64,000 nt of DNA, from assembly GCF_036924645.1 (NCBI RefSeq), contig NZ_JAZHRX010000001.1, positions 1,364,001 to 1,428,000 on the forward strand, read 5' to 3'. Below, piece by piece: positions 1 to 64,000 of the stretch. The notes beneath the pieces were generated by a model. That model saw only the letters and a list, made by a program, of their open reading frames with translations, did no database searches and had not been told where the DNA came from. Source of the DNA: Bradyrhizobium sp. AZCC 2176 (GTDB taxonomy: Bacteria > Pseudomonadota > Alphaproteobacteria > Rhizobiales > Xanthobacteraceae). The first letter of the stretch is position 1, and every line of letters begins with the position of its first letter. The translations under genes and the position numbers were made by a program.

Positions 1-325
1 ACGCGCCGGCGGCGACCAGCACCGCGGCCATGCCGACAAGCGAGTGGAACGCCGCGACCAGTTCCGGCATCGACGTCATCGGCACGCGCCGCGCGATGAC
101 AGCCCCGACGCCGCCGCCGATGGCGATACCGAGGACGACCAGCACCCAGGCAACACCGTCCGCCGGCGGATGGCTCGCCAGCGTGGTGGCGACCGCGATC
201 GCCATGCCGATCATGCCGAACAGATTACCCTGGCGTGACGATGCCGGGCTCGACAGTCCGCGCAGCGACAGGATGAACAGCACACCCGCCACGAGATACA
301 GAACTGCTGCCAGATTGGCGTTCAT
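1..325 (-). CDS. pntB: NAD(P) transhydrogenase subunit beta, N-terminal part (cut by window edge)
   Basis: This is the N-terminal 108 codons of the membrane beta subunit of proton-translocating transhydrogenase, which moves hydride between NADH and NADP+ using the proton gradient. The translation begins MNANLAAVLYLVAGVLFIL and continues with hydrophobic helices and the stretch MTSMPELVAAFHSLVG, which is typical of PntB. The gene runs off the left edge, so the NADP-binding C-terminal domain is not visible. It is the last of three co-directional genes (alpha1, alpha2, beta), the usual alphaproteobacterial split. The ATG lies 59 bp beyond the stop of the alpha2 gene. The family call is firm because the sequence and the neighbours agree. 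Confidence 0.93.
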   Translation of the reverse strand, partial: MNANLAAVLYLVAGVLFILSLRGLSSPASSRQGNLFGMIGMAIAVATTLASHPPADGVAWVLVVLGIAIGGGVGAVIARRVPMTSMPELVAAFHSLVGMAAVLVAAGA

Positions 326-384
326 CTCAGGTCCCCATTGTCTTCGTCACCGCGAGGTGCACGCCGAAATTTTACGCCGAAATT

Positions 385-702
385 CTACTTGGCCTTTTTC
401 TTGTACATCGCCAGCATGCGCTGGGTGACAAGGAAGCCGCCGAAAATGTTCACGCAGGCGAAGATCAGCGCGATAAAGCCGAAGCCCCGCGCCCAGCCCG
501 AACCGCTCGAGATCATGCCGACGCCGACCGCGAGCAGCGCGCCGACCACGATCACCGAGGAGATCGCGTTGGTCACCGACATCAGCGGCGTATGCAGCGC
601 AGGGGTCACCGACCACACCACGAAGTAGCCGACGAAGACGGCGAGAACGAAAATCGACAGCCGGAATACGAAGGGATCGACGGCTTGGGCGATGTGCTCC
701 AT
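385..702 (-). CDS. pntAB: NAD(P) transhydrogenase subunit alpha part 2 (membrane anchor)
   Basis: A 105-residue membrane protein corresponding to the C-terminal membrane part of the single-chain PntA of enterobacteria, encoded separately here. It has about three hydrophobic segments, the first around residues 10-32, the second near 45-65 and the third near 70-95, and ends in a basic tail (KKKAK). It would form part of the proton channel together with PntB. It sits between pntA1 and pntB with an 11-bp gap to the former, so co-transcription is very likely. The motif [17 protein letters not shown] at the C-terminus is characteristic of the family. Confidence 0.93.
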
Positions 703-713
703 GACTTCTCTCC

Positions 714-1841
714 TTAGGCTTTCGGCTGGAAGTTCGGATGGACGACGGCGCCGTCTTTCGTCAGCGCGGTGGCTTTCACCAGTTCGTCATCCCAATCGAC
801 CGCGAGCGCCTTGTTCGCCTTGTCCACCATGGTCTCGACGAACGAGAACAGGTTGCGGGCATAGAGGCTGGAGGCCGATTGCGCGACGCGGCCGGCCACG
901 TTCGTATAGCCGACGATCTTGATGCCATCGATATCGACGACTTCGCCGGCCTTGGCGCCCTCGACATTGCCGCCGCGCTCGACGGCGAGATCCACCAGCA
1001 CCGAACCCGGCTTCATCGATTTCACCATCTCGGCGCTGACGAGCTTCGGCGCCGGCCGGCCCGGGATCAGGGCCGTGGTGATGACGATGTCCTGCTTCTT
1101 GACGTGCTCGGCGGTGAGGGCCGCCTGCTTGGCCTGATACTCTTTCGACATTTCCTTGGCATAACCGCCGGCGGTCTGGGCGTTCTTGAATTCCTCGTCC
1201 TCGACCGCGAGGAATTTTGCACCGAGCGATTCGACCTGCTCTTTCGTGGCCGGGCGCACGTCGGTGGCGGTGACCACGGCCCCTAGCCGGCGCGCGGTCG
1301 CGATCGCCTGCAGGCCAGCGACGCCGACGCCCATCACGAACACTTTCGCGGCCGGAATAGTGCCGGCCGCGGTCATCATCATCGGGAACGCGCGGCCGAA
1401 CGATTCGGCGGCCTCGATCACCGCGCGGTAGCCGGCGAGGTTTGCCTGTGAGGACAGCACGTCCATCACCTGCGCGCGCGTAATGCGCGGCATCAATTCC
1501 ATCGCAAATGCCGAGACACCGGCATCCGCGATCGTCTTCAGCGCCGCTTCATTGCCGTAAGGATCCATGATCGCGATGACCAGCGCACCGCGCTTGTACT
1601 GCGCAAGCTCGCTCGCTTCAGGCCGCTTCACCTTGATGATGATGTCGGCGTCCTTCAGCGCGTCCGCGCTGACCGTGGCGCCGACGGCGGTGAATTCGGA
1701 ATCCGGCAGGCCCGACTTGATGCCTGCACCCGGCTCGATCGCGACTTCGGCGCCGATCGCCTTGAATTTCTTCACAGTGTCCGGGGACGCGGCAACCCGC
1801 GGCTCGGACGGATCGATTTCCTTGGCAACGGCAATCTTCAT
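714..1841 (-). CDS. pntAA: NAD(P) transhydrogenase subunit alpha part 1 (NAD-binding)
   Basis: A 375-residue soluble subunit that binds NAD(H) and passes hydride to the NADP site of PntB. It resembles alanine dehydrogenase: an N-terminal domain starting MKIAVAKEI, then a Rossmann fold with the dinucleotide motif GVGVAG at residues 171-176, and a C-terminal region with [11 protein letters not shown] chose the ATG at 1841 because GGGAGG lies just upstream of it. An in-frame start 12 codons earlier has no comparable ribosome site. It is the first gene of the pnt operon and ends 11 bp before pntA2. Length and motifs match the family. Confidence 0.95.
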
Positions 1842-1975
1842 GAGGCCTCCCGGCGCGGCAGGCGCGCGCGCAAGCAAACTAGCGTCTTTTTCGCTTAGTT
1901 GGATACCGGTTTCGCAACCGGCATGCGTGCAATTATTCTGGCCACCGCCGGGGTGGCGGTGCAGGCAGCAATGCG

Positions 1976-2128
1976 TCAGGTCAGGAAGTAGCCCATCAGG
2001 GCGACAATGATCACAACGGCAGCCGTGCCGTATTTGACCAGCATGATGAACCCTTCATAGGTCTGCTCATGGGCCTCGTAGTCGTTGCCGTCAGCGGTCG
2101 TGTAGGCCACTTCGTTATGGTCTGCCAT
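1976..2128 (-). CDS. aa3-type cytochrome c oxidase subunit IV
   Basis: A 50-residue protein (MADHNEVAYTTADGND at the N-terminus) with a polar head, the sequence YEAHEQTYEGFI, and one C-terminal transmembrane helix of about 20 residues ending GYFLT. This matches the small bacterial aa3-type oxidase subunit IV family of alphaproteobacteria, whose role is structural or stabilising in the terminal oxidase of the respiratory chain. It stands alone, upstream of the pnt operon and on the same strand, about 130 bp from pntA1. Its size makes it easy to miss. Confidence 0.85.
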   Translation of the reverse strand: MADHNEVAYTTADGNDYEAHEQTYEGFIMLVKYGTAAVVIIVALMGYFLT

Positions 2129-2212
2129 CGGTTATCCCCAGTCAAAATCCGCGTTTCTCGCGTGCAATTACCGCAAAGCGTCTGGGAGGGCAACGGCCCC
2201 TTGCCGATCGGG

Positions 2213-2599
2213 TCATTCGGAAGGCCAATTGTCCCGGATCCAGCGGGTCAGGCTTTCCTCGCCGACCTCGCCCGCAGCGAGGGAGAGGATGATGGCAGCC
2301 GCTTCCGCTTCGGGCACAATGAAGTCGATGCCGTTGACGCCCAGAAATGTGTAGAGCGCCAGCAACGACGTTCGCTTGTTTCCGTCAATGAACGGATGAT
2401 TGCGCGCTATGCCGAACGCATATGCTGCGGCCAACTCGGCCAGTTCAGCCTTCTCGTAAGCCCACCTGTTTTTCGGTCGATCGAGTGCAGATTCAAGCAT
2501 GCGCTCGTCGCGCAATCCACTTGCACCGCCGTGGATCGTGAGTTGCTCGTCGTGAATTGCAACAATCATCTGGCGGGTGAGCCAGAACGGCTCGATCAT
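2213..2599 (-). CDS. doc: Fic/Doc family toxin (death-on-curing type)
   Basis: A 128-residue single-domain Fic-fold protein. The family signature is intact at residues 68-77, HPFIDGNKRT, with the catalytic His and the phosphate-binding Asn-Lys-Arg. Doc toxins of this size modify elongation factor Tu by phosphorylation. Other Fic proteins transfer AMP, so the exact reaction here is inferred. Its start codon overlaps the stop of the upstream antitoxin gene by four bases (ATGA), the classical toxin-antitoxin arrangement with the antitoxin first. The N-terminal stretch with MLESALDRP is typical of Doc. Regulation probably acts through the palindrome upstream of the antitoxin gene. Confidence 0.88.
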   Translation of the reverse strand: MIEPFWLTRQMIVAIHDEQLTIHGGASGLRDERMLESALDRPKNRWAYEKAELAELAAAYAFGIARNHPFIDGNKRTSLLALYTFLGVNGIDFIVPEAEAAAIILSLAAGEVGEESLTRWIRDNWPSE

Positions 2600-2868
2600 T
2601 TGGCAAGCTCAGCCAACGCGTTGTGATAGCGCTTCATGCCGCGCCGGGCGACTTCCATCGCCTTCTCGAAATCCGGGTCATGGGGGGTTAGCCGAAAACC
2701 GCCATCGGGCGTGAGAGTCGCATAGAGCTTGTCGCCGACGCTGACATGCATCCGAGCAAGCACATCCTTCGGCAGGATGATCCCTGAGGAATTACCAATC
2801 TTTTTGATTTCGACGGTTCCGATCACCTGGCCGCAGGGATCGGGCGTATCTTTCGATTGCTCGTTCAT
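2596..2868 (-). CDS. AbrB/MazE-type antitoxin of the Doc module
   Basis: A 90-residue protein with a SpoVT/AbrB-like swapped-hairpin DNA-binding domain at about residues 17-60: VEIKKIGNSSGIILPKDVL is the standard motif. The C-terminal 30 residues (KAMEVARRGMKRYHNALAELAK) should form a helix that docks on the Doc toxin, as the Phd tail does in Phd/Doc. It overlaps the toxin gene by four bases and its ATG lies 12 bp from a perfect inverted repeat. Autoregulation is therefore likely. Pairing an AbrB-type rather than a Phd-type antitoxin with Doc is known and not rare. Confidence 0.85.
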   Translation of the reverse strand: MNEQSKDTPDPCGQVIGTVEIKKIGNSSGIILPKDVLARMHVSVGDKLYATLTPDGGFRLTPHDPDFEKAMEVARRGMKRYHNALAELAK

Positions 2869-2879
2869 GGCGCAGCTCC

Positions 2880-2898
2880 GTTATACAAAACGTATAAC
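2880..2898. promoter_or_regulatory. Perfect palindromic operator of the toxin-antitoxin operon
   Basis: GTTATAC-AAAAC-GTATAAC is a perfect 7-bp inverted repeat with a 5-bp spacer, 11 bp upstream of the antitoxin ATG. It is AT-rich in a GC-rich region, and position and symmetry fit the autoregulatory operator and probably overlap the promoter -10 region. Confidence 0.7.
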
Positions 2899-3008
2899 AC
2901 CGCCCCTCGTTCCGTTCAACAAATGTTTTACATCCCCACTTTTTTGGTCGGCTCTGTTTCGGCCGTCCGCCTCAGGACCCGCCCTCGGCCGAAAGCTGGG
3001 CCCCGCCC

Positions 3009-3596
3009 CTAAGCAAGCACGAAGTCGAAACGCCCGGCCAGCCATCCCGCGTTCTTGGCCGTGCGAATCTGCAAGTCCTTGCGGAAAAGCCCGTCGGCGC
3101 GGTTTTGCGATTCGCCGGGGAAATAGAGCTGGGTCGTCAACACACGGCCGCCGCGCGGCTGCACCTTCACATGGATGTGGCGCGTACGGCCAACGTAAAT
3201 GCCGGGCACGATGCTGCGCAATCGATAGCGGCCTTCCGCATCGGAGAATTGATGGCCGCGCAGGCGGAAACCGGAATTGTCGTAGCGGCCCTTGTCATCC
3301 GCCTGCCAGAAATCCAGCAAGGCGCCGGCCAGCGGTTTGCAGGCGCGGGTGAGCACGAAGCCGACCAGTTCGATCGGCTGCCCTGCCATGCCCTCTTCGA
3401 ACAGCTCGGTTCGCTCAGGCGACGACGGCTTGAAGTATGGCCCTTCGGTTTGCGGGACGGTGGCGTCGTCGCCGTCGTGGCATGCGGGCGTCGGGGCAAG
3501 CGGAGCCTGAGCTACGCTGCCATCGACCATGAGCAGCGAACCGGCTGCGAAGATTCCCGCTCCAAGTACAACGCGCCGCGTCGGGGTGTCGATCAT
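3009..3596 (-). CDS. Exported intradiol ring-cleavage dioxygenase-like protein
   Basis: A 195-residue protein of the protocatechuate/catechol intradiol dioxygenase family. The four expected Fe(III) ligands are all visible: Tyr105 in GRYDN, Tyr134 in VPGIY, and His140 and His142 in RHIHVKV. The motif EGPYFKPSSPER near residue 51 marks the family start. The first 30 residues (TRRVVLGAGIFAAGSLL, then AQA) form a twin-arginine-like signal, so the enzyme is probably periplasmic, unlike cytoplasmic PcaGH and CatA. I chose the ATG at 3596 because AGGAGGGGAGGG lies upstream of it. No aromatic-degradation genes flank it, so the substrate is unknown. Confidence 0.82.
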   Translation of the reverse strand: MIDTPTRRVVLGAGIFAAGSLLMVDGSVAQAPLAPTPACHDGDDATVPQTEGPYFKPSSPERTELFEEGMAGQPIELVGFVLTRACKPLAGALLDFWQADDKGRYDNSGFRLRGHQFSDAEGRYRLRSIVPGIYVGRTRHIHVKVQPRGGRVLTTQLYFPGESQNRADGLFRKDLQIRTAKNAGWLAGRFDFVLA

Positions 3597-3699
3597 GGGA
3601 CCCTCCCCTCCTGTCGTCACCGTCATCATGAAGGGCAACGGCGGCTGAAATTATGTCCGCGCCCATCACAAGTCCGTTTCGTGGCCGCGGGCGCGCCCG

Positions 3700-5559
3700 T
3701 CAGCCCATCTCTTCCAACTCGTCGATCATGCCCGCGATGACGGACAGCCCGCCGTCCCAGAATTTGGGATCCTTGGCATCGAGCCCGAACGGCCTCAGCA
3801 GTTCGGAATAATGCTTGGTGCCTCCCGCCGCCAGCATGGCGAGATAGCGCTCGGCAAAGCCTTCGGAGGCATTCTCGTAGACTGCATACAGCGAGTTCAC
3901 CAGGCAATCGCCGAACGCATAGGCGTAAACGTAGAACGGCGAATGGATGAAGTGCGGAATGTACATCCAGAAATTCTCGTAGCCGGGGCGGATGTCGATG
4001 GCCGGCCCGAGGCTCTCGCCCTGCACGCTGAGCCAGATCTGGCCGATACGCTCCGCAGTCAATTCACCGTTCTTGCGCTCGGTATGAATCGCGCGCTCGA
4101 ACGAATAGAACGCGACCTGCCGCACCACGGTGTTGATCATGTCCTCGACCTTGCCGGCGAGCAGCGCCTGGCGCTGCTTGGCGTTTTTGGTCTGCGACAA
4201 TAGCCGCTTGAAGGTCAGCATTTCGCCGAACACGCTTGCCGTCTCGGCTAGCGTCAGCGGCGTCGGCGCCATCAGCGCTCCGTTTTTGGCCGCCAGCACC
4301 TGGTGCACGCCATGGCCGAGCTCATGCGCCAGCGTCATCACGTCGCGGGGCTTGCCCTGGTAGTTCATCAGCACATAGGGATGCGCCGACGGCGTGGTCG
4401 GGTGCGAGAACGCGCCCGGCGCCTTGCCGGGCCGCACCGGCGCATCGATCCAGCGGTCGGTGAAGAAACGTTCCGCAATCGCAGCCATCTCGGTCGAGAA
4501 GCCGCGATACGCCGTCAGCACCATCTTCTGCGCCTCGGGCCAGGCGATCGTGCCGGTCGCCGCAAACGGCAGCGGCGCGTTGCGGTCCCAATGCGCGAGC
4601 TTCTTCTTTTTGAACCAGCCGGCCTTCAGATTGTAGTAGCGGTGCGACAGCCGCGGATAGGCTGCGCGAACCGAGCCGACCAGGGCATCGACGACTTCGC
4701 GCTCGACGCGGTTGTTCAGGTGGCGCGAATCCGCGACATCCTGGAAACCGCGCCAGCGATCGGAAATCTCCTTGTCCTTGGCGAGCGTGTTGGTGATCAG
4801 CGCAAAGGTCCGCTCATTGTCCTTGAAGGTCTTTGCCAGCGCTTGGCCTGCGGCCTTGCGTTTTTCCGGCGCGCGGTCCTGCAGCAGGTTGAGCGCAGGC
4901 TCGATCGCCAATTCCTTTCCGCTCACCCTGAAGCGCAGGCCGGAGATGGTCTGGTCGAACAGCCGGTTCCAGGCGGCATAGCCGCTCTGGGATTTCTCGT
5001 GAAACAACTGCTCGACGCGGTCTTCGAGCTGATACGGCTTGTCCTTGCGCAGATCCTCGATCCATGGCCGGTAGTGGGCGAGCTCGGGCGCCTGCATCGC
5101 GCGCTCGATCACGGCATCGTCGATGCGATTGAGTTCGAGCGCGAAGAACAGCAAATGCAGCGAGGCCGCCGTCAGCCGCTCGGAAACGTCGCCGTAGAAT
5201 TTGGAGATCACGGGATCGACGCTGTCGCCGGCATGAACGAGGCCGGCATAGGAGCCGAGCCGGCCCGCGAGATCGTCGATCGCCTCGTAGCGCCTGACCG
5301 CCTCGGCGAGCCAACGGCCGCCATCGTCGCGCGTAACGCCTTCCGCCAACTTGGCCTTGTAATCCGTTTCAAAGGCTATGCAGTCGGCATCCATCTTTTG
5401 CAGATCGCGCGCGATTTCGGGCACATCGATGCCGGAATAGAGATCGGTGAGGTTCCATTCCGGCAGTTTGCCGGTTTTGGATTTGGTGGCCGCCTTGCTG
5501 CCCGCGGCTGATTTGCGGGACGTCTTGCCGGTTCGGGAAGTCGCAGATTTCACGCTCAT
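3700..5559 (-). CDS. pepF: M3 family oligoendopeptidase F
   Basis: A 619-residue zinc metallopeptidase of the M3 (thimet/PepF) family that cuts short peptides in the cytoplasm. The zinc motif HELGH lies at residues 412-416 and is followed by the family region with LAETASVFGEML that provides the third ligand glutamate. The N-terminal 30 residues are Lys/Ser/Thr-rich and low in complexity, an extension of the usual ~600-residue protein. The C-terminal part (FMYIPHFIHSPFYVYAYAFG type helices) is typical. It stands alone between the dioxygenase gene and the 147-codon hypothetical gene. Confidence 0.92.
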   Translation of the reverse strand: MSVKSATSRTGKTSRKSAAGSKAATKSKTGKLPEWNLTDLYSGIDVPEIARDLQKMDADCIAFETDYKAKLAEGVTRDDGGRWLAEAVRRYEAIDDLAGRLGSYAGLVHAGDSVDPVISKFYGDVSERLTAASLHLLFFALELNRIDDAVIERAMQAPELAHYRPWIEDLRKDKPYQLEDRVEQLFHEKSQSGYAAWNRLFDQTISGLRFRVSGKELAIEPALNLLQDRAPEKRKAAGQALAKTFKDNERTFALITNTLAKDKEISDRWRGFQDVADSRHLNNRVEREVVDALVGSVRAAYPRLSHRYYNLKAGWFKKKKLAHWDRNAPLPFAATGTIAWPEAQKMVLTAYRGFSTEMAAIAERFFTDRWIDAPVRPGKAPGAFSHPTTPSAHPYVLMNYQGKPRDVMTLAHELGHGVHQVLAAKNGALMAPTPLTLAETASVFGEMLTFKRLLSQTKNAKQRQALLAGKVEDMINTVVRQVAFYSFERAIHTERKNGELTAERIGQIWLSVQGESLGPAIDIRPGYENFWMYIPHFIHSPFYVYAYAFGDCLVNSLYAVYENASEGFAERYLAMLAAGGTKHYSELLRPFGLDAKDPKFWDGGLSVIAGMIDELEEMG

Positions 5560-5604
5560 GATACTTTCAAAATTGGGAGGTGATCAGGAAATGGGCTTGG
5601 GGAA

Positions 5605-6048
5605 TCAGGCGAACGCCGCAAGCTGCGGTACAAACTGGACGAACAGCTCTTCGCCTTCACCCAGCAGCGGCTCGACCTTTTCATGCACCGTATTGCGGAT
5701 CGCACACCACATCGTGATCACCCGTACCATGACCCACGACGTCGACGGAACCGCGGCCTTGGCATGCAACGCTACGAGTTCGAGGTTCCAATGCTCGAAC
5801 AGCAGCCGGCCCAACCCGTCTTCCAGGACGTAACGCCCGCCGATCCGGGATACGCACAACTCGCAAGCCTGATCCGGCAGCGGACCCAGCAGATAGAATT
5901 GGGCGTCGCCCTTCTCTGTCATGCCGGTTTCCCATTCACGTCCCGTCCTCGGTGCCATCGCTGCGCCCAGCACCGCGACAAGGGTGTTGAGCTCCTTTTC
6001 GCTCCATTCGCCGCTGTTTTGTTTGCGCTCGAACGCAACAACACTCAT
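5605..6048 (-). CDS. Conserved-looking hypothetical protein downstream of an XRE regulator
   Basis: A 147-residue soluble protein I do not recognise. It begins MSVVAFERKQNSGEWSEKEL and contains a patch with two cysteines (CELCVSRIGG, around residue 62) and a Trp-rich segment near residue 108. No signal peptide or membrane helix is evident. Its start overlaps the stop of the XRE-regulator gene by four bases, so the two are translationally coupled. The regulator-first pair resembles a toxin-antitoxin layout, but nothing in the protein looks like a known toxin, and a co-factor of the regulator is equally possible. Confidence 0.7.
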   Translation of the reverse strand: MSVVAFERKQNSGEWSEKELNTLVAVLGAAMAPRTGREWETGMTEKGDAQFYLLGPLPDQACELCVSRIGGRYVLEDGLGRLLFEHWNLELVALHAKAAVPSTSWVMVRVITMWCAIRNTVHEKVEPLLGEGEELFVQFVPQLAAFA

Positions 6049-6377
6049 TTGCTTTCCGCTCCGAACAGCAGCCGGTGCAGTTCCGGCTCGTAGTACATTA
6101 ACAGATGCCTAGCGAAGGCGGCCTGTTCAAGGCCCAACTCGCGGGCCCAAGCGCCCATAATTTCGATTGGGACACGGCTGAACCCGTTCTCGACCTGCGA
6201 GATGAACGTGTAATATTTCAGGCCGAGGCGCACCGCGAGATCAGCCTGCGACAATTCGGCATCCGCCCTTCGCTGTTTCAGCCAATCCCCAGCCAGTTTG
6301 CGCAATTGCTTGGCGTCCGGCGTGCCTTTGGCCTGCGCCCGTTCAGCGAAAACGTCTTGATGTTTTACTCGTTTCAT
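6045..6377 (-). CDS. XRE-family helix-turn-helix regulator
   Basis: A 110-residue protein with a Cro/CI-type helix-turn-helix at about residues 30-85: LKQRRADAELSQADLAVRLG followed by FISQVENGFSRVP. The N-terminal ~28 residues are polar and basic; the C-terminal part is a short helical tail ending FGAESK. It is the first gene of a two-gene operon with the 147-codon gene. A 22-bp inverted repeat lies about 30 bp upstream of its ATG, between it and the divergent membrane-protein gene. Autoregulation and control of the divergent gene are plausible inferences. Confidence 0.82.
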   Translation of the reverse strand: MKRVKHQDVFAERAQAKGTPDAKQLRKLAGDWLKQRRADAELSQADLAVRLGLKYYTFISQVENGFSRVPIEIMGAWARELGLEQAAFARHLLMYYEPELHRLLFGAESK

Positions 6378-6406
6378 GATTACTAAACTATCCAGAATGA
6401 ATTGAC

Positions 6407-6428
6407 TGGTAGGTAATGTTCCCTACCA
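6407..6428. promoter_or_regulatory. Inverted repeat between divergent genes, probable XRE operator
   Basis: TGGTAGG-N8-CCTACCA is a perfect 7-bp inverted repeat in the 78-bp gap between the XRE regulator (minus) and the small membrane protein (plus). Its location makes it the obvious operator candidate for the regulator. A hairpin function is less likely because no T-run follows. Confidence 0.55.
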
Positions 6429-6455
6429 CAATTCAGGCGCGCGAATAAGAATCCG

Positions 6456-6797
6456 ATGGCTTTCTTGGACCGCAGTCACATTTTCCGAACCGCCGACCGG
6501 GCTTCCCCGGCGCATGGCAAGGAGTTGATGGCCGGCATCCTTCTCGCCGTGCTGCTTGCGACCCTCGCGATCCGTAATCTGGTGCCGGCAGACGCACTGG
6601 CGCCCGCCATCGTTACACTGCTGTTTGCGACTGGCGCGGCGACTGCCGGAGCGGCGTGGCTTTGTCAGGCCGGCAGATTCCGCATCGCCTGGCTCGACCT
6701 CGCCGGAAGCCTGACTTTCATCGGCATCGTCATCTCGGTTTTGATCGAGCCCGATCAGCTCGTCAGGCTGTGCGGCGTTTCGGATCAATCTGAATAA
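6456..6797 (+). CDS. Small membrane protein of unknown function
   Basis: A 113-residue protein with three predicted transmembrane segments, roughly residues 24-45, 48-70 and 80-98, and a polar N-terminus (MAFLDRSHIFRTADRASP). I do not recognise a family. It is divergent from the XRE-regulator operon, sharing a 78-bp intergenic region that carries an inverted repeat, so it may be under that regulator. The next gene (TerC family) follows in the same direction after about 120 bp. Confidence 0.62.
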   Translation: MAFLDRSHIFRTADRASPAHGKELMAGILLAVLLATLAIRNLVPADALAPAIVTLLFATGAATAGAAWLCQAGRFRIAWLDLAGSLTFIGIVISVLIEPDQLVRLCGVSDQSE

Positions 6798-6915
6798 GGA
6801 ATCCTCTTCGGCGCAGTTTTGACTGCGTCTTCAACCATGTGCGTCCAAGCCCGGGCCCCTCTGGCGGTTCAAGTGAACCGCGATGTCGGATTGGACCTTG
6901 AACGGAGTGGCCCGC

Positions 6916-7560
6916 ATGCTGGAATTCTTCTCCTCACAATCCCTGACAGCGCTTTTCCAGGTCGTGATGATCGACCTGGTGCTCGCCGGCGACAATGCGA
7001 TCGTTATCGGCCTTGCAGCCGCCGGGCTACCCGAGGAGCAGCGCAGGAAGGCCATTCTGGTCGGCATATTGGCCGCCACGGCGCTGCGGATCGGCTTCGC
7101 CAGCATCACGGTCCAACTGCTGCAGATCATCGGGCTGCTGCTTGCCGGCGGCATTCTCCTGCTTTGGGTGTGCTGGAAGATGTGGCGCGAGTTGCGGTCA
7201 CATAAGCATCAGCAGCCGACATTCCAGAATCTGTCGGCCGCAAGGACGATGGACGCCGCCGTCGCGCCCGCTCATCAGAAGACGCTTGGCCAGGCCGTCT
7301 GGCAGATCACCCTCGCCGACGTATCGATGTCGCTCGACAATGTACTGGCGGTCGCAGGGGCCGCGCGGGAGCATCCGATTATTCTGATATTCGGCCTTGG
7401 GCTTTCCATTGCGCTGATGGGTTTCGCCGCGAACTTCATCGCGCGCGTCCTGGAGAAACATCGCTGGGTCGCCTATGTCGGCCTGCTGATCATCCTCTAT
7501 GTGGCATTCGACATGTGTTACCGCGGCGCGATGGAGGTGTGGCAGGACGTCAATGTTTAG
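6916..7560 (+). CDS. TerC family integral membrane protein (YjbE-like)
   Basis: A 214-residue polytopic membrane protein of the TerC family (tellurium resistance C-like; several members are metal, often manganese, exporters). Two internal halves each carry the family signature of acidic residues in a helix: VLAGDNAIVIG near residue 25 and DVSMSLDNVLAVAG near residue 135. About seven hydrophobic segments are visible. I chose the ATG at 6916 because GGAG lies 8 bp upstream of it; an in-frame ATG 11 codons earlier lacks such a site. Substrate and ion specificity cannot be read from the sequence. Confidence 0.85.
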   Translation: MLEFFSSQSLTALFQVVMIDLVLAGDNAIVIGLAAAGLPEEQRRKAILVGILAATALRIGFASITVQLLQIIGLLLAGGILLLWVCWKMWRELRSHKHQQPTFQNLSAARTMDAAVAPAHQKTLGQAVWQITLADVSMSLDNVLAVAGAAREHPIILIFGLGLSIALMGFAANFIARVLEKHRWVAYVGLLIILYVAFDMCYRGAMEVWQDVNV

Positions 7561-7647
7561 CCGAGATGTCAACGTTTAAGAGAGCGTTAATCGGCATCGG
7601 CGAAAGTGCCCCGATTCGATACAATCCAGTAGCGTGCGGGGAGAGCC

Positions 7648-9147
7648 ATGGCTGCCACCATTTTGATTGCCGACGATGACGCTGTGCAGCGCCGTTTGGT
7701 TGAAAACATGGTGCAGAAGTGCGGCTATGAGCCCCTTGTCGTCGACAGCGGCGATGCAGCCGTGGCGCTACTGACTGCCCCGGATGCGCAGGCGATCGAC
7801 GCGGTGGTGCTCGACCTCGTGATGCCCGGCCTCGACGGACTTGGCGTGCTTTCAAAAATGCGTGAAGCCGGCCTGAGCATCCCGGTCATCGTGCAGACCG
7901 CCCATGGCGGCATCGACAATGTGGTTTCAGCAATGCGCGCCGGCGCGCAGGATTTCGTGGTCAAGCCGGCGAGCTTCGAACGGCTGCAGGTGTCGCTGCG
8001 CAACGCGCTCAACACGAGCGCGCTCAAGGGCGAACTACAGCGCATCCGCCATAGCCGCGAGGGACGGCTGACCTTTGCCGACATCATCACCCGCAGCGAA
8101 GCCATGGCGGCCGTGCTGCGCACCGCGCAGAAGGCGGCCACCTCGAGCATTCCGGTGCTGATCGAGGGCGAGTCCGGCGTCGGCAAGGAATTGTTCGCCC
8201 GCGCCATCCACGGCTCCAGCGAGCGCAAATCGAAACCGTTCGTCGCGGTCAATTGCGGCGCCATCCCCGACAATCTCGTGGAATCGATCCTGTTCGGTCA
8301 CGAGAAGGGCGCCTTCACCGGCGCCACCGAACGTCACATGGGCAAGTTCGTCGAGGCTTCCGGCGGCACGCTGTTTCTCGACGAGGTCGGCGAGTTGCCG
8401 CTGGCTGCGCAGGTAAAGCTGCTGCGCGCGCTGCAGGAGGGCACTGTCGAAGCGGTCGGCGGCCGCAAGCCGGTGAAGGTCGACGTCCGCATCATTTCCG
8501 CGACCAACCGCAAGCTGCTCGACCTCGTGAAGAACGGCGCGTTCCGCGAAGATCTGTTCTACCGGCTGCACGTGCTGCCGCTGACGATCCCGCCGCTGCG
8601 GATGCGGCGCGAGGACATTCCGCATCTGTTGCGGCATTTTCTGGCGCGCTTTGCCGCGGAGGAAAACCGCACCATCACCGGCATCAGCGGAGAGGCCGTG
8701 GCCCATCTCGCGCAGCTCGATTGGCCCGGCAACATCCGCCAACTCGAGAACACGGTCTATCGCGCCGTCGTCATGAGCGAGACCGACCTGCTCGGCCTGC
8801 CTGATTTCCCGCAGGTCCTCGGCCACCCCGCAACCGACGGCCAGCTCACACACAGCGAACCGTTGGTCGTCGCGCCGTCGACCGCACCCGCCATGGTTTC
8901 GGGTAGTGATATACCGATTGCCCCGCTCGCCAACGCCGGCAGCCTCGCGATGCTGACCGCCACCGGCGAGGTGCGGCCGCTCGAAGACATGGAAAACGAG
9001 ATCATCCGTTTTGCGATCTCGCACTATCGCGGCCAGATGTCGGAAGTCGCGCGCCGCCTCAAGATCGGCCGCTCCACGCTCTACCGCAAGCTCGATGAAG
9101 CTGCCGCCGACGACCCGGCCGACGGCGGCGCGCAGGATGCGAATTGA
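7648..9147 (+). CDS. Sigma-54-dependent response regulator (NtrC type)
   Basis: A 499-residue activator with three domains. The receiver spans residues 1-120, with phospho-acceptor Asp56 in VLDLVMPG and Lys106 in VVKPAS. The AAA+ domain spans about 145-390, with Walker A GESGVGKE at 174-181, the sigma-54 contact loop GAFTGA at 221-226 and Walker B TLFLDEVGE. A Fis-type helix-turn-helix lies at the C-terminus (SEVARRLKIGRSTLYRKL). A linker of about 80 residues rich in Ala/Thr/Pro separates the last two. It should activate sigma-54 promoters on phosphorylation. No histidine kinase gene is adjacent, so its partner is encoded elsewhere. The start has GGGGAG upstream. Confidence 0.92.
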   Translation: MAATILIADDDAVQRRLVENMVQKCGYEPLVVDSGDAAVALLTAPDAQAIDAVVLDLVMPGLDGLGVLSKMREAGLSIPVIVQTAHGGIDNVVSAMRAGAQDFVVKPASFERLQVSLRNALNTSALKGELQRIRHSREGRLTFADIITRSEAMAAVLRTAQKAATSSIPVLIEGESGVGKELFARAIHGSSERKSKPFVAVNCGAIPDNLVESILFGHEKGAFTGATERHMGKFVEASGGTLFLDEVGELPLAAQVKLLRALQEGTVEAVGGRKPVKVDVRIISATNRKLLDLVKNGAFREDLFYRLHVLPLTIPPLRMRREDIPHLLRHFLARFAAEENRTITGISGEAVAHLAQLDWPGNIRQLENTVYRAVVMSETDLLGLPDFPQVLGHPATDGQLTHSEPLVVAPSTAPAMVSGSDIPIAPLANAGSLAMLTATGEVRPLEDMENEIIRFAISHYRGQMSEVARRLKIGRSTLYRKLDEAAADDPADGGAQDAN

Positions 9148-9512
9148 GGCGCGAATTGAGCGACAGCCAGTGGGCGATTATGGCGTCCACATGGCAAAGA
9201 TCGTGGCAAACCAACGACATCGATCGTTCGGAAGCTTTTGAACCGTGGCTTGGCGGTGACAGACAAATGATGGGTGGCGTGGCAAAAACGCGCGACCCGA
9301 ATGCAAACGGGTTGTTTGAGGTCAGTTTGTCGTGAGTTGTCCCGCATGGCGCTGGCTGCATGAAAGGGGCACATGTATCGTCTGCGTTTGAATCATGGCG
9401 TGCAGGCGTACGACTGAGAAACCGATCGAGCCGGCGCTTCCCGCGCAAGCCGTGACGAACGATACCTAACGACTGCTCCATGCCGGGGCAGTTCGCCCAA
9501 GGGGGTGTGACG
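9148..9512. other. Intergenic region without a recognised gene
   Basis: A stretch of 365 bp between the response-regulator gene and the L,D-transpeptidase gene. Short reading frames on both strands have no ribosome site or recognisable sequence. I see no terminator with a T-run and no clear sigma-54 promoter (GG-N10-GC). Confidence 0.4.
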
Positions 9513-11654
9513 ATGCGTGACTGTTCGACGAATCGTGCAGGATTTGACCGCGTGCTGATGGCCGTCGCGGCAACCTTCCTCACGGTATCAGCGACCTCAG
9601 CACTGGCGGCTCAGTCAACCACGCCGCGTGCCAGCGCCGCCGAGCTCGCGATCGACGCAGCAGTTCCCCGGCCCGAACCGGCCAACGTTCCGCCTCCGAC
9701 CATCGGCGACTTCAAGATGGACACCACCGCCACGGTGCCTGACGCAGCAACGACGGCCACGAAGCCGAACGAGGCCGACACGACCGTAAAGGCAGTCGAG
9801 CCCAAAACCGACGCCAAGCCGGCCGAAACCGTCACCGCACCTGCGGCCAACGACGCCGGAACCGCCACGCCTCCGACTGCGACCGCCACGGCGCCGGCCG
9901 CCGAACCCGCCAAGGAGCCGGTGAAGGCGAGCACCGTCGCACCGGCCGACCAGCCGGTCGCCGACCGCCTGCGCGACATGCTCGGCGCCAGGTCGCTGCG
10001 CTATTTCGACCGCAAGAACGAACGCGCCGCCGTCGAGAAGTTCTACTCGGCGCGCGACTTTGCGCCGCAATGGACGCAAGCCGGCAAATTGACCGACAGC
10101 GGCAAGGGCGTGATCGCCCGTTTGAAGGATGCCGCCGCCGAGGGCCTCAATCCGGCCGACTATCCGTTGCCGGAGTTTGCGGCCGCCACTTCGCCGGACC
10201 AACTCGCCGAAGCCGAACTGAAACTGACCGCGAGCATGCTCGACTATGCGCGACAGGCCCAGAGCGGCCGGATGCACTGGTCGCAGGTTTCCGCCGACAT
10301 CCAGTATCCCGAGCACCCGACCGATCCGGCGGAAGTGCTCGCCAACATCTCGACCGCCAAGGACGCTTCCGCAGCGCTGGACGGCTACAACCCGCCGCAC
10401 AAGCTCTACAAGGAATTGAAGGCCAAGCTCGCCGAACTGCGCGGCCTGGGCGACGGTCCAATGATCCACATCGCCGAGGGGCCGGCGCTCGCGTTCAAGG
10501 CCGCCTCCAAGAAGCAGGGCGAAGTCGCGCCGGAAGATTCGCGCGTGCCGCAACTGCGCGCCAAACTCGGCATCGAGAACCCCGACGACCAGCGCTACGA
10601 CGCCAAGGTCGCCGCCGCCGTGCGCAAATTCCAGGAGAGCGTCGATCTCAAGCCGACCGGTGTGCTCGACGACCGCACCGTGAAGGCGATCAACAGCCCG
10701 AAGCGCGACCGGCAGATCGACACCGTCCTCGTCAATATGGAACGCTGGCGCTGGCTGCCGCGCCAGCTCGGCGCGGCCTCACTCGGCAATGCCTATGTCA
10801 TTCTCAACGTCCCTGACTTCACGCTGAAGGTGATGCAGAACGGTGCGCCGGTCTGGACCACGCGGGTCGTGACCGGAAAGCCGGGCAAGCATGCGACGCC
10901 GATGCTGACGGAGACGATGAAGTTCATCACGGTCAACCCGACCTGGAACGTGCCGCCCTCGATCATCTACAACGAATATCTGCCGGCCCTGCAGCAGGAC
11001 CCGACCGTGCTGCAACGCATGGGACTGAAGCTCGAGCGGGCCCGCGACGGCAGCATCCACATTTCGCAACCGCCGGGCGAGGCCAATGCGCTCGGCCGCA
11101 TCCGCTTCAACTTCCCGAACAAGTTCCTGGTCTATCAGCACGACACGCCGGACAAGCACCTGTTCGCCAAGGAAGAACGCGCCTTCAGCCACGGCTGCAT
11201 GCGGGTGCAGAATCCGGATCAATACGCCTCGACGCTGCTCAACATCGTGATGCCGAACGAGCGCTATTCGCCGGAAAAGATCCGCAGCATGTACGGCCGT
11301 AGCGAGATCGACCTGAAATTCCCGACGCCGATCCCGGTCAACATCACTTATCAGACCGCGTTCGTGGATGACGCCGGCAAGCTGCACATCCGCAAGGACA
11401 TCTATGGCCGCGACGCTGCGATGATCGCGCTGCTCAAGAACGGCCGCAGCAAGGACCTGGAGGCCATGGTCGCCCATGCGCAACCGAACTATTCGCGCCC
11501 GAAGGACGGTTTGCCGGCCGGCGTCAGCTTTGCCAGCGACAACACCTACTCGTCTGGTCCGTCGTCGTTCTTTGAGCGTCTGTTCGGGGGGCCGTCGAAC
11601 GTCACGCCGCCCGCCCCGGTTGGTCGCCGCCCGCAACAGCGGTTCACCCGGTAA
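9513..11654 (+). CDS. Murein L,D-transpeptidase (YcbB type)
   Basis: A 713-residue exported cell-wall enzyme that would form 3-3 crosslinks or attach proteins to peptidoglycan. Order of parts: a signal peptide ending ALAAQ near residue 33; an Ala/Thr/Pro-rich linker to about residue 145; a scaffold domain with ARDFAPQWT; a peptidoglycan-binding domain near residues 345-400; and the YkuD catalytic domain from about 410. The catalytic motif SHGCMRV is intact with Cys562. The domain order matches the large YcbB/LdtD family. The ATG at 9513 has AGGGGGTG upstream. The DUF882 peptidase gene follows in the same direction. Confidence 0.92.
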   Translation: MRDCSTNRAGFDRVLMAVAATFLTVSATSALAAQSTTPRASAAELAIDAAVPRPEPANVPPPTIGDFKMDTTATVPDAATTATKPNEADTTVKAVEPKTDAKPAETVTAPAANDAGTATPPTATATAPAAEPAKEPVKASTVAPADQPVADRLRDMLGARSLRYFDRKNERAAVEKFYSARDFAPQWTQAGKLTDSGKGVIARLKDAAAEGLNPADYPLPEFAAATSPDQLAEAELKLTASMLDYARQAQSGRMHWSQVSADIQYPEHPTDPAEVLANISTAKDASAALDGYNPPHKLYKELKAKLAELRGLGDGPMIHIAEGPALAFKAASKKQGEVAPEDSRVPQLRAKLGIENPDDQRYDAKVAAAVRKFQESVDLKPTGVLDDRTVKAINSPKRDRQIDTVLVNMERWRWLPRQLGAASLGNAYVILNVPDFTLKVMQNGAPVWTTRVVTGKPGKHATPMLTETMKFITVNPTWNVPPSIIYNEYLPALQQDPTVLQRMGLKLERARDGSIHISQPPGEANALGRIRFNFPNKFLVYQHDTPDKHLFAKEERAFSHGCMRVQNPDQYASTLLNIVMPNERYSPEKIRSMYGRSEIDLKFPTPIPVNITYQTAFVDDAGKLHIRKDIYGRDAAMIALLKNGRSKDLEAMVAHAQPNYSRPKDGLPAGVSFASDNTYSSGPSSFFERLFGGPSNVTPPAPVGRRPQQRFTR

Positions 11655-11717
11655 TCCTGCCCGAGTGGATTTCCGAACAAAATCAACGGCCTCGCCGCTC
11701 CGGCGAGTTCGTTTACG

Positions 11718-11725
11718 TTAACCAT
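11718..11725 (+). promoter_or_regulatory. CtrA half-site-like motif TTAACCAT
   Basis: TTAACCAT matches the short CtrA recognition motif described in Caulobacter-type alphaproteobacteria. It lies in the 240-bp gap upstream of the DUF882 peptidase gene, about 170 bp from its start. Function is inferred only from motif and position. Confidence 0.35.
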
Positions 11726-11771
11726 TATCCATCCCGGATTCGGCGGGGCACTTTTTCGCCACAGTCCGCGG

Positions 11772-11788
11772 GTTAGGTTAAGCCTAAC
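11772..11788. promoter_or_regulatory. Inverted repeat GTTAGG-N5-CCTAAC upstream of the DUF882 gene
   Basis: A perfect 6-bp inverted repeat with a 5-bp spacer, centred about 115 bp upstream of the peptidase start. No regulator gene is adjacent. It could be an operator or part of a leader hairpin. Confidence 0.35.
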
Positions 11789-11802
11789 TTGGGGGCGGGA
11801 TG

Positions 11803-11817
11803 GTAAACATCGGTTAA
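11803..11817 (-). promoter_or_regulatory. CtrA-like box TTAA-N7-TTAC
   Basis: Read on the minus strand this is TTAA-CCGATGT-TTAC, one base off the CtrA consensus TTAA-N7-TTAA. It lies 78 bp upstream of the DUF882 peptidase start, where a promoter is expected. Binding is inferred. Confidence 0.4.
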
Positions 11818-11894
11818 CCTTCCCGCTTTAAGAAAGCGTTCACCCTCTTTTGCCGGGGGTCTGCAAAAGAACACCGTGAACGCTCGTCGACTGG

Positions 11895-13514
11895 GTGGGC
11901 TCATACGTGCTGGCTGGTTTCGCGCGCCAATACAATCCGCTGTCTTCAAAAGCCGGATATCGGATCGGCCTGACTACGCTATTGCTGCTGGCCGGCGCCG
12001 GCTCGGTGCATGATGCGACCGCGCTGAACGAAACCCGCACCCTCTCGTTCCACCACACCCATTCCGACGAAGACCTCACCGTCACCTTCAAGCGCGACGG
12101 CCGCTACGACGAAGAAGCTCTCAAGAAGCTTAATCACTTCCTCCGCGACTGGCGCAGCCAGGACTCCACCACGATGGATCGGCATCTGTTCGACATCCTC
12201 TGGGAAGTCTACCGCGACGTCGACGGCAAGAAGCCGATCCAGATCATCTCCGCCTACCGCTCCCCCGCTACCAACTCCATGCTCCGCCGCCGCTCTTCCG
12301 GCGTGGCGCGCTTCAGCCAGCACATGCTCGGCCACGCAATGGACTTCTACATCCCGGACGTGCCGCTGGAGCAGATTCGCGCCGCCGGGCTCCGCCTGCA
12401 GCGCGGCGGCGTTGGCTTCTACCCGACATCGGGATCGCCGTTCGTCCATCTCGACACCGGCAGCGTCCGTCACTGGCCGCGCATGACCCACGATCAACTC
12501 GCCAGAGTGTTCCCGGATGGGCGCACCGTCCATCTGCCGTCCAATGGCGGTCCGATGAAGGGCTATGAGCTGGCCCGCGCCGACATCGAACGCCGCGGCA
12601 ATGGCGACAATGCCGCAACCGTCGGCAAAATGCCGAGCCTGTTCGCAGCCCTGTTCAGGGGCGGCAAGTCGAACGAAGAGGATGACGAGGCTGGCAGCGC
12701 CCCCGTCAAGAACGAGAAGCCTGCCAGCGTGATGGCCGCAGCGGCACCCGCGAAATCCGCCGATCCGATTCCGACCCCGCGCGCAAAACCGCAGGTCGGG
12801 GCGACCCTTCAGTTGGCTTCAGCCGACGCGCAGATCGTGCCGGCGCCCAAAGCCAGGCCGGAACAGAAACAGACCGAGCAGACTTCCGCCGAACCGAAGC
12901 CGCAGACGCCGGCCGATATCATCAATTCCCGCGGCTTCTGGGACGACGTACCGAAGGCGGCTAACCAGGCGACCCCCGCGCAGGTCGCGGCCCTCCGCGC
13001 CCGCCAGGCGCTCGCCGCCGCCACCGATCCGCAGCCGACCGCCAGCGTCACCGAATCGTTCAACAGGGCGATGGCCTATGCGCCGGCCGCCTCCTCGCCG
13101 GTTGATCGCGCCAACGTCGTCACCGCCTCCGCGCCGGTGCCGGCGCGTCCCGCCCGTCCGGCGCGCAATGCCGGCGCCGCCGCGACCGAAATCAATACCG
13201 TGGTCGCCAAGGGTGCTCAGGGGCAGGACAGCGTGGTCGCGACCTCGACCCGTCTCGCCGCCGTCCAGGGCAACAGCATCTGGATGCGGGTGGTGATGCT
13301 GGCGCCGAGTGCGAGCAATGCGATGTCGACGACCGTGCTCGGCGACACCGAGATGACCCAGATGCGCAGCCATTTCGTCAAGCCGAAGGCCGCGATCGCC
13401 ATGACCTTCTCGGATGATCCAATGATGGGCATGACCTGCGACCGCTTCACGGGATCGGCGACCGCGCAACTGCCGACGCAGTCGTTCGTCCTGCGCACCG
13501 CCGCGCTGCGCTAG
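11895..13514 (+). CDS. DUF882 / M15-like cell-wall peptidase (YcbK type)
   Basis: A 539-residue exported protein. Residues 1-45 include a hydrophobic signal (TTLLLLAGAGSVHDATA). Residues ~45-200 form the DUF882/peptidase M15-like domain with the metal-binding pattern HMLGHAMDF and VHLDTG, seen in murein endopeptidases such as MepK (YcbK). The remaining ~340 residues are a low-complexity Ala/Pro-rich tail with a short conserved-looking segment near the end (VLGDTEMTQMRSHFVKP). The start is uncertain: GTG at 11895 is the first in-frame option after an upstream stop, and another GTG lies at 11907. It follows the L,D-transpeptidase gene, which fits a shared peptidoglycan role. Confidence 0.85.
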   Translation: MGSYVLAGFARQYNPLSSKAGYRIGLTTLLLLAGAGSVHDATALNETRTLSFHHTHSDEDLTVTFKRDGRYDEEALKKLNHFLRDWRSQDSTTMDRHLFDILWEVYRDVDGKKPIQIISAYRSPATNSMLRRRSSGVARFSQHMLGHAMDFYIPDVPLEQIRAAGLRLQRGGVGFYPTSGSPFVHLDTGSVRHWPRMTHDQLARVFPDGRTVHLPSNGGPMKGYELARADIERRGNGDNAATVGKMPSLFAALFRGGKSNEEDDEAGSAPVKNEKPASVMAAAAPAKSADPIPTPRAKPQVGATLQLASADAQIVPAPKARPEQKQTEQTSAEPKPQTPADIINSRGFWDDVPKAANQATPAQVAALRARQALAAATDPQPTASVTESFNRAMAYAPAASSPVDRANVVTASAPVPARPARPARNAGAAATEINTVVAKGAQGQDSVVATSTRLAAVQGNSIWMRVVMLAPSASNAMSTTVLGDTEMTQMRSHFVKPKAAIAMTFSDDPMMGMTCDRFTGSATAQLPTQSFVLRTAALR

Positions 13515-13527
13515 GCGCCTATCGTCA

Positions 13528-13609
13528 TTGCCGGGCCTGACCCGGCAATCCATCCCTCTCGTATGAGTCTTTCTGAAGCTTGATGGATACGCGGGTCAAG
13601 CCCGCGTAT
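13528..13609. repeat. Paired palindromic (REP-like) intergenic element
   Basis: Two perfect hairpins lie side by side between the converging DUF882 and gapR genes: TTGCCGGG-CCTGA-CCCGGCAA (13528-13548) and ATACGCGGG-TCAAG-CCCGCGTAT (13587-13609). Both loops resemble the reverse complement of each other (CCTGA/TCAAG context GACCCG, GGTCAAGCCC). This is the form of short dispersed palindromes common in Bradyrhizobium. It may also terminate both genes. Confidence 0.7.
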
Positions 13610-13625
13610 GACACCTTGAGACGCC

Positions 13626-13901
13626 TCACAGCATCCCCAGCGCCTGCATGTAGGTCTCCAAAATGGTTTCCTGCTCGGCGCGCTCATTGGCGTCCTGCTT
13701 GCGCATCCGCACGATGGTGCGCAGCGCCTTGGTGTCGAAGCCGTTGCCCTTGGCTTCCGCATAGACGTCGCGGATGTCATCGGAGATCGTCTTCTTTTCT
13801 TCTTCCAGACGCTCGATGCGCTCGATGATGGCCTTGAGCTGGTCTTTGGCGAATTTTGTCGCGGGCTCGTCCTGGACGGCAGCGGCGGCGGAGGTGGCCA
13901 T
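13626..13901 (-). CDS. gapR: GapR family nucleoid-associated protein (DUF2312)
   Basis: A 91-residue protein of the DUF2312 family. In Caulobacter, GapR binds AT-rich, overtwisted DNA ahead of replication and transcription and is important for chromosome replication. The sequence is almost entirely helical: [21 protein letters not shown] is a coiled-coil start, followed by [20 protein letters not shown] and [10 protein letters not shown], all hallmarks of the family. A short Ala-rich N-terminal tail precedes them. The ATG has an AGGAG-type site just upstream (CAGGAGTACCCG). It converges with the DUF882 gene across the REP-like element. Confidence 0.92.
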
Positions 13902-14072
13902 CGGGTACTCCTGAATGGAACTGAAAGTAATGCTGAAAGATCAAGCGCCGCACGCGTTACCGCACGGCGCTTTTTCAGGATTGACCCTCAAGATCAGGGG
14001 GCCCTGCGTCAAGGAAACATCGCGCTCATCCACAGCGCGCCCACAGGAGATGGGGATCAATCAATACCGTGC

Positions 14073-14196
14073 GTCATTCCGGGATGGTGCGGAAGCACCA
14101 GACCTCAGATGCGCAATTGCGCGTCGGGGAATCTCGAGATTCTCAGGTGCGCAATTGCGCACCAAAGTTCGATGCTACGCATCGCCCCGGAATGAC
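14073..14196. repeat. Dispersed palindromic repeat, copy 1
   Basis: The element is bounded by an 11-bp inverted repeat, GTCATTCCGGG at the left and CCCGGAATGAC at the right. Inside are GCGCAATTGCGC palindromes and TCTCGAGA. A stretch of about 45 bp beginning ACCAGACCTCAGATGCGC recurs, inverted, at 53004-53099 with very few changes, showing that it is a mobile or dispersed repeat family. It fills most of the 311-bp gap between gapR and the DUF1244 gene. Confidence 0.8.
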
Positions 14197-14212
14197 AGAC
14201 GACCTGAAGGGC

Positions 14213-14515
14213 TCAATGCCCGGGATGAACCTTCTTCATCGCAGCCAGCTGCTCCGGGGTCGCCGCACCCTGATGCTTCGCCTTCCACTCCTCATAGGGC
14301 ATGCCGTAGACCGCCTCGCGGCTCTCGTCCTTGCTGACGGCGACCCCCCTGGCGTCGGCCTCTTCCTTCATCCAGTTGGACAGGCAGTTGCGGCAGAAGC
14401 CGGCCAGATTCATCAAATCGATGTTCTGGACGTCGGTACGGGCGCGCAGGTGGCTGACCAGGCGCCGGAAAACGGCGGCTTCCAGTTCCGTTCTGGTTTT
14501 GTCGTCGATTGTCAT
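14213..14515 (-). CDS. DUF1244 family protein
   Basis: A 100-residue soluble protein of the DUF1244 family, widespread in proteobacteria and of unknown function. The conserved core LAGFCRNCLSNWMKEEAD (residues ~43-60) carries the family Cys pair C-x2-C, and GMPYEEWKAKHQ is the second signature. I chose the ATG at 14515 (MTIDDKTR) because family members begin there; an upstream in-frame ATG adds 53 residues without family resemblance. It is followed on the same strand by the repeat element and gapR. Confidence 0.88.
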   Translation of the reverse strand: MTIDDKTRTELEAAVFRRLVSHLRARTDVQNIDLMNLAGFCRNCLSNWMKEEADARGVAVSKDESREAVYGMPYEEWKAKHQGAATPEQLAAMKKVHPGH

Positions 14516-14709
14516 GGGCTTGGGTCCTGCGTCATAGGGTGCCGGGCATGTTAATAGGGAATTGTCACAGATTTTGCCATATCTGCGCGCAAAAGTGGCT
14601 ATCGCACGTGGCGTCCCGGTTTCCCATAGCGCGGGAAAGGCGTCCCCGGCCGTTGACAGGTCCCGCCGGGTCACGCGAAATCGTCAATGATTTGATATAG
14701 CTTCGCTGC

Positions 14710-15291
14710 ATGACCGGAAAAGATTCTCGCCGCTTGTCCCCCCTCCCCGCACGCATGACCGCCGGCCTGATGCCGATGCTCGCGTTGGCGGCGGCGTGCC
14801 TGTGGAGCAGCCCGGCGGCGGCCGATTTCCGGCTCTGCAACAACACTTCCAGCCGGGTCGGCATTGCGCTCGGCTACAAGGACGCGGAGGGCTGGACCAC
14901 CGAAGGCTGGTGGAACGTGTCATCCCGGAGCTGCGAGACGCTACTGCGCGGAACTCTTGTCGCCCGTTACTATTACATCTACGCGCTCGACTATGACCGC
15001 GGCGGCGAATGGTCGGGACAGGCCTTCATGTGTTCGCGTGACAAGGAATTCACCATCAAGGGTACCGAGAATTGCCTGGCGCGCGGCTACGACCGCACCG
15101 GGTTCTTTGAGGTCGACACAGGCGAACAGCGAGCGTGGACCGTGCAACTGACCGAAGCCAACGAGCAACCCGCGCAGCGCGTGCCGGGAATTCCAGGGAC
15201 GGTGGGACCGGGCGGCCCCGGCGGAGTTCCGGGCCTGTCCAATCCGCCAAGCGGACCGGGTCTGCCGCCAGCCGCGGCGCCCAAGCAATGA
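14710..15291 (+). CDS. DUF1036 exported protein with Gly/Pro-rich tail
   Basis: A 193-residue protein. Residues 1-38 are a long signal peptide (LMPMLALAAACLWSSPAAA). The DUF1036 domain occupies ~39-150: DFRLCNNTSSRVGIALGYKD at the start, then EGWWNVSSRSCETLL and RDKEFTIKGTENC, with conserved cysteines that probably form disulfides. The last ~35 residues are a Gly/Pro-rich, collagen-like tail (VPGIPGTVGPGG). Function of DUF1036 is unknown. The stop overlaps the pyruvate kinase start by four bases (ATGA), so the two genes are co-translated; this pairing is commonly seen in Rhizobiales, as far as I recall. Confidence 0.85.
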   Translation: MTGKDSRRLSPLPARMTAGLMPMLALAAACLWSSPAAADFRLCNNTSSRVGIALGYKDAEGWTTEGWWNVSSRSCETLLRGTLVARYYYIYALDYDRGGEWSGQAFMCSRDKEFTIKGTENCLARGYDRTGFFEVDTGEQRAWTVQLTEANEQPAQRVPGIPGTVGPGGPGGVPGLSNPPSGPGLPPAAAPKQ

Positions 15292-16724
15292 GACGGCTCC
15301 GTCGTATCAAGATCCTCGCAACCCTCGGCCCGGCATCGTCAGACAGCGCGATGATCCGGAAGCTGTTCGAGGCCGGTGCGGATGTGTTCCGCATCAATAT
15401 GAGCCACACGCCGCACGACAAGATGCGCGAGCTGGTCTCGACCATCCGCAATGTCGAAAGTAGCTACGGCCGCCCGATCGGCATCCTGGTCGACCTGCAG
15501 GGACCGAAGCTGCGGCTCGGCGCTTTCGCCGAAGGCTCGACCCAGCTCAAGAACGGCCAGAGTTTTGTGCTCGATTCCGACAAGGCGCCGGGCGACAACA
15601 GCCGCGTGCAATTACCGCATCCGGAAATCCTCGCAGCCCTTCGGCCGGGCCATGCGCTACTGCTCGACGACGGCAAGGTGCGCCTGATCGCCGAAGAGAC
15701 CTCGGCCCACCGCGCGGTGACGCGGGTGGTGATCGGCGGCAAGATGTCGGACCGCAAGGGCGTCAGCCTGCCCGATACCGACCTGCCGGTATCGGCGATG
15801 ACACCGAAGGATCGCGCCGACCTCGAAGCCGCCCTGGTGACCGGGGTCGACTGGATCGCGCTCTCCTTCGTGCAGCGCGCCGAGGACGTCAACGAAGCCA
15901 AGCGGATGATCCGCGGCCGCGCCGCTGTGATGGCCAAGATCGAGAAGCCGCAGGCGATCGACCGCCTCGCCGAAATCATCGACGCGTCAGACGCGCTGAT
16001 GGTGGCGCGCGGCGATCTCGGCGTCGAGCTGCCGCTGGAGCGGGTGCCGAGCCTGCAGAAGCAAATGACGCGGATGGCGCGCCGCGCCGGCAAGCCGGTG
16101 GTGATCGCAACGCAAATGCTGGAATCGATGATCCAGGCGCCGGTGCCGACGCGCGCCGAAGTCTCCGACGTCGCGACCGCGGTTTACGAAGGTGCCGACG
16201 CCATCATGCTGTCGGCTGAATCGGCTGCCGGCAAATTCCCGATCGAAGCGGTTTCGACCATGAACCGCATCGGCGAGGAAGTGGAGCGCGATCCGACCTA
16301 CCGCTCGGTGCTGACGGCGCAGCGGCCCGACCCCGAGAACACGGTCGGCGATGCCATTGCCGACGCCGCGCGGCAGATCGCCGAGACGCTGGAGCTATCG
16401 GCAATCATCTGCTGGACCTCCTCGGGCTCAACCGCGATTCGCGTGGCGCGCGAGCGTCCGAAGCTGCCCGTGGTGGCGATCACGCCGAACCTCGTCACCG
16501 GGCGCAAATTGTCCGTCGTGTGGGGCGTGCATTGCGTGGTCGCCGAAGACGCCCACGACCAGGACGACATGGTCGATCGCGCCGGTTCGATCGCCTTCCG
16601 CGACGGCTTCGCCAAGGCCGGCCAGCGCGTGATCATCGTCGCCGGCGTGCCGCTCCGCATCCCCGGCACCACCAACATGGTGCGCATCGCCTCCGTCGGT
16701 TCCAGCAGCGATGCGGAGATGTGA
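15288..16724 (+). CDS. pyk: Pyruvate kinase
   Basis: A 478-residue glycolytic enzyme converting phosphoenolpyruvate and ADP to pyruvate and ATP. The N-terminal RRIKILATLGPASSD, FRINMSHT and the active-site region VMAKIEKPQAID with the catalytic Lys are all present. So are MVARGDLGVELPLE and ATQMLESMI. The C-terminal allosteric domain runs from about residue 345 (ICWTSSGSTAIRVARERPKLP). Length fits the family (470-480). The ATG at 15288 overlaps the DUF1036 stop; longer in-frame starts would overlap that gene fully and are rejected. Confidence 0.95.
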   Translation: MRRLRRIKILATLGPASSDSAMIRKLFEAGADVFRINMSHTPHDKMRELVSTIRNVESSYGRPIGILVDLQGPKLRLGAFAEGSTQLKNGQSFVLDSDKAPGDNSRVQLPHPEILAALRPGHALLLDDGKVRLIAEETSAHRAVTRVVIGGKMSDRKGVSLPDTDLPVSAMTPKDRADLEAALVTGVDWIALSFVQRAEDVNEAKRMIRGRAAVMAKIEKPQAIDRLAEIIDASDALMVARGDLGVELPLERVPSLQKQMTRMARRAGKPVVIATQMLESMIQAPVPTRAEVSDVATAVYEGADAIMLSAESAAGKFPIEAVSTMNRIGEEVERDPTYRSVLTAQRPDPENTVGDAIADAARQIAETLELSAIICWTSSGSTAIRVARERPKLPVVAITPNLVTGRKLSVVWGVHCVVAEDAHDQDDMVDRAGSIAFRDGFAKAGQRVIIVAGVPLRIPGTTNMVRIASVGSSSDAEM

Positions 16725-16792
16725 CGGCGTGCCGTCCTTCCGGGCGCGCGTCAGCGCAAACCCGGAACGACAATTCATGATCGGATCAGCAC

Positions 16793-17221
16793 CTAGCTCT
16801 GCAAGGTCGTGTCCAGCGTGATTTTCGTATTCAGCAGTTTCGACACCGGGCAGCCGGCCTTCGCTTTACCAGCCAGTTCCTCGAATTTCGCCTTGTCGGC
16901 GCCCGGAATTTTCGCATTCAGCGTCAAATGAACCGAGGTGATGGCAAAACCATCACCCTGCTTTTCCAGCGTCACGTCGGCTTTCGTTTCCATGTGCTCG
17001 GCGGTGAGCTTGGCTTCGCCCAAAATCAGCGACAGCGCCATGGTGAAGCAAGCAGCATGCGCCGCGCCGATCAATTCCTCCGGGTTGGAGCCCGCCTTGC
17101 CCTCGAAGCGGCTCGAAAAGCCGTAAGGATAATCGTTCAGCGCGCCGCTCTTGGTCGAGATCGCGCCCTTGCCGTCCTTGATGCCGCCCTGCCATTTGGC
17201 GGACCCTGATGTCGTGCTCAT
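16793..17221 (-). CDS. osmC: OsmC family peroxiredoxin
   Basis: A 142-residue OsmC-type thiol peroxidase that reduces organic hydroperoxides. The two redox cysteines are in AAHAACFTMALS and AGCPVSKLL, spaced as in OsmC rather than Ohr. The N-terminal SGSAKWQGGIKDGKGAIST is the OsmC subgroup signature. The ATG at 17221 has an AGGAG site 7 bp upstream; an in-frame start 21 codons earlier has none. It lies downstream of, and on the same strand as, a TetR-type regulator gene, with about 90 bp between them. Confidence 0.92.
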   Translation of the reverse strand: MSTTSGSAKWQGGIKDGKGAISTKSGALNDYPYGFSSRFEGKAGSNPEELIGAAHAACFTMALSLILGEAKLTAEHMETKADVTLEKQGDGFAITSVHLTLNAKIPGADKAKFEELAGKAKAGCPVSKLLNTKITLDTTLQS

Positions 17222-17310
17222 CGCATGCTCCTGATCGCTGGTTGGACCGTCGATAAGCCGCAGCGTGGCAAATGGTTGCGACAAAGGCGTGTCGCAAACG
17301 AAGGGGGTTT

Positions 17311-18075
17311 CTACGCCCCGACCAGCGTCTTCGCCGGCAGCACCGCCTGCACCACGAGGCCACGGGCACGCGCATCCATCACGCCGACGGCGCGCAGCGC
17401 TAACAATGTGACCGTTTGCACGGCGTCGCGCAGCTTCGCAGGATCATCCAGATTCTCGGGCGCCAGCGGACCTACCAGCGATTCATGCAGCGCACCGAGC
17501 AGCGCGGTGGCGGCAAGCGCGGTATCCTGCGCCGGCAGATGGCCGGCGCGCACCGCGGCATCTATTCTCGCAGCGATCTCGCCGGAGATTTCGCGGCGGC
17601 TGGCGAGCCGCGACACCGAGACGTCGACATCGACGGGCTCGGCCAAGATGCCCCAGGCGAGCTTGCGCTGCGACAGCACATGCACGGCAACGGTAGTGAC
17701 GGCGGCAGCCAGCGCCGAGGACGGCCCCGGCGCCGCATCCGCCGCGCGGCGAATCGCCCCCAGTTCGTCGCGCGACACTTCGGCGATCAGCTCGGAAATC
17801 AGCTCAGCCTTGGAGGGGAAGTAGCGGTAGACGGTGCCGGCCGCGACATTGGCGCGGACCGCAACCGGGGCGATTTGCACCGCCGCCATGCCGCCCTCGG
17901 CCGCAGCGTCCCGCGCCGCCGCCAGGATGGCGCTACGCCGCGCCGCCAGCCGCTTTACGACCTGATGGGTCCGCCGATAGACCATGGCGCGTTCCGTCCC
18001 CGGCGCGCCCTCGAGCCCCATGGGGCCTGCCAGAACGCGCATACCGTCAATGTCTTGCACGACAACCGCAGTCAC
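17311..18075 (-). CDS. TetR/AcrR family regulator
   Basis: A 254-residue repressor with the N-terminal TetR helix-turn-helix at about residues 45-95 (ILAAARDAAAEGG, then VAAGTVYRYFPSKAELISEL) and a helical ligand-binding C-terminal domain. The N-terminus before the DNA-binding domain is long; an internal ATG at 17985 (MVYRRTHQ) with GGAAC upstream is a possible true start. A 16-bp palindrome lies 12 bp upstream of the ATG used here. The osmC gene follows in the same direction. Ligand and targets are unknown. Confidence 0.85.
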   Translation of the reverse strand: MTAVVVQDIDGMRVLAGPMGLEGAPGTERAMVYRRTHQVVKRLAARRSAILAAARDAAAEGGMAAVQIAPVAVRANVAAGTVYRYFPSKAELISELIAEVSRDELGAIRRAADAAPGPSSALAAAVTTVAVHVLSQRKLAWGILAEPVDVDVSVSRLASRREISGEIAARIDAAVRAGHLPAQDTALAATALLGALHESLVGPLAPENLDDPAKLRDAVQTVTLLALRAVGVMDARARGLVVQAVLPAKTLVGA

Positions 18076-18087
18076 CGCTTTGAAGAA

Positions 18088-18103
18088 GTGAACAACTATT
18101 CAC
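18088..18103. promoter_or_regulatory. TetR-type palindrome GTGAA-N6-TTCAC
   Basis: GTGAACAACTATTCAC is a 5-bp inverted repeat (6-bp spacer) immediately upstream of the TetR regulator start at 18075. TetR proteins usually bind such palindromes in their own promoter, so autoregulation is inferred. Confidence 0.5.
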
Positions 18104-18275
18104 GAGCGATGACAAGATGGTTTCAAGACTTTCCGAACCGTTAACAGGATCGCAATCTCGGCCCGCTAGCCTGTACCGAATGGCAGGCTCCGATCGCGCG
18201 CTCTGCCCCTGCCTACGGGCTATCGCGGGATGGCCACGGCTTCGACGGCAATCGAGCTACACGGAGACCATTCCA

Positions 18276-19085
18276 TTGCGGCGTAAAGTGGCGTTCCTGA
18301 TGGGTGGCGTGCTGATCGGGACCATCGGCTACACGCTCTTGAGCCCGGCCACCTCCCACACCGATTTGGCCGCAATCGCGCTGCCAGCGCGAGACGAGCG
18401 ACCGTGCGTTATCGCATCGGCGCGAACCGCAATTCTCGTCGTGCACGGCCAGAGCAATGCGGCCAACTACGGAAGCACCCGGCACGCGGCGCGCGAAGCC
18501 GTCGATAATTTCGATCCCGCGACCGGCAAATGCTTCGCTGCGATCGACCCCCTGCTGGGCACCGATGGTCTCGGCGGAAGTTTTGCAACGCGGCTCGGCG
18601 ACATTCTGATCCAGTCCGGACGCTACGATCGCGTAGTCCTGGTGCCGATCGCCAGGGGCAGCTCTTCAATCTCCTTCCTGAACAACGAAGGAGCGAGCCT
18701 GATCACCAACGGCATTGCGAAGTTGAAGGCAGCCGGACTGACGCCGACGCATATTCTGTTCCAGCAAGGGGAAACGGACGCGCAATCGACGACATCAGCT
18801 GAGCAATATGTTTCGCTGCTGCATCAACTCGTGAAGCGATTCCGCGCCGCCGGTTTCGATGCGCCCTTCTATCTGTCACGCAGCACGAAATGCGGCCATG
18901 TCGATCCGAAGAACACGGCTGCCATCCGTGCCGGTCAGTTATCGGCGATCGATCGCGCCCTGAACATCCATCAGGGGCCCGATACTGACACGATCGGAAA
19001 TGAGGGACGCAGTCCTGATGGTTGCCACATGAACGAGGCAGGCACGCTTGCGAACGCTGCCCTGTGGGCGGCGTTCATGAATTAG
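18276..19085 (+). CDS. SGNH-type esterase, sialate O-acetylesterase (SASA) like
   Basis: A protein of about 269 residues with an N-terminal membrane anchor or signal (basic start, then VAFLMGGVLIGTIGYTLL) and an esterase domain. The block I nucleophile motif is VVHGQSNAANYG, LVPIARGSSSISFL is a later block, and the C-terminal catalytic pair is in SPDGCHMNEAG. These match the SASA subgroup of SGNH hydrolases that deacetylate sugars or polysaccharides. I prefer the TTG at 18276 with GGAG 9 bp upstream, because residues encoded before it look non-coding. An in-frame ATG at 18117 would give 322 residues. Substrate unknown. Confidence 0.7.
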   Translation: MRRKVAFLMGGVLIGTIGYTLLSPATSHTDLAAIALPARDERPCVIASARTAILVVHGQSNAANYGSTRHAAREAVDNFDPATGKCFAAIDPLLGTDGLGGSFATRLGDILIQSGRYDRVVLVPIARGSSSISFLNNEGASLITNGIAKLKAAGLTPTHILFQQGETDAQSTTSAEQYVSLLHQLVKRFRAAGFDAPFYLSRSTKCGHVDPKNTAAIRAGQLSAIDRALNIHQGPDTDTIGNEGRSPDGCHMNEAGTLANAALWAAFMN

Positions 19086-19164
19086 CAAGCGGTGATTTCC
19101 GGCGCTGGCGCGCGACATCTCCTCTTCACCTCGCGCCAATCACGCGCTGGCCGTAACCAGTTTT

Positions 19165-19450
19165 GGCGCCGGCTCATGCCGCCACAGGGACCGGCGCGGC
19201 GCAAGATCAGCGCGACCACCACCAGCGTGGCGCCAAGGCCGGTCGGAATACCGGTGAACATGTAGCAGACGATGAGGGCGACGACGGCGCCCAGCGCCGG
19301 CAGCTCATAGGCGCGAAAGCCGGTCTTCAGTCCGGTGCGGACCAGGAAACCAATCGGAATCGCCAGCACCATCATGTCGTACATGAACAAATAGGGCATG
19401 GTCAGCAGCGTACCGGCGGCAAGGGCCGCGGCCTTCAGCGTGTAGGGCAC
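19165..19450 (-). pseudogene. C-terminal remnant of a multi-spanning membrane protein (DUF2029/GT87-like)
   Basis: About 90 codons on the minus strand read as three hydrophobic helices (LKAAALAAGTLLTMPYLFMY, VVALIVCYMFTGIPTG and GATLVVVALILRRA). This resembles the C-terminus of DUF2029 (glycosyltransferase family 87) membrane proteins, with the characteristic PYLFMYDM motif. No start codon with a ribosome site, N-terminal region or catalytic part is present: upstream the frame runs into nrdB. I read it as a fragment left by deletion or rearrangement. The family assignment is from memory of the motif. Confidence 0.5.
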
Positions 19451-19479
19451 GCGGCTTCGCCAACCCCTACTCTCAACCC

Positions 19480-20610
19480 CTACTCCCAGCTCAGCGCCCC
19501 GCCGTTCTGATATTCGATCACCCGCGTCTCGAAGAAGTTCTTCTCCTTCTTCAGGTCCATCGCCTCCGACATCCATGGAAACGGATTTTCGGTTTCGTCG
19601 AACACCCGCTGTAGCCCAAGCTGCGCACAGCGGCGGTTGGCGATGAAGTGCATGTAGCTCTCGCACAGCGCTGCGTTCAGCCCGAGGAAGCCGCGCGGCA
19701 TGGTGTCCCGCCCATAGGCCGCTTCCAGTTCAGCCGCCTCGCGCACCATGGCGCGGACTTCGTCCTGAAAGGCTTTGGTCCACAAATGCGGATTCTCGAT
19801 CTTGATCTGGTTGATGACATCGATCCCGAAGTTCAGATGAATCGATTCGTCGCGCAGGATGTATTGATACTGCTCGGCAATACCTACCATCTTGTTGCGG
19901 CGGCCGAGCGAGAGGATCTGGGCGAATCCCGTATAGAACCACATGCCCTCGAAGATGACATAGAAGGCGACGAGGTCGCGCAGGAACGCCTGGTCGGCTT
20001 CCGGTGTCCCGGTCCTGAAGTCCGGGTCATCGAGGTGCTGGGTATGTTTCAGCGCCCACGCCGCCTTGTCGGTGATCGAGGGCACCTCGCGATACATGTT
20101 GAACAACTCGCCCTCGTCGAGGCCAAGGCTTTCGACGACGTACTGGAAGGTGTGGGTGTGAACGGCCTCCTCGAAGGATTGCCGCAGCAGATACTGCCGG
20201 CACTCCGGATTGGTCAGATGGCGATAGATCGCCAGCACGATGTTGTTGGCGACGAGGCTTTCGGAGGCCGCGAAGAAGCCGAGGTTGCGCTTGATGGCGC
20301 GGCGCTCGTCTTCCGTCAGCCCATCACGCGACTTCCACAGCGCGATGTCGGCCTGCATCGAGACTTCGGTCGGCATCCAGTGATTGTTGCAGCCGGCGAG
20401 GTATTTCTCCCATGCCCATTTGTATTTCAGCGGCAGCAATTGATTGACGTCGGCGCGGCAGTTGATCATCCGCTTGTCGTCCACGGACACCCGTCCGCCG
20501 CCGCGGTCGATGGTGCCGAGGCCGGTTTGATCGGCCGCGACATTGGTTTGCGCCACCAAGGGAGGCGGCATCCGGCGCGGGGGTGCAGTGGGTTCGGACC
20601 AGTCGAGCAT
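19480..20610 (-). CDS. nrdB: Class Ia ribonucleotide reductase, beta (radical) subunit
   Basis: A 376-residue diiron protein that generates the tyrosyl radical used by NrdA. Iron-ligand motifs are visible: [13 protein letters not shown] (Glu/His pair) and [10 protein letters not shown] (Glu and His in the second half), with the Tyr/Asp region in between. Length is typical. The ATG at 20610 has AAGGAAAC upstream; longer in-frame starts would enter nrdA. It lies 25 bp downstream of nrdA and belongs to the same operon, behind the cobalamin riboswitch. The C-terminus contains the conserved [14 protein letters not shown], which docks on NrdA. Confidence 0.96.
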
Positions 20611-20635
20611 TATCGTTTCCTTGCTTCTTGTCTGC

Positions 20636-23551
<2,916 letters not shown>

Positions 23552-23640
23552 CGGCAGACCCCGTGGTGTTGTTGGGGCTGGATGTCTTGAGGCGACGCTG
23601 CATAGGATGCCCGGCGCAAGGCACGGGCATGAATCTGCGA

Positions 23641-23865
23641 GCGACCGCCGGGACACCCCGCCCGTGGACGTTTTTCGGTGTCGCGGCAGGTCTCCTGGCT
23701 CGCAGGTCAGCGTTGCACCCCGTCTTCCCAATGCGTGGCCGCATCAGTGACGTGAAAAATCGGGAGCAACTCACTGCTTACAGTTGCGGGGGCAGCGCCG
23801 GATTCTCGCAAAAACGCGCGATACACCGGCTTCCCTCTTAGCCACCAAATCTTGCGATCTGGCAG
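23641..23865 (-). ncRNA. Cobalamin riboswitch of the nrdAB leader
   Basis: On the minus strand the conserved core is complete. AGAGGGAAGCCGGTG is followed by AATCCGGCGCTGCC, then CCCGCAACTGTAAGC (the B12 box), GGGAAGACGG and GAGCCAGGAGACCTGCC. A downstream hairpin, CGGG-N8-CCCG (near 23643-23671), may be the regulatory kissing hairpin. The leader ends 90 bp before nrdA. The nrdA Shine-Dalgarno GGGG can pair with a CCCC about 10 nt upstream of it. Bound adenosylcobalamin should switch nrdAB off. A TTGACA lies at 23903-23908 as a possible -35, though spacing to a -10 is unclear. 23552-24032 contains no gene. Confidence 0.93.
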
Positions 23866-24032
23866 GCCGCGACGCCTATATCTGGTACCATTCGTAGCAA
23901 AGTGTCAATGGGGCGCGGGAGACCGATGCCCGCAATTTCCAAAAAATTTCCGCAGGAGGGGTGGGAAACACGAAAAAGCCGATTCTTTCTCCGCGTGAAA
24001 GCCGTTTTCCCCGATATTCCGGCCACGTCGGA

Positions 24033-25454
24033 TCACGACGTGGCATAGGGCGCGAATCGGGATCGCGTCTCGTCGATTCGAAGGGCCCGGCCGGCCGGGG
24101 GAAACGCGCGCTGCGGACAATCCGGTCGTTCGCACACCTTGCAGCCCATGCCGATCGGCGTCGCCAGCGACGGATCGATCTTGAGGCCCTGCGAATAGAC
24201 GATTCGGTCCGCATGGCGAACATCGCATCCCAGGGCGACCGCAAACGTCTTGGCGGGCGCTCCGTAGCCTCCGCTGCCGTGCGACACCGTCCGGGCAACC
24301 CAGAGATAGGTTCGCTCATCGGGCATCCGCGCCACCTGCGTCAGGATACGCCCCGGGTTGGCGAAGGCCTCATAGACGTTCCACAGCGGACAGGTCCCGC
24401 CGACCCGCGAAAAATGGAAATCGGTCGCCGACTGGCGTTTCGATATGTTTCCGGCGCGATCGACGCGGATGAAGAAGAACGGCACGCCGCGCGCATTATG
24501 GCGCTGCAAGGTACTCAGCCGGTGACAGATCGTTTCAAAGCCCACGCCGAACCGGTGACTGAGCAATTCGATGTCGTAGCGGCGCCGCTCCGCCTCGGCC
24601 AGGAAAACGGCGTAAGGCAAGATCAGCGCACCGGCGAAATAGTTTGCTAGCCCGATGCGGGCGAGGCCGCGCGATTCGTCGCTGGTGAATTTTGCCTTGT
24701 CGACGATTGCGCGGATCGCCTCGTCCAGTTCCAGAATGGCAATCTGCGTTGCGAGCTGAAACGCCTGCTGGCCCGGATCAAGGCTTGGCGACAGTCGTAG
24801 CGTTCGCGTGCGGCCATCGAACAGACGCTGCGTTCCCGATCCCAGCTCGCCGCTCGCGTCGATCAGGACAGTCACGCCGTGATGGCTTTCGAGATACGAC
24901 ACCAGGCCCGGCGTCATCCGCCCGATCGGTAACCCCATCCGGCCGGCGATCGCCTCCGCCGCGTCGTCGAGCTCAGCAATATAGTTGTGCTGCAGATAGA
25001 AGAAGTCGCGGACTTCCTCGAACGGCGTGGTCGGCAGAACCGCCGCTGCGGCCTGACGGTCCTCGCCGAGCCGCGCGGAGATGGCCGCATATTGCTCGGT
25101 GGCATGGCGATACTTCTGGTTGAGATTGACCAGCGCGCGCCCGACCGCAGGCATGTTCTGCGCGAGTTCACGAAGTTCGGCGATAGCAATCGTCTCTCCC
25201 AATGCAGGATCCGCCAGCGCTTCGCGAAGGTCCGAGATCAAGCGCGCTTCGTCGCCCTCGGCGAACGACTGCACGTCCAGGCCGAACACCGAATTGAGCG
25301 CCAGCAGCACCGGCACGGTGAGCGGCCGCTGATTGTTTTCCAACTGGTTGAGGTAGCTCAGGGAGATCCCGAGCTTCCCGGCAAGTGCCGCCTGCGTCAG
25401 GCGCTGCTCCTCACGCAGCCTTTTCAGCCGCACGCCCATGAAGGTCTTTTTCAT
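24033..25454 (-). CDS. Short-chain fatty acyl-CoA regulator (ScfR/RamB-like)
   Basis: A 473-residue regulator. Residues ~8-65 form an XRE helix-turn-helix (LKRLREEQRLTQAALAGKLG, then LNQLENNQRPL). A central ImmA/IrrE-like domain (about 190-320) follows, and a C-terminal DUF2083 domain ends with a Cys cluster, CKVCERPDCPQRAFP. This architecture defines the ScfR family (RamB, MccR, PccR), which senses short-chain acyl-CoAs and controls propionate or acetate assimilation. It is divergent from the thioesterase-prpDCB operon, and the 134-bp gap holds TTTGCAAA-type sites. I chose the ATG at 25454 because of GAAGGTGAT upstream and the immediate HTH. Confidence 0.92.
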   Translation of the reverse strand: MKKTFMGVRLKRLREEQRLTQAALAGKLGISLSYLNQLENNQRPLTVPVLLALNSVFGLDVQSFAEGDEARLISDLREALADPALGETIAIAELRELAQNMPAVGRALVNLNQKYRHATEQYAAISARLGEDRQAAAAVLPTTPFEEVRDFFYLQHNYIAELDDAAEAIAGRMGLPIGRMTPGLVSYLESHHGVTVLIDASGELGSGTQRLFDGRTRTLRLSPSLDPGQQAFQLATQIAILELDEAIRAIVDKAKFTSDESRGLARIGLANYFAGALILPYAVFLAEAERRRYDIELLSHRFGVGFETICHRLSTLQRHNARGVPFFFIRVDRAGNISKRQSATDFHFSRVGGTCPLWNVYEAFANPGRILTQVARMPDERTYLWVARTVSHGSGGYGAPAKTFAVALGCDVRHADRIVYSQGLKIDPSLATPIGMGCKVCERPDCPQRAFPPAGRALRIDETRSRFAPYATS

Positions 25455-25463
25455 CGCATCACC

Positions 25464-25553
25464 TTCGCAACCTTTGCAAATAAACCGGCTCGTCTTCGCA
25501 AGACTATGCTTTTTCAGCCATTTCGATGGTGCACGTTTGTAGATATTGCGAAG
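25464..25553. promoter_or_regulatory. Cluster of TTTGCAAA-type operator half-sites in the scfR-prp divergent promoter
   Basis: Four related sites lie in 90 bp: TTCGCAA (25464-25470), the perfect palindrome TTTGCAAA (25473-25480), CTTCGCAAG (25494-25502) and TTGCGAAG (25546-25553). ScfR regulators such as PccR and RamB are reported to bind TTTGCAAA-like repeats. Position between the regulator and the operon it should control supports the reading. Confidence 0.65.
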
Positions 25554-25588
25554 TCGGTACGGAATAACAAGTCGTCCGGAGCAGGAAA

Positions 25589-26020
25589 ATGCATTCAGTG
25601 GCGTCGCCAACCCTTAATCCCGACGAAACCCGGTTCGTGGAGATGGTGTTTCCGGAGCAGGCCAATCACTACGGCACGCTGTTCGGCGGCCATGCGCTGA
25701 GCCTGATGGGCAAGGCGGCATTCGTCACGGCCACGCGGCACGCGCGGCAGAGCGTCGTCATGGCGACCTCGGACAAGATCGAATTTCATGAGCCGATCCA
25801 TGTCGGCGAACTCGTCGAGCTCGTTGCCCAGGTCGTACGGGTCGGCCGCAGTTCCATGACGGTTGCCGTCGACATGATCCGCGAAGACCTGATCAGCGGC
25901 AGGCGGAAATCCGCGGTGCGCGGAACGTTCGAGATGGTCGCGGTGAACGAATTCGGCCGTCCGGTCCCGATCACGCAACCAGCCATGACCGGTTCAATCC
26001 AGAAGGAAGCTGCGTCTTGA
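25589..26020 (+). CDS. Acyl-CoA thioesterase, hotdog fold (YciA-like)
   Basis: A 143-residue hotdog-fold thioesterase. The motif [20 protein letters not shown] carries the family Asn/His and the HGG-like turn (here FGGHAL), and [21 protein letters not shown] matches the acyl-CoA thioesterase pattern of YciA/BACH. It would release short acyl groups from CoA. It is the first gene of the prp operon: its stop overlaps the prpD start by three bases. A role in relieving toxic build-up of propionyl- or methylcitryl-CoA is a reasonable inference from context. GGAG lies 10 bp before the ATG. Confidence 0.87.
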
Positions 26021-27567
26021 AACAGCATACCGTTCGTACTTTCAAATCGGCCGATCATCTGCCGCGCGCGGAGCAACTGGCCTGGAAGATCGCCGAGGTC
26101 GCCGCCGACCCGGTCGGGGTCGAGAGCGACGTGGTGGGGATGCTGGGCAACCGCATCATCGATAACGCCGCCGTTGCCGCCGCCTCGATCGCGCGGCGTC
26201 CTGTTGTCAGCGCGCGAGCGCAAGCCGAGACGCATCCGTTCCAGCCGGGAGCCACCGTGTTCGGGTTGACGCGGTCGCAGCGGATTTCGCCGGAATGGGC
26301 CGCCTGGGCCAACGGCGTCGCCGTCCGCGAACTCGATTTCCACGACACGTTCCTGGCGGCGGACTATTCGCATCCCGGCGACAACATTCCGCCGGTGCTG
26401 GCTGTCGCCCAGCATTGCGGGTTGACGGGCGCGGACCTCGTGCGCGGGCTGACTGCGGCGTATGAAATTCAGGTCGATCTCGTGAAGGGCATCTGCCTGC
26501 ACGAGCACAAGATCGATCACATCGCCCATCTCGGGCCGTCGGCTGCCGCCGGAATCGGCGCGTTGCTCGGTCTGCCGGCCGAGACGATCTATCAGGCCGT
26601 CCAGCAGGCGCTGCACGTCACCACCACCACGCGGCAGTCACGCAAGGGCGAGATCTCGAGCTGGAAGGCCTATGCGCCGGCCTTCGCCGACAAGATGGCA
26701 ATTGAATCCGTCGATCGCGCGATGCGCGGCGAAGGCGCGCCGTCACCCGCCTATGAGGGCGAGGACGGCTTCATCGCCTGGCTGCTCGGTGGCCCGCGCG
26801 CGGAATACGCGGTGCCGCTGCCTGAGAAGGGCGAGCCGAAGCGCGCCATTCTCGACACTTACACCAAGGAGTACTCGGCGGAATACCAGAGCCAGGCGCT
26901 GATCGACCTGGCGCGCCGGCTGAGACCGAAAATCGGCGATCTCTCGACGATCGAAAGCATCGTCATCCACACCAGCCATCACACCCACTACGTCATCGGC
27001 ACCGGTGCCAACGATCCGCAGAAGATGGACCCGAAGGCGAGCCGCGAAACGCTCGACCATTCGATCATGTATATTTTTGCGGTCGCGCTCGAAGACGGCG
27101 GCTGGCATCACGAGCGATCTTACGCGCCCGAGCGTGCCGGCCGCGAGACGACGGTTGCGCTGTGGCGCAAGATCTCCACGGTCGAAGACCCCGCATGGAC
27201 CCGCCGCTACCACAGCCACGATCCGAAGGAAAAGGCGTTCGGCGGCCGTGTCGTCTTGAGACTGAAAGGCGGCTCCGTCATCAGCGATGAAATTGCGCTG
27301 GCAGATGCACATCCACTGGGCGCCCGCCCGTTCAAGCGGCCGGACTACATCCGGAAATTCCGCAACCTGGCGGAAGACGTGATTGCCCCTGCTGAGCAGG
27401 ATCGCTTCATCGCAACGGTGGAGCGACTGGCGTCGCTGAAGGCGGGTGAGCTGACCGACCTGACCTTCACGGTTGATCCAAAATTCCTCGGCAGCACGTC
27501 AACGCACGGCATCTTCGATTGGCGCGACACCACCCCGGCCACAGTCCAGCGCGCCGCTAATCGATAA
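26017..27567 (+). CDS. prpD: 2-methylcitrate dehydratase
   Basis: A 516-residue MmgE/PrpD family protein that dehydrates 2-methylcitrate in the methylcitrate cycle. Characteristic blocks: [13 protein letters not shown] near residue 47, [20 protein letters not shown] near residue 105 and [22 protein letters not shown] near residue 205. Length fits PrpD (480-520). The start codon is TTG at 26017, overlapping the thioesterase stop (TTGA), with AAGGAAG 9 bp upstream; no better ATG exists nearby. It is followed by prpC after 11 bp. Assignment to PrpD rather than another MmgE member rests on prpC and prpB being next to it. Confidence 0.93.
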
Positions 27568-27578
27568 GGGAGATTGAG

Positions 27579-28751
27579 ATGACGGACATCAAGCCTTCGC
27601 CCAAGAAATCGGTCGCGCTCTCCGGCGTGATCGCCGGCGATACTGCGCTGTGCACGGTCGGCCGCACCGGAAACGACCTGCATTATCGCGGCTACGATAT
27701 TCTCGATGTCGCCGAAAGCTGCGAGTTCGAGGAAATCGCGTATCTCCTCGTTCACGGCAGCCTGCCCACTCTGTCGGAACTCAGAAACTACAAGGCCAAG
27801 CTGAAGGCGCTGCGCGCCTTGCCGCTCGCGGTGCTGCAGACGCTGGAATTGCTTCCCGCCGCTGCGCATCCGATGGACGTCCTGAGAAGCGGCGTTTCCG
27901 CACTCGGCTGCATCCTTCCCGAGGCCCATGATCACAACCAGCCCGGCGCCCGCGACATTGCCGACCGGCTGATGGCCTCGCTTGGATCGATGCTGCTCTA
28001 TTGGCACCACTACGCCCATCATGGCCGCCGGATCGACGTCGAAACCGACGACGATTCGATCGGATCGCACTTCCTGCATCTGCTCCACGGCAGGAAGCCG
28101 CCGCCATCGCACGAGCGCGCGATGCATACTTCGCTGATCCTCTACGCGGAGCATGAGTATAACGCCTCGACGTTCACCGCGCGCTCGATCGCCGGCACCG
28201 GCTCGGATCTCTATTCCGCGATAACAGGCGCGATCGGCGCGCTGCGCGGGCCGAAGCATGGCGGCGCCAACGAGATCGCGTTCGAAGTGCAGAAGCGCTA
28301 CGGAACTACGGAAGAGGCGGAGGCTGATATCCGCCGCAGGGTCGCGGCCAGGGAGGTCGTGATCGGTTTCGGCCACCCGGTCTACAGCATTGCCGACCCC
28401 CGCAACAAGGTGATCAAGGAAGTCGCGCGCCGCCTGAGCATTGAAAGCGAGAACACCCGCATGTTCGAAATCGCCGACCGGATCGAGGCCGTCATGGCCG
28501 ACGCCAAGAAGATGTTCGCCAATCTCGACTGGTTCAGCGCGGTCTCCTACCACGCGATGGGGGTGCCGACCGCGATGTTCACGCCCCTGTTCGTGATTTC
28601 CCGAACATCCGGATGGGCGGCGCATGTGATGGAACAGCGCATCAACAACAAGATCATCCGCCCCGCCGCGAACTATATCGGCCCGGAGAATCTGAAGTTT
28701 GTGCCGCTGCATGAGCGTGGCAAAGCCGCCGTCGCCCCTCGCGCCGCATAA
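27579..28751 (+). CDS. prpC: 2-methylcitrate synthase
   Basis: A 390-residue citrate-synthase-fold enzyme that condenses propionyl-CoA with oxaloacetate. Active-site regions are visible: [22 protein letters not shown] with the first catalytic His, [16 protein letters not shown] with the second, and [13 protein letters not shown] with the oxaloacetate-binding His. The catalytic Asp is in [20 protein letters not shown]. The shorter length (390 rather than ~430) and the prp context favour methylcitrate synthase over housekeeping citrate synthase. It has an AGGGAGA site and follows prpD by 11 bp; prpB follows after 10 bp. Confidence 0.94.
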
Positions 28752-28761
28752 GGAGGCAACA

Positions 28762-29682
28762 ATGGTGTATCTCCTGGGTTCCGACATAGCCGACACGCCG
28801 GCCGGGGCTCGCTTCCGCGACCTCCTGAACAAGCCGGACATTCTCCAGATGCCGGGTGCGCATAACGGAATGGCCGCGCTGCAGGCCCGTGACGCCGGCT
28901 TTTCCGCGCTCTATCTGTCGGGCGCGGCGATGACGGCTTCGATGGGCCTGCCGGATCTCGGCATTATCACGATCGAGGAAGTCGGCTTCTTCATCCGCCA
29001 GGTGGCGCGCGCCAGCGGCCTGCCGGTACTGGTCGATGGCGACACCGGCTATGGCGAAGCGCTCAATGTCATGAACATGGTGCGCACCTTCGAGGATGCC
29101 GGCGCTGCCGCCGTGCACATCGAGGACCAACTGCTTCCGAAGAAGTGCGGCCACCTCAACGACAAGAAGCTGGCGGATGCGCGCGACATGGCAACCAAGG
29201 TCGCCGCCGCCGCAAAAGCGCGGCGTCATCTTTATCTGATCGCAAGGACGGACGCTGCGGCCAGCGAAGGCATGGACGGCGCGGTGGCGCGTGCAAAGCT
29301 TTATCTGGAAGCGGGGGCGGACGCGATCTTCCCGGAAGCAATGATTTCGCGCGAGATGTTCCAGGAATTCGCCAGGCGCGTTCCCGGTGCTCCGCTGCTC
29401 GCGAACATGACGGAGTTCGGCAAGACGCCGTTCTTCACGGCATGCGAGTTCGAGGCGATGGGCTATCGCATGGTGATCTGGCCGGTGTCGTCGCTCCGCG
29501 TCGCCAACAAGGCCCAGCAGAACCTGTTTGCTACCCTCAAGCGCGACGGCAGCACCCGCAAAATGCTCGACCAGATGCAGACGCGCGCCGAGCTGTACGC
29601 AGCGATCGGGCTGCAGGATTACGAGGCGCTCGACGCCTCCATCGTCAGAACCATCGTTCCCACAGCCATGCCGCAGAGGTGA
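28762..29682 (+). CDS. prpB: 2-methylisocitrate lyase
   Basis: A 306-residue isocitrate-lyase-superfamily enzyme that splits 2-methylisocitrate into pyruvate and succinate. The active-site loop KKCGHL (in QLLPKKCGHLNDKKL) is intact, together with DGDTGYGEALN for metal binding and ARTDAAASEG. Length matches PrpB (~295-305). The ATG at 28762 has a perfect AGGAGG 5 bp upstream; an in-frame start 21 codons earlier lies inside prpC and is rejected. It is the last gene of the operon. No acnD or prpF is nearby, consistent with PrpD doing the dehydration and a housekeeping aconitase the rehydration. Confidence 0.95.
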   Translation: MVYLLGSDIADTPAGARFRDLLNKPDILQMPGAHNGMAALQARDAGFSALYLSGAAMTASMGLPDLGIITIEEVGFFIRQVARASGLPVLVDGDTGYGEALNVMNMVRTFEDAGAAAVHIEDQLLPKKCGHLNDKKLADARDMATKVAAAAKARRHLYLIARTDAAASEGMDGAVARAKLYLEAGADAIFPEAMISREMFQEFARRVPGAPLLANMTEFGKTPFFTACEFEAMGYRMVIWPVSSLRVANKAQQNLFATLKRDGSTRKMLDQMQTRAELYAAIGLQDYEALDASIVRTIVPTAMPQR

Positions 29683-29805
29683 ATTATGTAGTTATCGCGC
29701 TTCGATCGGAATGGCGTCCATCGAATGATGGCAGAGAGCGCCGCGGGGGAACGACCGATCTCATATTGACTGAGATCGCCGTTGACCTTAACTGAACTCG
29801 TCGTG

Positions 29806-30024
29806 GTTCTTCGGGCTGGATCGGCCCGAAGCTAAGAGGGAAGCCGGTGCGGCCGAAAAAGCCAAAGCCGGAGCTGCCCCCGCAACTGTAAGCGGCGAGT
29901 TGCTGTCCAACAAAGTCACTGAGACCTCACGGGTTTCGGGAAGGCCGGACAGCAGCATTGACCCGCGAGCCAGGAGACCTGCCTCGACAACATACACGTC
30001 CTCGGGCGGGGTGTCCCGGTGGTG
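29806..30024 (+). ncRNA. Cobalamin riboswitch of the metE leader
   Basis: The aptamer core is complete: AGAGGGAAGCCGGTG, AGCCGGAGCTGCC, then CCCGCAACTGTAAGC (B12 box, about 29866-29893), GGGAAGGCCGGA and GAGCCAGGAGACCTGCC (ending 29983). Just after it comes CGGGCGGGGTGTCCCGG, nearly identical to the same position in the nrdAB riboswitch and able to form a CGGG/CCCG hairpin. The metE ATG lies 86 bp beyond. With B12 present the riboswitch should repress metE, leaving methionine synthesis to MetH. The 29683-30110 gap otherwise holds no gene. Confidence 0.94.
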
Positions 30025-30087
30025 CGGTTGCGATTCCGCGCGCGCTCCGCCGTACGCGGAATCCAGACGTGTCACTTCGGCCTTTGC

Positions 30088-30102
30088 CCCCAACTTTTGG
30101 GG
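30088..30102 (+). promoter_or_regulatory. Hairpin masking the metE ribosome site
   Basis: CCCCAA-CTT-TTGGGG folds into a 6-bp hairpin whose right arm is the GGGG that would serve as Shine-Dalgarno 8 nt before the metE ATG (30111). It is a likely expression platform for translational control by the riboswitch upstream. The pairing is seen; the switching is inferred. Confidence 0.55.
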
Positions 30103-30110
30103 TTAAGCCA

Positions 30111-32495
30111 ATGTCTTCAACATCGTCATCTTCTACATCGTCTACTTCCACCATCTCTACTTCCTCGCTTCCCGTTGCTGCCCTCGGCACGCCGCGGATC
30201 GGCCCGCGCCGCGAGCTGAAATTCGCTTTGGAAAGCTTCTGGTCGGGCGCAACCGACGAGGAGGCGCTGGTCGAAACCGGCGCCGGGCTTCGCGCGGCCA
30301 ACTGGGCGCGCCAGAAGAAACTCGGCGTCAGCGTGATCCCGTCGAACGATTTCTCGTTCTACGACCAGATGCTGGATACGTCAGTGATGGTCGGCGCGAT
30401 TCCTGAAATCTATCGCTGGAACGGCGGCCCGGTCCCGCTCTCGACTTACTTTGCGATGGCCCGCGGCGCGCAAGGCAAGACGCACGAGGCGAGCTGCGGC
30501 CATACGGATCATGGGCACGATGCCGCCCACGGCGCGCCGGCGCAGGAAATGACAAAATGGTTCGACACCAACTATCACTACATGGTGCCCGAGCTGGCGA
30601 GGGATCAGCAGTTCACCCTCGCCTCGCGCAAGCCGATTGAGGAATATGAGGAAGCCAAGGCGTTGGGCTATCAGACCCGCCCCGTGCTGGTCGGCCCGGT
30701 CACGTTCCTCAAGCTCGCCAAGAGCAGGGACGCCGGCTTCAATCCGTTGTCGCTGCTCGACCGGTTGCTGCCGATCTATATCGAGGTGCTGCGCGAACTG
30801 GCCTACGGGGGCGCCGACTGGGTGCAGATCGACGAGCCATGTCTCGTACTCGACCTCGACATCGTCGGGCAGCAGGCGCTGCATTACGCCTATACAGAGA
30901 TCACCAATGCGGTGCCGCAGCTCAAGATCATGCTCGCGACCTATTTCGGCGGGCTGGGCGCTAACCGCGATGTCGCGCTGGCGCTGCCCGTCGCCGGCCT
31001 GCATCTCGATCTGGTGCGTGCGCCAGATCAGATCGACGACCTCGCCGGTTTTCCAAAAGACCGCGTGCTGTCGCTCGGAATCATCGACGGCCGTAACATC
31101 TGGCGCGCGGACTTGAACCGGATTCTTGGCCGGCTCGAACCCGTGATCGCGAGACTCGGCAAAGACCGCGTGCAGATCGCGCCCTCCTGCTCGCTGCTGC
31201 ATGTTCCGATCGACCTGGCGCTGGAAACGGGGCTCGATTCCGAAATCAAGAGCTGGCTGGCGTTCTCCGTACAGAAGCTCGAGGAATTGACCACGCTCGG
31301 GACGGCGCTTGCCAGCGGACGTGGCAGTGTCGAAGCCGCCCTGCGGGTTTCGGACGAGGCGGCCGCCGCCCGCAAGGCTTCGCCGCGAATTCACGATGCG
31401 AAGGTCGCGGCGCGCATCGCCGGCATCGATGACGCCATGCGTCGCCGCGCCAGCCCATTCGCCGAGCGCGCCGGCGTCCAACACGAGCGCTTCAACCTGC
31501 CGGCCTTCCCGACCACGACCATCGGCTCGTTCCCGCAGACGGCCGAAGTCAGGAAAGCCCGCGCCGCGCACGCCAGCGGCGCCCTGACGGACGAAGTCTA
31601 CAAGGTCTATCTGCAGGACCAGACCGCCCGCGCGGTGCAGTGGCAGGAAACCATCGGTCTCGACGTGCTCGTGCATGGCGAGTTCGAGCGCAACGACATG
31701 GTGCAATACTTTGGCGAACAGCTCGCAGGCTTTGCCTTCACCGCAAACGGCTGGGTGCAATCCTACGGATCGCGCTACGTTCGCCCGCCGGTCTTGTTCG
31801 GCGACGTCTCCCGCCCGAAACCGATGACGGTCGAGTGGTGGCAGTACGCCCAGTCGCTGACAAAAAAGCCGATGAAGGCAATGCTGACCGGTCCCGTCAC
31901 CATCCTGAACTGGTCCTTCGTGCGCGATGATTTGCCGCGCAGCGAAGCCTGCCGGCAGATCGCGCTCGCGATCCGCGACGAGGTCGCCGATCTCGAGGCG
32001 GCCGGCGCCGGCATGATCCAGATCGATGAGGCGGCGCTACGCGAGGGTTTGCCGCTGCGCAAATCCGAATGGAAAGCCTATCTGGACTGGGCCGTCGATG
32101 CCTTCCGCCTCTGTTCCTCCGGCGTGCGCGACGAGACGCAGATCCACACCCATATGTGCTATTCGGAGTTCAACGACATCATCGGCGCGATCGGCGCGAT
32201 GGACGCCGACGTGATCTCGATCGAGACCTCGCGCTCGAAAATGGAGCTGCTCGACGCGTTCAGGAACTACAGCTATCCGAACGAAATCGGCCCCGGCGTC
32301 TACGACATCCACTCGCCGCGGGTGCCCGAAATCGAAGAGATGACCGCCCTGCTCAAGCTGGCGCGGATGCGGCTCAACGACAGCCAGATCTGGATCAATC
32401 CGGATTGCGGATTGAAGACAAGGAAATGGGAAGAGGTGCGGCCTGCGCTCGTCAACATGGTGGCGGCGGCTCGCGAATTGCGGGCTTCAGCCTAG
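30111..32495 (+). CDS. metE: B12-independent methionine synthase
   Basis: A 794-residue enzyme that methylates homocysteine from methyltetrahydropteroyl-triglutamate using zinc, without cobalamin. Two homologous halves: the N-terminal one begins [17 protein letters not shown], the C-terminal one [16 protein letters not shown]. Zinc-binding residues appear in [11 protein letters not shown] (His-x-Cys) and near the end in NPDCGLKTR. Unusually, the start adds about 20 residues of almost pure Ser/Thr ([17 protein letters not shown]) before the family start. There is also a His-rich insert ([10 protein letters not shown]) near residue 130. The gene stands alone behind a cobalamin riboswitch. Confidence 0.96.
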
Positions 32496-32548
32496 CGCAA
32501 GACTGACCCCTTCTCTAGTCTTGCCGCAGATGATCGAAGGAGACTGCG

Positions 32549-32746
32549 ATGCGCTTCTGGATTCAATGCACGAGGTTCGAGACGGGGCAACCCATCCACA
32601 TCAATATCGCGCTCGTCGGCAGCATGTCACGCGACGGCGAGCGCACCGTTCTTGCCTTTGTCGGTGGCGACGGGGAGACGATCGAAGTGGTAGAGACGCC
32701 GGAGCATATCCTGGCCGTGCATCTCGGCGCTCCGGCGAAAGCATAA
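32549..32746 (+). CDS. Small hypothetical protein
   Basis: A 65-residue soluble protein with alternating hydrophobic residues suggestive of a small beta-barrel (HINIALVGSMSR, RTVLAFVGGDGETIEVVETPEHILAVHL). AAGGAGA lies 7 bp upstream of the ATG, supporting expression. I do not recognise a family. It sits between metE and a strong terminator and may be transcribed from its own promoter, since 53 bp separate it from metE. Confidence 0.65.
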   Translation: MRFWIQCTRFETGQPIHINIALVGSMSRDGERTVLAFVGGDGETIEVVETPEHILAVHLGAPAKA

Positions 32747-32783
32747 CGCACCTCGTGGCGCAATGACGACAGCGATGACAAAA

Positions 32784-32807
32784 AAACGCGGCGTCGCCGC
32801 CGCGTTT
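32784..32807 (-). terminator. Rho-independent terminator of ftsH
   Basis: AAACGCGGCG-TCGC-CGCCGCGTTT is a perfect 10-bp stem with a 4-base loop. On the minus strand it is followed by six T, 22 bp after the ftsH stop. On the plus strand it is followed by TTTCTC-like sequence and could also end the small 65-codon gene. Confidence 0.85.
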
Positions 32808-32828
32808 CTCTAATCGGATGCTGCTAGC

Positions 32829-34751
<1,923 letters not shown>

Positions 34752-35018
34752 TGATCTTCCTTCGTGGTCGCGCGGATCGCGGCCCTATGTCCTTGGCAGT
34801 AACCCTTGAGTATTCTTGGGTAGTGAGGCGAGAAATCCCCGGTCCACTGCATCTCAATCTAGGTGGCGCCCGGGTCAATGCCAAGGGAACCACTCGGGAC
34901 TATTTAACGCATCTTAACGCGATTCCCGGTCAAAAAATGACGCAAAAGCCGAGGTTTTTCCGAGGTGGTTAAGGCACTTCGTCCCGATATCGCGGATATT
35001 GCGGCATGGCAACGCTTC

Positions 35019-36110
35019 TCACGCCCGATTACCCCTCCGCGGCGGTGCTGGATCGACATGAATCCGGCCTCCGATCAGGCTGATCGCCGCCCCGGCCAGC
35101 GTCTGTTTCAGTTGGGTCTGCGTCGCGCCATTCGCAATGGCCCGGTCCAGTACCGCCAGCAGCGCCTCGACCTTGCCGAGTTCCGCTGGCCCTTCGTGAC
35201 CGGCCCGGTCAATCGCCCGCTTGAGCAGCCGAAGCCGGATTTCCTCGGGCAGGCCGGCAAACGCCCGGGCATCAAATCCGAAGCGCGAGACATCATCACG
35301 ATCTCTCAAGGCGAGATAGCGCTCGGCGCCGTCGGCCAGCACTTCAATCGCGTCATTCGCCCGCGCCAGCCTCGTTGCCAGCCGCGCCAGGTTTCGGCTG
35401 TCGCCGCCCTCCTCGACCAGCGCCGGCATCAACGCGCGCAGCCGCGGCCGCGTGAAGCTCATGTCGCGATTGGTAGGATCGTCGGCAAAGGCGATCTTCG
35501 CCCTGCCCAGCGTCGCAACGAGCCGCGATTTCGGAACGTCGAGCAACGGCCGCGCCAGCCACACGCCCTCGCGTTCGGTCTCGCGCGCCATCGCCGCAAG
35601 CCCGGCGATGCCGCTGCCGCGCAGCATGCGCATCAACAGCGTTTCGGCCTGGTCGTCGCGGGTATGCGCGGTCAGAATATGCGTCGCGCCGGTCGCTCGT
35701 GCGGCTTTCGCCAGCAGCCGATAGCGCGCCGCCCTCGCTGCGGCCGGCAGGCCGGTCTTCGGCTTGGTCCCGGTCCAGCGCAGCGTGCGATGGGGCATAT
35801 CGAGCGTAGCTGCCAGACGCTTGACGTCGCGCGCCTCGCGCGCGGCCTCGCGCCGCAAGCCGTGATCGACGGTGACGGCGATCAATCGCGGCCCGCGCGA
35901 AAGCGCACGGCGCCAGCGGGCGGCAAGCCACATCAGGGCAAGGGAATCGGGACCGCCGGACACCGCCAGCACGAGCGCGGGCGCGGCCTTCCAATGCGCG
36001 AACAGGTCTTTCGCTTGCTGTACCGAGATCGGCGCGTGGTCGTCGTCAGCCATGGCATCGCCAGTCCATTCGAGGCCGATGGCGGCCTCGACCGGCTCCT
36101 GCTTTAGCAC
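35019..36110 (-). CDS. tilS: tRNA(Ile) lysidine synthase
   Basis: A 363-residue N-type ATP pyrophosphatase that converts C34 of the CAU-anticodon isoleucine tRNA to lysidine, an essential decoding step. The P-loop SGGPDS is at residues 51-56, and HTRDDQAETLLMRMLRGSG is the second family signature. The C-terminal part is short compared with E. coli TilS, as usual for alphaproteobacteria. The start used here overlaps the cpoB stop by seven bases; an internal ATG at 36053 (MADDDHAP) is an alternative. It lies between cpoB and ftsH. Confidence 0.94.
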   Translation of the reverse strand: MLKQEPVEAAIGLEWTGDAMADDDHAPISVQQAKDLFAHWKAAPALVLAVSGGPDSLALMWLAARWRRALSRGPRLIAVTVDHGLRREAAREARDVKRLAATLDMPHRTLRWTGTKPKTGLPAAARAARYRLLAKAARATGATHILTAHTRDDQAETLLMRMLRGSGIAGLAAMARETEREGVWLARPLLDVPKSRLVATLGRAKIAFADDPTNRDMSFTRPRLRALMPALVEEGGDSRNLARLATRLARANDAIEVLADGAERYLALRDRDDVSRFGFDARAFAGLPEEIRLRLLKRAIDRAGHEGPAELGKVEALLAVLDRAIANGATQTQLKQTLAGAAISLIGGRIHVDPAPPRRGNRA

Positions 36111-37246
36111 TTAACCCGCTTTTGCTCACGGTCGACGGCGGCTTTGACGCCGGCCGATGCGCGCGGATATTTCCGCGTCACCTCGCCGAGCGCCGCACAG
36201 GCGGCTTCCTTTTCCTTCAGCGCCGCCAGCGACTGGCCGAGCCGCAGCAGGGCGTCGGGCGCCTTGCCCGACTTGTCGAACTTGGTGGTCACGCCGAGGA
36301 ACGCTTCGGCGGCGTCGCGATATTGCTGGCGCTGGAAGTAGCTTTCGCCAAGCCAGTATTGCGAATCCGCGATCAGCGGATCGCTCGGATATTTCTGCGC
36401 AAAGTTCTTCATCGTCGCTTCGGCCAGTGCATAGTCCTTGCGCTGCATGTAGCCGATGCCGAGATCGAATTCGTCCTTCGGCGTGGCCGAGGGCGGCAGC
36501 GTGGTCAGCGCGGCGCTGGCGCCGGCCCCGCGCGGTGGCGGTGCGGCTGCCGAGGGCGGCGGCAGGGCGCCGCCGGAGTCGCGCGGGCCGCCGAGATTGA
36601 GCGGCTCGCCCGGACCGCGCCCACCGGGGGCGCCAACCGCAGCGTCGCTCGATAGCGGCATCTGGCCACCACCAAGCGCGCGCGGCGCGCCGGGGGCGTT
36701 GGGATTCTGGCTGGGATCGAAGGCATCGCCGCGACGGCGGCCACCGGCCTGCGGGGCTGCCGGGTCCTGCACGATCGGCGCGGGCGACGCGATCTGCGGC
36801 TGCTGGTCGTAGCCGGGTTGGGCCTGCGGATAGCCCTGCGGCTGGCGCGCCCCCTGCTGCGGATAAGCTTGTTGCGGATAGCTCTGTGGCCCCTGCGGCG
36901 GGCCGGGCTGAACTGGAGGCGGCGCCGCGGCCACGTTGGGCAGCGCACCCGCGGGCTGGCCACCCGGCGCGGGCGGTGCAGCGCCAAGCTGACGCAGCCG
37001 ATCCTCAAGCTGGCGGTTACGGTACTGCAATTCCTCGTTCTGGCCGGTCAGTTGCCGGAGCTGGTTTTCCAGCCGCTGGATCCGCATCTCCAGATCGGCG
37101 TCATCGGACTGCGCCTGGACCTGCGGGGAGCCTTGCGGAGAACGCTCCCATGGGAACGTGATCTGTGCGGACGAGGTCTGCACAGACAAAGCCAGCATCG
37201 CGGCGATCGCCGCGGCACCGGCAGCATTAAGGAATCTGGATGACAT
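36104..37246 (-). CDS. cpoB: Cell-division coordinator CpoB (YbgF)
   Basis: A 380-residue periplasmic protein that links Tol-Pal to peptidoglycan synthesis. Signal peptide residues 1-26 (AAAIAAMLALSVQTSSAQ). A coiled-coil trimerisation segment at about 45-95 (LEMRIQRLENQLRQLTGQNEEL). A long Pro/Gln/Gly-rich linker to about residue 250 (QSYPQQAYPQQGARQ). Then TPR repeats (DEFDLGIGYMQRKDYALAEATM, DSQYWLGESYFQRQQYRDAAEAF). The linker is unusually long, about 150 residues. I chose the ATG at 37246 because of the signal peptide. It overlaps the tilS start. Confidence 0.92.
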   Translation of the reverse strand: MSSRFLNAAGAAAIAAMLALSVQTSSAQITFPWERSPQGSPQVQAQSDDADLEMRIQRLENQLRQLTGQNEELQYRNRQLEDRLRQLGAAPPAPGGQPAGALPNVAAAPPPVQPGPPQGPQSYPQQAYPQQGARQPQGYPQAQPGYDQQPQIASPAPIVQDPAAPQAGGRRRGDAFDPSQNPNAPGAPRALGGGQMPLSSDAAVGAPGGRGPGEPLNLGGPRDSGGALPPPSAAAPPPRGAGASAALTTLPPSATPKDEFDLGIGYMQRKDYALAEATMKNFAQKYPSDPLIADSQYWLGESYFQRQQYRDAAEAFLGVTTKFDKSGKAPDALLRLGQSLAALKEKEAACAALGEVTRKYPRASAGVKAAVDREQKRVKC

Positions 37247-37428
37247 TTTGCCCTGACGACGAATATCACGTGTCAAACGAAAGCAGAACACTATTGAGAT
37301 AGGGAGTACGCCAGAATTGTGACTGGCATTTCCGATTCGGTTCGCTGAATTCCGGTATGGTTTAGTATCCGCCGCAAGACAAGCCGCCCGGTCCGGCAGA
37401 CCGTTCACAAATCGAGGGAGACCCGCTC

Positions 37429-38301
37429 ATGCACGTATCCGTGAACGGTGTGCGGCTGTTCTTCGATGTCGAGGGCGCAAAGCTGGTTCCGGACGGCCCG
37501 GTGATGCGGGAAAAGCCGGTGCTGTTGATGCTTCACGGCGGCCCCGGCTTCGACCACTCGATCTACCGGCCGGCCTATTCCGCCTTGGCCGACATCGCCC
37601 AGGTCGTCTATCTCGACCACCGCGGCAACGGCCGCAGCGAGGATGGTGCGCAAGAGTGCTGGAACCTGGCGCAGTGGGGCGACGACGTGCACGGGTTCTG
37701 CGACGCGCTCGGCATCGCCAACCCGATCGTGCTCGGCGCCTCGTTCGGCGGCATGGTTGCACTGGCCTACGCCACGCGCCATCCAAGCCACCCTTCGAAA
37801 CTGATCCTGATCAGCACCGCGGCTGCCGGCGACGAATATCTGGAGCGGCGCGTCGAGCTGTTTGAACGCTTCGGCGGGCCGGAGGTCGGCGCGCTGGCGC
37901 GGCGTCGCCTGCTGGAGCAACAGGGCCATCCTGACCAGGCTTCGGTGGAGGCCTGGATGCGGCTGGCGATGCCGCACTACACACGCATCCCGCGCGACCC
38001 CGACATGGGACGCCGTGCCATCAACCGGCCGCAGGTACTGCAATGGTTCACGCGGCCCGGGGGCGAGAGCCACAGCTACAATTTCTTCCCCGACCTGGGT
38101 CGCATCCAGTGTCCGACGCTGGTGCTCGGCGGCGAAGACGACCCCATTCACCCGATCGAGAGCCAGGCCGATATCGTAGCAGCGCTGCCGCCGCATCTGG
38201 TGCGGTTCGAACGGTTCGCTGACTGCCGGCACGCCTGCATACAGGACGCGCCCGAGCGTACCCTGGCCGCGATCCGCCGCTTCATCCTGCACCCGAAATA
38301 A
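37429..38301 (+). CDS. Alpha/beta hydrolase (proline iminopeptidase-like)
   Basis: A 290-residue alpha/beta hydrolase. The oxyanion-hole motif LMLHGGPGFDHS and the nucleophile elbow GASFGG (Ser near residue 105) are clear, YLDHRGNGRSE is typical of the proline iminopeptidase group, and the catalytic Asp/His lie in GGEDDPIHP and DCRHACIQD. Substrate cannot be told; it may be a peptidase, esterase or lactonase. It is transcribed opposite to the Tol-Pal genes and is inserted between cpoB and pal. A GGGAGA site precedes the ATG and a shared terminator follows. Confidence 0.85.
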   Translation: MHVSVNGVRLFFDVEGAKLVPDGPVMREKPVLLMLHGGPGFDHSIYRPAYSALADIAQVVYLDHRGNGRSEDGAQECWNLAQWGDDVHGFCDALGIANPIVLGASFGGMVALAYATRHPSHPSKLILISTAAAGDEYLERRVELFERFGGPEVGALARRRLLEQQGHPDQASVEAWMRLAMPHYTRIPRDPDMGRRAINRPQVLQWFTRPGGESHSYNFFPDLGRIQCPTLVLGGEDDPIHPIESQADIVAALPPHLVRFERFADCRHACIQDAPERTLAAIRRFILHPK

Positions 38302-38327
38302 AACCGGCGCCCGATGGCGCCGGTTTT
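38300..38327. terminator. Bidirectional terminator between hydrolase and pal
   Basis: AAAACCGGCGCC-CGAT-GGCGCCGGTTTT is a perfect 12-bp stem with a tetraloop, flanked by A and T runs on both sides. It lies between two converging genes, so it can end transcription of both. Confidence 0.9.
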
Positions 38328-38350
38328 GAAACTCTACGAAGTCGAATTCG

Positions 38351-38842
38351 TCAGGCGCCGGCGTTCAGCACCGTGACGGCGCGGCGATTCTGCGACCAGC
38401 AGGAGATGTCGTTACAGACCGCCACCGGGCGCTCCTTGCCGTAGGAGATCGTGCGCATGCGGTTCGGGTCGATGCCGCGCGAGGCGAGATAGCTGCGCAC
38501 CGACTGGGCGCGGCGTGCGCCGAGCGCGATGTTGTATTCGCGGGTGCCGCGCTCGTCCGCATGGCCTTCGATGGTGAAGGAGTAGCGGTTGTAGGTCTGC
38601 AGCCACTGTGCCTGCTTCTCCAGCGTGGCGATCGCCTGCGGGCTCAGATCGGTCTGGTCGCTCTCGAAGAACACGCGGTCGCCGACATTGACGACGAAAT
38701 CCTGCTGGCTCCCCGGGGTCGCCGCGCTTGCCATCGCGCCATCGGCGCCGACGTTGTTCTTGGCGCAGGCGCCCATCGACAGCGCCACCGCGACCACCGC
38801 CGCCAGCTTCCATCCCTGGAGGATACGCATTTGATATTTCAT
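38351..38842 (-). CDS. pal: Peptidoglycan-associated lipoprotein Pal
   Basis: A 163-residue outer-membrane lipoprotein of the Tol-Pal system. The lipobox LSMGAC places the lipidated Cys at residue 26. An OmpA-like peptidoglycan-binding domain fills residues ~55-163: VFFESDQTDLSPQA, the binding motif GHADERGTREYNIALG, and RTISYGKERPV. I chose the ATG at 38842 (GGAGGCTCCGG upstream); an internal ATG 12 bp downstream is possible. In most relatives pal directly follows tolB. Here about 3.6 kb with two extra genes lies between them. A TTAACCAT motif on the minus strand is about 50 bp upstream. Confidence 0.95.
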   Translation of the reverse strand: MKYQMRILQGWKLAAVVAVALSMGACAKNNVGADGAMASAATPGSQQDFVVNVGDRVFFESDQTDLSPQAIATLEKQAQWLQTYNRYSFTIEGHADERGTREYNIALGARRAQSVRSYLASRGIDPNRMRTISYGKERPVAVCNDISCWSQNRRAVTVLNAGA

Positions 38843-38893
38843 TCCGGAGCCTCCACGCTCACGTTTTTCGACTGTTATCCGGTCTACAGGTCG

Positions 38894-38901
38894 ATGGTTA
38901 A
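38894..38901 (-). promoter_or_regulatory. CtrA half-site-like motif upstream of pal
   Basis: Read on the minus strand it is TTAACCAT, the short CtrA motif, 52 bp upstream of the pal ATG. A second TTAA-containing stretch follows near 38980. Function is inferred. Confidence 0.35.
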
Positions 38902-39072
38902 GCGAACGTTCCGTCAACCTTGATGGAACCTTGCCAGACCCGATCAAATGCCGACAAACCGTGAAAAGCGACCGCGATAGTTAATGGTTTGTAAATGTGG
39001 CGCGACGGTGAAGGCAAGCGCCATCTGCTCAAAAACCCTGCAGTGAGGCTAAGTTAGCCACAATCCGCAAAT

Positions 39073-39813
39073 TCAGGCGTTCGGCACGATCGAGGGGCGC
39101 CGGAAGGATTCAACGACCGCACTCGGAAAGAAGGGGCGCTCAGCCGGGCGATCGAACAGCATCCGTCGCTCGAAAGCGCTCGAGCGCATGATGGGAAAAC
39201 GGGTCAAGACCCGTTCGCGCACGGCTGGAAAATCGCACGCCATCAATGCCACTTTTTTCAATACGTTCGGAAAAGAACGCGGCTCGGCAATGGTCTCCTG
39301 CAGAAAGACCCGGCGATAAAACGCCAGATGCTCGGCACGAACCTGCGCGAGCCCGGTATCGGCGTTGAAATACTCACATGCCAGATAGGCCAACCGCACC
39401 GTCAAATAGGGCAGTTCCGGAAACCGTTGGGCTTTTTCGGGATCTGCAACAAACCGAGCCGGATCAACGATAACTTCGCCGCGGTCGAGGCGAGGATGAA
39501 GAACATCGCCGAACAATTCAGTTGCAAAGGACGTCCGCGATTCCGGCGTCAGGACGTGGATGCGGAGAGAACTGCAAAGTTCGCCGTCAACATAGATTCC
39601 GAACGTCCAGGCGTTGGGCGCATCGTCATAACGATCGGTGACGCGCTGAGACTCTGAGGGCATGATCAACCCGCCATGCAGATAGGCTCTGTAACGCATC
39701 AAATACAGAGCGTCCCTTTCCTCGGGAGTTTCGATGAGCCGGTAGTCGACGCGATCAAATAGCCCTGCCCCCCGCACAAAGAGCGGATTGCGCGGTTCGG
39801 CTCCAGCCTTCAT
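39073..39813 (-). CDS. FeeM/LuxI-like N-acyltransferase (N-acyl amino acid synthase type)
   Basis: A 246-residue protein with features of the FeeM / autoinducer-synthase GNAT fold. These are YRLIETPEERDALYLMRYRAYL, the strand GIYVDGELCSSLRIHVL with the Arg used for acyl-carrier binding, a conserved EVIVDPARFVADPE, and YLTVRLAYLACEYFNAD. Such enzymes join a fatty acyl chain from acyl-ACP to an amino acid. Product and acceptor are unknown. I chose ATG 39813 because GGAG lies 6 bp upstream; a GTG 10 codons earlier has none. A perfect TTAA-N7-TTAA box is 44 bp upstream. The GGDEF-EAL gene is next, on the same strand. The family call is from motif memory. Confidence 0.72.
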   Translation of the reverse strand: MKAGAEPRNPLFVRGAGLFDRVDYRLIETPEERDALYLMRYRAYLHGGLIMPSESQRVTDRYDDAPNAWTFGIYVDGELCSSLRIHVLTPESRTSFATELFGDVLHPRLDRGEVIVDPARFVADPEKAQRFPELPYLTVRLAYLACEYFNADTGLAQVRAEHLAFYRRVFLQETIAEPRSFPNVLKKVALMACDFPAVRERVLTRFPIMRSSAFERRMLFDRPAERPFFPSAVVESFRRPSIVPNA

Positions 39814-39856
39814 ATGATGCTCCAACCATCCGACAACTTCCACGAGTATGGAAAGA

Positions 39857-39871
39857 TTAACGGCCCCTTAA
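39857..39871. promoter_or_regulatory. Perfect CtrA-type box TTAA-N7-TTAA
   Basis: TTAACGGCCCCTTAA matches the full CtrA consensus (TTAA-N7-TTAA) exactly, 44 bp upstream of the acyltransferase ATG. Farther upstream, GCAAAGG and CCTTTGC form a 7-bp inverted repeat around GGTTAACC. In alphaproteobacteria CtrA controls cell-cycle, motility and envelope genes. Confidence 0.6.
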
Positions 39872-39978
39872 CAAAATTGCAAAGGCTTAGAAGCGTTAGG
39901 GTTAACCTTTGCAGCCCGCAAAAACACGGGAGGAGCCGTGTCGAGAGCACGAACACAGGAGGACGGATTACCCTGAAG

Positions 39979-42312
39979 TCAGGCGATCGATCGCGAGGAA
40001 ACCGCGACGATCTGATCGTCAGGCATGCGGCGACCGTGCGACGCGTTGAGCAACTGCCGGACCCGCACGGCCGGGACCGGCGGGCTGAATAGATAGCCCT
40101 GCGCTTCCGTTACCGCCCCGTCGGCGCTGATCAATTCAAGTTGCTCGTTGGTCTCGATGCCCTCGACCACCACCGACATTCCAAGATCGGCTGACAGCCG
40201 CGCCACGCCGCGCAGCAGCGTCAGCGGACGGTCGCTATCGATCCCTTCCAGGAAGGAGCGGTCGATCTTCACCTTCTGCAATGGGAAGTTGTGCAAGTAG
40301 CTGAGGCTCGAATAGCCGGTGCCGAAATCGTCGAGCGATATCCGCACACCGAGCGAATGCAATTGCGACAGCACGTCGTGCGTCAACTGCGTGTTACGCA
40401 GCAACGAGGATTCGGTAATCTCGATTTCGAGCCGGTTCGCCGGCAGGCCGGAGACCTCGAGTGCATAGCGGACTTCGCTCAGCACGTCGCGCTGATGGAA
40501 CTGCTGCGGCGAGAAGTTGACCGCGACGCTGACGGCTTCGGGCCATTTCATGCATTCCATGCAGGCCTTGCGCAAAATCCAGCGGCCGAGATCGACGATC
40601 AAGCCCATGTCCTCCGCGATCGGAATGATATCGGTCGGCGACACCGTGCCGCGGACTGGATGATTCCAGCGTAGCAACGCCTCGCAGGTCGATATCCGGC
40701 CCGACTTGAGATTGACCAGTGGTTGGAAGAACAGTTCGAACTCCTCGTTGGCCAGCGCCTTGCGCAGGTCCAGTTCGAGGATACGGCGGGACTCGACGAT
40801 TTGCGCCATCTCGTCGCGGAAGAAGCAGAAGGTGCCGCGGCCGTCGGCCTTGGCGCGATAGAGCGCCATGTCGGCATTCTTCAACAGCGTGTCGGCACTG
40901 ATGCCGCGCGAGGTCACGGCAATGCCGACGCTGGCGCCGATCTCGACCAGATGGTTGTCGATCTTGTAGCGCTCGCTCAAGCGATCGACGATGCGCCGCG
41001 CGAGACCGGCGGCGTCGTCGGGGGACTGGATGTTCTGCTGGAACACCACGAACTCGTCGCCGCCAAAGCGCGCCACGAAATCCTCGGGCCGCAGCATTTC
41101 ACGCAAGCGACCGGCCACCGCGCACAGCAACTGGTCGCCGCAGGGATGACCGAGCGTGTCGTTGACCTGCTTGAACTGGTCGAGGTCGACGAACAGCAGC
41201 GCCGACAACTGCTCGGCGCCCTGCTGGGCTGCCAGAAGATGTCCGATCTCGTCGCGGAAGTTGACCCGGTTGGGGAGTTCGGTGAGTTCGTCGTACCGCG
41301 CCAGATGGCTGATCTTGGCTTCGGAGTTGCGCCGCTCGGTAATGTCTTCCAGGAGCACGACTGCGCCGCCGCCAGCCATCGGCTGGAAGGCCCACGATAG
41401 TGAACGGTTTCTGGCGAGGTCGGGGTCGGCGGTGATGACGTCCTTGGCCTGTGAATTCTCGATTTCGGCGAGGATCATTTGTCCACTCGCCGCCGAGATC
41501 GATCCGGCAATCACGCAGGCGGCGATGATGTCGGGCGCGCTCGCGCCCTGCTGCACGAGATCTTCGGACAGATCCATCATTTCGCAGAAGCGGTGATTCA
41601 TCACCGCAAGCTGTCCGTCGCCGCGAAACATGCACAGACCATGGGGCATGTTGTTCAAGGCAGTATCGAACTGTCCGGCGAGCGCCGCCTCGCGCTCGCG
41701 GGCCAGAAGCGCCCGCAGGAAGATGCTGTGCAAATTGGCCGACATCTGCATGACAACGACAAGGAATGCGGCGGTGATAACTGACATGGCGAGGTAATAG
41801 GGCGTGCCATTCAGCGCCAGCGCGATAACCGTTGGACCGAAGGCAATTGCAGCCTGCAACTGGAATATCCACTGGCGCCCATAGGCCCTGCCTGCGCCTC
41901 CAGACACGACTCCGGTAATGACGGACAAGCAAATCATGTGGGCGACGGCATCGTCGCTGGTCAGCAGAGTGACGAAGCCCCATATGCCGATTGCAGCGGC
42001 CTGGATCATCGCCCCGATCTGATATCGCTTTTTCCACCGTTCAGCTTCATCGGCCGTCAGGCTCGCTTTGCACGCTTGGTACCGCTGCAAATCGAAAGCC
42101 CGGATGGCACCGGCCAACAGCAGAAGCCCGACGCACACCCAGATCAGATTTTCGCCGGTCTTCAGCGCGGTCAGGCTCGCCGCGACGGCCAGGAAGAAGA
42201 TGCCGACGTGCACCGGACCTTGAGTTTCGAACAGCGAATCGATCAGCGCCGCCGCAATCTTCGGCGATATCTGTCGCTGGTCCGGCTCTCCGCTCAGATT
42301 GGCGAGTTGCAT
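39979..42312 (-). CDS. Membrane-bound GGDEF-EAL cyclic-di-GMP enzyme with PAS domain
   Basis: A protein of about 777 residues. The N-terminal ~200 residues hold five or six hydrophobic helices (VGIFFLAVAASLTAL, ENLIWVCVGLLLLAGAI, YYLAMSVITAAFLVVV). A PAS-like domain follows (FDTALNNMPHGLCMFRGDG). The diguanylate cyclase domain has an intact active site in RFGGDEFVVF. The EAL phosphodiesterase domain has an intact CEALLRW, plus DDFGTGYSSLSYL. Both catalytic motifs are complete, so either activity is possible. The start is uncertain: ATG 42312 is chosen, but an in-frame start exists at 42450. It separates tolB from pal and follows no obvious operon partner except the acyltransferase gene. Confidence 0.9.
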   Translation of the reverse strand: MQLANLSGEPDQRQISPKIAAALIDSLFETQGPVHVGIFFLAVAASLTALKTGENLIWVCVGLLLLAGAIRAFDLQRYQACKASLTADEAERWKKRYQIGAMIQAAAIGIWGFVTLLTSDDAVAHMICLSVITGVVSGGAGRAYGRQWIFQLQAAIAFGPTVIALALNGTPYYLAMSVITAAFLVVVMQMSANLHSIFLRALLAREREAALAGQFDTALNNMPHGLCMFRGDGQLAVMNHRFCEMMDLSEDLVQQGASAPDIIAACVIAGSISAASGQMILAEIENSQAKDVITADPDLARNRSLSWAFQPMAGGGAVVLLEDITERRNSEAKISHLARYDELTELPNRVNFRDEIGHLLAAQQGAEQLSALLFVDLDQFKQVNDTLGHPCGDQLLCAVAGRLREMLRPEDFVARFGGDEFVVFQQNIQSPDDAAGLARRIVDRLSERYKIDNHLVEIGASVGIAVTSRGISADTLLKNADMALYRAKADGRGTFCFFRDEMAQIVESRRILELDLRKALANEEFELFFQPLVNLKSGRISTCEALLRWNHPVRGTVSPTDIIPIAEDMGLIVDLGRWILRKACMECMKWPEAVSVAVNFSPQQFHQRDVLSEVRYALEVSGLPANRLEIEITESSLLRNTQLTHDVLSQLHSLGVRISLDDFGTGYSSLSYLHNFPLQKVKIDRSFLEGIDSDRPLTLLRGVARLSADLGMSVVVEGIETNEQLELISADGAVTEAQGYLFSPPVPAVRVRQLLNASHGRRMPDDQIVAVSSRSIA

Positions 42313-42467
42313 ATTCGGGGCACGCGTCCTGTTAGGGGTGCGTAGTTCTACCCTTCTCAGATGAAGTCTTTCTGAGGGAACATCGTTACCGAGGCGTTGC
42401 TTTTGAGGAGCAAGCGACAAATTTGCCTGAAAAATCAGCAGACTAGGCAATCGTTGCCCATCAACAA

Positions 42468-42486
42468 CGGCCCGCCCGCCGGGCCG
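42468..42486 (-). terminator. Possible terminator downstream of tolB
   Basis: CGGCCCG-N5-CGGGCCG is a 7-bp perfect stem 8 bp after the tolB stop. On the minus strand it is followed only by TTGTTG, so termination strength is doubtful. Confidence 0.4.
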
Positions 42487-42493
42487 GGTTCCA

Positions 42494-43849
42494 TCACGAC
42501 AGCAGCGGCGACCATGCCGGGTCGGAGGCGAAGCCGGGCGTCGGTACCCGCAATTCGTTACGACCTGAAATATCGACGGTGAACAACGACGGCCCGCCGC
42601 TGCCGCCGGGCTCGCGGAAGAACATCACGACCCGGCCGTTCGGCGCAAAGGTCGGCCCCTCATTGTGGAAGCCCGAGGTCAGGATCCGTTCGCCCGAACC
42701 GTCGGTCTTCATGATGCCGATCGCAAACTGTCCGCCGCCCTGCTTGGTAAAGGCGATGTAGTCGCCGCGCGGCGACCACACCGGCGTCGAATAGCTGCCC
42801 TCGCCAAACGAGATACGCTGTGCGCCGCCGCCGGTGGCCGGCATCACGTAGATCTGCGGTTTGCCGCCGCGGTCGGATTCGAAGCAGATGCGGGCGCCAT
42901 CGGGCGAGTAGGACGGCGAGGTGTCGATCGCCGGCGTATCGGTCAGCCGCGTCGTCGATTTCGAACGCAGATCCATCACGAACAGGTTCGAATTGCCGCC
43001 TTGCTGCAGGCTCATGATGATGCGCTGGCCATCCGGCGAGAACCGCGGCGAGAACGACATGCCGGGGAAATTGCCGACGATCTCGCGCTGTCCGGTGTCG
43101 GTGTTGAGCAGATAGACCCGCGGGTCGCCCTGCCCGAATTCCATGTAGGTGATCTCTTGCGTCGACGGTGAGAAGCGCGGCGTCAGCACCAGATCGGCGC
43201 CCTTGGTCAGATACCTGACATTGGCGCCATCCTGATCCATCAGCGCCAGCCGCTTGACGCGGCGCTCCTTCGACCCGGTCTCGTCGACGAACACGACACG
43301 GCTATCGAAATAGCCCTTTTCGCCGGTCAGCCGCTCATAGATCTGGTCGGAGATGATGTGCGCGATGCGCCGCCAATACTCCGCCTGGGTGTCATATTGC
43401 TGGCCGGCGAGTTGTTGGGCGGTGTTGACGTCCCAGAGGCGGAATTCCGCCTTCACACGCCCATTGGGCTGGCGCGTCATGCGCCCGAGCACCAGCGCCT
43501 GCGCGTTTATCTGTTTCCAGCTCTGGAATTGCGGAGGGACGTCGATGTTGGTGATGCGCTCGATGTGGGCGGCCTGATCGATCGGCGCGAACAGCCCGCT
43601 GCGCTTGAGATTGTTGGTGATGACCTGCGCCATGCCGACGCCGACCTCGGCATCCGCCGGTGTGCCCGCGACGAAATTCGGGATCGCAATCGGAAGCGGG
43701 GTGAACTCGCCTTCCGGAATGACGACCCGCTTCTGGGCGAAGGCGCTTCCGAAACCGCCCACCAAAAGGCCCGTCGAAGCCATTCCAGAAATGATCTGCC
43801 GGCGGTTCGGACGATACAGCATGTTCGGCAATCCATCCTTGTCAGTCAT
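42494..43849 (-). CDS. tolB: Tol-Pal translocation protein TolB
   Basis: A 451-residue periplasmic protein. Signal region residues 1-38 ([27 protein letters not shown]), with a paired arginine reminiscent of a Tat signal, which is unusual for TolB. The N-terminal D1 domain reaches about residue 165 and a six-bladed WD40-like propeller follows, with repeats such as [38 protein letters not shown] and [18 protein letters not shown]. It binds Pal and the TolA C-terminus. The gene follows tolA by 60 bp. An internal ATG nine codons downstream could also be the start. Confidence 0.95.
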
Positions 43850-43909
43850 CGCTTCAAACTTTGCTCATATCCGTCATTGCCAGCAGGTATCCACCACGTG
43901 ACCAAATCG

Positions 43910-44839
43910 TCAGACTTTTTCCTTGAACACCGGCGCGAAATATTTCCATTCCTCGTAAAGGGCCGCCGGCAGCTTGTACGGCTGGCATTCGATGATCGCG
44001 CGCAGCGCGCTCTCCTGATAGACGCGAAGGAAGGGCGTCGTAGGCACGCCTTCCGGAACCGGCGAGCCTTCAAGGGTGCCGTCGCGCTTCAGACGAATGG
44101 CAAAAGCGGCTTCAGGCTTCTGCGATTCGATGCCGCCATAGGGCTTTTTCCAGCACCGCTCGACCTGCCGCTGGAACATCGCGCCCCAGGTTGCGGAATT
44201 GTCCGCAGCCGCGCCCTTCGAAAGGCCGAGCGCGGCGTTGGAATTCAGCGTGTCGCCGGTCGCGGCCTGACGCGACGGGTCACGCTTGTCGAGCAAGGCT
44301 GCGATCTGGTTCTGATCGAAGTGCCGTTCCACAATCCTCTGCTTCTGCGGCTCCGGCGGCTTGGCGGCCTGTACCGGCTTCGGCGGCGGCTTCTTCTCTT
44401 CCTTCTTGAGGGTTTCGCCGATCGGGTCGACCTTCGGCGGATCAGGTTTTTTCTCGACCTGCTTCGGCTCTTCCTTCGGCTTCTCGACAACCTTCGGCGG
44501 ATCGGGCTTCTTCTCGACCGGCTTGTCCTCGACCTTCGGCTGCGGCGGTGGCGCGGTCTCGGTCACTACAGGCGCTTTCTCGGTGATCTTGCCGACGGCG
44601 TCATCGACCGGCTTGGCTTCGGCGACCTTTTCGACCAGTGGCTTCGGGTTTTCCTTCTTGCCGGTCTTCATGCCGGCCATGACCTTGGCCAGCTGATCGG
44701 GAGAAATGACATCGACCGCGACCGAATCTTCCGGCTGCATTTCGAGGGCCTTGGTCGAGAACGACAGCATCACCCACCCCAGCACGAACACGTGCAGGGC
44801 AACCGATGCCATCACCGTCTTGTCGACCTTGACCTTCAC
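43910..44839 (-). CDS. tolA: Tol-Pal protein TolA
   Basis: A 309-residue inner-membrane protein. One N-terminal transmembrane helix (residues ~8-30, VMASVALHVFVLGWVMLSF). A long Lys/Pro/Glu-rich periplasmic stalk covers about residues 60-175 with near-repeats of VEKKPDPPKV. The C-terminal domain is at ~205-309 (GAMFQRQVERCWKKPYGG, AIIECQPYKLP), containing the cysteine pair typical of TolA domain III. It transmits proton-motive energy from TolQR to Pal through TolB. The stalk is Pro-rich rather than the Ala-rich helix of E. coli. It lies 47 bp after tolR. Confidence 0.94.
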   Translation of the reverse strand: MKVKVDKTVMASVALHVFVLGWVMLSFSTKALEMQPEDSVAVDVISPDQLAKVMAGMKTGKKENPKPLVEKVAEAKPVDDAVGKITEKAPVVTETAPPPQPKVEDKPVEKKPDPPKVVEKPKEEPKQVEKKPDPPKVDPIGETLKKEEKKPPPKPVQAAKPPEPQKQRIVERHFDQNQIAALLDKRDPSRQAATGDTLNSNAALGLSKGAAADNSATWGAMFQRQVERCWKKPYGGIESQKPEAAFAIRLKRDGTLEGSPVPEGVPTTPFLRVYQESALRAIIECQPYKLPAALYEEWKYFAPVFKEKV

Positions 44840-44886
44840 TTGAGCTTTCCCGCTCCGTCCTCAGCCGTCGCGCGCCGCTGCATGGC

Positions 44887-45363
44887 TCAGGAGCCCTGCT
44901 CCGGCACGATGACGATATTCGCCTTGAATCCCGCCGTCCGAATATACCCCAATAATTTCATCATATCCGTGTAACAAACGTCCTTGTCGCCGCGCAGGTA
45001 TACCACGCTCTCGGCCTCCGACCGGGTCTCCCGGATCGCCTTGATCTTGGGCAGCAGGTCATTGGCCGAAATCAGCGTATCTCCGAGATAGAGTTCGACG
45101 TTCGAATTGCAGGCCCCGCCGGTGCGCTTGACCGAGAGCGTCAGCGGCGGCGCATTGGCCGCGATCTGCTTGCCGCCGCCGGCGACGGGCAGATCGATAT
45201 CGATGGTCGACGTCATCAGCGGCGCCGCCACCATGAAGATGATGAGCAGCACCAGCATCACGTCGACCATCGGCGTGACGTTGATCTCCGCCATCACGGC
45301 GGCGCGACGCCGGCCGCGGCGTCCACCGCCGCCACCGGCCGAACCTGCCATGTTCATCGCCAT
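44887..45363 (-). CDS. tolR: Tol-Pal protein TolR (ExbD family)
   Basis: A 158-residue ExbD/TolR protein. A Gly/Arg-rich cytoplasmic N-terminus (GGGGGRRGRRR) is followed by EINVTPMVDVMLVLLIIFMV, the single transmembrane helix with the essential Asp, and a periplasmic domain with STIDIDLPVAG and VYLRGDKDVCYTDMMKLLG. With TolQ it forms the proton-driven motor. The periplasmic domain includes a Cys insert (TGGACNSNVELYLG). It follows tolQ by 36 bp. Confidence 0.95.
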   Translation of the reverse strand: MAMNMAGSAGGGGGRRGRRRAAVMAEINVTPMVDVMLVLLIIFMVAAPLMTSTIDIDLPVAGGGKQIAANAPPLTLSVKRTGGACNSNVELYLGDTLISANDLLPKIKAIRETRSEAESVVYLRGDKDVCYTDMMKLLGYIRTAGFKANIVIVPEQGS

Positions 45364-45399
45364 GATCTTGATCTCACGATGCGCTCGTCATTTGCGTCC

Positions 45400-46113
45400 T
45401 CATGCCCGCTCGTCGATCTGGCGGGACAGGATGGCGGAAAATTCGTCGGCGAAGCCTTCCAGCCGCTGCGCCTGCCGATTCACCTCGGACGTGAATTTAT
45501 TGTAGAAAATGGTCGCCGGAATGGCCGCGATGAGGCCGATAGCCGTCGCAAACAGCGCTTCGGCGATGCCGGGCGCCACCACCGCGAGCGAGGTGTTTTT
45601 CGAGGCCGCGATCGACTGGAAGCTCGACATGATGCCCCAGACGGTTCCGAACAGGCCGACGAACGGCCCGGCGGAGCCGACGGTCGCCAGCACCAGGAGC
45701 CTTCGTTCCAGCCGCTCGACCTCGCGGGCGATGGAGACGTTCATTACCTTCTCGATCCGCATCTGCAATCCGGCGAAGGAGCGGGTCTGGCTCTCGAACG
45801 AGCGCTTCCATTCGCGCATGGCCGCGACGAAGCATGCTGCCATCGATTGCGTCGGTTTGGCCGACAGCGCGCGATAGAGTTCCTCGATCGATTGACCGGA
45901 CCAGAAGGCCTGTTCGAAGCGGTCCATGGCGCGCTTGGTGCGGCCATAGAGGAAAATCTTGTCGATCGCGATCGCCCAGACCCAGACCGAGCAGGCCAAC
46001 AGCCCCAACATGACCGTTTTCACGACCCAGTGGGCCTGCAGAAACAGGGAGATCAGCGACACGTCGGCGGAGACCAACGGCAGGGCTGCCGGAGCCACGT
46101 CGGCGGGATTCAT
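45400..46113 (-). CDS. tolQ: Tol-Pal protein TolQ
   Basis: A 237-residue MotA/TolQ/ExbB proton channel protein with three transmembrane helices: residues ~20-42 (AHWVVKTVMLGLLACSVWVWA), ~135-157 and ~170-195. Family motifs are TVGSAGPFVGLFGTVWGIM and the helix 3 region ALFATAIGLIAAIPATIFYNKF. It is the first gene of the tol operon, which explains the long upstream regulatory gap. A near-consensus CtrA box lies 220 bp upstream. No ybgC is next to it. Confidence 0.95.
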   Translation of the reverse strand: MNPADVAPAALPLVSADVSLISLFLQAHWVVKTVMLGLLACSVWVWAIAIDKIFLYGRTKRAMDRFEQAFWSGQSIEELYRALSAKPTQSMAACFVAAMREWKRSFESQTRSFAGLQMRIEKVMNVSIAREVERLERRLLVLATVGSAGPFVGLFGTVWGIMSSFQSIAASKNTSLAVVAPGIAEALFATAIGLIAAIPATIFYNKFTSEVNRQAQRLEGFADEFSAILSRQIDERA

Positions 46114-46333
46114 GGGCGGTATCCTCTCAACGCAAGTGTCCCTATTTCCTCCGGGAGCAAATGGCTGCCGGTACCACAGCCGCGCGTCGGGCGTGGCGTC
46201 ATGCGCCAGCGCGAAAGCTCTCTTGGTGTCGCATGGGGGGCCCGCCGAAAGCCGGGTCTTGCTTCCCCTGCCAACATGTCAAAACGAGGGCTGTCAGCGC
46301 GTCATTCCGTCCCTAACCAGACGCTAAGCTTGG

Positions 46334-46348
46334 TTAACACTAGGTTAC
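46334..46348. promoter_or_regulatory. CtrA-like box TTAA-N7-TTAC upstream of tolQ
   Basis: TTAACACTAGGTTAC differs in one base from TTAA-N7-TTAA and lies about 220 bp upstream of the tolQ ATG. Together with similar sites near pal and the acyltransferase gene it suggests cell-cycle control, which is inference. Confidence 0.4.
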
Positions 46349-46429
46349 TAAAGGGAAATGTGACTGCCGTAAATCGAGGCAGGCCGGGCGGTTACGGGGC
46401 TCGAGGTCCGGGTTCCATGCCCCCGGAGG

Positions 46430-47200
46430 TGGTGCCCGCCAGTGGCTTCGCCCTTCGAGACGACCGCTCGGCCGGCTTCTCGGGGTGCGTTCGCAGGGAC
46501 GACGAAAGAGCTTTCGCATTCAATTTCAACGAGGCGACGCACCTTCACCTTCTCGCGGCGCATTGCGTCCGAGGTTTGCACTTAAACTGTACCCTCTTGT
46601 TCAGAGGGCGCAGGGAAGACCGGGTGCTTGCTGCACCCGCGGTCTCGCGTGCGATTTGCGCAAACAAAACTGCACACGAGCATACAGGGCAGCGGGAGCA
46701 TTCCGGCCTTCCCTGCGCAATGGCTTTACGGCTTACTTCGTGCTCTTCCCGGAGAACGGCTCTGTTGCCTCCGTCGCCAGCGAGATACTTCCCGCCAACT
46801 TAACGCCAGCACCGCGGCGCCCGAACCACACGACTTCGCCGTACGCGTCCGGCGCGTACGTCTAGCGCGCCATCAGCGTCCATCGCATCTCACCGCACGT
46901 TCGTGACGATCGCGAGCCGCCCCTCAATCGGGTGAGACGGGCGGAGTTATGCGACTGATTTGCCCGACAAGTGAAGCGGAATATTTTTGCCCGCCAATCT
47001 GGACGACCCAAATCGCGTTGAAATGGCTGGTGGAATTCGTCTTTGCGCGCAGCGCCTTTGGCAACCATTGAACGCGCGACGGCGCAGTCGGTGCTTGCTG
47101 TTTTGGCCGTCGGGGCAGCGCGGAACAAATTTTGCGGCGCCGGACAACCGCCCTGCTCCCACGCTCGCCTTGTCGCTCGGACAGGCGTGATCTAAACATG
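46430..47200. repeat. Structured intergenic element, probable dispersed repeat
   Basis: This fills most of the 1.15-kb gap between tolQ and the beta-lactamase-like gene. Open frames here have no coding character. It has nested inverted repeats. A 16-bp stem with one mismatch (46608-46623 with 46703-46718) encloses the hairpin CGGGTGC-TTGCT-GCACCCG (46621-46639). CCCTCT-N5-AGAGGG lies at 46592-46608, and CGTACGCG-TCCGG-CGCGTACG at 46840-46860. Base composition differs from the flanks. I recall very similar blocks between genes in many Bradyrhizobium genomes, but could not check. No promoter or product is evident. Confidence 0.55.
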
Positions 47201-47266
47201 GCGCCAACCATAAGGCGCCAACCATAATAAGCGTGCGGGTCTGATCCGCATTCGAGGGAGAAGACA

Positions 47267-48532
47267 ATGAAGGCATTCATGATGGCCGCGGCGGTTGTTG
47301 CCGGCTTCGCTGCCAATGCGGCGAATGCCGCGCCGCTGCCCGAGGCAAAGCCGGATGACGCTGGATTTTCGCAGCAAGGATTGGCCCGCCTGGACGATTT
47401 TTTCGCCCGCGAGATCGCCGCGAAACGTGTGCCCGGCGCCGTGGTTGCGATAGCCCGCGACGGAAAGCTGGTTCAGTACAAGGCGTACGGCCAGCTTGAT
47501 CCGACCAAAGGCACGCCGATGCCGCTGGATGCCGTGTTCGCGCTTGCCTCCATGACCAAGCCGATGGCCGCCGTCGCCGGCCTGACACTTATGGAGCAGG
47601 GCCGCCTGGCGCTTCAGGCAAAGCTTGCCGACTACTATCCCGCGTTCGCCGAGATGAAGGTCGGCGTCCCGCAGCCGGATGGTTCGCTGAAGCTCGAAGC
47701 GCAGGTTTCGCCGATCTACATCCACGACCTTTATCGGCACACCTCCGGCCTGATGTATGGCGGACGCCCGGACAGCTCGAGCCCGGTAGCGCGTCAATAC
47801 CCGGAGGGGACGGCGCCGGCGATCGAGGGCGATACGCAGGCGTTCATCGATCGCATCACGAAGCTGCCGCTGGCGCACCAGCCGGCGACGGTTTTCGAGT
47901 ACGGCTTCTCGATCGATGTGCTCGGCGCGGTTGTTGAAAAGGTGAGCGAGCAGCGGCTTGGCGACTACCTGGCCGGCAATGTGTGGCGACCGCTCGGCAT
48001 GAAAGACGCCACGTTCCAGCCCACGGAGGCGCAGCGGGCTCGCCTTGCCCGGCCATTTCCCAATGACCCGCTGACGGGCAAGCCGCAGGCGATCAAACTT
48101 CTCGATACACCAACGAAGTTCGACTGCGGTGGCGCCTGCGCGTTTGCAACCGTGGGCGACTATGTGCGTTTTGGGCAAATGCTGCTCAATGGCGGCGAAC
48201 TCGACGGTCAGCGCATTCTCGGGCCCAAGACCGTGCATCACATGATCTCCAGCCACCTCGGACCTGACATCAAGAACAACGTGGCCAACGTCGAGCCGCA
48301 TCGCGGTGGCTTTGGCTTCGGTCTTGGAGTGGCCGTGCGCACGAGCGAGGGTCTGTCCTCGGTTCCAGGCAATCCCGGCGAATTCACCTGGAATGGCGCC
48401 TATGGCACGCAGTTCTTCTGCGACCCGAAGGAGCGCCTTGTCGTCGTCGTGGGAACGGCGGCGCCCGGCGAACTTCGGAAGTACTATCGCGAGCAGGTCC
48501 AGGACATCGTCTACGGCGCCATGGTGCGGTAA
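47267..48532 (+). CDS. Beta-lactamase-family serine hydrolase
   Basis: A 421-residue exported serine hydrolase of the class C beta-lactamase / EstB-type family. Signal peptide residues 1-21 (MMAAAVVAGFAANAANA). The catalytic SxxK is S95-M-T-K98 and the YxS-like motif is YGFS; the third motif is near FGFGLGVAVRT. Such proteins are more often esterases or D-aminopeptidases than true beta-lactamases. AGGGAGA precedes the ATG. It stands alone, converging with the DUF302 gene 51 bp away. Confidence 0.87.
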   Translation: MKAFMMAAAVVAGFAANAANAAPLPEAKPDDAGFSQQGLARLDDFFAREIAAKRVPGAVVAIARDGKLVQYKAYGQLDPTKGTPMPLDAVFALASMTKPMAAVAGLTLMEQGRLALQAKLADYYPAFAEMKVGVPQPDGSLKLEAQVSPIYIHDLYRHTSGLMYGGRPDSSSPVARQYPEGTAPAIEGDTQAFIDRITKLPLAHQPATVFEYGFSIDVLGAVVEKVSEQRLGDYLAGNVWRPLGMKDATFQPTEAQRARLARPFPNDPLTGKPQAIKLLDTPTKFDCGGACAFATVGDYVRFGQMLLNGGELDGQRILGPKTVHHMISSHLGPDIKNNVANVEPHRGGFGFGLGVAVRTSEGLSSVPGNPGEFTWNGAYGTQFFCDPKERLVVVVGTAAPGELRKYYREQVQDIVYGAMVR

Positions 48533-48583
48533 GCTTTCTTCGCAGACGATGACATCCACGCGACAGCGCCGGCGCGAGCGCCG

Positions 48584-49045
48584 CTACTTTGTTGCCTCGT
48601 CGGTGATGTCACTCAAGGTCTTTGCGAACGCCGCATAATTGGGTGGTGCTTCCAATCCATGCCGCGGGTAAATAGTCTTATACAGATAATCGGCTGAATT
48701 ATACGACAGCCATGCTTTGCCCTGATCATCCTCCCAAACCAGAACCTTCAAAGGATTGTCGATCGCCAGCAATGGCGTCTTTGCCATTACCGGCGTGCCG
48801 AGTTTGGGATTTCCAAATATGACCACCGTACGAGGCCGCATATCGATGCCGAATTTCTTTCCAGCGGCAGCGTGGTCGATTTCGGTGAACACGATGAAGC
48901 CGGCGCCTTCCCTAGATTTGACGGCCGCCTCAAAGCGCGAAATCGTATCCTTCACCGAAAAATTGCTGGGCTTCGTGATGATGCCGTCGTCCGCGCAAGC
49001 CGGCGCCGCGATGACCAGTGCTAAGAAAACGAACATGAACTTCAT
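48584..49045 (-). CDS. DUF302 exported protein
   Basis: A 153-residue protein with a signal peptide (residues 1-18, FMFVFLALVIAAPACA) and a DUF302 domain: VKDTISRFEAAVKSREGAGFIVFTEIDHAA and MRPRTVVIFGNPKLGTPVM are standard for the family. Function is unknown; several relatives occur near sulfur or metal handling genes. It is followed upstream, on the same strand, by the CcdA and thioredoxin genes, separated by about 100 bp from the former. Confidence 0.88.
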   Translation of the reverse strand: MKFMFVFLALVIAAPACADDGIITKPSNFSVKDTISRFEAAVKSREGAGFIVFTEIDHAAAGKKFGIDMRPRTVVIFGNPKLGTPVMAKTPLLAIDNPLKVLVWEDDQGKAWLSYNSADYLYKTIYPRHGLEAPPNYAAFAKTLSDITDEATK

Positions 49046-49144
49046 CGGAGCTTCTCCCTAGCTGGATTTCAAGGTCCTCAAACAAGTAACTGGCAATTCG
49101 TCCGAAGGGCCCCGCAAGTATGAGCCTCCAAAAGCTATGAGCCT

Positions 49145-49867
49145 CTAAAAGCGCGTAGTCAGATTGGTCAGCCATTCCGGCGAAACGTCGACCAGAAAGC
49201 TTTCAAGCGCCTTGTCCGCTCCGGAAATGATGAGCATGCCGACGACAACAAGCAAAAGACCGAGCGCGGACTTCATTCCGCCGCCGGCGGCCAACAATCG
49301 GCCGCGCCAGCGCGCCATCGTTTCCCGGGAAAGCCATCCCAATCCCACCAATGGGAGCGCGGCGCCGACACCGAACGCAAGCATCGTCAGCGCGACCTGA
49401 CCAAGATCCCGGCCTTGGGCGGCAAGCAAGGATGCGGTTCCAAGTGTCGGCCCGACGCATGGGCTCCATACGGCTCCGAGCAGCACGCCGATCCAAAACT
49501 GTCCGACAATGCCGCTGGTGCGGCTCGTCGCCAACCTGCCATCGGCCCAGTTTCCGATCGGGCCCGCTGCAACTGCGATTTGCGCCTGTAACCGCGGCAC
49601 AACAAGCACGACGCCGATAAGCATCATCAGCGTCGCCGCAAGGTAGCGAAGTCGATCCGCATCCAATCCTATCGAGTGGCCGACCGTCGCCGCAAATAAT
49701 CCAATGCCGACAAACGAAAGGGACAGCCCGGCAGCCAGTGCCAAAGGTCCCTGACGATGACGAGATGCCGCGCTACCCAGGACGATCGGAAGTAGAGGGA
49801 GAACGCAAGGCGAAAGGATCGAAAGGATTCCTGCGAGGAATGCCAACAACATACTGCCGATCGTCAT
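49145..49867 (-). CDS. ccdA: CcdA/DsbD-type membrane thiol transporter
   Basis: A 240-residue protein with six hydrophobic helices. The family motif SILSPCVLPLLP carries the first redox Cys and AVWSPCVGPTLG the second, which together pass electrons across the membrane from cytoplasmic thioredoxin to a periplasmic partner. The start at 49867 (MTIGSMLLAFLAG) is chosen because the helix begins there. The thioredoxin gene lies 22 bp upstream on the same strand and is probably the partner it reduces. Confidence 0.9.
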   Translation of the reverse strand: MTIGSMLLAFLAGILSILSPCVLPLLPIVLGSAASRHRQGPLALAAGLSLSFVGIGLFAATVGHSIGLDADRLRYLAATLMMLIGVVLVVPRLQAQIAVAAGPIGNWADGRLATSRTSGIVGQFWIGVLLGAVWSPCVGPTLGTASLLAAQGRDLGQVALTMLAFGVGAALPLVGLGWLSRETMARWRGRLLAAGGGMKSALGLLLVVVGMLIISGADKALESFLVDVSPEWLTNLTTRF

Positions 49868-49889
49868 CGCGGGTTTCCCATCGAAAAGG

Positions 49890-50282
49890 TCAGATCGCTT
49901 TCCCGACCATCGCAAAGATCGAGTCCCGCTTGGTATCGCCGACCGAGCGCGCCTCTTCCTTTTCGCCCTTGAAGGCAATCAGGGTCGATTGCGTGCGGAC
50001 GCCGAAGCGATTGAGCAGATCCTTCTGGCTGTCGAAATCGATCACGAAATAGACGAGTTCCCTGAACCTGGGATCGGCCCTTAGATCGTTCAGGATCGGC
50101 GCCTGCGCCTTGCAGGTCGGACACCACGAAGCGTGAACTGCAATCAGGATTGGCTTGCCGGCCTTCTGGGCTGCGGCGAACGCCTTGGCATCGAACGCAG
50201 GGACGTCTTCTGCCAGCACCGGCGAAGCGGCGAGAATTCCGACAACGAGCGTGGCGCCGATAAGGGAACGACGGGTCAGCAT
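49890..50282 (-). CDS. Periplasmic thioredoxin-like protein
   Basis: A 130-residue thioredoxin-fold protein. Signal peptide about residues 1-24 (TRRSLIGATLVVGILAAS), with a paired arginine suggesting Tat export. The redox motif is WCPTC (Cys54, Cys57), in VHASWCPTCKAQ. The conserved cis-Pro region of thioredoxin is replaced near TQSTLIAF, where Thr precedes the expected position, so the substrate-binding loop looks non-standard. AAGGAGA lies 7 bp before the ATG. With ccdA it forms a two-gene reducing system like SoxW/SoxV. Confidence 0.87.
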   Translation of the reverse strand: MLTRRSLIGATLVVGILAASPVLAEDVPAFDAKAFAAAQKAGKPILIAVHASWCPTCKAQAPILNDLRADPRFRELVYFVIDFDSQKDLLNRFGVRTQSTLIAFKGEKEEARSVGDTKRDSIFAMVGKAI

Positions 50283-50515
50283 GATCTTCTCCTTATTGTT
50301 GATCTTGATGAACTTCGTTTCGGAAGCCACAAATGTTACGCGCCCGCGCCAACAGCGGCACGGGCCTCATGGGTTTCGCGGTTGGAGGTTCGACGCAGCC
50401 GCGGCAAAGGTTAGCGTTTCAGCGGAAAACGGCGTCGCCTCATGATTTTCAGTGCTTGTTGTTCTCTTGACGCCGACAAAGGATGGGCCGGTATCAAGCA
50501 AGTTCCAAAAAACAA

Positions 50516-50545
50516 GCCGCCCACCTGCTTTCGCAGATGGGCGGC
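50516..50545 (-). terminator. Terminator downstream of the DUF2852 gene
   Basis: GCCGCCCA-C-CTGC-TTTC-GCAG-A-TGGGCGGC forms a 12-bp stem with one mismatch. On the minus strand it is followed by TTGTTTTTT. It lies 131 bp past the DUF2852 stop. The rest of the 393-bp gap 50283-50675 shows nothing recognisable. Confidence 0.75.
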
Positions 50546-50675
50546 TGTATCGCCATCAGGCATCATGGGGGCATCACGCCTGAGGCTGAACTCTCACTCG
50601 CGACGGGCGCTTTACTTTTGACGCGCTTTCTTCACGCGAACCGGTATCCACTTCGCTTGAAAACGCTATGCGCGC

Positions 50676-51161
50676 TCAGCCCTGCTGCGGCTGGTCGTTC
50701 GGCGGGGTCGGACGCGTCTTGTGCTGCGCCATGAACGCGTCGAACTCTTCCTTGTCCTTGGCGTGACGCAGGCGATCGAGGAAATTCTTGAACTCGACCT
50801 GCTCTTCCTCGAGCCGGCGCAGGGTTTCCATGCGGTACTCGTCGAAGGCGCGGTTGCCGCTGGTGGGCGCGCCGAAGCCGAAGCCGCCAAAGCCGCGGCC
50901 CTCCATGCGGTTGCGCATCCGGTCCATCTTGTACTGCATCCGCTCCATCTTGTTCTGCCAACGATCCCCGTGACTCCAGCAACCCATTTTTCTGCTCCCT
51001 AGTGTGAAAAAGAGGAGGGCAAGGCCGATCGGCCACCAGATGATGAAGCCGAGGATGGTCACGGCGATCCAGCCGGGGTGCCAGGGGCTCTCAAGCATAT
51101 GCGGGCGATAGTGCTCTTCCGTCGGGCCGCGCCATCGATTGACATCTGCGGTGTAGGCCAT
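50676..51161 (-). CDS. DUF2852 membrane protein
   Basis: A 161-residue protein with one hydrophobic segment (about residues 27-55, PGWIAVTILGFIIWWPIGLALLFF) followed by a charged, helical C-terminal half. That half includes KMERMQYKMDRMRNRMEG and a Gly/Phe-rich linker (GRGFGGFGFGAP) before a coiled segment (FDEYRMETLRRLEEEQVEF). This matches the DUF2852 family of alphaproteobacteria, unknown in function. The ATG at 51161 is chosen because GAGAGG lies upstream; a longer GTG start exists. A 19-bp palindrome lies 35 bp upstream and matches one at the adjacent TetR gene. Confidence 0.85.
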   Translation of the reverse strand: MAYTADVNRWRGPTEEHYRPHMLESPWHPGWIAVTILGFIIWWPIGLALLFFTLGSRKMGCWSHGDRWQNKMERMQYKMDRMRNRMEGRGFGGFGFGAPTSGNRAFDEYRMETLRRLEEEQVEFKNFLDRLRHAKDKEEFDAFMAQHKTRPTPPNDQPQQG

Positions 51162-51195
51162 TTCCCTCTCCATGACGGCGATCACGCCGTTGTGA

Positions 51196-51214
51196 ATGTA
51201 AATAACATTTACAT
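51196..51214. promoter_or_regulatory. Palindromic operator in the DUF2852 promoter
   Basis: ATGTAAAT-AAC-ATTTACAT is a perfect 8-bp inverted repeat. A related 19-bp palindrome overlaps the start of the TetR gene at 51979-51997; the outer ATGT and ACAT and the AAA/TTT cores agree. This points to one repressor binding both. Confidence 0.7.
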
Positions 51215-51269
51215 ACCTAAACCATCCCGCGTTTTTGTCAAGCGTGCGGCTCGCCGCAGCTTCGAAAAA

Positions 51270-51980
51270 TTATTTTGGGGTGCCCCAGGGACCAGCGGGC
51301 GGCACTGGCGGCGGACCCGGCGGTTTGGGTTCCGGCCGGCGATCGGTCGGGAAGCCGAGGCCGCGCAGATAGATCAGCACTTCGGCTTCCAGGAGATCCT
51401 CTGGAGACATCGGCAGCTTGCGCCGCGCCGCATCGCCGCGGCCGAACAGCGAGGCCACGCCATGCGCCATCGACCAGATGTGCAGCGCCATCATCATCGC
51501 CGGCGGCCGCGGCATGCCGGGCGGCGCCATCGCGGCAAGCCGTTCGGCGGCGGCGCGGATGATGGCGAACGCCCGCTCGCTGGCGGCCATCAGTGTAGGG
51601 TTTAAATCAACCGGAATGCCGGATTCGAACATCGCCGAGTAGAACGCGGGCTCGTTGCGGGCGAAGGCAAGATAGGCCTTGCCTACCCGCTCGAACGCCG
51701 AGACCGTGTCCGGGCGGCCGTCGTCCCAGGCCTGCGTCAGCAGCGCCTCGAACTGCTCAAAGCCGCGCTGGGCGATCGAGGACAGCAATTCATCGCGGTC
51801 ACGGAAATGGCGATAAGGCGCGGCCGGGCTGACGCCGGCCATCCGCGCCGCATCGGCAAAGGTGAAGCCGGCCGCGCCCTTCTCGGCGATCAGGCCGAGC
51901 GCCGCCTGCAGCAACGCCTCTTTCAAATTGCCGTGATGGTAGCCGCGCTCGGTGCGGCGTTGTTCCTTGCGCCAGCTCAT
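51270..51980 (-). CDS. TetR family repressor with C-terminal Pro-rich tail
   Basis: A 236-residue TetR regulator. The helix-turn-helix occupies about residues 15-65 (LKEALLQAALGLIAEKGAAGFTFADAA in two overlapping helices, then SPAAPYRHFRDRDELLSSI). The ligand domain includes a TetR_C_33-like helix bundle. The tail (RRPEPKPPGPPPVPPAG) is Pro-rich and unusual. It is transcribed in the same direction as, and upstream of, the DUF2852 gene; two matching palindromes, one at each promoter, suggest that it represses both. Confidence 0.88.
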   Translation of the reverse strand: MSWRKEQRRTERGYHHGNLKEALLQAALGLIAEKGAAGFTFADAARMAGVSPAAPYRHFRDRDELLSSIAQRGFEQFEALLTQAWDDGRPDTVSAFERVGKAYLAFARNEPAFYSAMFESGIPVDLNPTLMAASERAFAIIRAAAERLAAMAPPGMPRPPAMMMALHIWSMAHGVASLFGRGDAARRKLPMSPEDLLEAEVLIYLRGLGFPTDRRPEPKPPGPPPVPPAGPWGTPK

Positions 51981-51997
51981 GTGAAAGGCTTTTACAT
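51979..51997. promoter_or_regulatory. Palindromic operator overlapping the TetR start codon
   Basis: ATGTGAAA-GGC-TTTTACAT is a near-perfect palindrome with the same 19-bp geometry and outer bases as the operator at 51196-51214. It overlaps the regulator start, as in autorepression by steric block. Confidence 0.65.
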
Positions 51998-52101
51998 GAG
52001 CCGGCGGAAAAGGTCACTTATTTTGAGGCCGTTAACCGGTGTTCATCAAGATTAACGGCGTGCGGCGCGACGCGGTTCCGGCCGGTTCCAGCCGCCACGG
52101 T

Positions 52102-52467
52102 CTAACCGCCCGGGATCGGGAGGACCGGCATGATCTCCACGCGCTCGCCGGGGAAGATCGCAAAATGCGGGTGGTTCTCGAACAGTTTCGCGGCGGCCTC
52201 ATGCGAGCCGGCGCGCACCACCGTGAAGGCGCCCATCTCGTTGGCGATGTCGGCAATACCGTTTGAATCGACCTTCTTGGTCTTGCCGAGCGGGCCACCC
52301 ATGGCGACGATCGCCGCCTGGTGCTTTTCGACCCAAGCTTTCCACGCCGCGATTCCCTGTTGCTCCCTGTCGCGCCGCTCAGCCTCAGACAGCGCATTCC
52401 AGGCCGTCATGTTCGCGCTGGTCTTGCTGCCGAGGAAGACGGCGAGGAACGTATCGTTGGTGCTCAT
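52102..52467 (-). CDS. Hypothetical YciI-like protein
   Basis: A 121-residue soluble protein. The fold resembles the dimeric alpha+beta barrel (YCII): MSTNDTFLAVFLGSKTS at the first strand, then a helix, FTVVRAGSHEAAAKLFENHP and FPGERVEIMPVLPIPGG as the last strand. It lacks the DGPF motif, so it is a divergent relative or a different family. GGAG-rich sequence precedes its ATG. Two YciI/DGPF genes lie just upstream on the same strand. Confidence 0.72.
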   Translation of the reverse strand: MSTNDTFLAVFLGSKTSANMTAWNALSEAERRDREQQGIAAWKAWVEKHQAAIVAMGGPLGKTKKVDSNGIADIANEMGAFTVVRAGSHEAAAKLFENHPHFAIFPGERVEIMPVLPIPGG

Positions 52468-52553
52468 GGGGTTTCTCCTCCCTTGTGGTTGACGGATCGC
52501 GATAGGCTCTCAACTAACGGCGTGCGCAGCTCTGTTGCAGCGGCCTTTCGGAC

Positions 52554-52979
52554 TCATTGCGCCTTGTGCGCATTTCCCTTCTGCAGCTCGTCGAAGCCCT
52601 TGGCTGCCTGTTGCACTTCTTCCGAGAAATCGGCCATCTCCTGCACCTGGCGGATCTCGATGATTTCGTTCTCGGAGGCCGGGCACTTCTTTGCCCAGGC
52701 GATCGCCTCCTCGCGCGACTTCACGTTGATCATCCAGTAGCCGCCGAGCACTTCCTTGGCCTCGGTGAAGGGACCGTCGGTGACGACAGGCTTGCCGGCG
52801 GCGAAGGAAACCCGCGCGCCCATCGACGGCGGATGCAGCCCGTCGAGCGCGATCAGCACGCCGGCCTCTTTGAGCGCCTCGTTGTATTTCATCATCGCCT
52901 TGACCCGTTCAGGGTCGAGCTGGACATCCGGCGGCGCGGTCTCATAGCCCAGGGGGATCATCAGCATCATGAATCGCAT
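52554..52979 (-). CDS. YciI/DGPF domain protein
   Basis: A 141-residue YCII-related protein with the motif TDGPFTEAKEVLGGYW, which defines the DGPF group, and the usual first strand MRFMMLMIPLGYE and last strand IEIRQVQEM. Members are thought to be stress-related and are commonly encoded next to ECF42-type sigma factors, but the catalytic role is unknown. It has a cognate-looking relative directly upstream (53111-53527). Confidence 0.9.
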   Translation of the reverse strand: MRFMMLMIPLGYETAPPDVQLDPERVKAMMKYNEALKEAGVLIALDGLHPPSMGARVSFAAGKPVVTDGPFTEAKEVLGGYWMINVKSREEAIAWAKKCPASENEIIEIRQVQEMADFSEEVQQAAKGFDELQKGNAHKAQ

Positions 52980-53003
52980 GGTGGGTGTCCTTTGCGCTGC
53001 GTT

Positions 53004-53099
53004 GTCATTCCGGGGCGCGAAGCGAACCCGGAATCTCGAGATTCCCCGATGCGCAATTGCGCATCTGAGGTCTGGTCCTTCGGACCATCCCGGAATGAC
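53004..53099. repeat. Dispersed palindromic repeat, copy 2
   Basis: The element is bounded by GTCATTCCGGG and CCCGGAATGAC like copy 1 at 14073-14196, but in the opposite orientation, and is about 30 bp shorter. The shared internal segment includes GCGCAATTGCGC and TCTCGAGA. It lies between two co-directional DGPF genes and might interrupt their co-transcription. Confidence 0.8.
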
Positions 53100-53110
53100 G
53101 GTGGATGGAC

Positions 53111-53527
53111 TTATTTCTTCGCGGCCTGCGCGCGCAGGCGCTCTTCCTGCTCGCGCAGTTCGGGGGTCAGCGCTTCGCCGAAATCCTCCGCGGCAAACAC
53201 CTGGCGGATCTCGATCTCGTCGCCATCGAGGAACGGGGCGCGCTTCATCCAGTCGATCGCGTCATCCAGCGACTTGGTGTTGATCAGCCAGAATCCGGCG
53301 ACCAGATCGCCGGAGAGCGGGAACGGCCCGCGGCTGACGCCGCCCTGCCCGCTGCCATACTTGATCCGGGCACCCTTCGCGGTCGGATGCAGGCCCTCGC
53401 CCGCCTCCATCACGCCGGCCTTCACCAATTCCTCGTTGAACTTGCCCATCGCGGTCAGCAGTTCCGTGCTCGGCATCACGCCGGCTTCCGAATCCTTGCT
53501 GGCCTTCACAATCACCATGAATCGCAT
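53111..53527 (-). CDS. YciI family protein, variant DGPF motif
   Basis: A 138-residue YCII-related protein: MRFMVIVKASKDSEAG at the start, AKGARIKYGSGQGG and IEIRQVFAAEDFGEAL later. The signature is changed to SRGPFPLSGDLVAGFW, so Asp of DGPF is replaced by Arg. The protein is otherwise typical. I chose the ATG at 53527 (MRFMV), which matches family starts. It is followed by another DGPF gene on the same strand, with a dispersed repeat between. Confidence 0.88.
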   Translation of the reverse strand: MRFMVIVKASKDSEAGVMPSTELLTAMGKFNEELVKAGVMEAGEGLHPTAKGARIKYGSGQGGVSRGPFPLSGDLVAGFWLINTKSLDDAIDWMKRAPFLDGDEIEIRQVFAAEDFGEALTPELREQEERLRAQAAKK

Positions 53528-53721
53528 CGTTATTCTCCGTTGTGATCCTCTTGGGCCGGCTGCTGTCACGTCGGCCTTCGTCAACAAGACGAGCGGGCTT
53601 TTACGCCGCCGACATGTCGGTGAAAATTATTTTTGGAGTAATCGTGCCCCCGGGCGCGGCGCAGCAAGCCGCTCAGCAGCTTATGGTCGTGCATCGCGTC
53701 CGGGGGCGAAGCAAACAGCAA

Positions 53722-54090
53722 CTACCCCGGCTGCCTGACGAAATTGCCGTTTTGGTAGGTCGCGCCGAAATAGACGTCGATGCGTCTTACCTTGTCGCCA
53801 TCGAAAACGAAGAATTCGGTATTGCGGAAGCTTCGGCCACCTTTGGCTACGCAGCGATAGGTCACAAAGACTTCATCGCCGTCGACGACGATTTTCTCCA
53901 GTTCGTGCCGTTCGATCCACTCGCTGCCCTTCCAGCACCGCTCGAAATAGGTCGGCTTGTCGATGTTGTCGTCATAAGGGCTGGTGAAGCGGAAATCGTC
54001 GCTGAGCGCGGCCTCCACCAACTGGCGGTTGTTGGCCAGATAGGCCGCAAAAATCGCGCGAATGCTATCCGCCCTGTCGATCGCTGCCAT
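53722..54090 (-). CDS. SnoaL/NTF2-like protein
   Basis: A 122-residue protein with the NTF2-like cone fold: DSIRAIFAAYLANNRQLVEAALSDDF, FTSPYDDNIDKPTYFERCW, then strands FVTYRCVAKGGRSFRNTEFFVF and DKVRRIDVYFG. Such proteins may be small enzymes (isomerases, hydrolases) or ligand-binding; no catalytic residue can be assigned. The GST gene is 12 bp upstream on the same strand, suggesting an operon. Confidence 0.82.
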   Translation of the reverse strand: MAAIDRADSIRAIFAAYLANNRQLVEAALSDDFRFTSPYDDNIDKPTYFERCWKGSEWIERHELEKIVVDGDEVFVTYRCVAKGGRSFRNTEFFVFDGDKVRRIDVYFGATYQNGNFVRQPG

Positions 54091-54102
54091 TCAATGTTCC
54101 TC

Positions 54103-54756
54103 TCAAGGCTCCTTCGGTACCATCTGGAAATACGGCTCCGCCTCCCTCATCACGCGCGCGAATGAGGGACGCGCCTTCAGCCGCTCGAGATAGGCCGCGA
54201 GATTCCTGTTCGCGTCGCCGAACGGCTCGGCCATGCTGCCGTAGAACAGCGACGGCGCGGCGGCGCAGTCGGCGAGGCTGAAATCCGCGCCCATCGCCCA
54301 GGCGCCGCCTGCCATCTGCTGCTCGATCATGGCGTAGGATATCCGCAACTGCGCGCGTGCTTCCTCGACGCCGTGCGGATCTCGTTTCCCTTCAGGCCGC
54401 AGCCGGTCTGTCATGATCTTCTGCATCGGCAGATGCACATAGAGATCGTAGAAGCGGTCGCGCAGCCGCGTCTGCAAGGCGCGGGTGGGATCGTCAGGGA
54501 TGAAGCGCGTGCGGCCGCCATAGTTTCGGTCGAGATATTCGATGATGATGCTGGATTCCGGCACGGTCTCGCTCCGCGCATCGTCGCGCAGTACCGGAAA
54601 TTTGCCGATGCCCCACAGCTTCACCAGCGCGGCGCGCTCGGCGGGATTGCCGAGATCGACCTGGTTCGGCGTGAACGGAATGTCGTTCTCGTACAGCGCG
54701 ATCAGCGCCTTCCAGCAGTACGAGGCCAGCGGATGGAAATGCAGGGTGAGCGACAT
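54103..54756 (-). CDS. Glutathione S-transferase family protein
   Basis: A 217-residue protein with the N-terminal thioredoxin-like domain (MSLTLHFHPLASYCWKALIALYENDI) containing the beta-class Ser/Tyr/Cys region, the cis-Pro motif FPVLRDD, and SSIIIEYLDRNYGG for glutathione binding. The C-terminal helical domain has the hydrophobic staple-type motif GADFSLADCAAAPSLFY. It conjugates glutathione to electrophiles, or acts as a redox chaperone. It is followed by the SnoaL-like gene in the same operon, and is preceded by tandem repeats. Confidence 0.9.
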   Translation of the reverse strand: MSLTLHFHPLASYCWKALIALYENDIPFTPNQVDLGNPAERAALVKLWGIGKFPVLRDDARSETVPESSIIIEYLDRNYGGRTRFIPDDPTRALQTRLRDRFYDLYVHLPMQKIMTDRLRPEGKRDPHGVEEARAQLRISYAMIEQQMAGGAWAMGADFSLADCAAAPSLFYGSMAEPFGDANRNLAAYLERLKARPSFARVMREAEPYFQMVPKEP

Positions 54757-54766
54757 GAAAATCTCC

Positions 54767-54838
54767 AGGTATCGACGGGCCTTGCCCGCGAGGTATCGAC
54801 GGGCTTTGCCCGCGAGGTATCGACGGGCCTTGCCCGCA
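54767..54838. repeat. Three tandem copies of a 24-bp unit
   Basis: Three successive 24-bp units, each beginning AGGTATCGACGGGC and ending TTGCCCGC, differ at one or two bases. Each contains CGGGC-N3-GCCCG, a small hairpin. They fill the gap between the GST gene and the DHFR-like gene. There are no spacers, so it is not CRISPR. Confidence 0.85.
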
Positions 54839-54844
54839 AGGCGA

Positions 54845-55390
54845 TCAGGGGGCGGGCACGTAGCGCAGGATCACGACGCCGGTCGACAATGGCCGGCTGT
54901 CAATCAGCTTCAGCTTGCGCTTTTCGCCCGGCTTGAACAGCGGCGTTCCGCCGCCGAGGATGACCGGGTTCAGCGCGATGCGGAACTCGTCGATCAAGCC
55001 GTGCGGGATCAGGCTGTCGGCAAGATCAGCGCTGCCGAACAGAAAAATATCCTTGGCGCTGTCGCGTTTCAGCCTGGCGACGGTCTCGGGCACGTCAGCG
55101 CTGAACATCTGCGTGTTGTTCCAGTCGGACTTTTTCACCGTGCGGGAGAAGACGTATTTCGGCGCGGCGTTCATGAAATCGGCGACCTCGCCGGTCGCGC
55201 TAGGCCAATGGTTCGCCATCAACTCGTAGGTGACCCGGCCGAACAGCAGTCCGCCGGCGGCGTGCAACTGCTCAATACCCAATTGCTCGAGTTCGTCGCC
55301 CCAGACATCGGAATGCCAGGAAATGTCCCGGTTCGGGCCTTCGACGAAACCATCCAGCGTCATCAGGTTCCACATGATCAACTTCGCCAT
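54845..55390 (-). CDS. Dihydrofolate reductase family protein
   Basis: A 181-residue protein with the RibD C-terminal/DHFR-like fold: MAKLIMWNLMTLDGFVEGPN at the start, LLFGRVTYELMANHW and DIFLFGSADLADSLIPHGLIDEF, ending RYVPAP. These proteins bind NADPH; substrates are usually unknown. ATG 55390 has GGGAGGTG upstream. It is divergent from the HxlR regulator, and two TGCAA-type palindromes lie in the shared promoter region, so it is probably the regulator's target. Confidence 0.88.
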   Translation of the reverse strand: MAKLIMWNLMTLDGFVEGPNRDISWHSDVWGDELEQLGIEQLHAAGGLLFGRVTYELMANHWPSATGEVADFMNAAPKYVFSRTVKKSDWNNTQMFSADVPETVARLKRDSAKDIFLFGSADLADSLIPHGLIDEFRIALNPVILGGGTPLFKPGEKRKLKLIDSRPLSTGVVILRYVPAP

Positions 55391-55422
55391 CGCGACACCT
55401 CCCTTGAAAACTGATTGCGATT

Positions 55423-55463
55423 TGCAACTGGTTGCATCCTGAGACAACTGGTGCAATATTGCA
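55423..55463. promoter_or_regulatory. Two palindromic operator candidates for the HxlR regulator
   Basis: TGCAAC-TG-GTTGCA (55423-55436) and TGCAATATTGCA (55452-55463) are both perfect palindromes sharing the half-site TGCAA. They lie between the divergent DHFR-like gene and the HxlR gene. Confidence 0.65.
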
Positions 55464-55505
55464 AGCAGTTTTTTGGGGCGTTCTGACGCCCGTCTGGAAC
55501 CGAAC

Positions 55506-56018
55506 ATGACCGACACCAGCCGCTCCGGCTGCCCGATCAATCTCTCGCTGGAAGTACTCGGCGATAAATGGAGCCTGCTGATCATCCGCGACATGATGTT
55601 CGGCAACCGGCGGCACTTTCGCGAGCTGTTGACGAAATCAGAGGAAGGTATCTCCTCCAACATCCTCGCCGACCGGCTGAAGACGCTGCTCGACGAAAAG
55701 ATCATTACCCGCGAGGACGATCCTACGCACAAGCAAAAGGGAATCTATTCGCTGACGGAGCAAGGCATCGAGCTGCTCCCCATTCTCGCGCAGATGGCAG
55801 CCTGGGGTTACAAATATCTCCCCGTCAGCGACGAGCTCGGCATCCGCGCGGGGCTGCTCAGCGAGGGCGGACCGAAACTATGGGCGGAGTTCATGGACGA
55901 GTTGCGCGAAAGCCATCTCGGCGTGAAGCGGCGCAAGCGAACGGGACCGTCGGTCGGCGAGCGGTTACAGGCGGCGTATGAGAGCGTGGTGCGCCGCAAA
56001 CAGGTATTGCCGACTTGA
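55506..56018 (+). CDS. HxlR family winged-helix regulator
   Basis: A 170-residue regulator with the HxlR signature: CPINLSLEVLGDKWSLLIIRDM with the conserved Cys near the N-terminus, FRELLTKSEEGISSNILADRL, and YSLTEQGIELLPIL. Many HxlR proteins sense electrophiles or quinones through that Cys. The C-terminal 60 residues are an extension of uncertain role. ATG 55506 is chosen since the family starts there. It probably controls the divergent DHFR-like gene via the two palindromes. Confidence 0.9.
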   Translation: MTDTSRSGCPINLSLEVLGDKWSLLIIRDMMFGNRRHFRELLTKSEEGISSNILADRLKTLLDEKIITREDDPTHKQKGIYSLTEQGIELLPILAQMAAWGYKYLPVSDELGIRAGLLSEGGPKLWAEFMDELRESHLGVKRRKRTGPSVGERLQAAYESVVRRKQVLPT

Positions 56019-56233
56019 TCCAGGCCGGCGCTTTGCGCTCGTACAGCGCGTGACGCCGCACAGATGTACCTTCCAGGTCTATGTTTTTACAATGTTATCC
56101 GTCATCTTACGGAGAACAGCGTTAACGAATTCTTCTTTCCTTCGGATCAATTGTCCCATTCCTGGGCGATGAGGCTCGAACCGGCATTTGATCACAGCCT
56201 CACCAATTCACATCACTTTGGACGGGGTTGCTC

Positions 56234-57913
56234 GTGTTTCAATTCCTCAAGAATTCGTCTTCAGACAGGGCGCTGGCTGATGCACTCGGCCGGTCGCAGG
56301 CCGTGATCGAGTTCGGCATGGACGGCACCATCGTCACCGCCAACGACAATTTCCTCAAAGCCCTCGGCTACTCGCTCGGCGAAATCCAGGGCAAGCATCA
56401 CAGCATGTTCGTCGATCCGTCGGAACGCGACGGCGCGGCCTATCGCGACTTCTGGGCGGCGCTGCGGCGCGGCGAATTCCAGGCCGCCGAATACAAGCGG
56501 ATCGGCAAGGGCGGCCGAGAAGTCTGGATTCAGGCGACCTACAACCCCGTTCTGGATGCCGGCGGCAAGCCGATCAAGGTGGTGAAATTTGCGACCGATA
56601 TCACCGCGCGCAAGATCAAGAGCATGGAGGACGCCGGCCAGATCGCCGCGATCAGCCGCGCACAGGCGGTCATTGCGTTCGAGATGAACGGCAGCATCAT
56701 CACCGCCAATGAAAACTTCCTGAAGGCACTCGGCTACACGCTCGCCGAAATCCAGAACAAGCACCACAGCATGTTCGTCGAACAGGGCGAGCGCAACAGC
56801 GCGGCCTATCGCGAGTTCTGGGCAAAGCTCAACCGCGGCGAAAACCAGTCGGCCGAATACAAGCGGATCGGCAAGGGCGGCAAGGAGGTCTGGATCCTCG
56901 CCTCCTACAACCCGGTGCTCGACGAAAAGGGCAAGCCGTTCCGGGTGGTGAAATTCGCCACCGACGTCACCAGCCAGAAACTGGCGACTGCAGACCTCGC
57001 CGGCCAGATCGCCGCTATCGGCAAGTCGCAGGCCGTGATCGAATTCAACATGGACGGCACCATCATCGGCGCCAACCAGAACTTCCTCAAGACGGTCGGT
57101 TACGCGCTGGACGAGATCCGCGGCCGGCACCACAGCATGTTCGTCGATCCGTCCGAGCGCGACGGCGCAGCCTACCGCGAATTCTGGGCGGCGCTCGACC
57201 GCGGTGAATACCAGGCCGCCGAGTACAAGCGGCTCGGCAAGGGCGGCAAAGAGCTCTGGATCCAGGCGTCCTACAATCCGATCATCGATCTCAACGGCAA
57301 GCCGTTCAAGGTCGTCAAATACGCCACCGACACCACCGCGCAGGTGCTGGTGCGCCTAGGCAACGAGCGCGTGCGCGGCATGATGGAATCGGTGGCCTCG
57401 GGCGCCGAGGAATTGAACGCCTCGGTTCGCGAAATCTCTGAAGCCATGACCAAGTCGCGCGAGACGGCATCGACCGCGGTCGGACGGGTCGAGGCGGCCG
57501 ACGCCCAGGCCAAGCGTCTGAACGAGGCGGCGCAGGCCATGAGCGGCATCGTCGAACTGATCGGCAACATCACCGGGCAGATCAACCTTTTGGCGCTGAA
57601 TGCGACGATCGAATCGGCGCGTGCCGGCGAGGCGGGGCGCGGCTTTGCCGTGGTCGCGTCCGAGGTCAAGAACCTCGCCACCCAGGCCAAGCAGGCCACC
57701 GACAAGATCGGGCAGGAGATCGGCAATCTCAACGGCATCTCCGGCGACGTCGTGAGCGCGCTCGACAGCATCAAGCAGGCGATCCAGGGCGTCAGCGAAT
57801 ACGTCACGGCCACCGCGGCCGCGGTCGAGGAACAGAGCACCGTCACCAGCGAGATGTCGTCGAGCATGCAGCGCGCCGCCGCGGAAGCGAAGGCGATCGC
57901 GCAGCGGGCGTAG
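56234..57913 (+). CDS. Soluble chemoreceptor with three tandem PAS domains
   Basis: A 559-residue methyl-accepting chemotaxis protein without a transmembrane helix. Three PAS units repeat at an exact 366-bp (122-residue) period, each with SQAVIEF/AQAVIAF at its start, HHSMFV, and [13 protein letters not shown] strands. The signalling hairpin follows with the family tip [20 protein letters not shown] and [18 protein letters not shown]. Cytoplasmic PAS receptors sense redox state or small ligands via flavin or haem. No cofactor-binding residue is certain here. The start is GTG 56234 (GGACGGGG 7 bp upstream) rather than TTG 56228. Confidence 0.92.
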
Positions 57914-57929
57914 CGCTGCTACGGACCGG

Positions 57930-57959
57930 ATCCGACACGGGACAACTCCCGTGTCGGAT
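57930..57959 (+). terminator. Terminator of the chemoreceptor gene
   Basis: ATCCGACACGGG-ACAACT-CCCGTGTCGGAT is a perfect 12-bp stem followed by TTTTC, 17 bp after the receptor stop. Confidence 0.9.
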
Positions 57960-58074
57960 TTTCGTATGCCGGCTGCCCGCGGCATCGCTGAATTCCGCAT
58001 CATTGTCGCCGGGACACGGGACAGGGCTTGGGTTATAGCAGCGGGAAATCTTTCTCTCGCAAACGGACCCGCCC

Positions 58075-58860
58075 ATGCCCCCCTCCCCGCAAAAAGTTGC
58101 TCTCGTCACCGGCGCCGCACGCGGCATCGGACTTGCGACGGCCAAACGGTTTCTCGCCGAGGGCTGGCAGGTGGCGCTGCTCGACATCGAAGCCGAACTG
58201 CTGCGCGGCGCGGTCGCAGGCCTCGCCGACCCCGACAATACGGTGGCGCTGCATTGCGACGTCTCCGATGCCAAGGCGGTGGCGACCGCCATGGCGTCGG
58301 TGAGCGGACGGTTCGGCCGGCTCGACGCGCTGGTCAACAATGCCGGCATCGCGGTGTTTGCACCTTTGCTCGACACCTCGGATGAAGACTGGAGCCGCAT
58401 CCTGCAGGTCAACCTCACCGGGCCGTTCCTGTGTACCAAGGCAGCCGCGCCATTGATGCGCGAGCATGGCGGCGCGATCGTCAACATCACCTCGATCTCG
58501 GCGGTGCGAGCCTCCACGCTGCGCTCGGCCTACGGCACCAGCAAAGCCGGGCTGGCGCATCTGACCAAGCAGCTCGCGGTCGAACTGGCGTCCCTCGGCA
58601 TCCGCGTCAACGCCGTGGCGCCCGGCCCGGTCGAGACCGCGATGGCGAAACAGGTCCATACGCCGGAAATCCGCGCCGACTATCACGACGCCATTCCGCT
58701 CAATCGTTACGGCCTCGAGGAGGAACTGGCGGAAGCGATCTTCTTCCTGTGCAGCGATCGTGCAAGCTACATCACCGGGCAGATCCTTGCCGTCGATGGC
58801 GGCTTTGACGCCGCCGGCATCGGCCTGCCGACCCTGCGCGGCGCACGGCGGAACGGGTAA
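58075..58860 (+). CDS. Short-chain dehydrogenase/reductase (SDR)
   Basis: A 261-residue classical SDR. The cofactor motif TGAARGIG (residues 12-19), NNAGIA, the catalytic Ser in ITSISAV and Y153-x3-K157 (YGTSK) are all present, with C-terminal VDGGF. Asp after the second strand (LLDIE) favours NAD over NADP. It oxidises or reduces an alcohol or ketone; the substrate is unknown. It lies after the chemoreceptor terminator and stands alone. Confidence 0.92.
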   Translation: MPPSPQKVALVTGAARGIGLATAKRFLAEGWQVALLDIEAELLRGAVAGLADPDNTVALHCDVSDAKAVATAMASVSGRFGRLDALVNNAGIAVFAPLLDTSDEDWSRILQVNLTGPFLCTKAAAPLMREHGGAIVNITSISAVRASTLRSAYGTSKAGLAHLTKQLAVELASLGIRVNAVAPGPVETAMAKQVHTPEIRADYHDAIPLNRYGLEEELAEAIFFLCSDRASYITGQILAVDGGFDAAGIGLPTLRGARRNG

Positions 58861-59030
58861 GGTCTCCCCCCCTCTCTGTTGCGGCCGCAAGCGGGCGAGA
58901 TTGAAGGCACAGGCGGCTAGCGCTGGTTGACCGCAACCACGCGCCAACCGGCGCGGGCGCTTGACGAAACCTTGCCACATATGTCTGCGTAACTGCCTCA
59001 GGGCAGACAATGCTGACGAAGGAGCCGCAC

Positions 59031-59468
59031 ATGCCAATGGCGGTCATCAAGGTAGTCGTTGTCGCCGCCGCGCTGTTCGCGGCGATACTGTCCGCTCAGG
59101 CCGAGGTCCGCATTCTCGCCAGCCCCGGCGGACAGGTCGGTCCATTTATCGCGCTGTTCGATCGCGTGAACGCCTCCGGCGAGCGGGTGGTGATCGACGG
59201 TCCCTGCCTGTCGGCCTGCACGCTGGTGCTGATGATGGTGCCGACTGAGCGCATCTGCGTGACGCGCCGCGCGGTGCTCGGATTTCACGCCGCACGCTCG
59301 ATCGACGGCCGCGGGCACATATACGCCGAACCGGAAGCCTCGCGGGATGTGGAGGCGGCCTATCCGGCGCCGGTGCGGGACTGGATCGGCCGCCGCGGCG
59401 GATTGACGTCGCGGCTGTTGCTGCTGCGCGGGCGCGAACTCGCCGCGATCTATCCGCGGTGCAAATAG
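59031..59468 (+). CDS. Exported ClpP-like (COG3904-type) protein
   Basis: A 145-residue protein with a signal peptide (residues 1-24, VVVVAAALFAAILSAQA) and a domain resembling predicted periplasmic ClpP/crotonase proteins: VRILASPGGQVGPFIALFD, then GPCLSACTLVLMMVP with a Ser in the nucleophile-like position, and LGFHAARS. Catalysis is not established. AAGGAG lies 7 bp before ATG 59031; an in-frame ATG seven codons upstream lacks a site. It has no obvious partner. Confidence 0.78.
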   Translation: MPMAVIKVVVVAAALFAAILSAQAEVRILASPGGQVGPFIALFDRVNASGERVVIDGPCLSACTLVLMMVPTERICVTRRAVLGFHAARSIDGRGHIYAEPEASRDVEAAYPAPVRDWIGRRGGLTSRLLLLRGRELAAIYPRCK

Positions 59469-59475
59469 GATTTGC

Positions 59476-59560
59476 AGGGTGGGCAAAGGCGCCGTCAGGC
59501 GCTGTGCTTACCATCTTCGATGCTGCACGAATGGTAGGCTCGCTTCGCTTTGCCCACCCT
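59476..59560. repeat. Palindromic intergenic repeat with 13-bp arms
   Basis: AGGGTGGGCAAAG and CTTTGCCCACCCT form a perfect 13-bp inverted repeat 59 bp apart, with smaller hairpins inside (GGCGCC-GTCA-GGCGC). It lies between converging genes and may act as a terminator. The motif is a familiar intergenic palindrome in Bradyrhizobium from memory. Confidence 0.75.
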
Positions 59561-59567
59561 ACGAGCC

Positions 59568-59981
59568 TCACATATCTTCCTTCGGGCAGTTGACCATCCA
59601 GGGAATGCCGAATCTGTCGACGCACATGCCGAAGCCGTTGGAGAAGAAGGTCTTGCCGAACGGCATGCGCACTGTGCCGCCCTCGGCCAGTCCGTTGAAC
59701 CGACGCTCGGCGTCCGCGGGATCGTCGACCTGAAGCGAGACGGCAAAGCCCTGCGGCTGATGGTAATCGCCGGGTGTGGCATCGGAAGCCATCAATACCT
59801 CGCCGTCGATCGTAATGCTCGCATGCATGAGCTTGTTCTTCCACTCCGGCGGGACCGGCATATCGGGCGGTCCGCCCTCATAGCGAAACATCGCCCCGAT
59901 CTCGGCGCCGAGCACCTTTTGATAGTACTTCAGCGCTTCCTCGCAATTGCCGTTGTAGAACAGATAGGGATTGACCTGCAT
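59568..59981 (-). CDS. VOC family protein (PhnB-like)
   Basis: A 137-residue glyoxalase/bleomycin-resistance superfamily protein of the PhnB/3-demethylubiquinone-methyltransferase-like group. It starts MQVNPYLFYNGNCEEALKYYQKVLGAEI, with MASDATPGDYHQPQGFAVSL and GMCVDRFGIPWMVN at the end. Metal ligands are not fully conserved in this subgroup, so function is unknown. Similar proteins cluster with ECF42 sigma factors and DGPF proteins. Confidence 0.9.
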   Translation of the reverse strand: MQVNPYLFYNGNCEEALKYYQKVLGAEIGAMFRYEGGPPDMPVPPEWKNKLMHASITIDGEVLMASDATPGDYHQPQGFAVSLQVDDPADAERRFNGLAEGGTVRMPFGKTFFSNGFGMCVDRFGIPWMVNCPKEDM

Positions 59982-60015
59982 CGCTGTCTCCTTGGGTTAT
60001 GTAATCAGTCACGGC

Positions 60016-60156
60016 GCTCCCCGGACGCTGCGCAGCACCATATGCGGGTTCACGCGCGTCTTCGACGCGCTATGGTGATGCGCCGCTGATCCGGGGTCCA
60101 TCTGGGTCCCGGCTCTGCGGTGCATCGTGAAGAACGCTGCACTGCGTCCGGGACAA
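60016..60156. repeat. Palindromic intergenic element
   Basis: A stretch between the VOC and SRPBCC genes containing TCCCCGGACGC, GATCCGGGGTC and CTGCGTCCGGGAC in opposite orientations, plus GCGCGTCTTCGACGCGC (perfect 7-bp arms). It resembles the REP-like repeats elsewhere in the window. Ends are approximate. Confidence 0.55.
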
Positions 60157-60167
60157 GATAGCGACAC

Positions 60168-60704
60168 TCATTTCTCGGTGAGCCTCTTCAGGTTGGCGAG
60201 ACCGGCCTCGAAATCCTTTCCGATCATGTTGTCCAGATTCATGAACACCTGGATCAGCCTGGTCACGAAGCGGGCGGGACCATGCATCAGCCATGTGACA
60301 TGGGTGCCATCGCCCTGCGGCAGCATTGTGAACTCGGCGGTGTTGTGGCCTTCGAACGGCGTGAAGAAATCGAGCTTGATGACGATCTTTTGCGGCGCGG
60401 AGGCTTCGAGAATTTCCATGCGGCCGGAACCGACGTTTTTGTCGCCGTCCCAGGCATAGACGGCGCCCTTGCCGCGCTCCGCGCCGCTATAGGTGCGCTT
60501 CATCGCCGGGTCCTTGTTTTCATACGGCGACCAGCTTCTCCACTGGTGAAAATCGTTGATCAGCGGAAAAATCGTTTCCGCCGGCGCCTTGATGCTGACC
60601 GAGCGCTGCACACCCAGCATGCCCGGCTTGGTTGCGGCGAGAGCGAGAACGGCGGCAATGGCGATCGCCAATATGACGGCGATGATGACGAGGACTTCAG
60701 ACAT
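60168..60704 (-). CDS. SRPBCC (START-like) membrane-anchored protein
   Basis: A 178-residue protein with an N-terminal transmembrane helix (residues 4-26, VLVIIAVILAIAIAAVLALAA) and a polyketide-cyclase-like SRPBCC domain: VSIKAPAETIFPLINDFHQWRSWSPYE, RMEILEASAPQKIVIKLDF and GTHVTWLMHGP. The hydrophobic pocket binds an unknown lipid or aromatic. ATG 60704 has GGAG 7 bp upstream. The DoxX gene is 27 bp upstream on the same strand. Confidence 0.88.
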   Translation of the reverse strand: MSEVLVIIAVILAIAIAAVLALAATKPGMLGVQRSVSIKAPAETIFPLINDFHQWRSWSPYENKDPAMKRTYSGAERGKGAVYAWDGDKNVGSGRMEILEASAPQKIVIKLDFFTPFEGHNTAEFTMLPQGDGTHVTWLMHGPARFVTRLIQVFMNLDNMIGKDFEAGLANLKRLTEK

Positions 60705-60731
60705 GTCTGGCTCCACTAAAGTTGCCGCCGA

Positions 60732-61145
60732 TCAGCGGCGGAACGGGATCAAGGTTTGCAAATTCCGGTCGCGCAGCCACAGCCCGCCCCACACCATCAG
60801 GCCGAGATAAAGCCCGAACAGCGTGTGCGTGAACAGAGGGCTGCCGATCCGCACATGCGAGGCCATGGCGCCGCCAAGATAGCCGGTGAGCAGGATCGCA
60901 CCGAGGATCGAGGTCGGCGGAATGGAATAGAGCACGGTGCAGACGATGGTGATGATGCCGAGGCTCCGCGCCAGCGTTTCGCTCGAACCATAGCCCATCC
61001 TGTCCATGGTTTCGGTGACGACCGGCCACGGCACCAGCTTGATGGCGCCGTCGATCATCAGGAATACGATGACGAGGCCGGAGAGGATGCGGCCGGTCCA
61101 GCGTGCGGGGCCGGAGGCTGGAAGGGTTTCGGCGATGACGGTCAT
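60732..61145 (-). CDS. DoxX family membrane protein
   Basis: A 137-residue protein with four transmembrane helices (residues ~17-38, 60-80, 83-102 and 108-128), a DoxX-like fold with VIVFLMIDGAIKLVP and LLTGYLGGAMASHVRIG. DoxX proteins are linked to quinone or thiol redox and oxidative stress. ATG 61145 is chosen because of GGGGA upstream. It is co-transcribed with the SRPBCC gene, and such pairs commonly accompany ECF42/DGPF clusters. Confidence 0.87.
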   Translation of the reverse strand: MTVIAETLPASGPARWTGRILSGLVIVFLMIDGAIKLVPWPVVTETMDRMGYGSSETLARSLGIITIVCTVLYSIPPTSILGAILLTGYLGGAMASHVRIGSPLFTHTLFGLYLGLMVWGGLWLRDRNLQTLIPFRR

Positions 61146-61247
61146 GATTGATCCCCGTGGTCTTGAATGGCTGCTCGGATTCAAGACGAATGGGGCGGGC
61201 GGAAGCCGACAGGAGGGAGCGAAAAATTCTTCGCGGCGTCTGCCGTT

Positions 61248-61418
61248 CTTCCCTTCTCCCCTTGTGGGAGAAGGTGGATCGAATGAGCGTCAGCTCATTC
61301 GAGACGGATGAGGGGTTTGTCTCCGCGGATGAATCTCTCGCATTGGTATTCGCGGATAGAACCCCTCATCCGCCTTCGCTTCGCGAAGGCACCTTCTCCC
61401 ACAAGGGGAGAAGGGAAG
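61248..61418. repeat. 171-bp inverted-repeat element with 29-bp perfect arms
   Basis: The outer arms (61248-61276 and 61390-61418) are perfectly complementary over 29 bp. Inside are TCGAATGAGC-GTCA-GCTCATTCGA (10-bp arms) and a 13-bp pair (61305-61317 with 61360-61372). The whole folds into a branched hairpin. It sits in the 301-bp gap between DoxX and the sigma factor gene. A related GGGGAGAAGG segment follows. No coding. Confidence 0.85.
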
Positions 61419-61446
61419 AAGCGACAAGGGGAGAAGGAAGAAGAGT

Positions 61447-62718
61447 CTACTTCCCCGCCTTCTTGCCGCGGGGCTGGCTGTCGCGCTGCAGGCGGTCGAG
61501 GTGCATGCGGATGTGGGCGGCTTCGGCCGAGGTGTTGGCCAGCGCAATGGCGCGGTCGAAGGCGGTGCGGGCCTCGTCGTTGCGGCCGAGCTGCATCAGG
61601 AAGGCGCCGCGCACGCCGAAGAAATGAAAATAGTTCGACAGCCGCGGCGCCAACGGCTCGATCATGTCGAGGGCGGCCTGCGGTCCCTTCACCTTGGATA
61701 CCGCGACCGCGCGGTTCAGCGTCACCACCGGCGACGGCTGCATGACCTCGAGCGCGCCGTAGAGCAGGTCGATCTGGGTCCAGTCGGTATCCTGCGGCTT
61801 TTCGGCGCGGGCATGCAGCGCTGCGATCGCGGCCTGCACCTGATAAGGCCCGCTGCGGCGATGGCGCATCGCCTTGTCGATCAGCGCCAGTCCCTCGGCG
61901 ATGAGAGACTTATTCCATAGCGAGCGATCCTGATCGTCGAGCAGGATCACCGCGCCATCGGCATCGAACCGCGCCGCAGCGCGCGCATGCTGTATCAGTA
62001 GCAACGCGGTCAGCCCCATGATCTCGGGCTCGCTCTGGAACAGCCGCAGCAAGAGCCGCGCCAGACGAATCGCCTCCTCGCACAAGGGGCTGCGAATCTC
62101 CGCGGTATCGCCCGAGGCCGAATAGCCCTCGTTGAAGATCAGGTAGATCATGGCGGCGACGGAGGTGAGGCGCTCGGAGCGCTCCACCGCGCCGGGTGTT
62201 TCGAACGGCACGTCGGCGTCGGCGACCCGGGCCTTCGCGCGCGTGATGCGCTGCTCCATCGCGGCTTCCGAGACCAGGAAAGCGCGCGCGATCTGCTTCA
62301 CCGTGAGCCCTGAGACGATGCGCAGCGCAAGCGCGATCTGCTGGGTCGCCGGCAGGTCCGGATGGCAGCAAATGAACAGGAGCCGCAAAATGTCGTCGCG
62401 ATAGTGCGAGCCGTCGAGACGCTCGGCCAACTGTTCCTCGGCGTCATCAAGATCGGAAATCGCCTCGTCCTCGGGCAACGCCTCTTGCTTCTTGCTCCGC
62501 CTGATGTCGTCGATCGCGACATTGCGCCCGACCATGATCAGCCACGCCGCGGGATCGCGCGGCGGGCCATTCTGCGGCCAGCTCTTCAGCGCCCGCAGGC
62601 AGGCGTTCTGAAACGCCTCCTCGGCGGTGTCGAGATTGCGGAAATAGCGCAGCAACGCGCCGACCGCCTGGGGGCGAGCCGAGGTCAGCGCGGCATCGAT
62701 CCAGGCGGTATCAGTCAC
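61447..62718 (-). CDS. ECF sigma factor with C-terminal extension (ECF42 type)
   Basis: A 423-residue sigma factor. Sigma-2 region (about residues 12-78, AVGALLRYFRNLDTAEEAFQNACL, then DPAAWLIMVGRNVAIDDIRR), sigma-4 region near residues 115-170 (LPATQQIALALRIVSGLTVKQIA, EAAMEQRITRAKARV), then a ~230-residue helical extension with TPR-like segments (GLTALLLIQHARAAARFD, LYGALEVMQPSPVVTLNRAVAV). This is the ECF42 architecture, which has no anti-sigma factor and is encoded with a DGPF protein. Its start overlaps the DGPF gene stop by four bases. The extension is thought to be needed for control. Confidence 0.93.
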   Translation of the reverse strand: MTDTAWIDAALTSARPQAVGALLRYFRNLDTAEEAFQNACLRALKSWPQNGPPRDPAAWLIMVGRNVAIDDIRRSKKQEALPEDEAISDLDDAEEQLAERLDGSHYRDDILRLLFICCHPDLPATQQIALALRIVSGLTVKQIARAFLVSEAAMEQRITRAKARVADADVPFETPGAVERSERLTSVAAMIYLIFNEGYSASGDTAEIRSPLCEEAIRLARLLLRLFQSEPEIMGLTALLLIQHARAAARFDADGAVILLDDQDRSLWNKSLIAEGLALIDKAMRHRRSGPYQVQAAIAALHARAEKPQDTDWTQIDLLYGALEVMQPSPVVTLNRAVAVSKVKGPQAALDMIEPLAPRLSNYFHFFGVRGAFLMQLGRNDEARTAFDRAIALANTSAEAAHIRMHLDRLQRDSQPRGKKAGK

Positions 62719-63083
62719 GGCTGCACACTCCCGGGCCTGAACTGGCCGACGGGCCGGACCTCGTAGGCGCCGCCGGGATTGGCCGCGCCGAGGTCGCGGG
62801 CGACATCGAGCGCCTCGTCGAGATTCTTGCAGTCGACGAGATAGAAGCCGAGCAGCTGCTCCTTGGTTTCGGCATAGGGGCCGTCCAGCACCAGTGGCGG
62901 ATCGTCCTTGCGCAGCGTGGCCGCCGCCGTCGTCGGCAGCAACCGCGCGACCGGACCGAGCCGACCCTGTTTGGTCAGCTTGTCCTGCACGACGGCAAGC
63001 TTATTCATGACCGCGGCGTCCTGTTCCTTGGTCCAGGAACCGACAAGGTCTTCGTCGTGATAGCAAAGGATGGCGTAAAGCAT
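62715..63083 (-). CDS. YciI/DGPF partner of the ECF sigma factor
   Basis: A 122-residue YCII-related protein with the motif LDGPYAETKEQLLGFY (DGPY variant) and the strand MLYAILCYHDEDLVG. It overlaps the sigma factor gene by four bases, as usual for ECF42 operons. A role in sensing or a small enzymatic step is unknown. I chose the internal ATG at 63083 since family members begin there; upstream ATGs at 63095 and 63107 lack better spacing to GGAG. Confidence 0.9.
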   Translation of the reverse strand: MLYAILCYHDEDLVGSWTKEQDAAVMNKLAVVQDKLTKQGRLGPVARLLPTTAAATLRKDDPPLVLDGPYAETKEQLLGFYLVDCKNLDEALDVARDLGAANPGGAYEVRPVGQFRPGSVQP

Positions 63084-63173
63084 GAGAACTGGCATCTCCG
63101 TTGTCATGATGACGAACGATTATGCCCGGAGCCGACAGGGGCGTCGAAGAAATTTTGAATGTTCCAGCGCCGG

Positions 63174-63404
63174 TCAGGGACCGATGATCGGAGGCGATGG
63201 CGGATTGAAGTGCCGGTAGGTGTGGACGGCCGCCTTGGAACAAAGGCTGCACACGACGAGAACCAGAAAGATGGTTTTCGCCGCCCTCCTGAAGGCTTCG
63301 ATCCCTGTGATGCCAGCGTCGCGCTGACTGTTCCGCCAGGAAATCGCCAGCGATACCGCCACCGCCGCGATGATGGCCACCTGTATCATCAATAGGCACC
63401 ACAT
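63174..63404 (-). CDS. Small membrane protein (tentative)
   Basis: A possible 76-residue protein with two hydrophobic segments (IQVAIIAAVAVSLAIS and IFLVLVVCSLCSKAAV) and a His/Pro-rich tail (YRHFNPPSPPIIGP). No clear ribosome site precedes ATG 63404, and an internal ATG also exists. The hydrophobic pattern looks real, but the gene could be spurious. Confidence 0.42.
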   Translation of the reverse strand: MWCLLMIQVAIIAAVAVSLAISWRNSQRDAGITGIEAFRRAAKTIFLVLVVCSLCSKAAVHTYRHFNPPSPPIIGP

Positions 63405-63544
63405 TTGGCGATCCGGCAGGAGGCGGGCGCAAATGCCGCGATCAAGATCAATTTGCGCAACTGAAGCCTCCCTTGTTGGATGAAAGGAGGATAGAGAAGC
63501 GGCTCGATCCGCGATGTGAGGCGGGTCACGCGAAAGGAATGGCA

Positions 63545-64000
63545 ATGAACAAAGGTGCGCTCGCCCTTCTGGTGCATGGCGGAAGTGAAAACTGGTCGCC
63601 GCAGCGCTGGAAGAGCCGGTTCGACGAGGTCTGCGAGGGGCGCCGCGTGCTGCTGTTGCCGAATGCCGCGTCCGATCCGGCGGAGGTGCACTACGCCGCG
63701 GTGTGGAAGCCAAATCCAGGCGAGCTTGCCGCCTTCCCCAATCTGCGTGTGATCTTCAATCTCGGCGCCGGCGTCGATGCGTTGATGGCCGACCGCTCAT
63801 TGCCCGACGTGCCGCTGGTGCGCGTGGCCGTCACCGACCTCACGGCGCGAATGACCGAATATGTCGTGCTGCACGTGCTGATGCACCACCGGCAGGAGCC
63901 TTACTTGCGGGAGTCGCAGCGCGCCAAGCGCTGGGCGCCGAAAATGCAATGGGCGGCGGGCGCGATCTCGGTCGGCATCATGGGGCTGGGCACGCTCGGA
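63545..64000 (+). CDS. ghrA: Glyoxylate/hydroxypyruvate reductase A family, N-terminal part
   Basis: The first 152 codons of a D-2-hydroxyacid dehydrogenase cut by the right window edge. The sequence opens MNKGALALLVHGGSENWSPQRWKSRF and includes FPNLRVIFNLGAGVDALM, with the substrate-loop Gly-Ala-Gly, then LTARMTEYVVLHVLMHHRQE and the beginning of the NAD(P) motif (VGIMGLGTLG). This fits GhrA-type enzymes that reduce glyoxylate and hydroxypyruvate. AAGGA lies 7 bp before the ATG. The catalytic Arg, Glu and His lie outside the window. Confidence 0.88.
   Translation, partial: MNKGALALLVHGGSENWSPQRWKSRFDEVCEGRRVLLLPNAASDPAEVHYAAVWKPNPGELAAFPNLRVIFNLGAGVDALMADRSLPDVPLVRVAVTDLTARMTEYVVLHVLMHHRQEPYLRESQRAKRWAPKMQWAAGAISVGIMGLGTLG

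Follow-up and report, generated by a model that had tools for sequence, protein, structure and literature searches.

A stretch of 64 kb of Bradyrhizobium DNA was analysed (the window), in which 13 kb hold nrdAB, scfR, a thioesterase gene, prpDCB and metE, as assigned by a family-model search (Table 1). A preliminary description had placed nrdAB, prpDCB and metE next to each other, and the family models confirm all of these genes; its inventory holds for nrdAB, scfR, prpDCB and metE and is to be extended by a 4HBT thioesterase gene that had been overlooked. This gene opens the prp operon, and its stop overlaps the TTG start of prpD. The content of a methylcitrate cycle operon is complete, with prpB and prpC scoring above the model cut-offs and PrpD being recognized by Pfam. 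For nrdB, the true start probably lies 3' of the listed start of the open reading frame. The metE gene of the window is the only metE in the genome at E 1e-100. A search of the genome for nrdJ, metH and mcm, which the preliminary description had proposed, found all three outside the island, so that the B12-dependent counterparts NrdJ, MetH and methylmalonyl-CoA mutase are encoded elsewhere in the same genome, as is CobN; B12-dependent enzymes were searched via PF02310 and PF02867 only and further ones may exist.

Table 1. Genes, RNA elements and candidate regulatory sites of the locus, in window coordinates.
Feature	Coordinates	Strand	Evidence
nrdB, class I ribonucleotide reductase beta subunit	19480..20808	-	NF005550 682 bits (cut-off 309), matching residues 88-442; PF00268
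nrdA, class I ribonucleotide reductase alpha subunit; ATG at 23551	20636..23551	-	NF005544 1722 bits (cut-off 965); PF02867, ATP cone
Predicted C-run/GGGG hairpin over nrdA ribosome-binding site	23545..23590	-	fold -17.4 kcal/mol, z -3.2
Cobalamin riboswitch of nrdAB, 5' of nrdA	23668..23886	-	RF00174 128.2 bits, full model 1-189, gathering 31.5
scfR, PrpR/MccR-like regulator	24033..25454	-	PF09856 239 bits; HTH, M78/IrrE-like and ScfRs domains
Candidate ScfR operator TTCGCAAC-C-TTTGCAAA	25464..25480	+	pattern match, layout of the 17-bp MtPrpR site
4HBT thioesterase-superfamily gene	25589..26020	+	PF03061 63.5 bits (cut-off 20.6)
prpD, 2-methylcitrate dehydratase	26017..27567	+	PF03972, PF19305; NF042438 906 bits, under cut-off 950
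prpC, 2-methylcitrate synthase	27579..28751	+	NF009006 689 bits (cut-off 550)
prpB, methylisocitrate lyase	28762..29682	+	TIGR02317 428 bits (cut-off 354)
Cobalamin riboswitch of metE	29787..30000	+	RF00174 129.5 bits, full model 1-189, gathering 31.5
Predicted C-run/GGGG hairpin over metE ribosome-binding site	30078..30118	+	fold -13.2 kcal/mol, z -1.8
metE, B12-independent methionine synthase	30111..32495	+	NF003556 1141 bits (cut-off 541)

Cobalamin riboswitches and their leaders

Control of nrdAB and metE by cobalamin riboswitches is known. In the window, nrdAB and metE are each preceded by a full-length riboswitch, as the preliminary description had stated, and Rfam finds exactly these two; it also agrees with the earlier reading that prp has no riboswitch of its own, since none was detected by Rfam anywhere before prp in the 64 kb. 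The whole genome (7.15 Mb) contains three cobalamin riboswitches, and the occurrence of two of them within one 13-kb stretch is hardly due to chance. Both leaders resemble those of known riboswitch-controlled B12-independent isozymes in being full RF00174 members located 5' of B12-free isozymes, but differ in that they flank a riboswitch-free prp cassette.

Downstream of the aptamers, a run of C residues is predicted to pair with the GGGG of the ribosome-binding site (Table 1). This C-run/GGGG pattern occurs in 34/34 nrdA leaders and 26/27 metE leaders scanned, and the L13 motif (GGGCGGGG in the window) in 34/34 and 27/27, respectively. The hairpin arms hardly vary among the leaders. The 150-nt fold of the nrdA leader contains an alternative pairing of L13 to the C-run, which is absent from the 150-nt metE fold; this absence speaks against the switching proposed below. 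A scan of positions 23400-30200 for sigma-70 promoters found 0 compared to 1.4 in shuffled sequences, and terminator-like sites in the same range number 8 compared to 5.9 in shuffles.

The metE riboswitch begins approximately 105 bases past the prpB stop on the same strand. This proximity would fit a single prp-metE transcription unit, in which prp transcription enters the metE leader, the riboswitch acts back on the RNA common to both and prp is regulated directly by B12, and the order riboswitch-metE-prpDCB in Devosia crocina (L073) would fit as well. We regard such a unit as highly improbable: the riboswitch in the window lies downstream of prp, its predicted output is translational, and in Mycobacterium tuberculosis metE is annotated on the complementary strand (Rv1133c, PMC4428469) and prp nevertheless responds to B12. 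For Devosia itself, a single metE-prpDCB operon behind one riboswitch was considered and discarded, as metE and prpD are 280 bp apart, with repeat-like sequence in between.

The ScfR regulator and its candidate operator

The scfR gene ends just 5' of the nrdAB leader, exactly as described before. Its product carries the complete domain set of the PrpR/MccR subgroup (PF09856, PF06114, PF01381) and aligns to PrpR of PDB entry 6cz6 with 413 bits. In this alignment, Phe145 corresponds to Phe155 of M. tuberculosis PrpR (MtPrpR), a residue of the ligand pocket, whose position was worked out from the tag and from the neighbours M153/E156 named in PMC6765138. At this position, 75 ScfR rows contain F in 51, Y in 23 and H in 1 case, i.e., an aromatic residue in 74/75; each row is the best ScfR match of a locus and not necessarily the prp-adjacent copy. 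The identification of the protein as RamB was rejected, because it scores 608 bits with NF038139 against a cut-off of 700 and has Phe where MtRamB has His.

The 17-bp site of MtPrpR consists of two TTTGC(A/G)AA palindromes spaced by one base, and this arrangement is found between scfR and the thioesterase gene (Table 1); one box is perfect, while the other, TTCGCAAC, is one base off TTCGCAAA. In the window, the operator pattern occurs with 0 mismatches at 25464 alone, and the box pair is present in 59/65 scfR/prp intergenic regions; the rows used for the residue and operator comparisons include both L042/L045 and L168/L170, which are the same two genomes. Direct control of nrdAB or metE by ScfR was considered and dropped, since apart from 25464 there is no 0-mismatch operator and the one site with 3 mismatches (24129) lies inside scfR. 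ScfR of the window therefore shares with MtPrpR the arrangement of the operator (TTTGCAAA/TTTGCgAA, spaced by one base) and the Phe at the ligand pocket (PMC6765138), so that prp is probably responsive to propionyl-CoA and hence, indirectly, to B12. We favour the sensing of propionyl-CoA by ScfR as the putative link between prp and B12, and not a shared riboswitch; M. tuberculosis, described below, provides a precedent.

Recurrence of the island and variation of its parts

The preliminary description had suggested a comparison of gene order among relatives, in which dispersal of the genes together with an adjacency unique to one strain would have left coordination unsupported. Among 117 sampled genomes of the genus, prpD was found in 11, the window's own included; 106/117 do not contain such a prpD, and the block thus represents a minority state. 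The full nrdAB/scfR/prp/metE block with both riboswitches is present in 7/10 of the other prpD-bearing genomes, so that it is neither dispersed nor unique to the strain, and an eighth shows the order prp-riboswitch-metE. The whole block also occurs in Erythrobacter and other lineages, and a gammaproteobacterium (L119) contains nrdBA-riboswitch-scfR-prp.

In Bradyrhizobium, the scfR-prp cassette fills the gap between the divergent metE and nrdAB leaders. NrdA was found in 33 genomes of the genus, in 25/33 of which prpD is absent; 20/25 of these NrdA-positive, PrpD-negative genomes were fetched. In cassette-free genomes metE and nrdAB stay divergent, with a gap of 110-121 bp in 10/12 measured, and on an NrdA tree that leaves out L042 and L045 as duplicates of L168 and L170 the prp state changes at least 4 times (7 by parsimony). 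Gain or loss of the cassette thus takes place at one constant site flanked by two divergent leaders, a finding which, together with the interchangeable riboswitch-led partners described below, goes beyond the preliminary description.

Such gain and loss also fits a different reading, in which nrdAB and metE form a riboswitch-led B12 pair and scfR-prp, a mobile cassette for propionate catabolism, travels along as a passenger; it would have inserted where the gap allowed it and would respond to nothing but the supply of propionate. It is further favoured by prp clusters elsewhere. In the family and class samples, prpD was found in 14/119 and 27/289 genomes (own genome included in each; the genus and family samples share G105 (L168)), and a riboswitch lies near prpD at 4/13 other family loci and 3/26 other class loci of these samples; short contigs at several sampled loci (e.g., L194, L202, L234, L237, L239) may hide neighbours. 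Among loci with an scfR match, a riboswitch is present at 2/8 in the family, 3/4 in the class and 32/56 in a named set (the best 80 of at least 591 prpD loci), showing that this regulator often accompanies prp clusters that lack a riboswitch. The rarity of prpD in the genus, family and class samples, the frequent lack of a nearby riboswitch and the 25/33 NrdA genomes devoid of prpD also weigh against the B12-bypass explanation presented below.

Against the passenger reading, the same neighbourhood recurs with varied isozymes and lineages. A cobalamin riboswitch is located nearby at 33/80 named prpD loci (best 80 of at least 591, skewed towards loci whose PrpD is close to that of the window) compared to 0.92 expected, approximately 35 times the expected number, where the expectation applies the density of the window's family (0.61 riboswitches per Mb, obtained with stricter filters) to all lineages. 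A riboswitch profile classified 32 named loci as positive and 48 as negative; upon rechecking with Rfam, 14/32 positives were all confirmed and one of 20/48 negatives turned positive (L119), while 7 negatives from other samples all stayed negative. L042 and L045 of the named set, duplicates of L168 and L170, are counted in both samples of this vicinity test. Within the loci of ±10.7 kb, riboswitches are not significantly concentrated at ≤5 kb from prpD (18/31, p 0.14), a result that weighs against the B12-bypass explanation. Against the passenger reading, the prp genes next to metE in M. tuberculosis do respond to B12 (PMC10924821, PMC8196197). Altogether, we consider the passenger reading unlikely.

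At 28/80 of the named loci (best 80 of at least 591), the riboswitch leads a B12-free isozyme. Across all loci compared, the identity of this isozyme varies: besides NrdAB, short NrdA (L085, L179-L181), NrdD (L077, L087, L088) or NrdI (L068, L084) are found beside prp, and MetE is replaced by the methionine synthase MesX-MesD behind a cobalamin riboswitch at L061 and L078. MesX-MesD (PMC7857596) takes the role of MetE there but is absent from the window, and the word riboswitch is missing from the main text of that source. The riboswitch-led partners are thus interchangeable; that various isozymes replace one another next to a common core suggests selection for the joint retention of the B12-free functions. 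A clustering driven by some other common factor (e.g., oxygen status or the supply of cobalt), with B12 being incidental, would draw on the differing oxygen use of ribonucleotide reductase classes (PMC12713380) and on the oxygen requirement of MesX-MesD (PMC7857596). But the position of NrdAB can equally be filled by NrdD, which is of the anaerobic type, and the element shared is the cobalamin riboswitch, which makes this explanation very improbable.

Proposed regulation and comparison with known systems

We consider it likely that the locus is a B12-bypass island run by two kinds of sensor, namely the riboswitches and a propionyl-CoA-sensing ScfR. The island would supply B12-free counterparts of NrdJ, MetH and methylmalonyl-CoA mutase, so that three B12-dependent reactions and the enzymes that replace them without B12 are connected through one locus. 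When plentiful, cobalamin would bind both leaders and the L13 loop (GGGCGGGG) would pair with the aptamer loop L5; the C-run thereby released would base-pair with the GGGG ribosome-binding sites of both nrdA and metE and stop translation; when cobalamin is short, the free L13 would hold the C-run and nrdA and metE would be translated. If adenosylcobalamin is missing, the mutase would stall, propionyl-CoA would accumulate, and ScfR, having bound it, would activate thioesterase-prpDCB at the operator TTCGCAAC-C-TTTGCAAA, so that prp would sense the failure of B12 via its metabolic consequence.

A related cluster, which is not known to include prpB and in which metE lies on the strand opposite to prpDC, exists in M. 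tuberculosis. The window matches the gene content and the metE riboswitch of this type of cluster (prpR-prpDC-Rv1132-metE), with an ScfR-family regulator, prpDC and a riboswitch-led metE adjoining, and B12 represses prpR-prpDC plus the neighbouring metE in M. tuberculosis (PMC10924821, PMC8196197). A B12-repressed prpR-prpDC-metE cluster is therefore already published, and the Bradyrhizobium island is a variant of that kind. It differs in that the published cluster, as presented in the available parts of these sources, has no nrd genes, whereas the window has a second riboswitch leading nrdAB and the partner isozymes vary among its relatives. The proposed sensing by ScfR offers a testable answer to how prp of M. 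tuberculosis follows B12 without a known riboswitch of its own, a question left open in PMC8196197.

The putative MccR-prp operon of Paracoccus denitrificans is similar in that scfR adjoins the thioesterase gene, prpD, prpC and prpB, but the available text of PMC10370305 names no B12 link for it. Deletion of mccR in P. denitrificans or Rhodobacter capsulatus caused no growth phenotype under the reported conditions, and on acetate prp of P. denitrificans was up 300-fold, B12 limitation not being mentioned in that part of the source (PMC10370305); both results count against the B12-bypass explanation. Next to scfR of one R. capsulatus strain (L087) lies an nrdD gene led by a riboswitch.

More tentatively, and with slightly less than even confidence, we suggest that a modular B12-bypass island exists in alphaproteobacteria and in at least one gammaproteobacterium. 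Round its scfR-prp core, riboswitch-led isozymes of different families (NrdAB, short NrdA, NrdI operons and NrdD; MetE and MesX-MesD; perhaps GbcA, glycine betaine demethylation) would be swapped, ScfR would act as an indirect B12 sensor via propionyl-CoA, and sensing of the cofactor and of its consequence would be combined in one locus that moves between lineages. For other riboswitch-led genes at such loci, B12-free roles are predicted; a GbcA-like oxygenase is among these genes.

The island and its genome

The window, which covers positions 1,364,001–1,428,000 of a 7.15-Mb genome in one contig, encodes nrdB, nrdA and a ScfR-family regulator on the minus strand and prpD, prpC, prpB and metE on the plus strand, as confirmed by family models. 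Rfam detects two full-length cobalamin riboswitches, upstream of nrdA and of metE, and none ahead of prp in the whole window, in agreement with the preliminary description. Its prpDCB operon is confirmed as well; scfR and prpD are separated by a 4HBT thioesterase gene that had been overlooked, its stop overlapping the prpD start. The single prpD, class I nrdA and metE detected in the genome at E 1e-100 to 1e-150 are all located inside the cluster. A genome search for the enzymes that these would replace found all three above their cut-offs, i.e., NrdJ (2355 bits, cut-off 1737), MetH (2196, 1497) and methylmalonyl-CoA mutase (1303, 876), and CobN is encoded, too (1679, 1248). Genome-wide only three cobalamin riboswitches occur, the third preceding a TonB-dependent receptor gene. 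A terC RNA also lies in the window (Table).

Recurrence and the cassette slot

From a PrpD scan of named genomes the best 80 of 591 loci were taken; their gene content was determined by tblastn and their riboswitches by profile, part of them rechecked with Rfam; among these matches, Bradyrhizobium species are the closest named PrpD relatives. At least one cobalamin riboswitch occurs at 33 of these best 80 of 591 loci (32 by profile, L119 by Rfam), compared to 0.92 riboswitch-bearing loci expected at 0.61 riboswitches per Mb (353 in 579 Mb of 119 family genomes), and in 28 of the 80, carrying 18 genus names, it directly precedes a B12-free isozyme gene (27 by script plus L119). The block arranged as in the window, nrdA and metE each preceded by a riboswitch, is present in five Bradyrhizobium loci (L042–L045 and L058, the latter without a thioesterase match), in KLAP40 (L053), in the Rhizobiales isolate L064, with additional genes ahead of metE, and in Erythrobacter tepidarius (Sphingomonadales, L074); Xanthobacter L069 has both riboswitches and the same genes in different order. 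This recurrence in other genomes and lineages supports the reading as a B12-bypass island.

The clustering is less striking in evenly drawn samples than in the named set. PrpD was found in 11/117 genomes of the genus, and riboswitches lie beside prp in 8 of the other 10 (seven full blocks, and prp-riboswitch-metE on the short contig of L174). In the family sample 4/13 other prpD loci bear a riboswitch, in the class sample 3/26 (Poisson p 0.003 at the 0.61 per Mb used above, kinship ignored). Only 4/149 genomes of the Erythrobacter genome's family encode PrpD; Erythrobacter itself and the record of L099, recognized by its identical coordinates, bear a riboswitch, the other two none.

NrdA is encoded in 33/117 and MetE in 64/117 genomes of the genus sample, NrdA being present in 8/11 PrpD genomes versus 25/106 others (Fisher p 0.0017, kinship ignored). 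Of those 25 NrdA-bearing, PrpD-free genomes 20 were fetched, and 12 show divergent metE and nrdAB with both riboswitches, separated by 110–121 bp in ten, 201 bp in one and 778 bp in one. The other eight have no metE riboswitch at that position; two of them (L204, L212) are short contigs, and three (L218–L220) have a riboswitch-led metE on another side or several kb off. With the cassette, in the window and seven relatives, the interval between the leaders is 5.45–8.96 kb and contains scfR and prp. Cassette state requires seven changes on the NrdA tree, at least four of them forced by well supported branches, and NrdA is 98% identical between L172 (with cassette) and L211 (without). In one genus genome (L173), an additional stretch of approximately 3 kb separates the nrdA riboswitch from scfR. 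Additional metE copies are split or stop-bearing in several genus genomes (G119, G137, G145, G156, G159, G174, G187, G192, G196); their pieces are 63–86% identical to the island copy, and some of these genomes also have an unbroken copy.

Transfer between lineages is hinted at, though not proven, by protein identities to the window: NrdA, PrpD and MetE reach 75–78, 80 and 72% in Erythrobacter and 73, 82 and 74% in the nearer Roseiarcaceae isolate L052, so that the island proteins are about equally close while FtsH drops from 76% (L052) to 64% (Erythrobacter).

Control of the leaders and of prp

An L5-L13 kissing loop is a feature of the cobalamin riboswitch class. A GGGCGGGGTGTC-like motif 3' of the aptamer was found in 34/34 nrdA and 27/27 metE leaders scanned, and a C-run opposite GGGG directly ahead of the start codon in 34/34 and 26/27, respectively. 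The predicted hairpins have z values of -3.2 (nrdA) and -1.8 (metE). In the predicted 150-nt nrdA fold, GGGC-GGGUGUC pairs with GACAUCC-GCCC, a pairing that competes for the C-run; no alternative pairing was seen in the predicted metE fold. We infer that both leaders switch via L13: with cobalamin bound, aptamer loop L5 would hold the L13 loop and the ribosome-binding site would be shut, while in the free state the C-run would hold it.

For prp, the alignment of ScfR with M. tuberculosis PrpR (413 bits) places Phe145 at the position of Phe155. This residue decides how PrpR responds to propionyl-CoA, and RamB has His in its place, as described in PMC6765138. Phe or Tyr occupies this position in 74/75 ScfR rows (exception L119). 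The scfR/prp gap contains TTCGCAAC-C-TTTGCAAA, arranged like the 17-bp site of PrpR; this box pair occurs in 59/65 homologous gaps versus a mean of 0.005 of 65 in mononucleotide shuffles, and no further exact operator match exists in the window. Given this residue and layout, prp should turn on when propionyl-CoA accumulates and thereby respond, via ScfR, to lack of adenosylcobalamin, which would stall the mutase and let propionyl-CoA build up.

M. tuberculosis has a B12-repressed cluster of prpR, prpDC, Rv1132 and metE, PrpD and PrpC protein being absent with added B12 (PMC10924821); PMC8196197 describes the same repression, its authors leaving the prp mechanism open. P. denitrificans or R. 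capsulatus lacking mccR showed no growth phenotype under the conditions that PMC10370305 reports, which counts against the relay. The 300-fold rise of P. denitrificans prp on acetate (PMC10370305) fits propionyl-CoA as signal, yet B12 loss is not required for induction. The coordination of prp with B12 suggested by the preliminary description is likely, given the M. tuberculosis precedent and ScfR as the probable link. No paper uniting cobalamin riboswitch, methylcitrate, nrdAB and metE was found among the open-access papers to which the search was confined, so absence is unproven; on related topics, no title or abstract opening among the matches listed describes such an island. The island is a variant of the already known B12-repressed prp-metE clustering.

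Other riboswitch-led neighbors of prp

The B12-free isozymes that accompany scfR-prp are interchangeable: at other loci the riboswitch-led gene beside scfR-prp encodes anaerobic-type NrdD (Rhodomicrobium L077, Rhodobacter capsulatus L087, Rhodovulum L088), NrdI (Metarhizobium L068, Maritimibacter L084), a short NrdA (Stella L085; L179–L181 of the class sample) or MesX-MesD (Ochrobactrum L061, Paracoccus marinus L078). In the gammaproteobacterial Porticoccus MAG L119, a 70.7-bit riboswitch lies between scfR and nrdA; prp gene order differs there, and PrpC and PrpB are only 37 and 45% identical. Of the 52 riboswitches at prpD loci, five have no assigned gene, and others lead BtuB-like (2), FecCD (1), GbcA-like oxygenase (3) and BLUF (2) genes. 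Uptake genes are thus part of some prp clusters.

Table. Coordinates of features in the window and at sampled loci.
Feature	Location	Coordinates	Strand	Remark
terC RNA	window	6843-6898	+	RF03067, 51.5 bits (gathering 39.9)
nrdA riboswitch	window	23886-23668	-	RF00174
scfR	window	24033-25454	-	
metE riboswitch	window	29787-30000	+	RF00174
Riboswitch, TonB receptor or FecCD permease	L038 (window's genome)	7361-7541	+	
Same	L065	13807-13986	+	
Same	L086	16556-16727	+	
Same	L080	387-555	+	
Riboswitch, BLUF protein (PF04940)	L087	4556-4760	-	weak match, below cut-off
Same	L088	14724-14933	-	
Riboswitch, GbcA-like Rieske oxygenase	L068	13788-13988	+	103-110 bits (all three)
Same	L070	15674-15873	-	
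Same	L074	2858-3064	-	
Additional DNA	L173	4451-7583		

B12-dependent glycine betaine demethylation is described in PMC12478193, where the dioxygenase GbcAB is named as other route; as such an alternative, the three riboswitch-led GbcA-like genes would fit the scheme. The L068 copy scores 524 bits with NF058607, under its cut-off of 670, with 4qup as nearest PDB entry, and the oxygenase is possibly a B12-free partner of MtgBCD.
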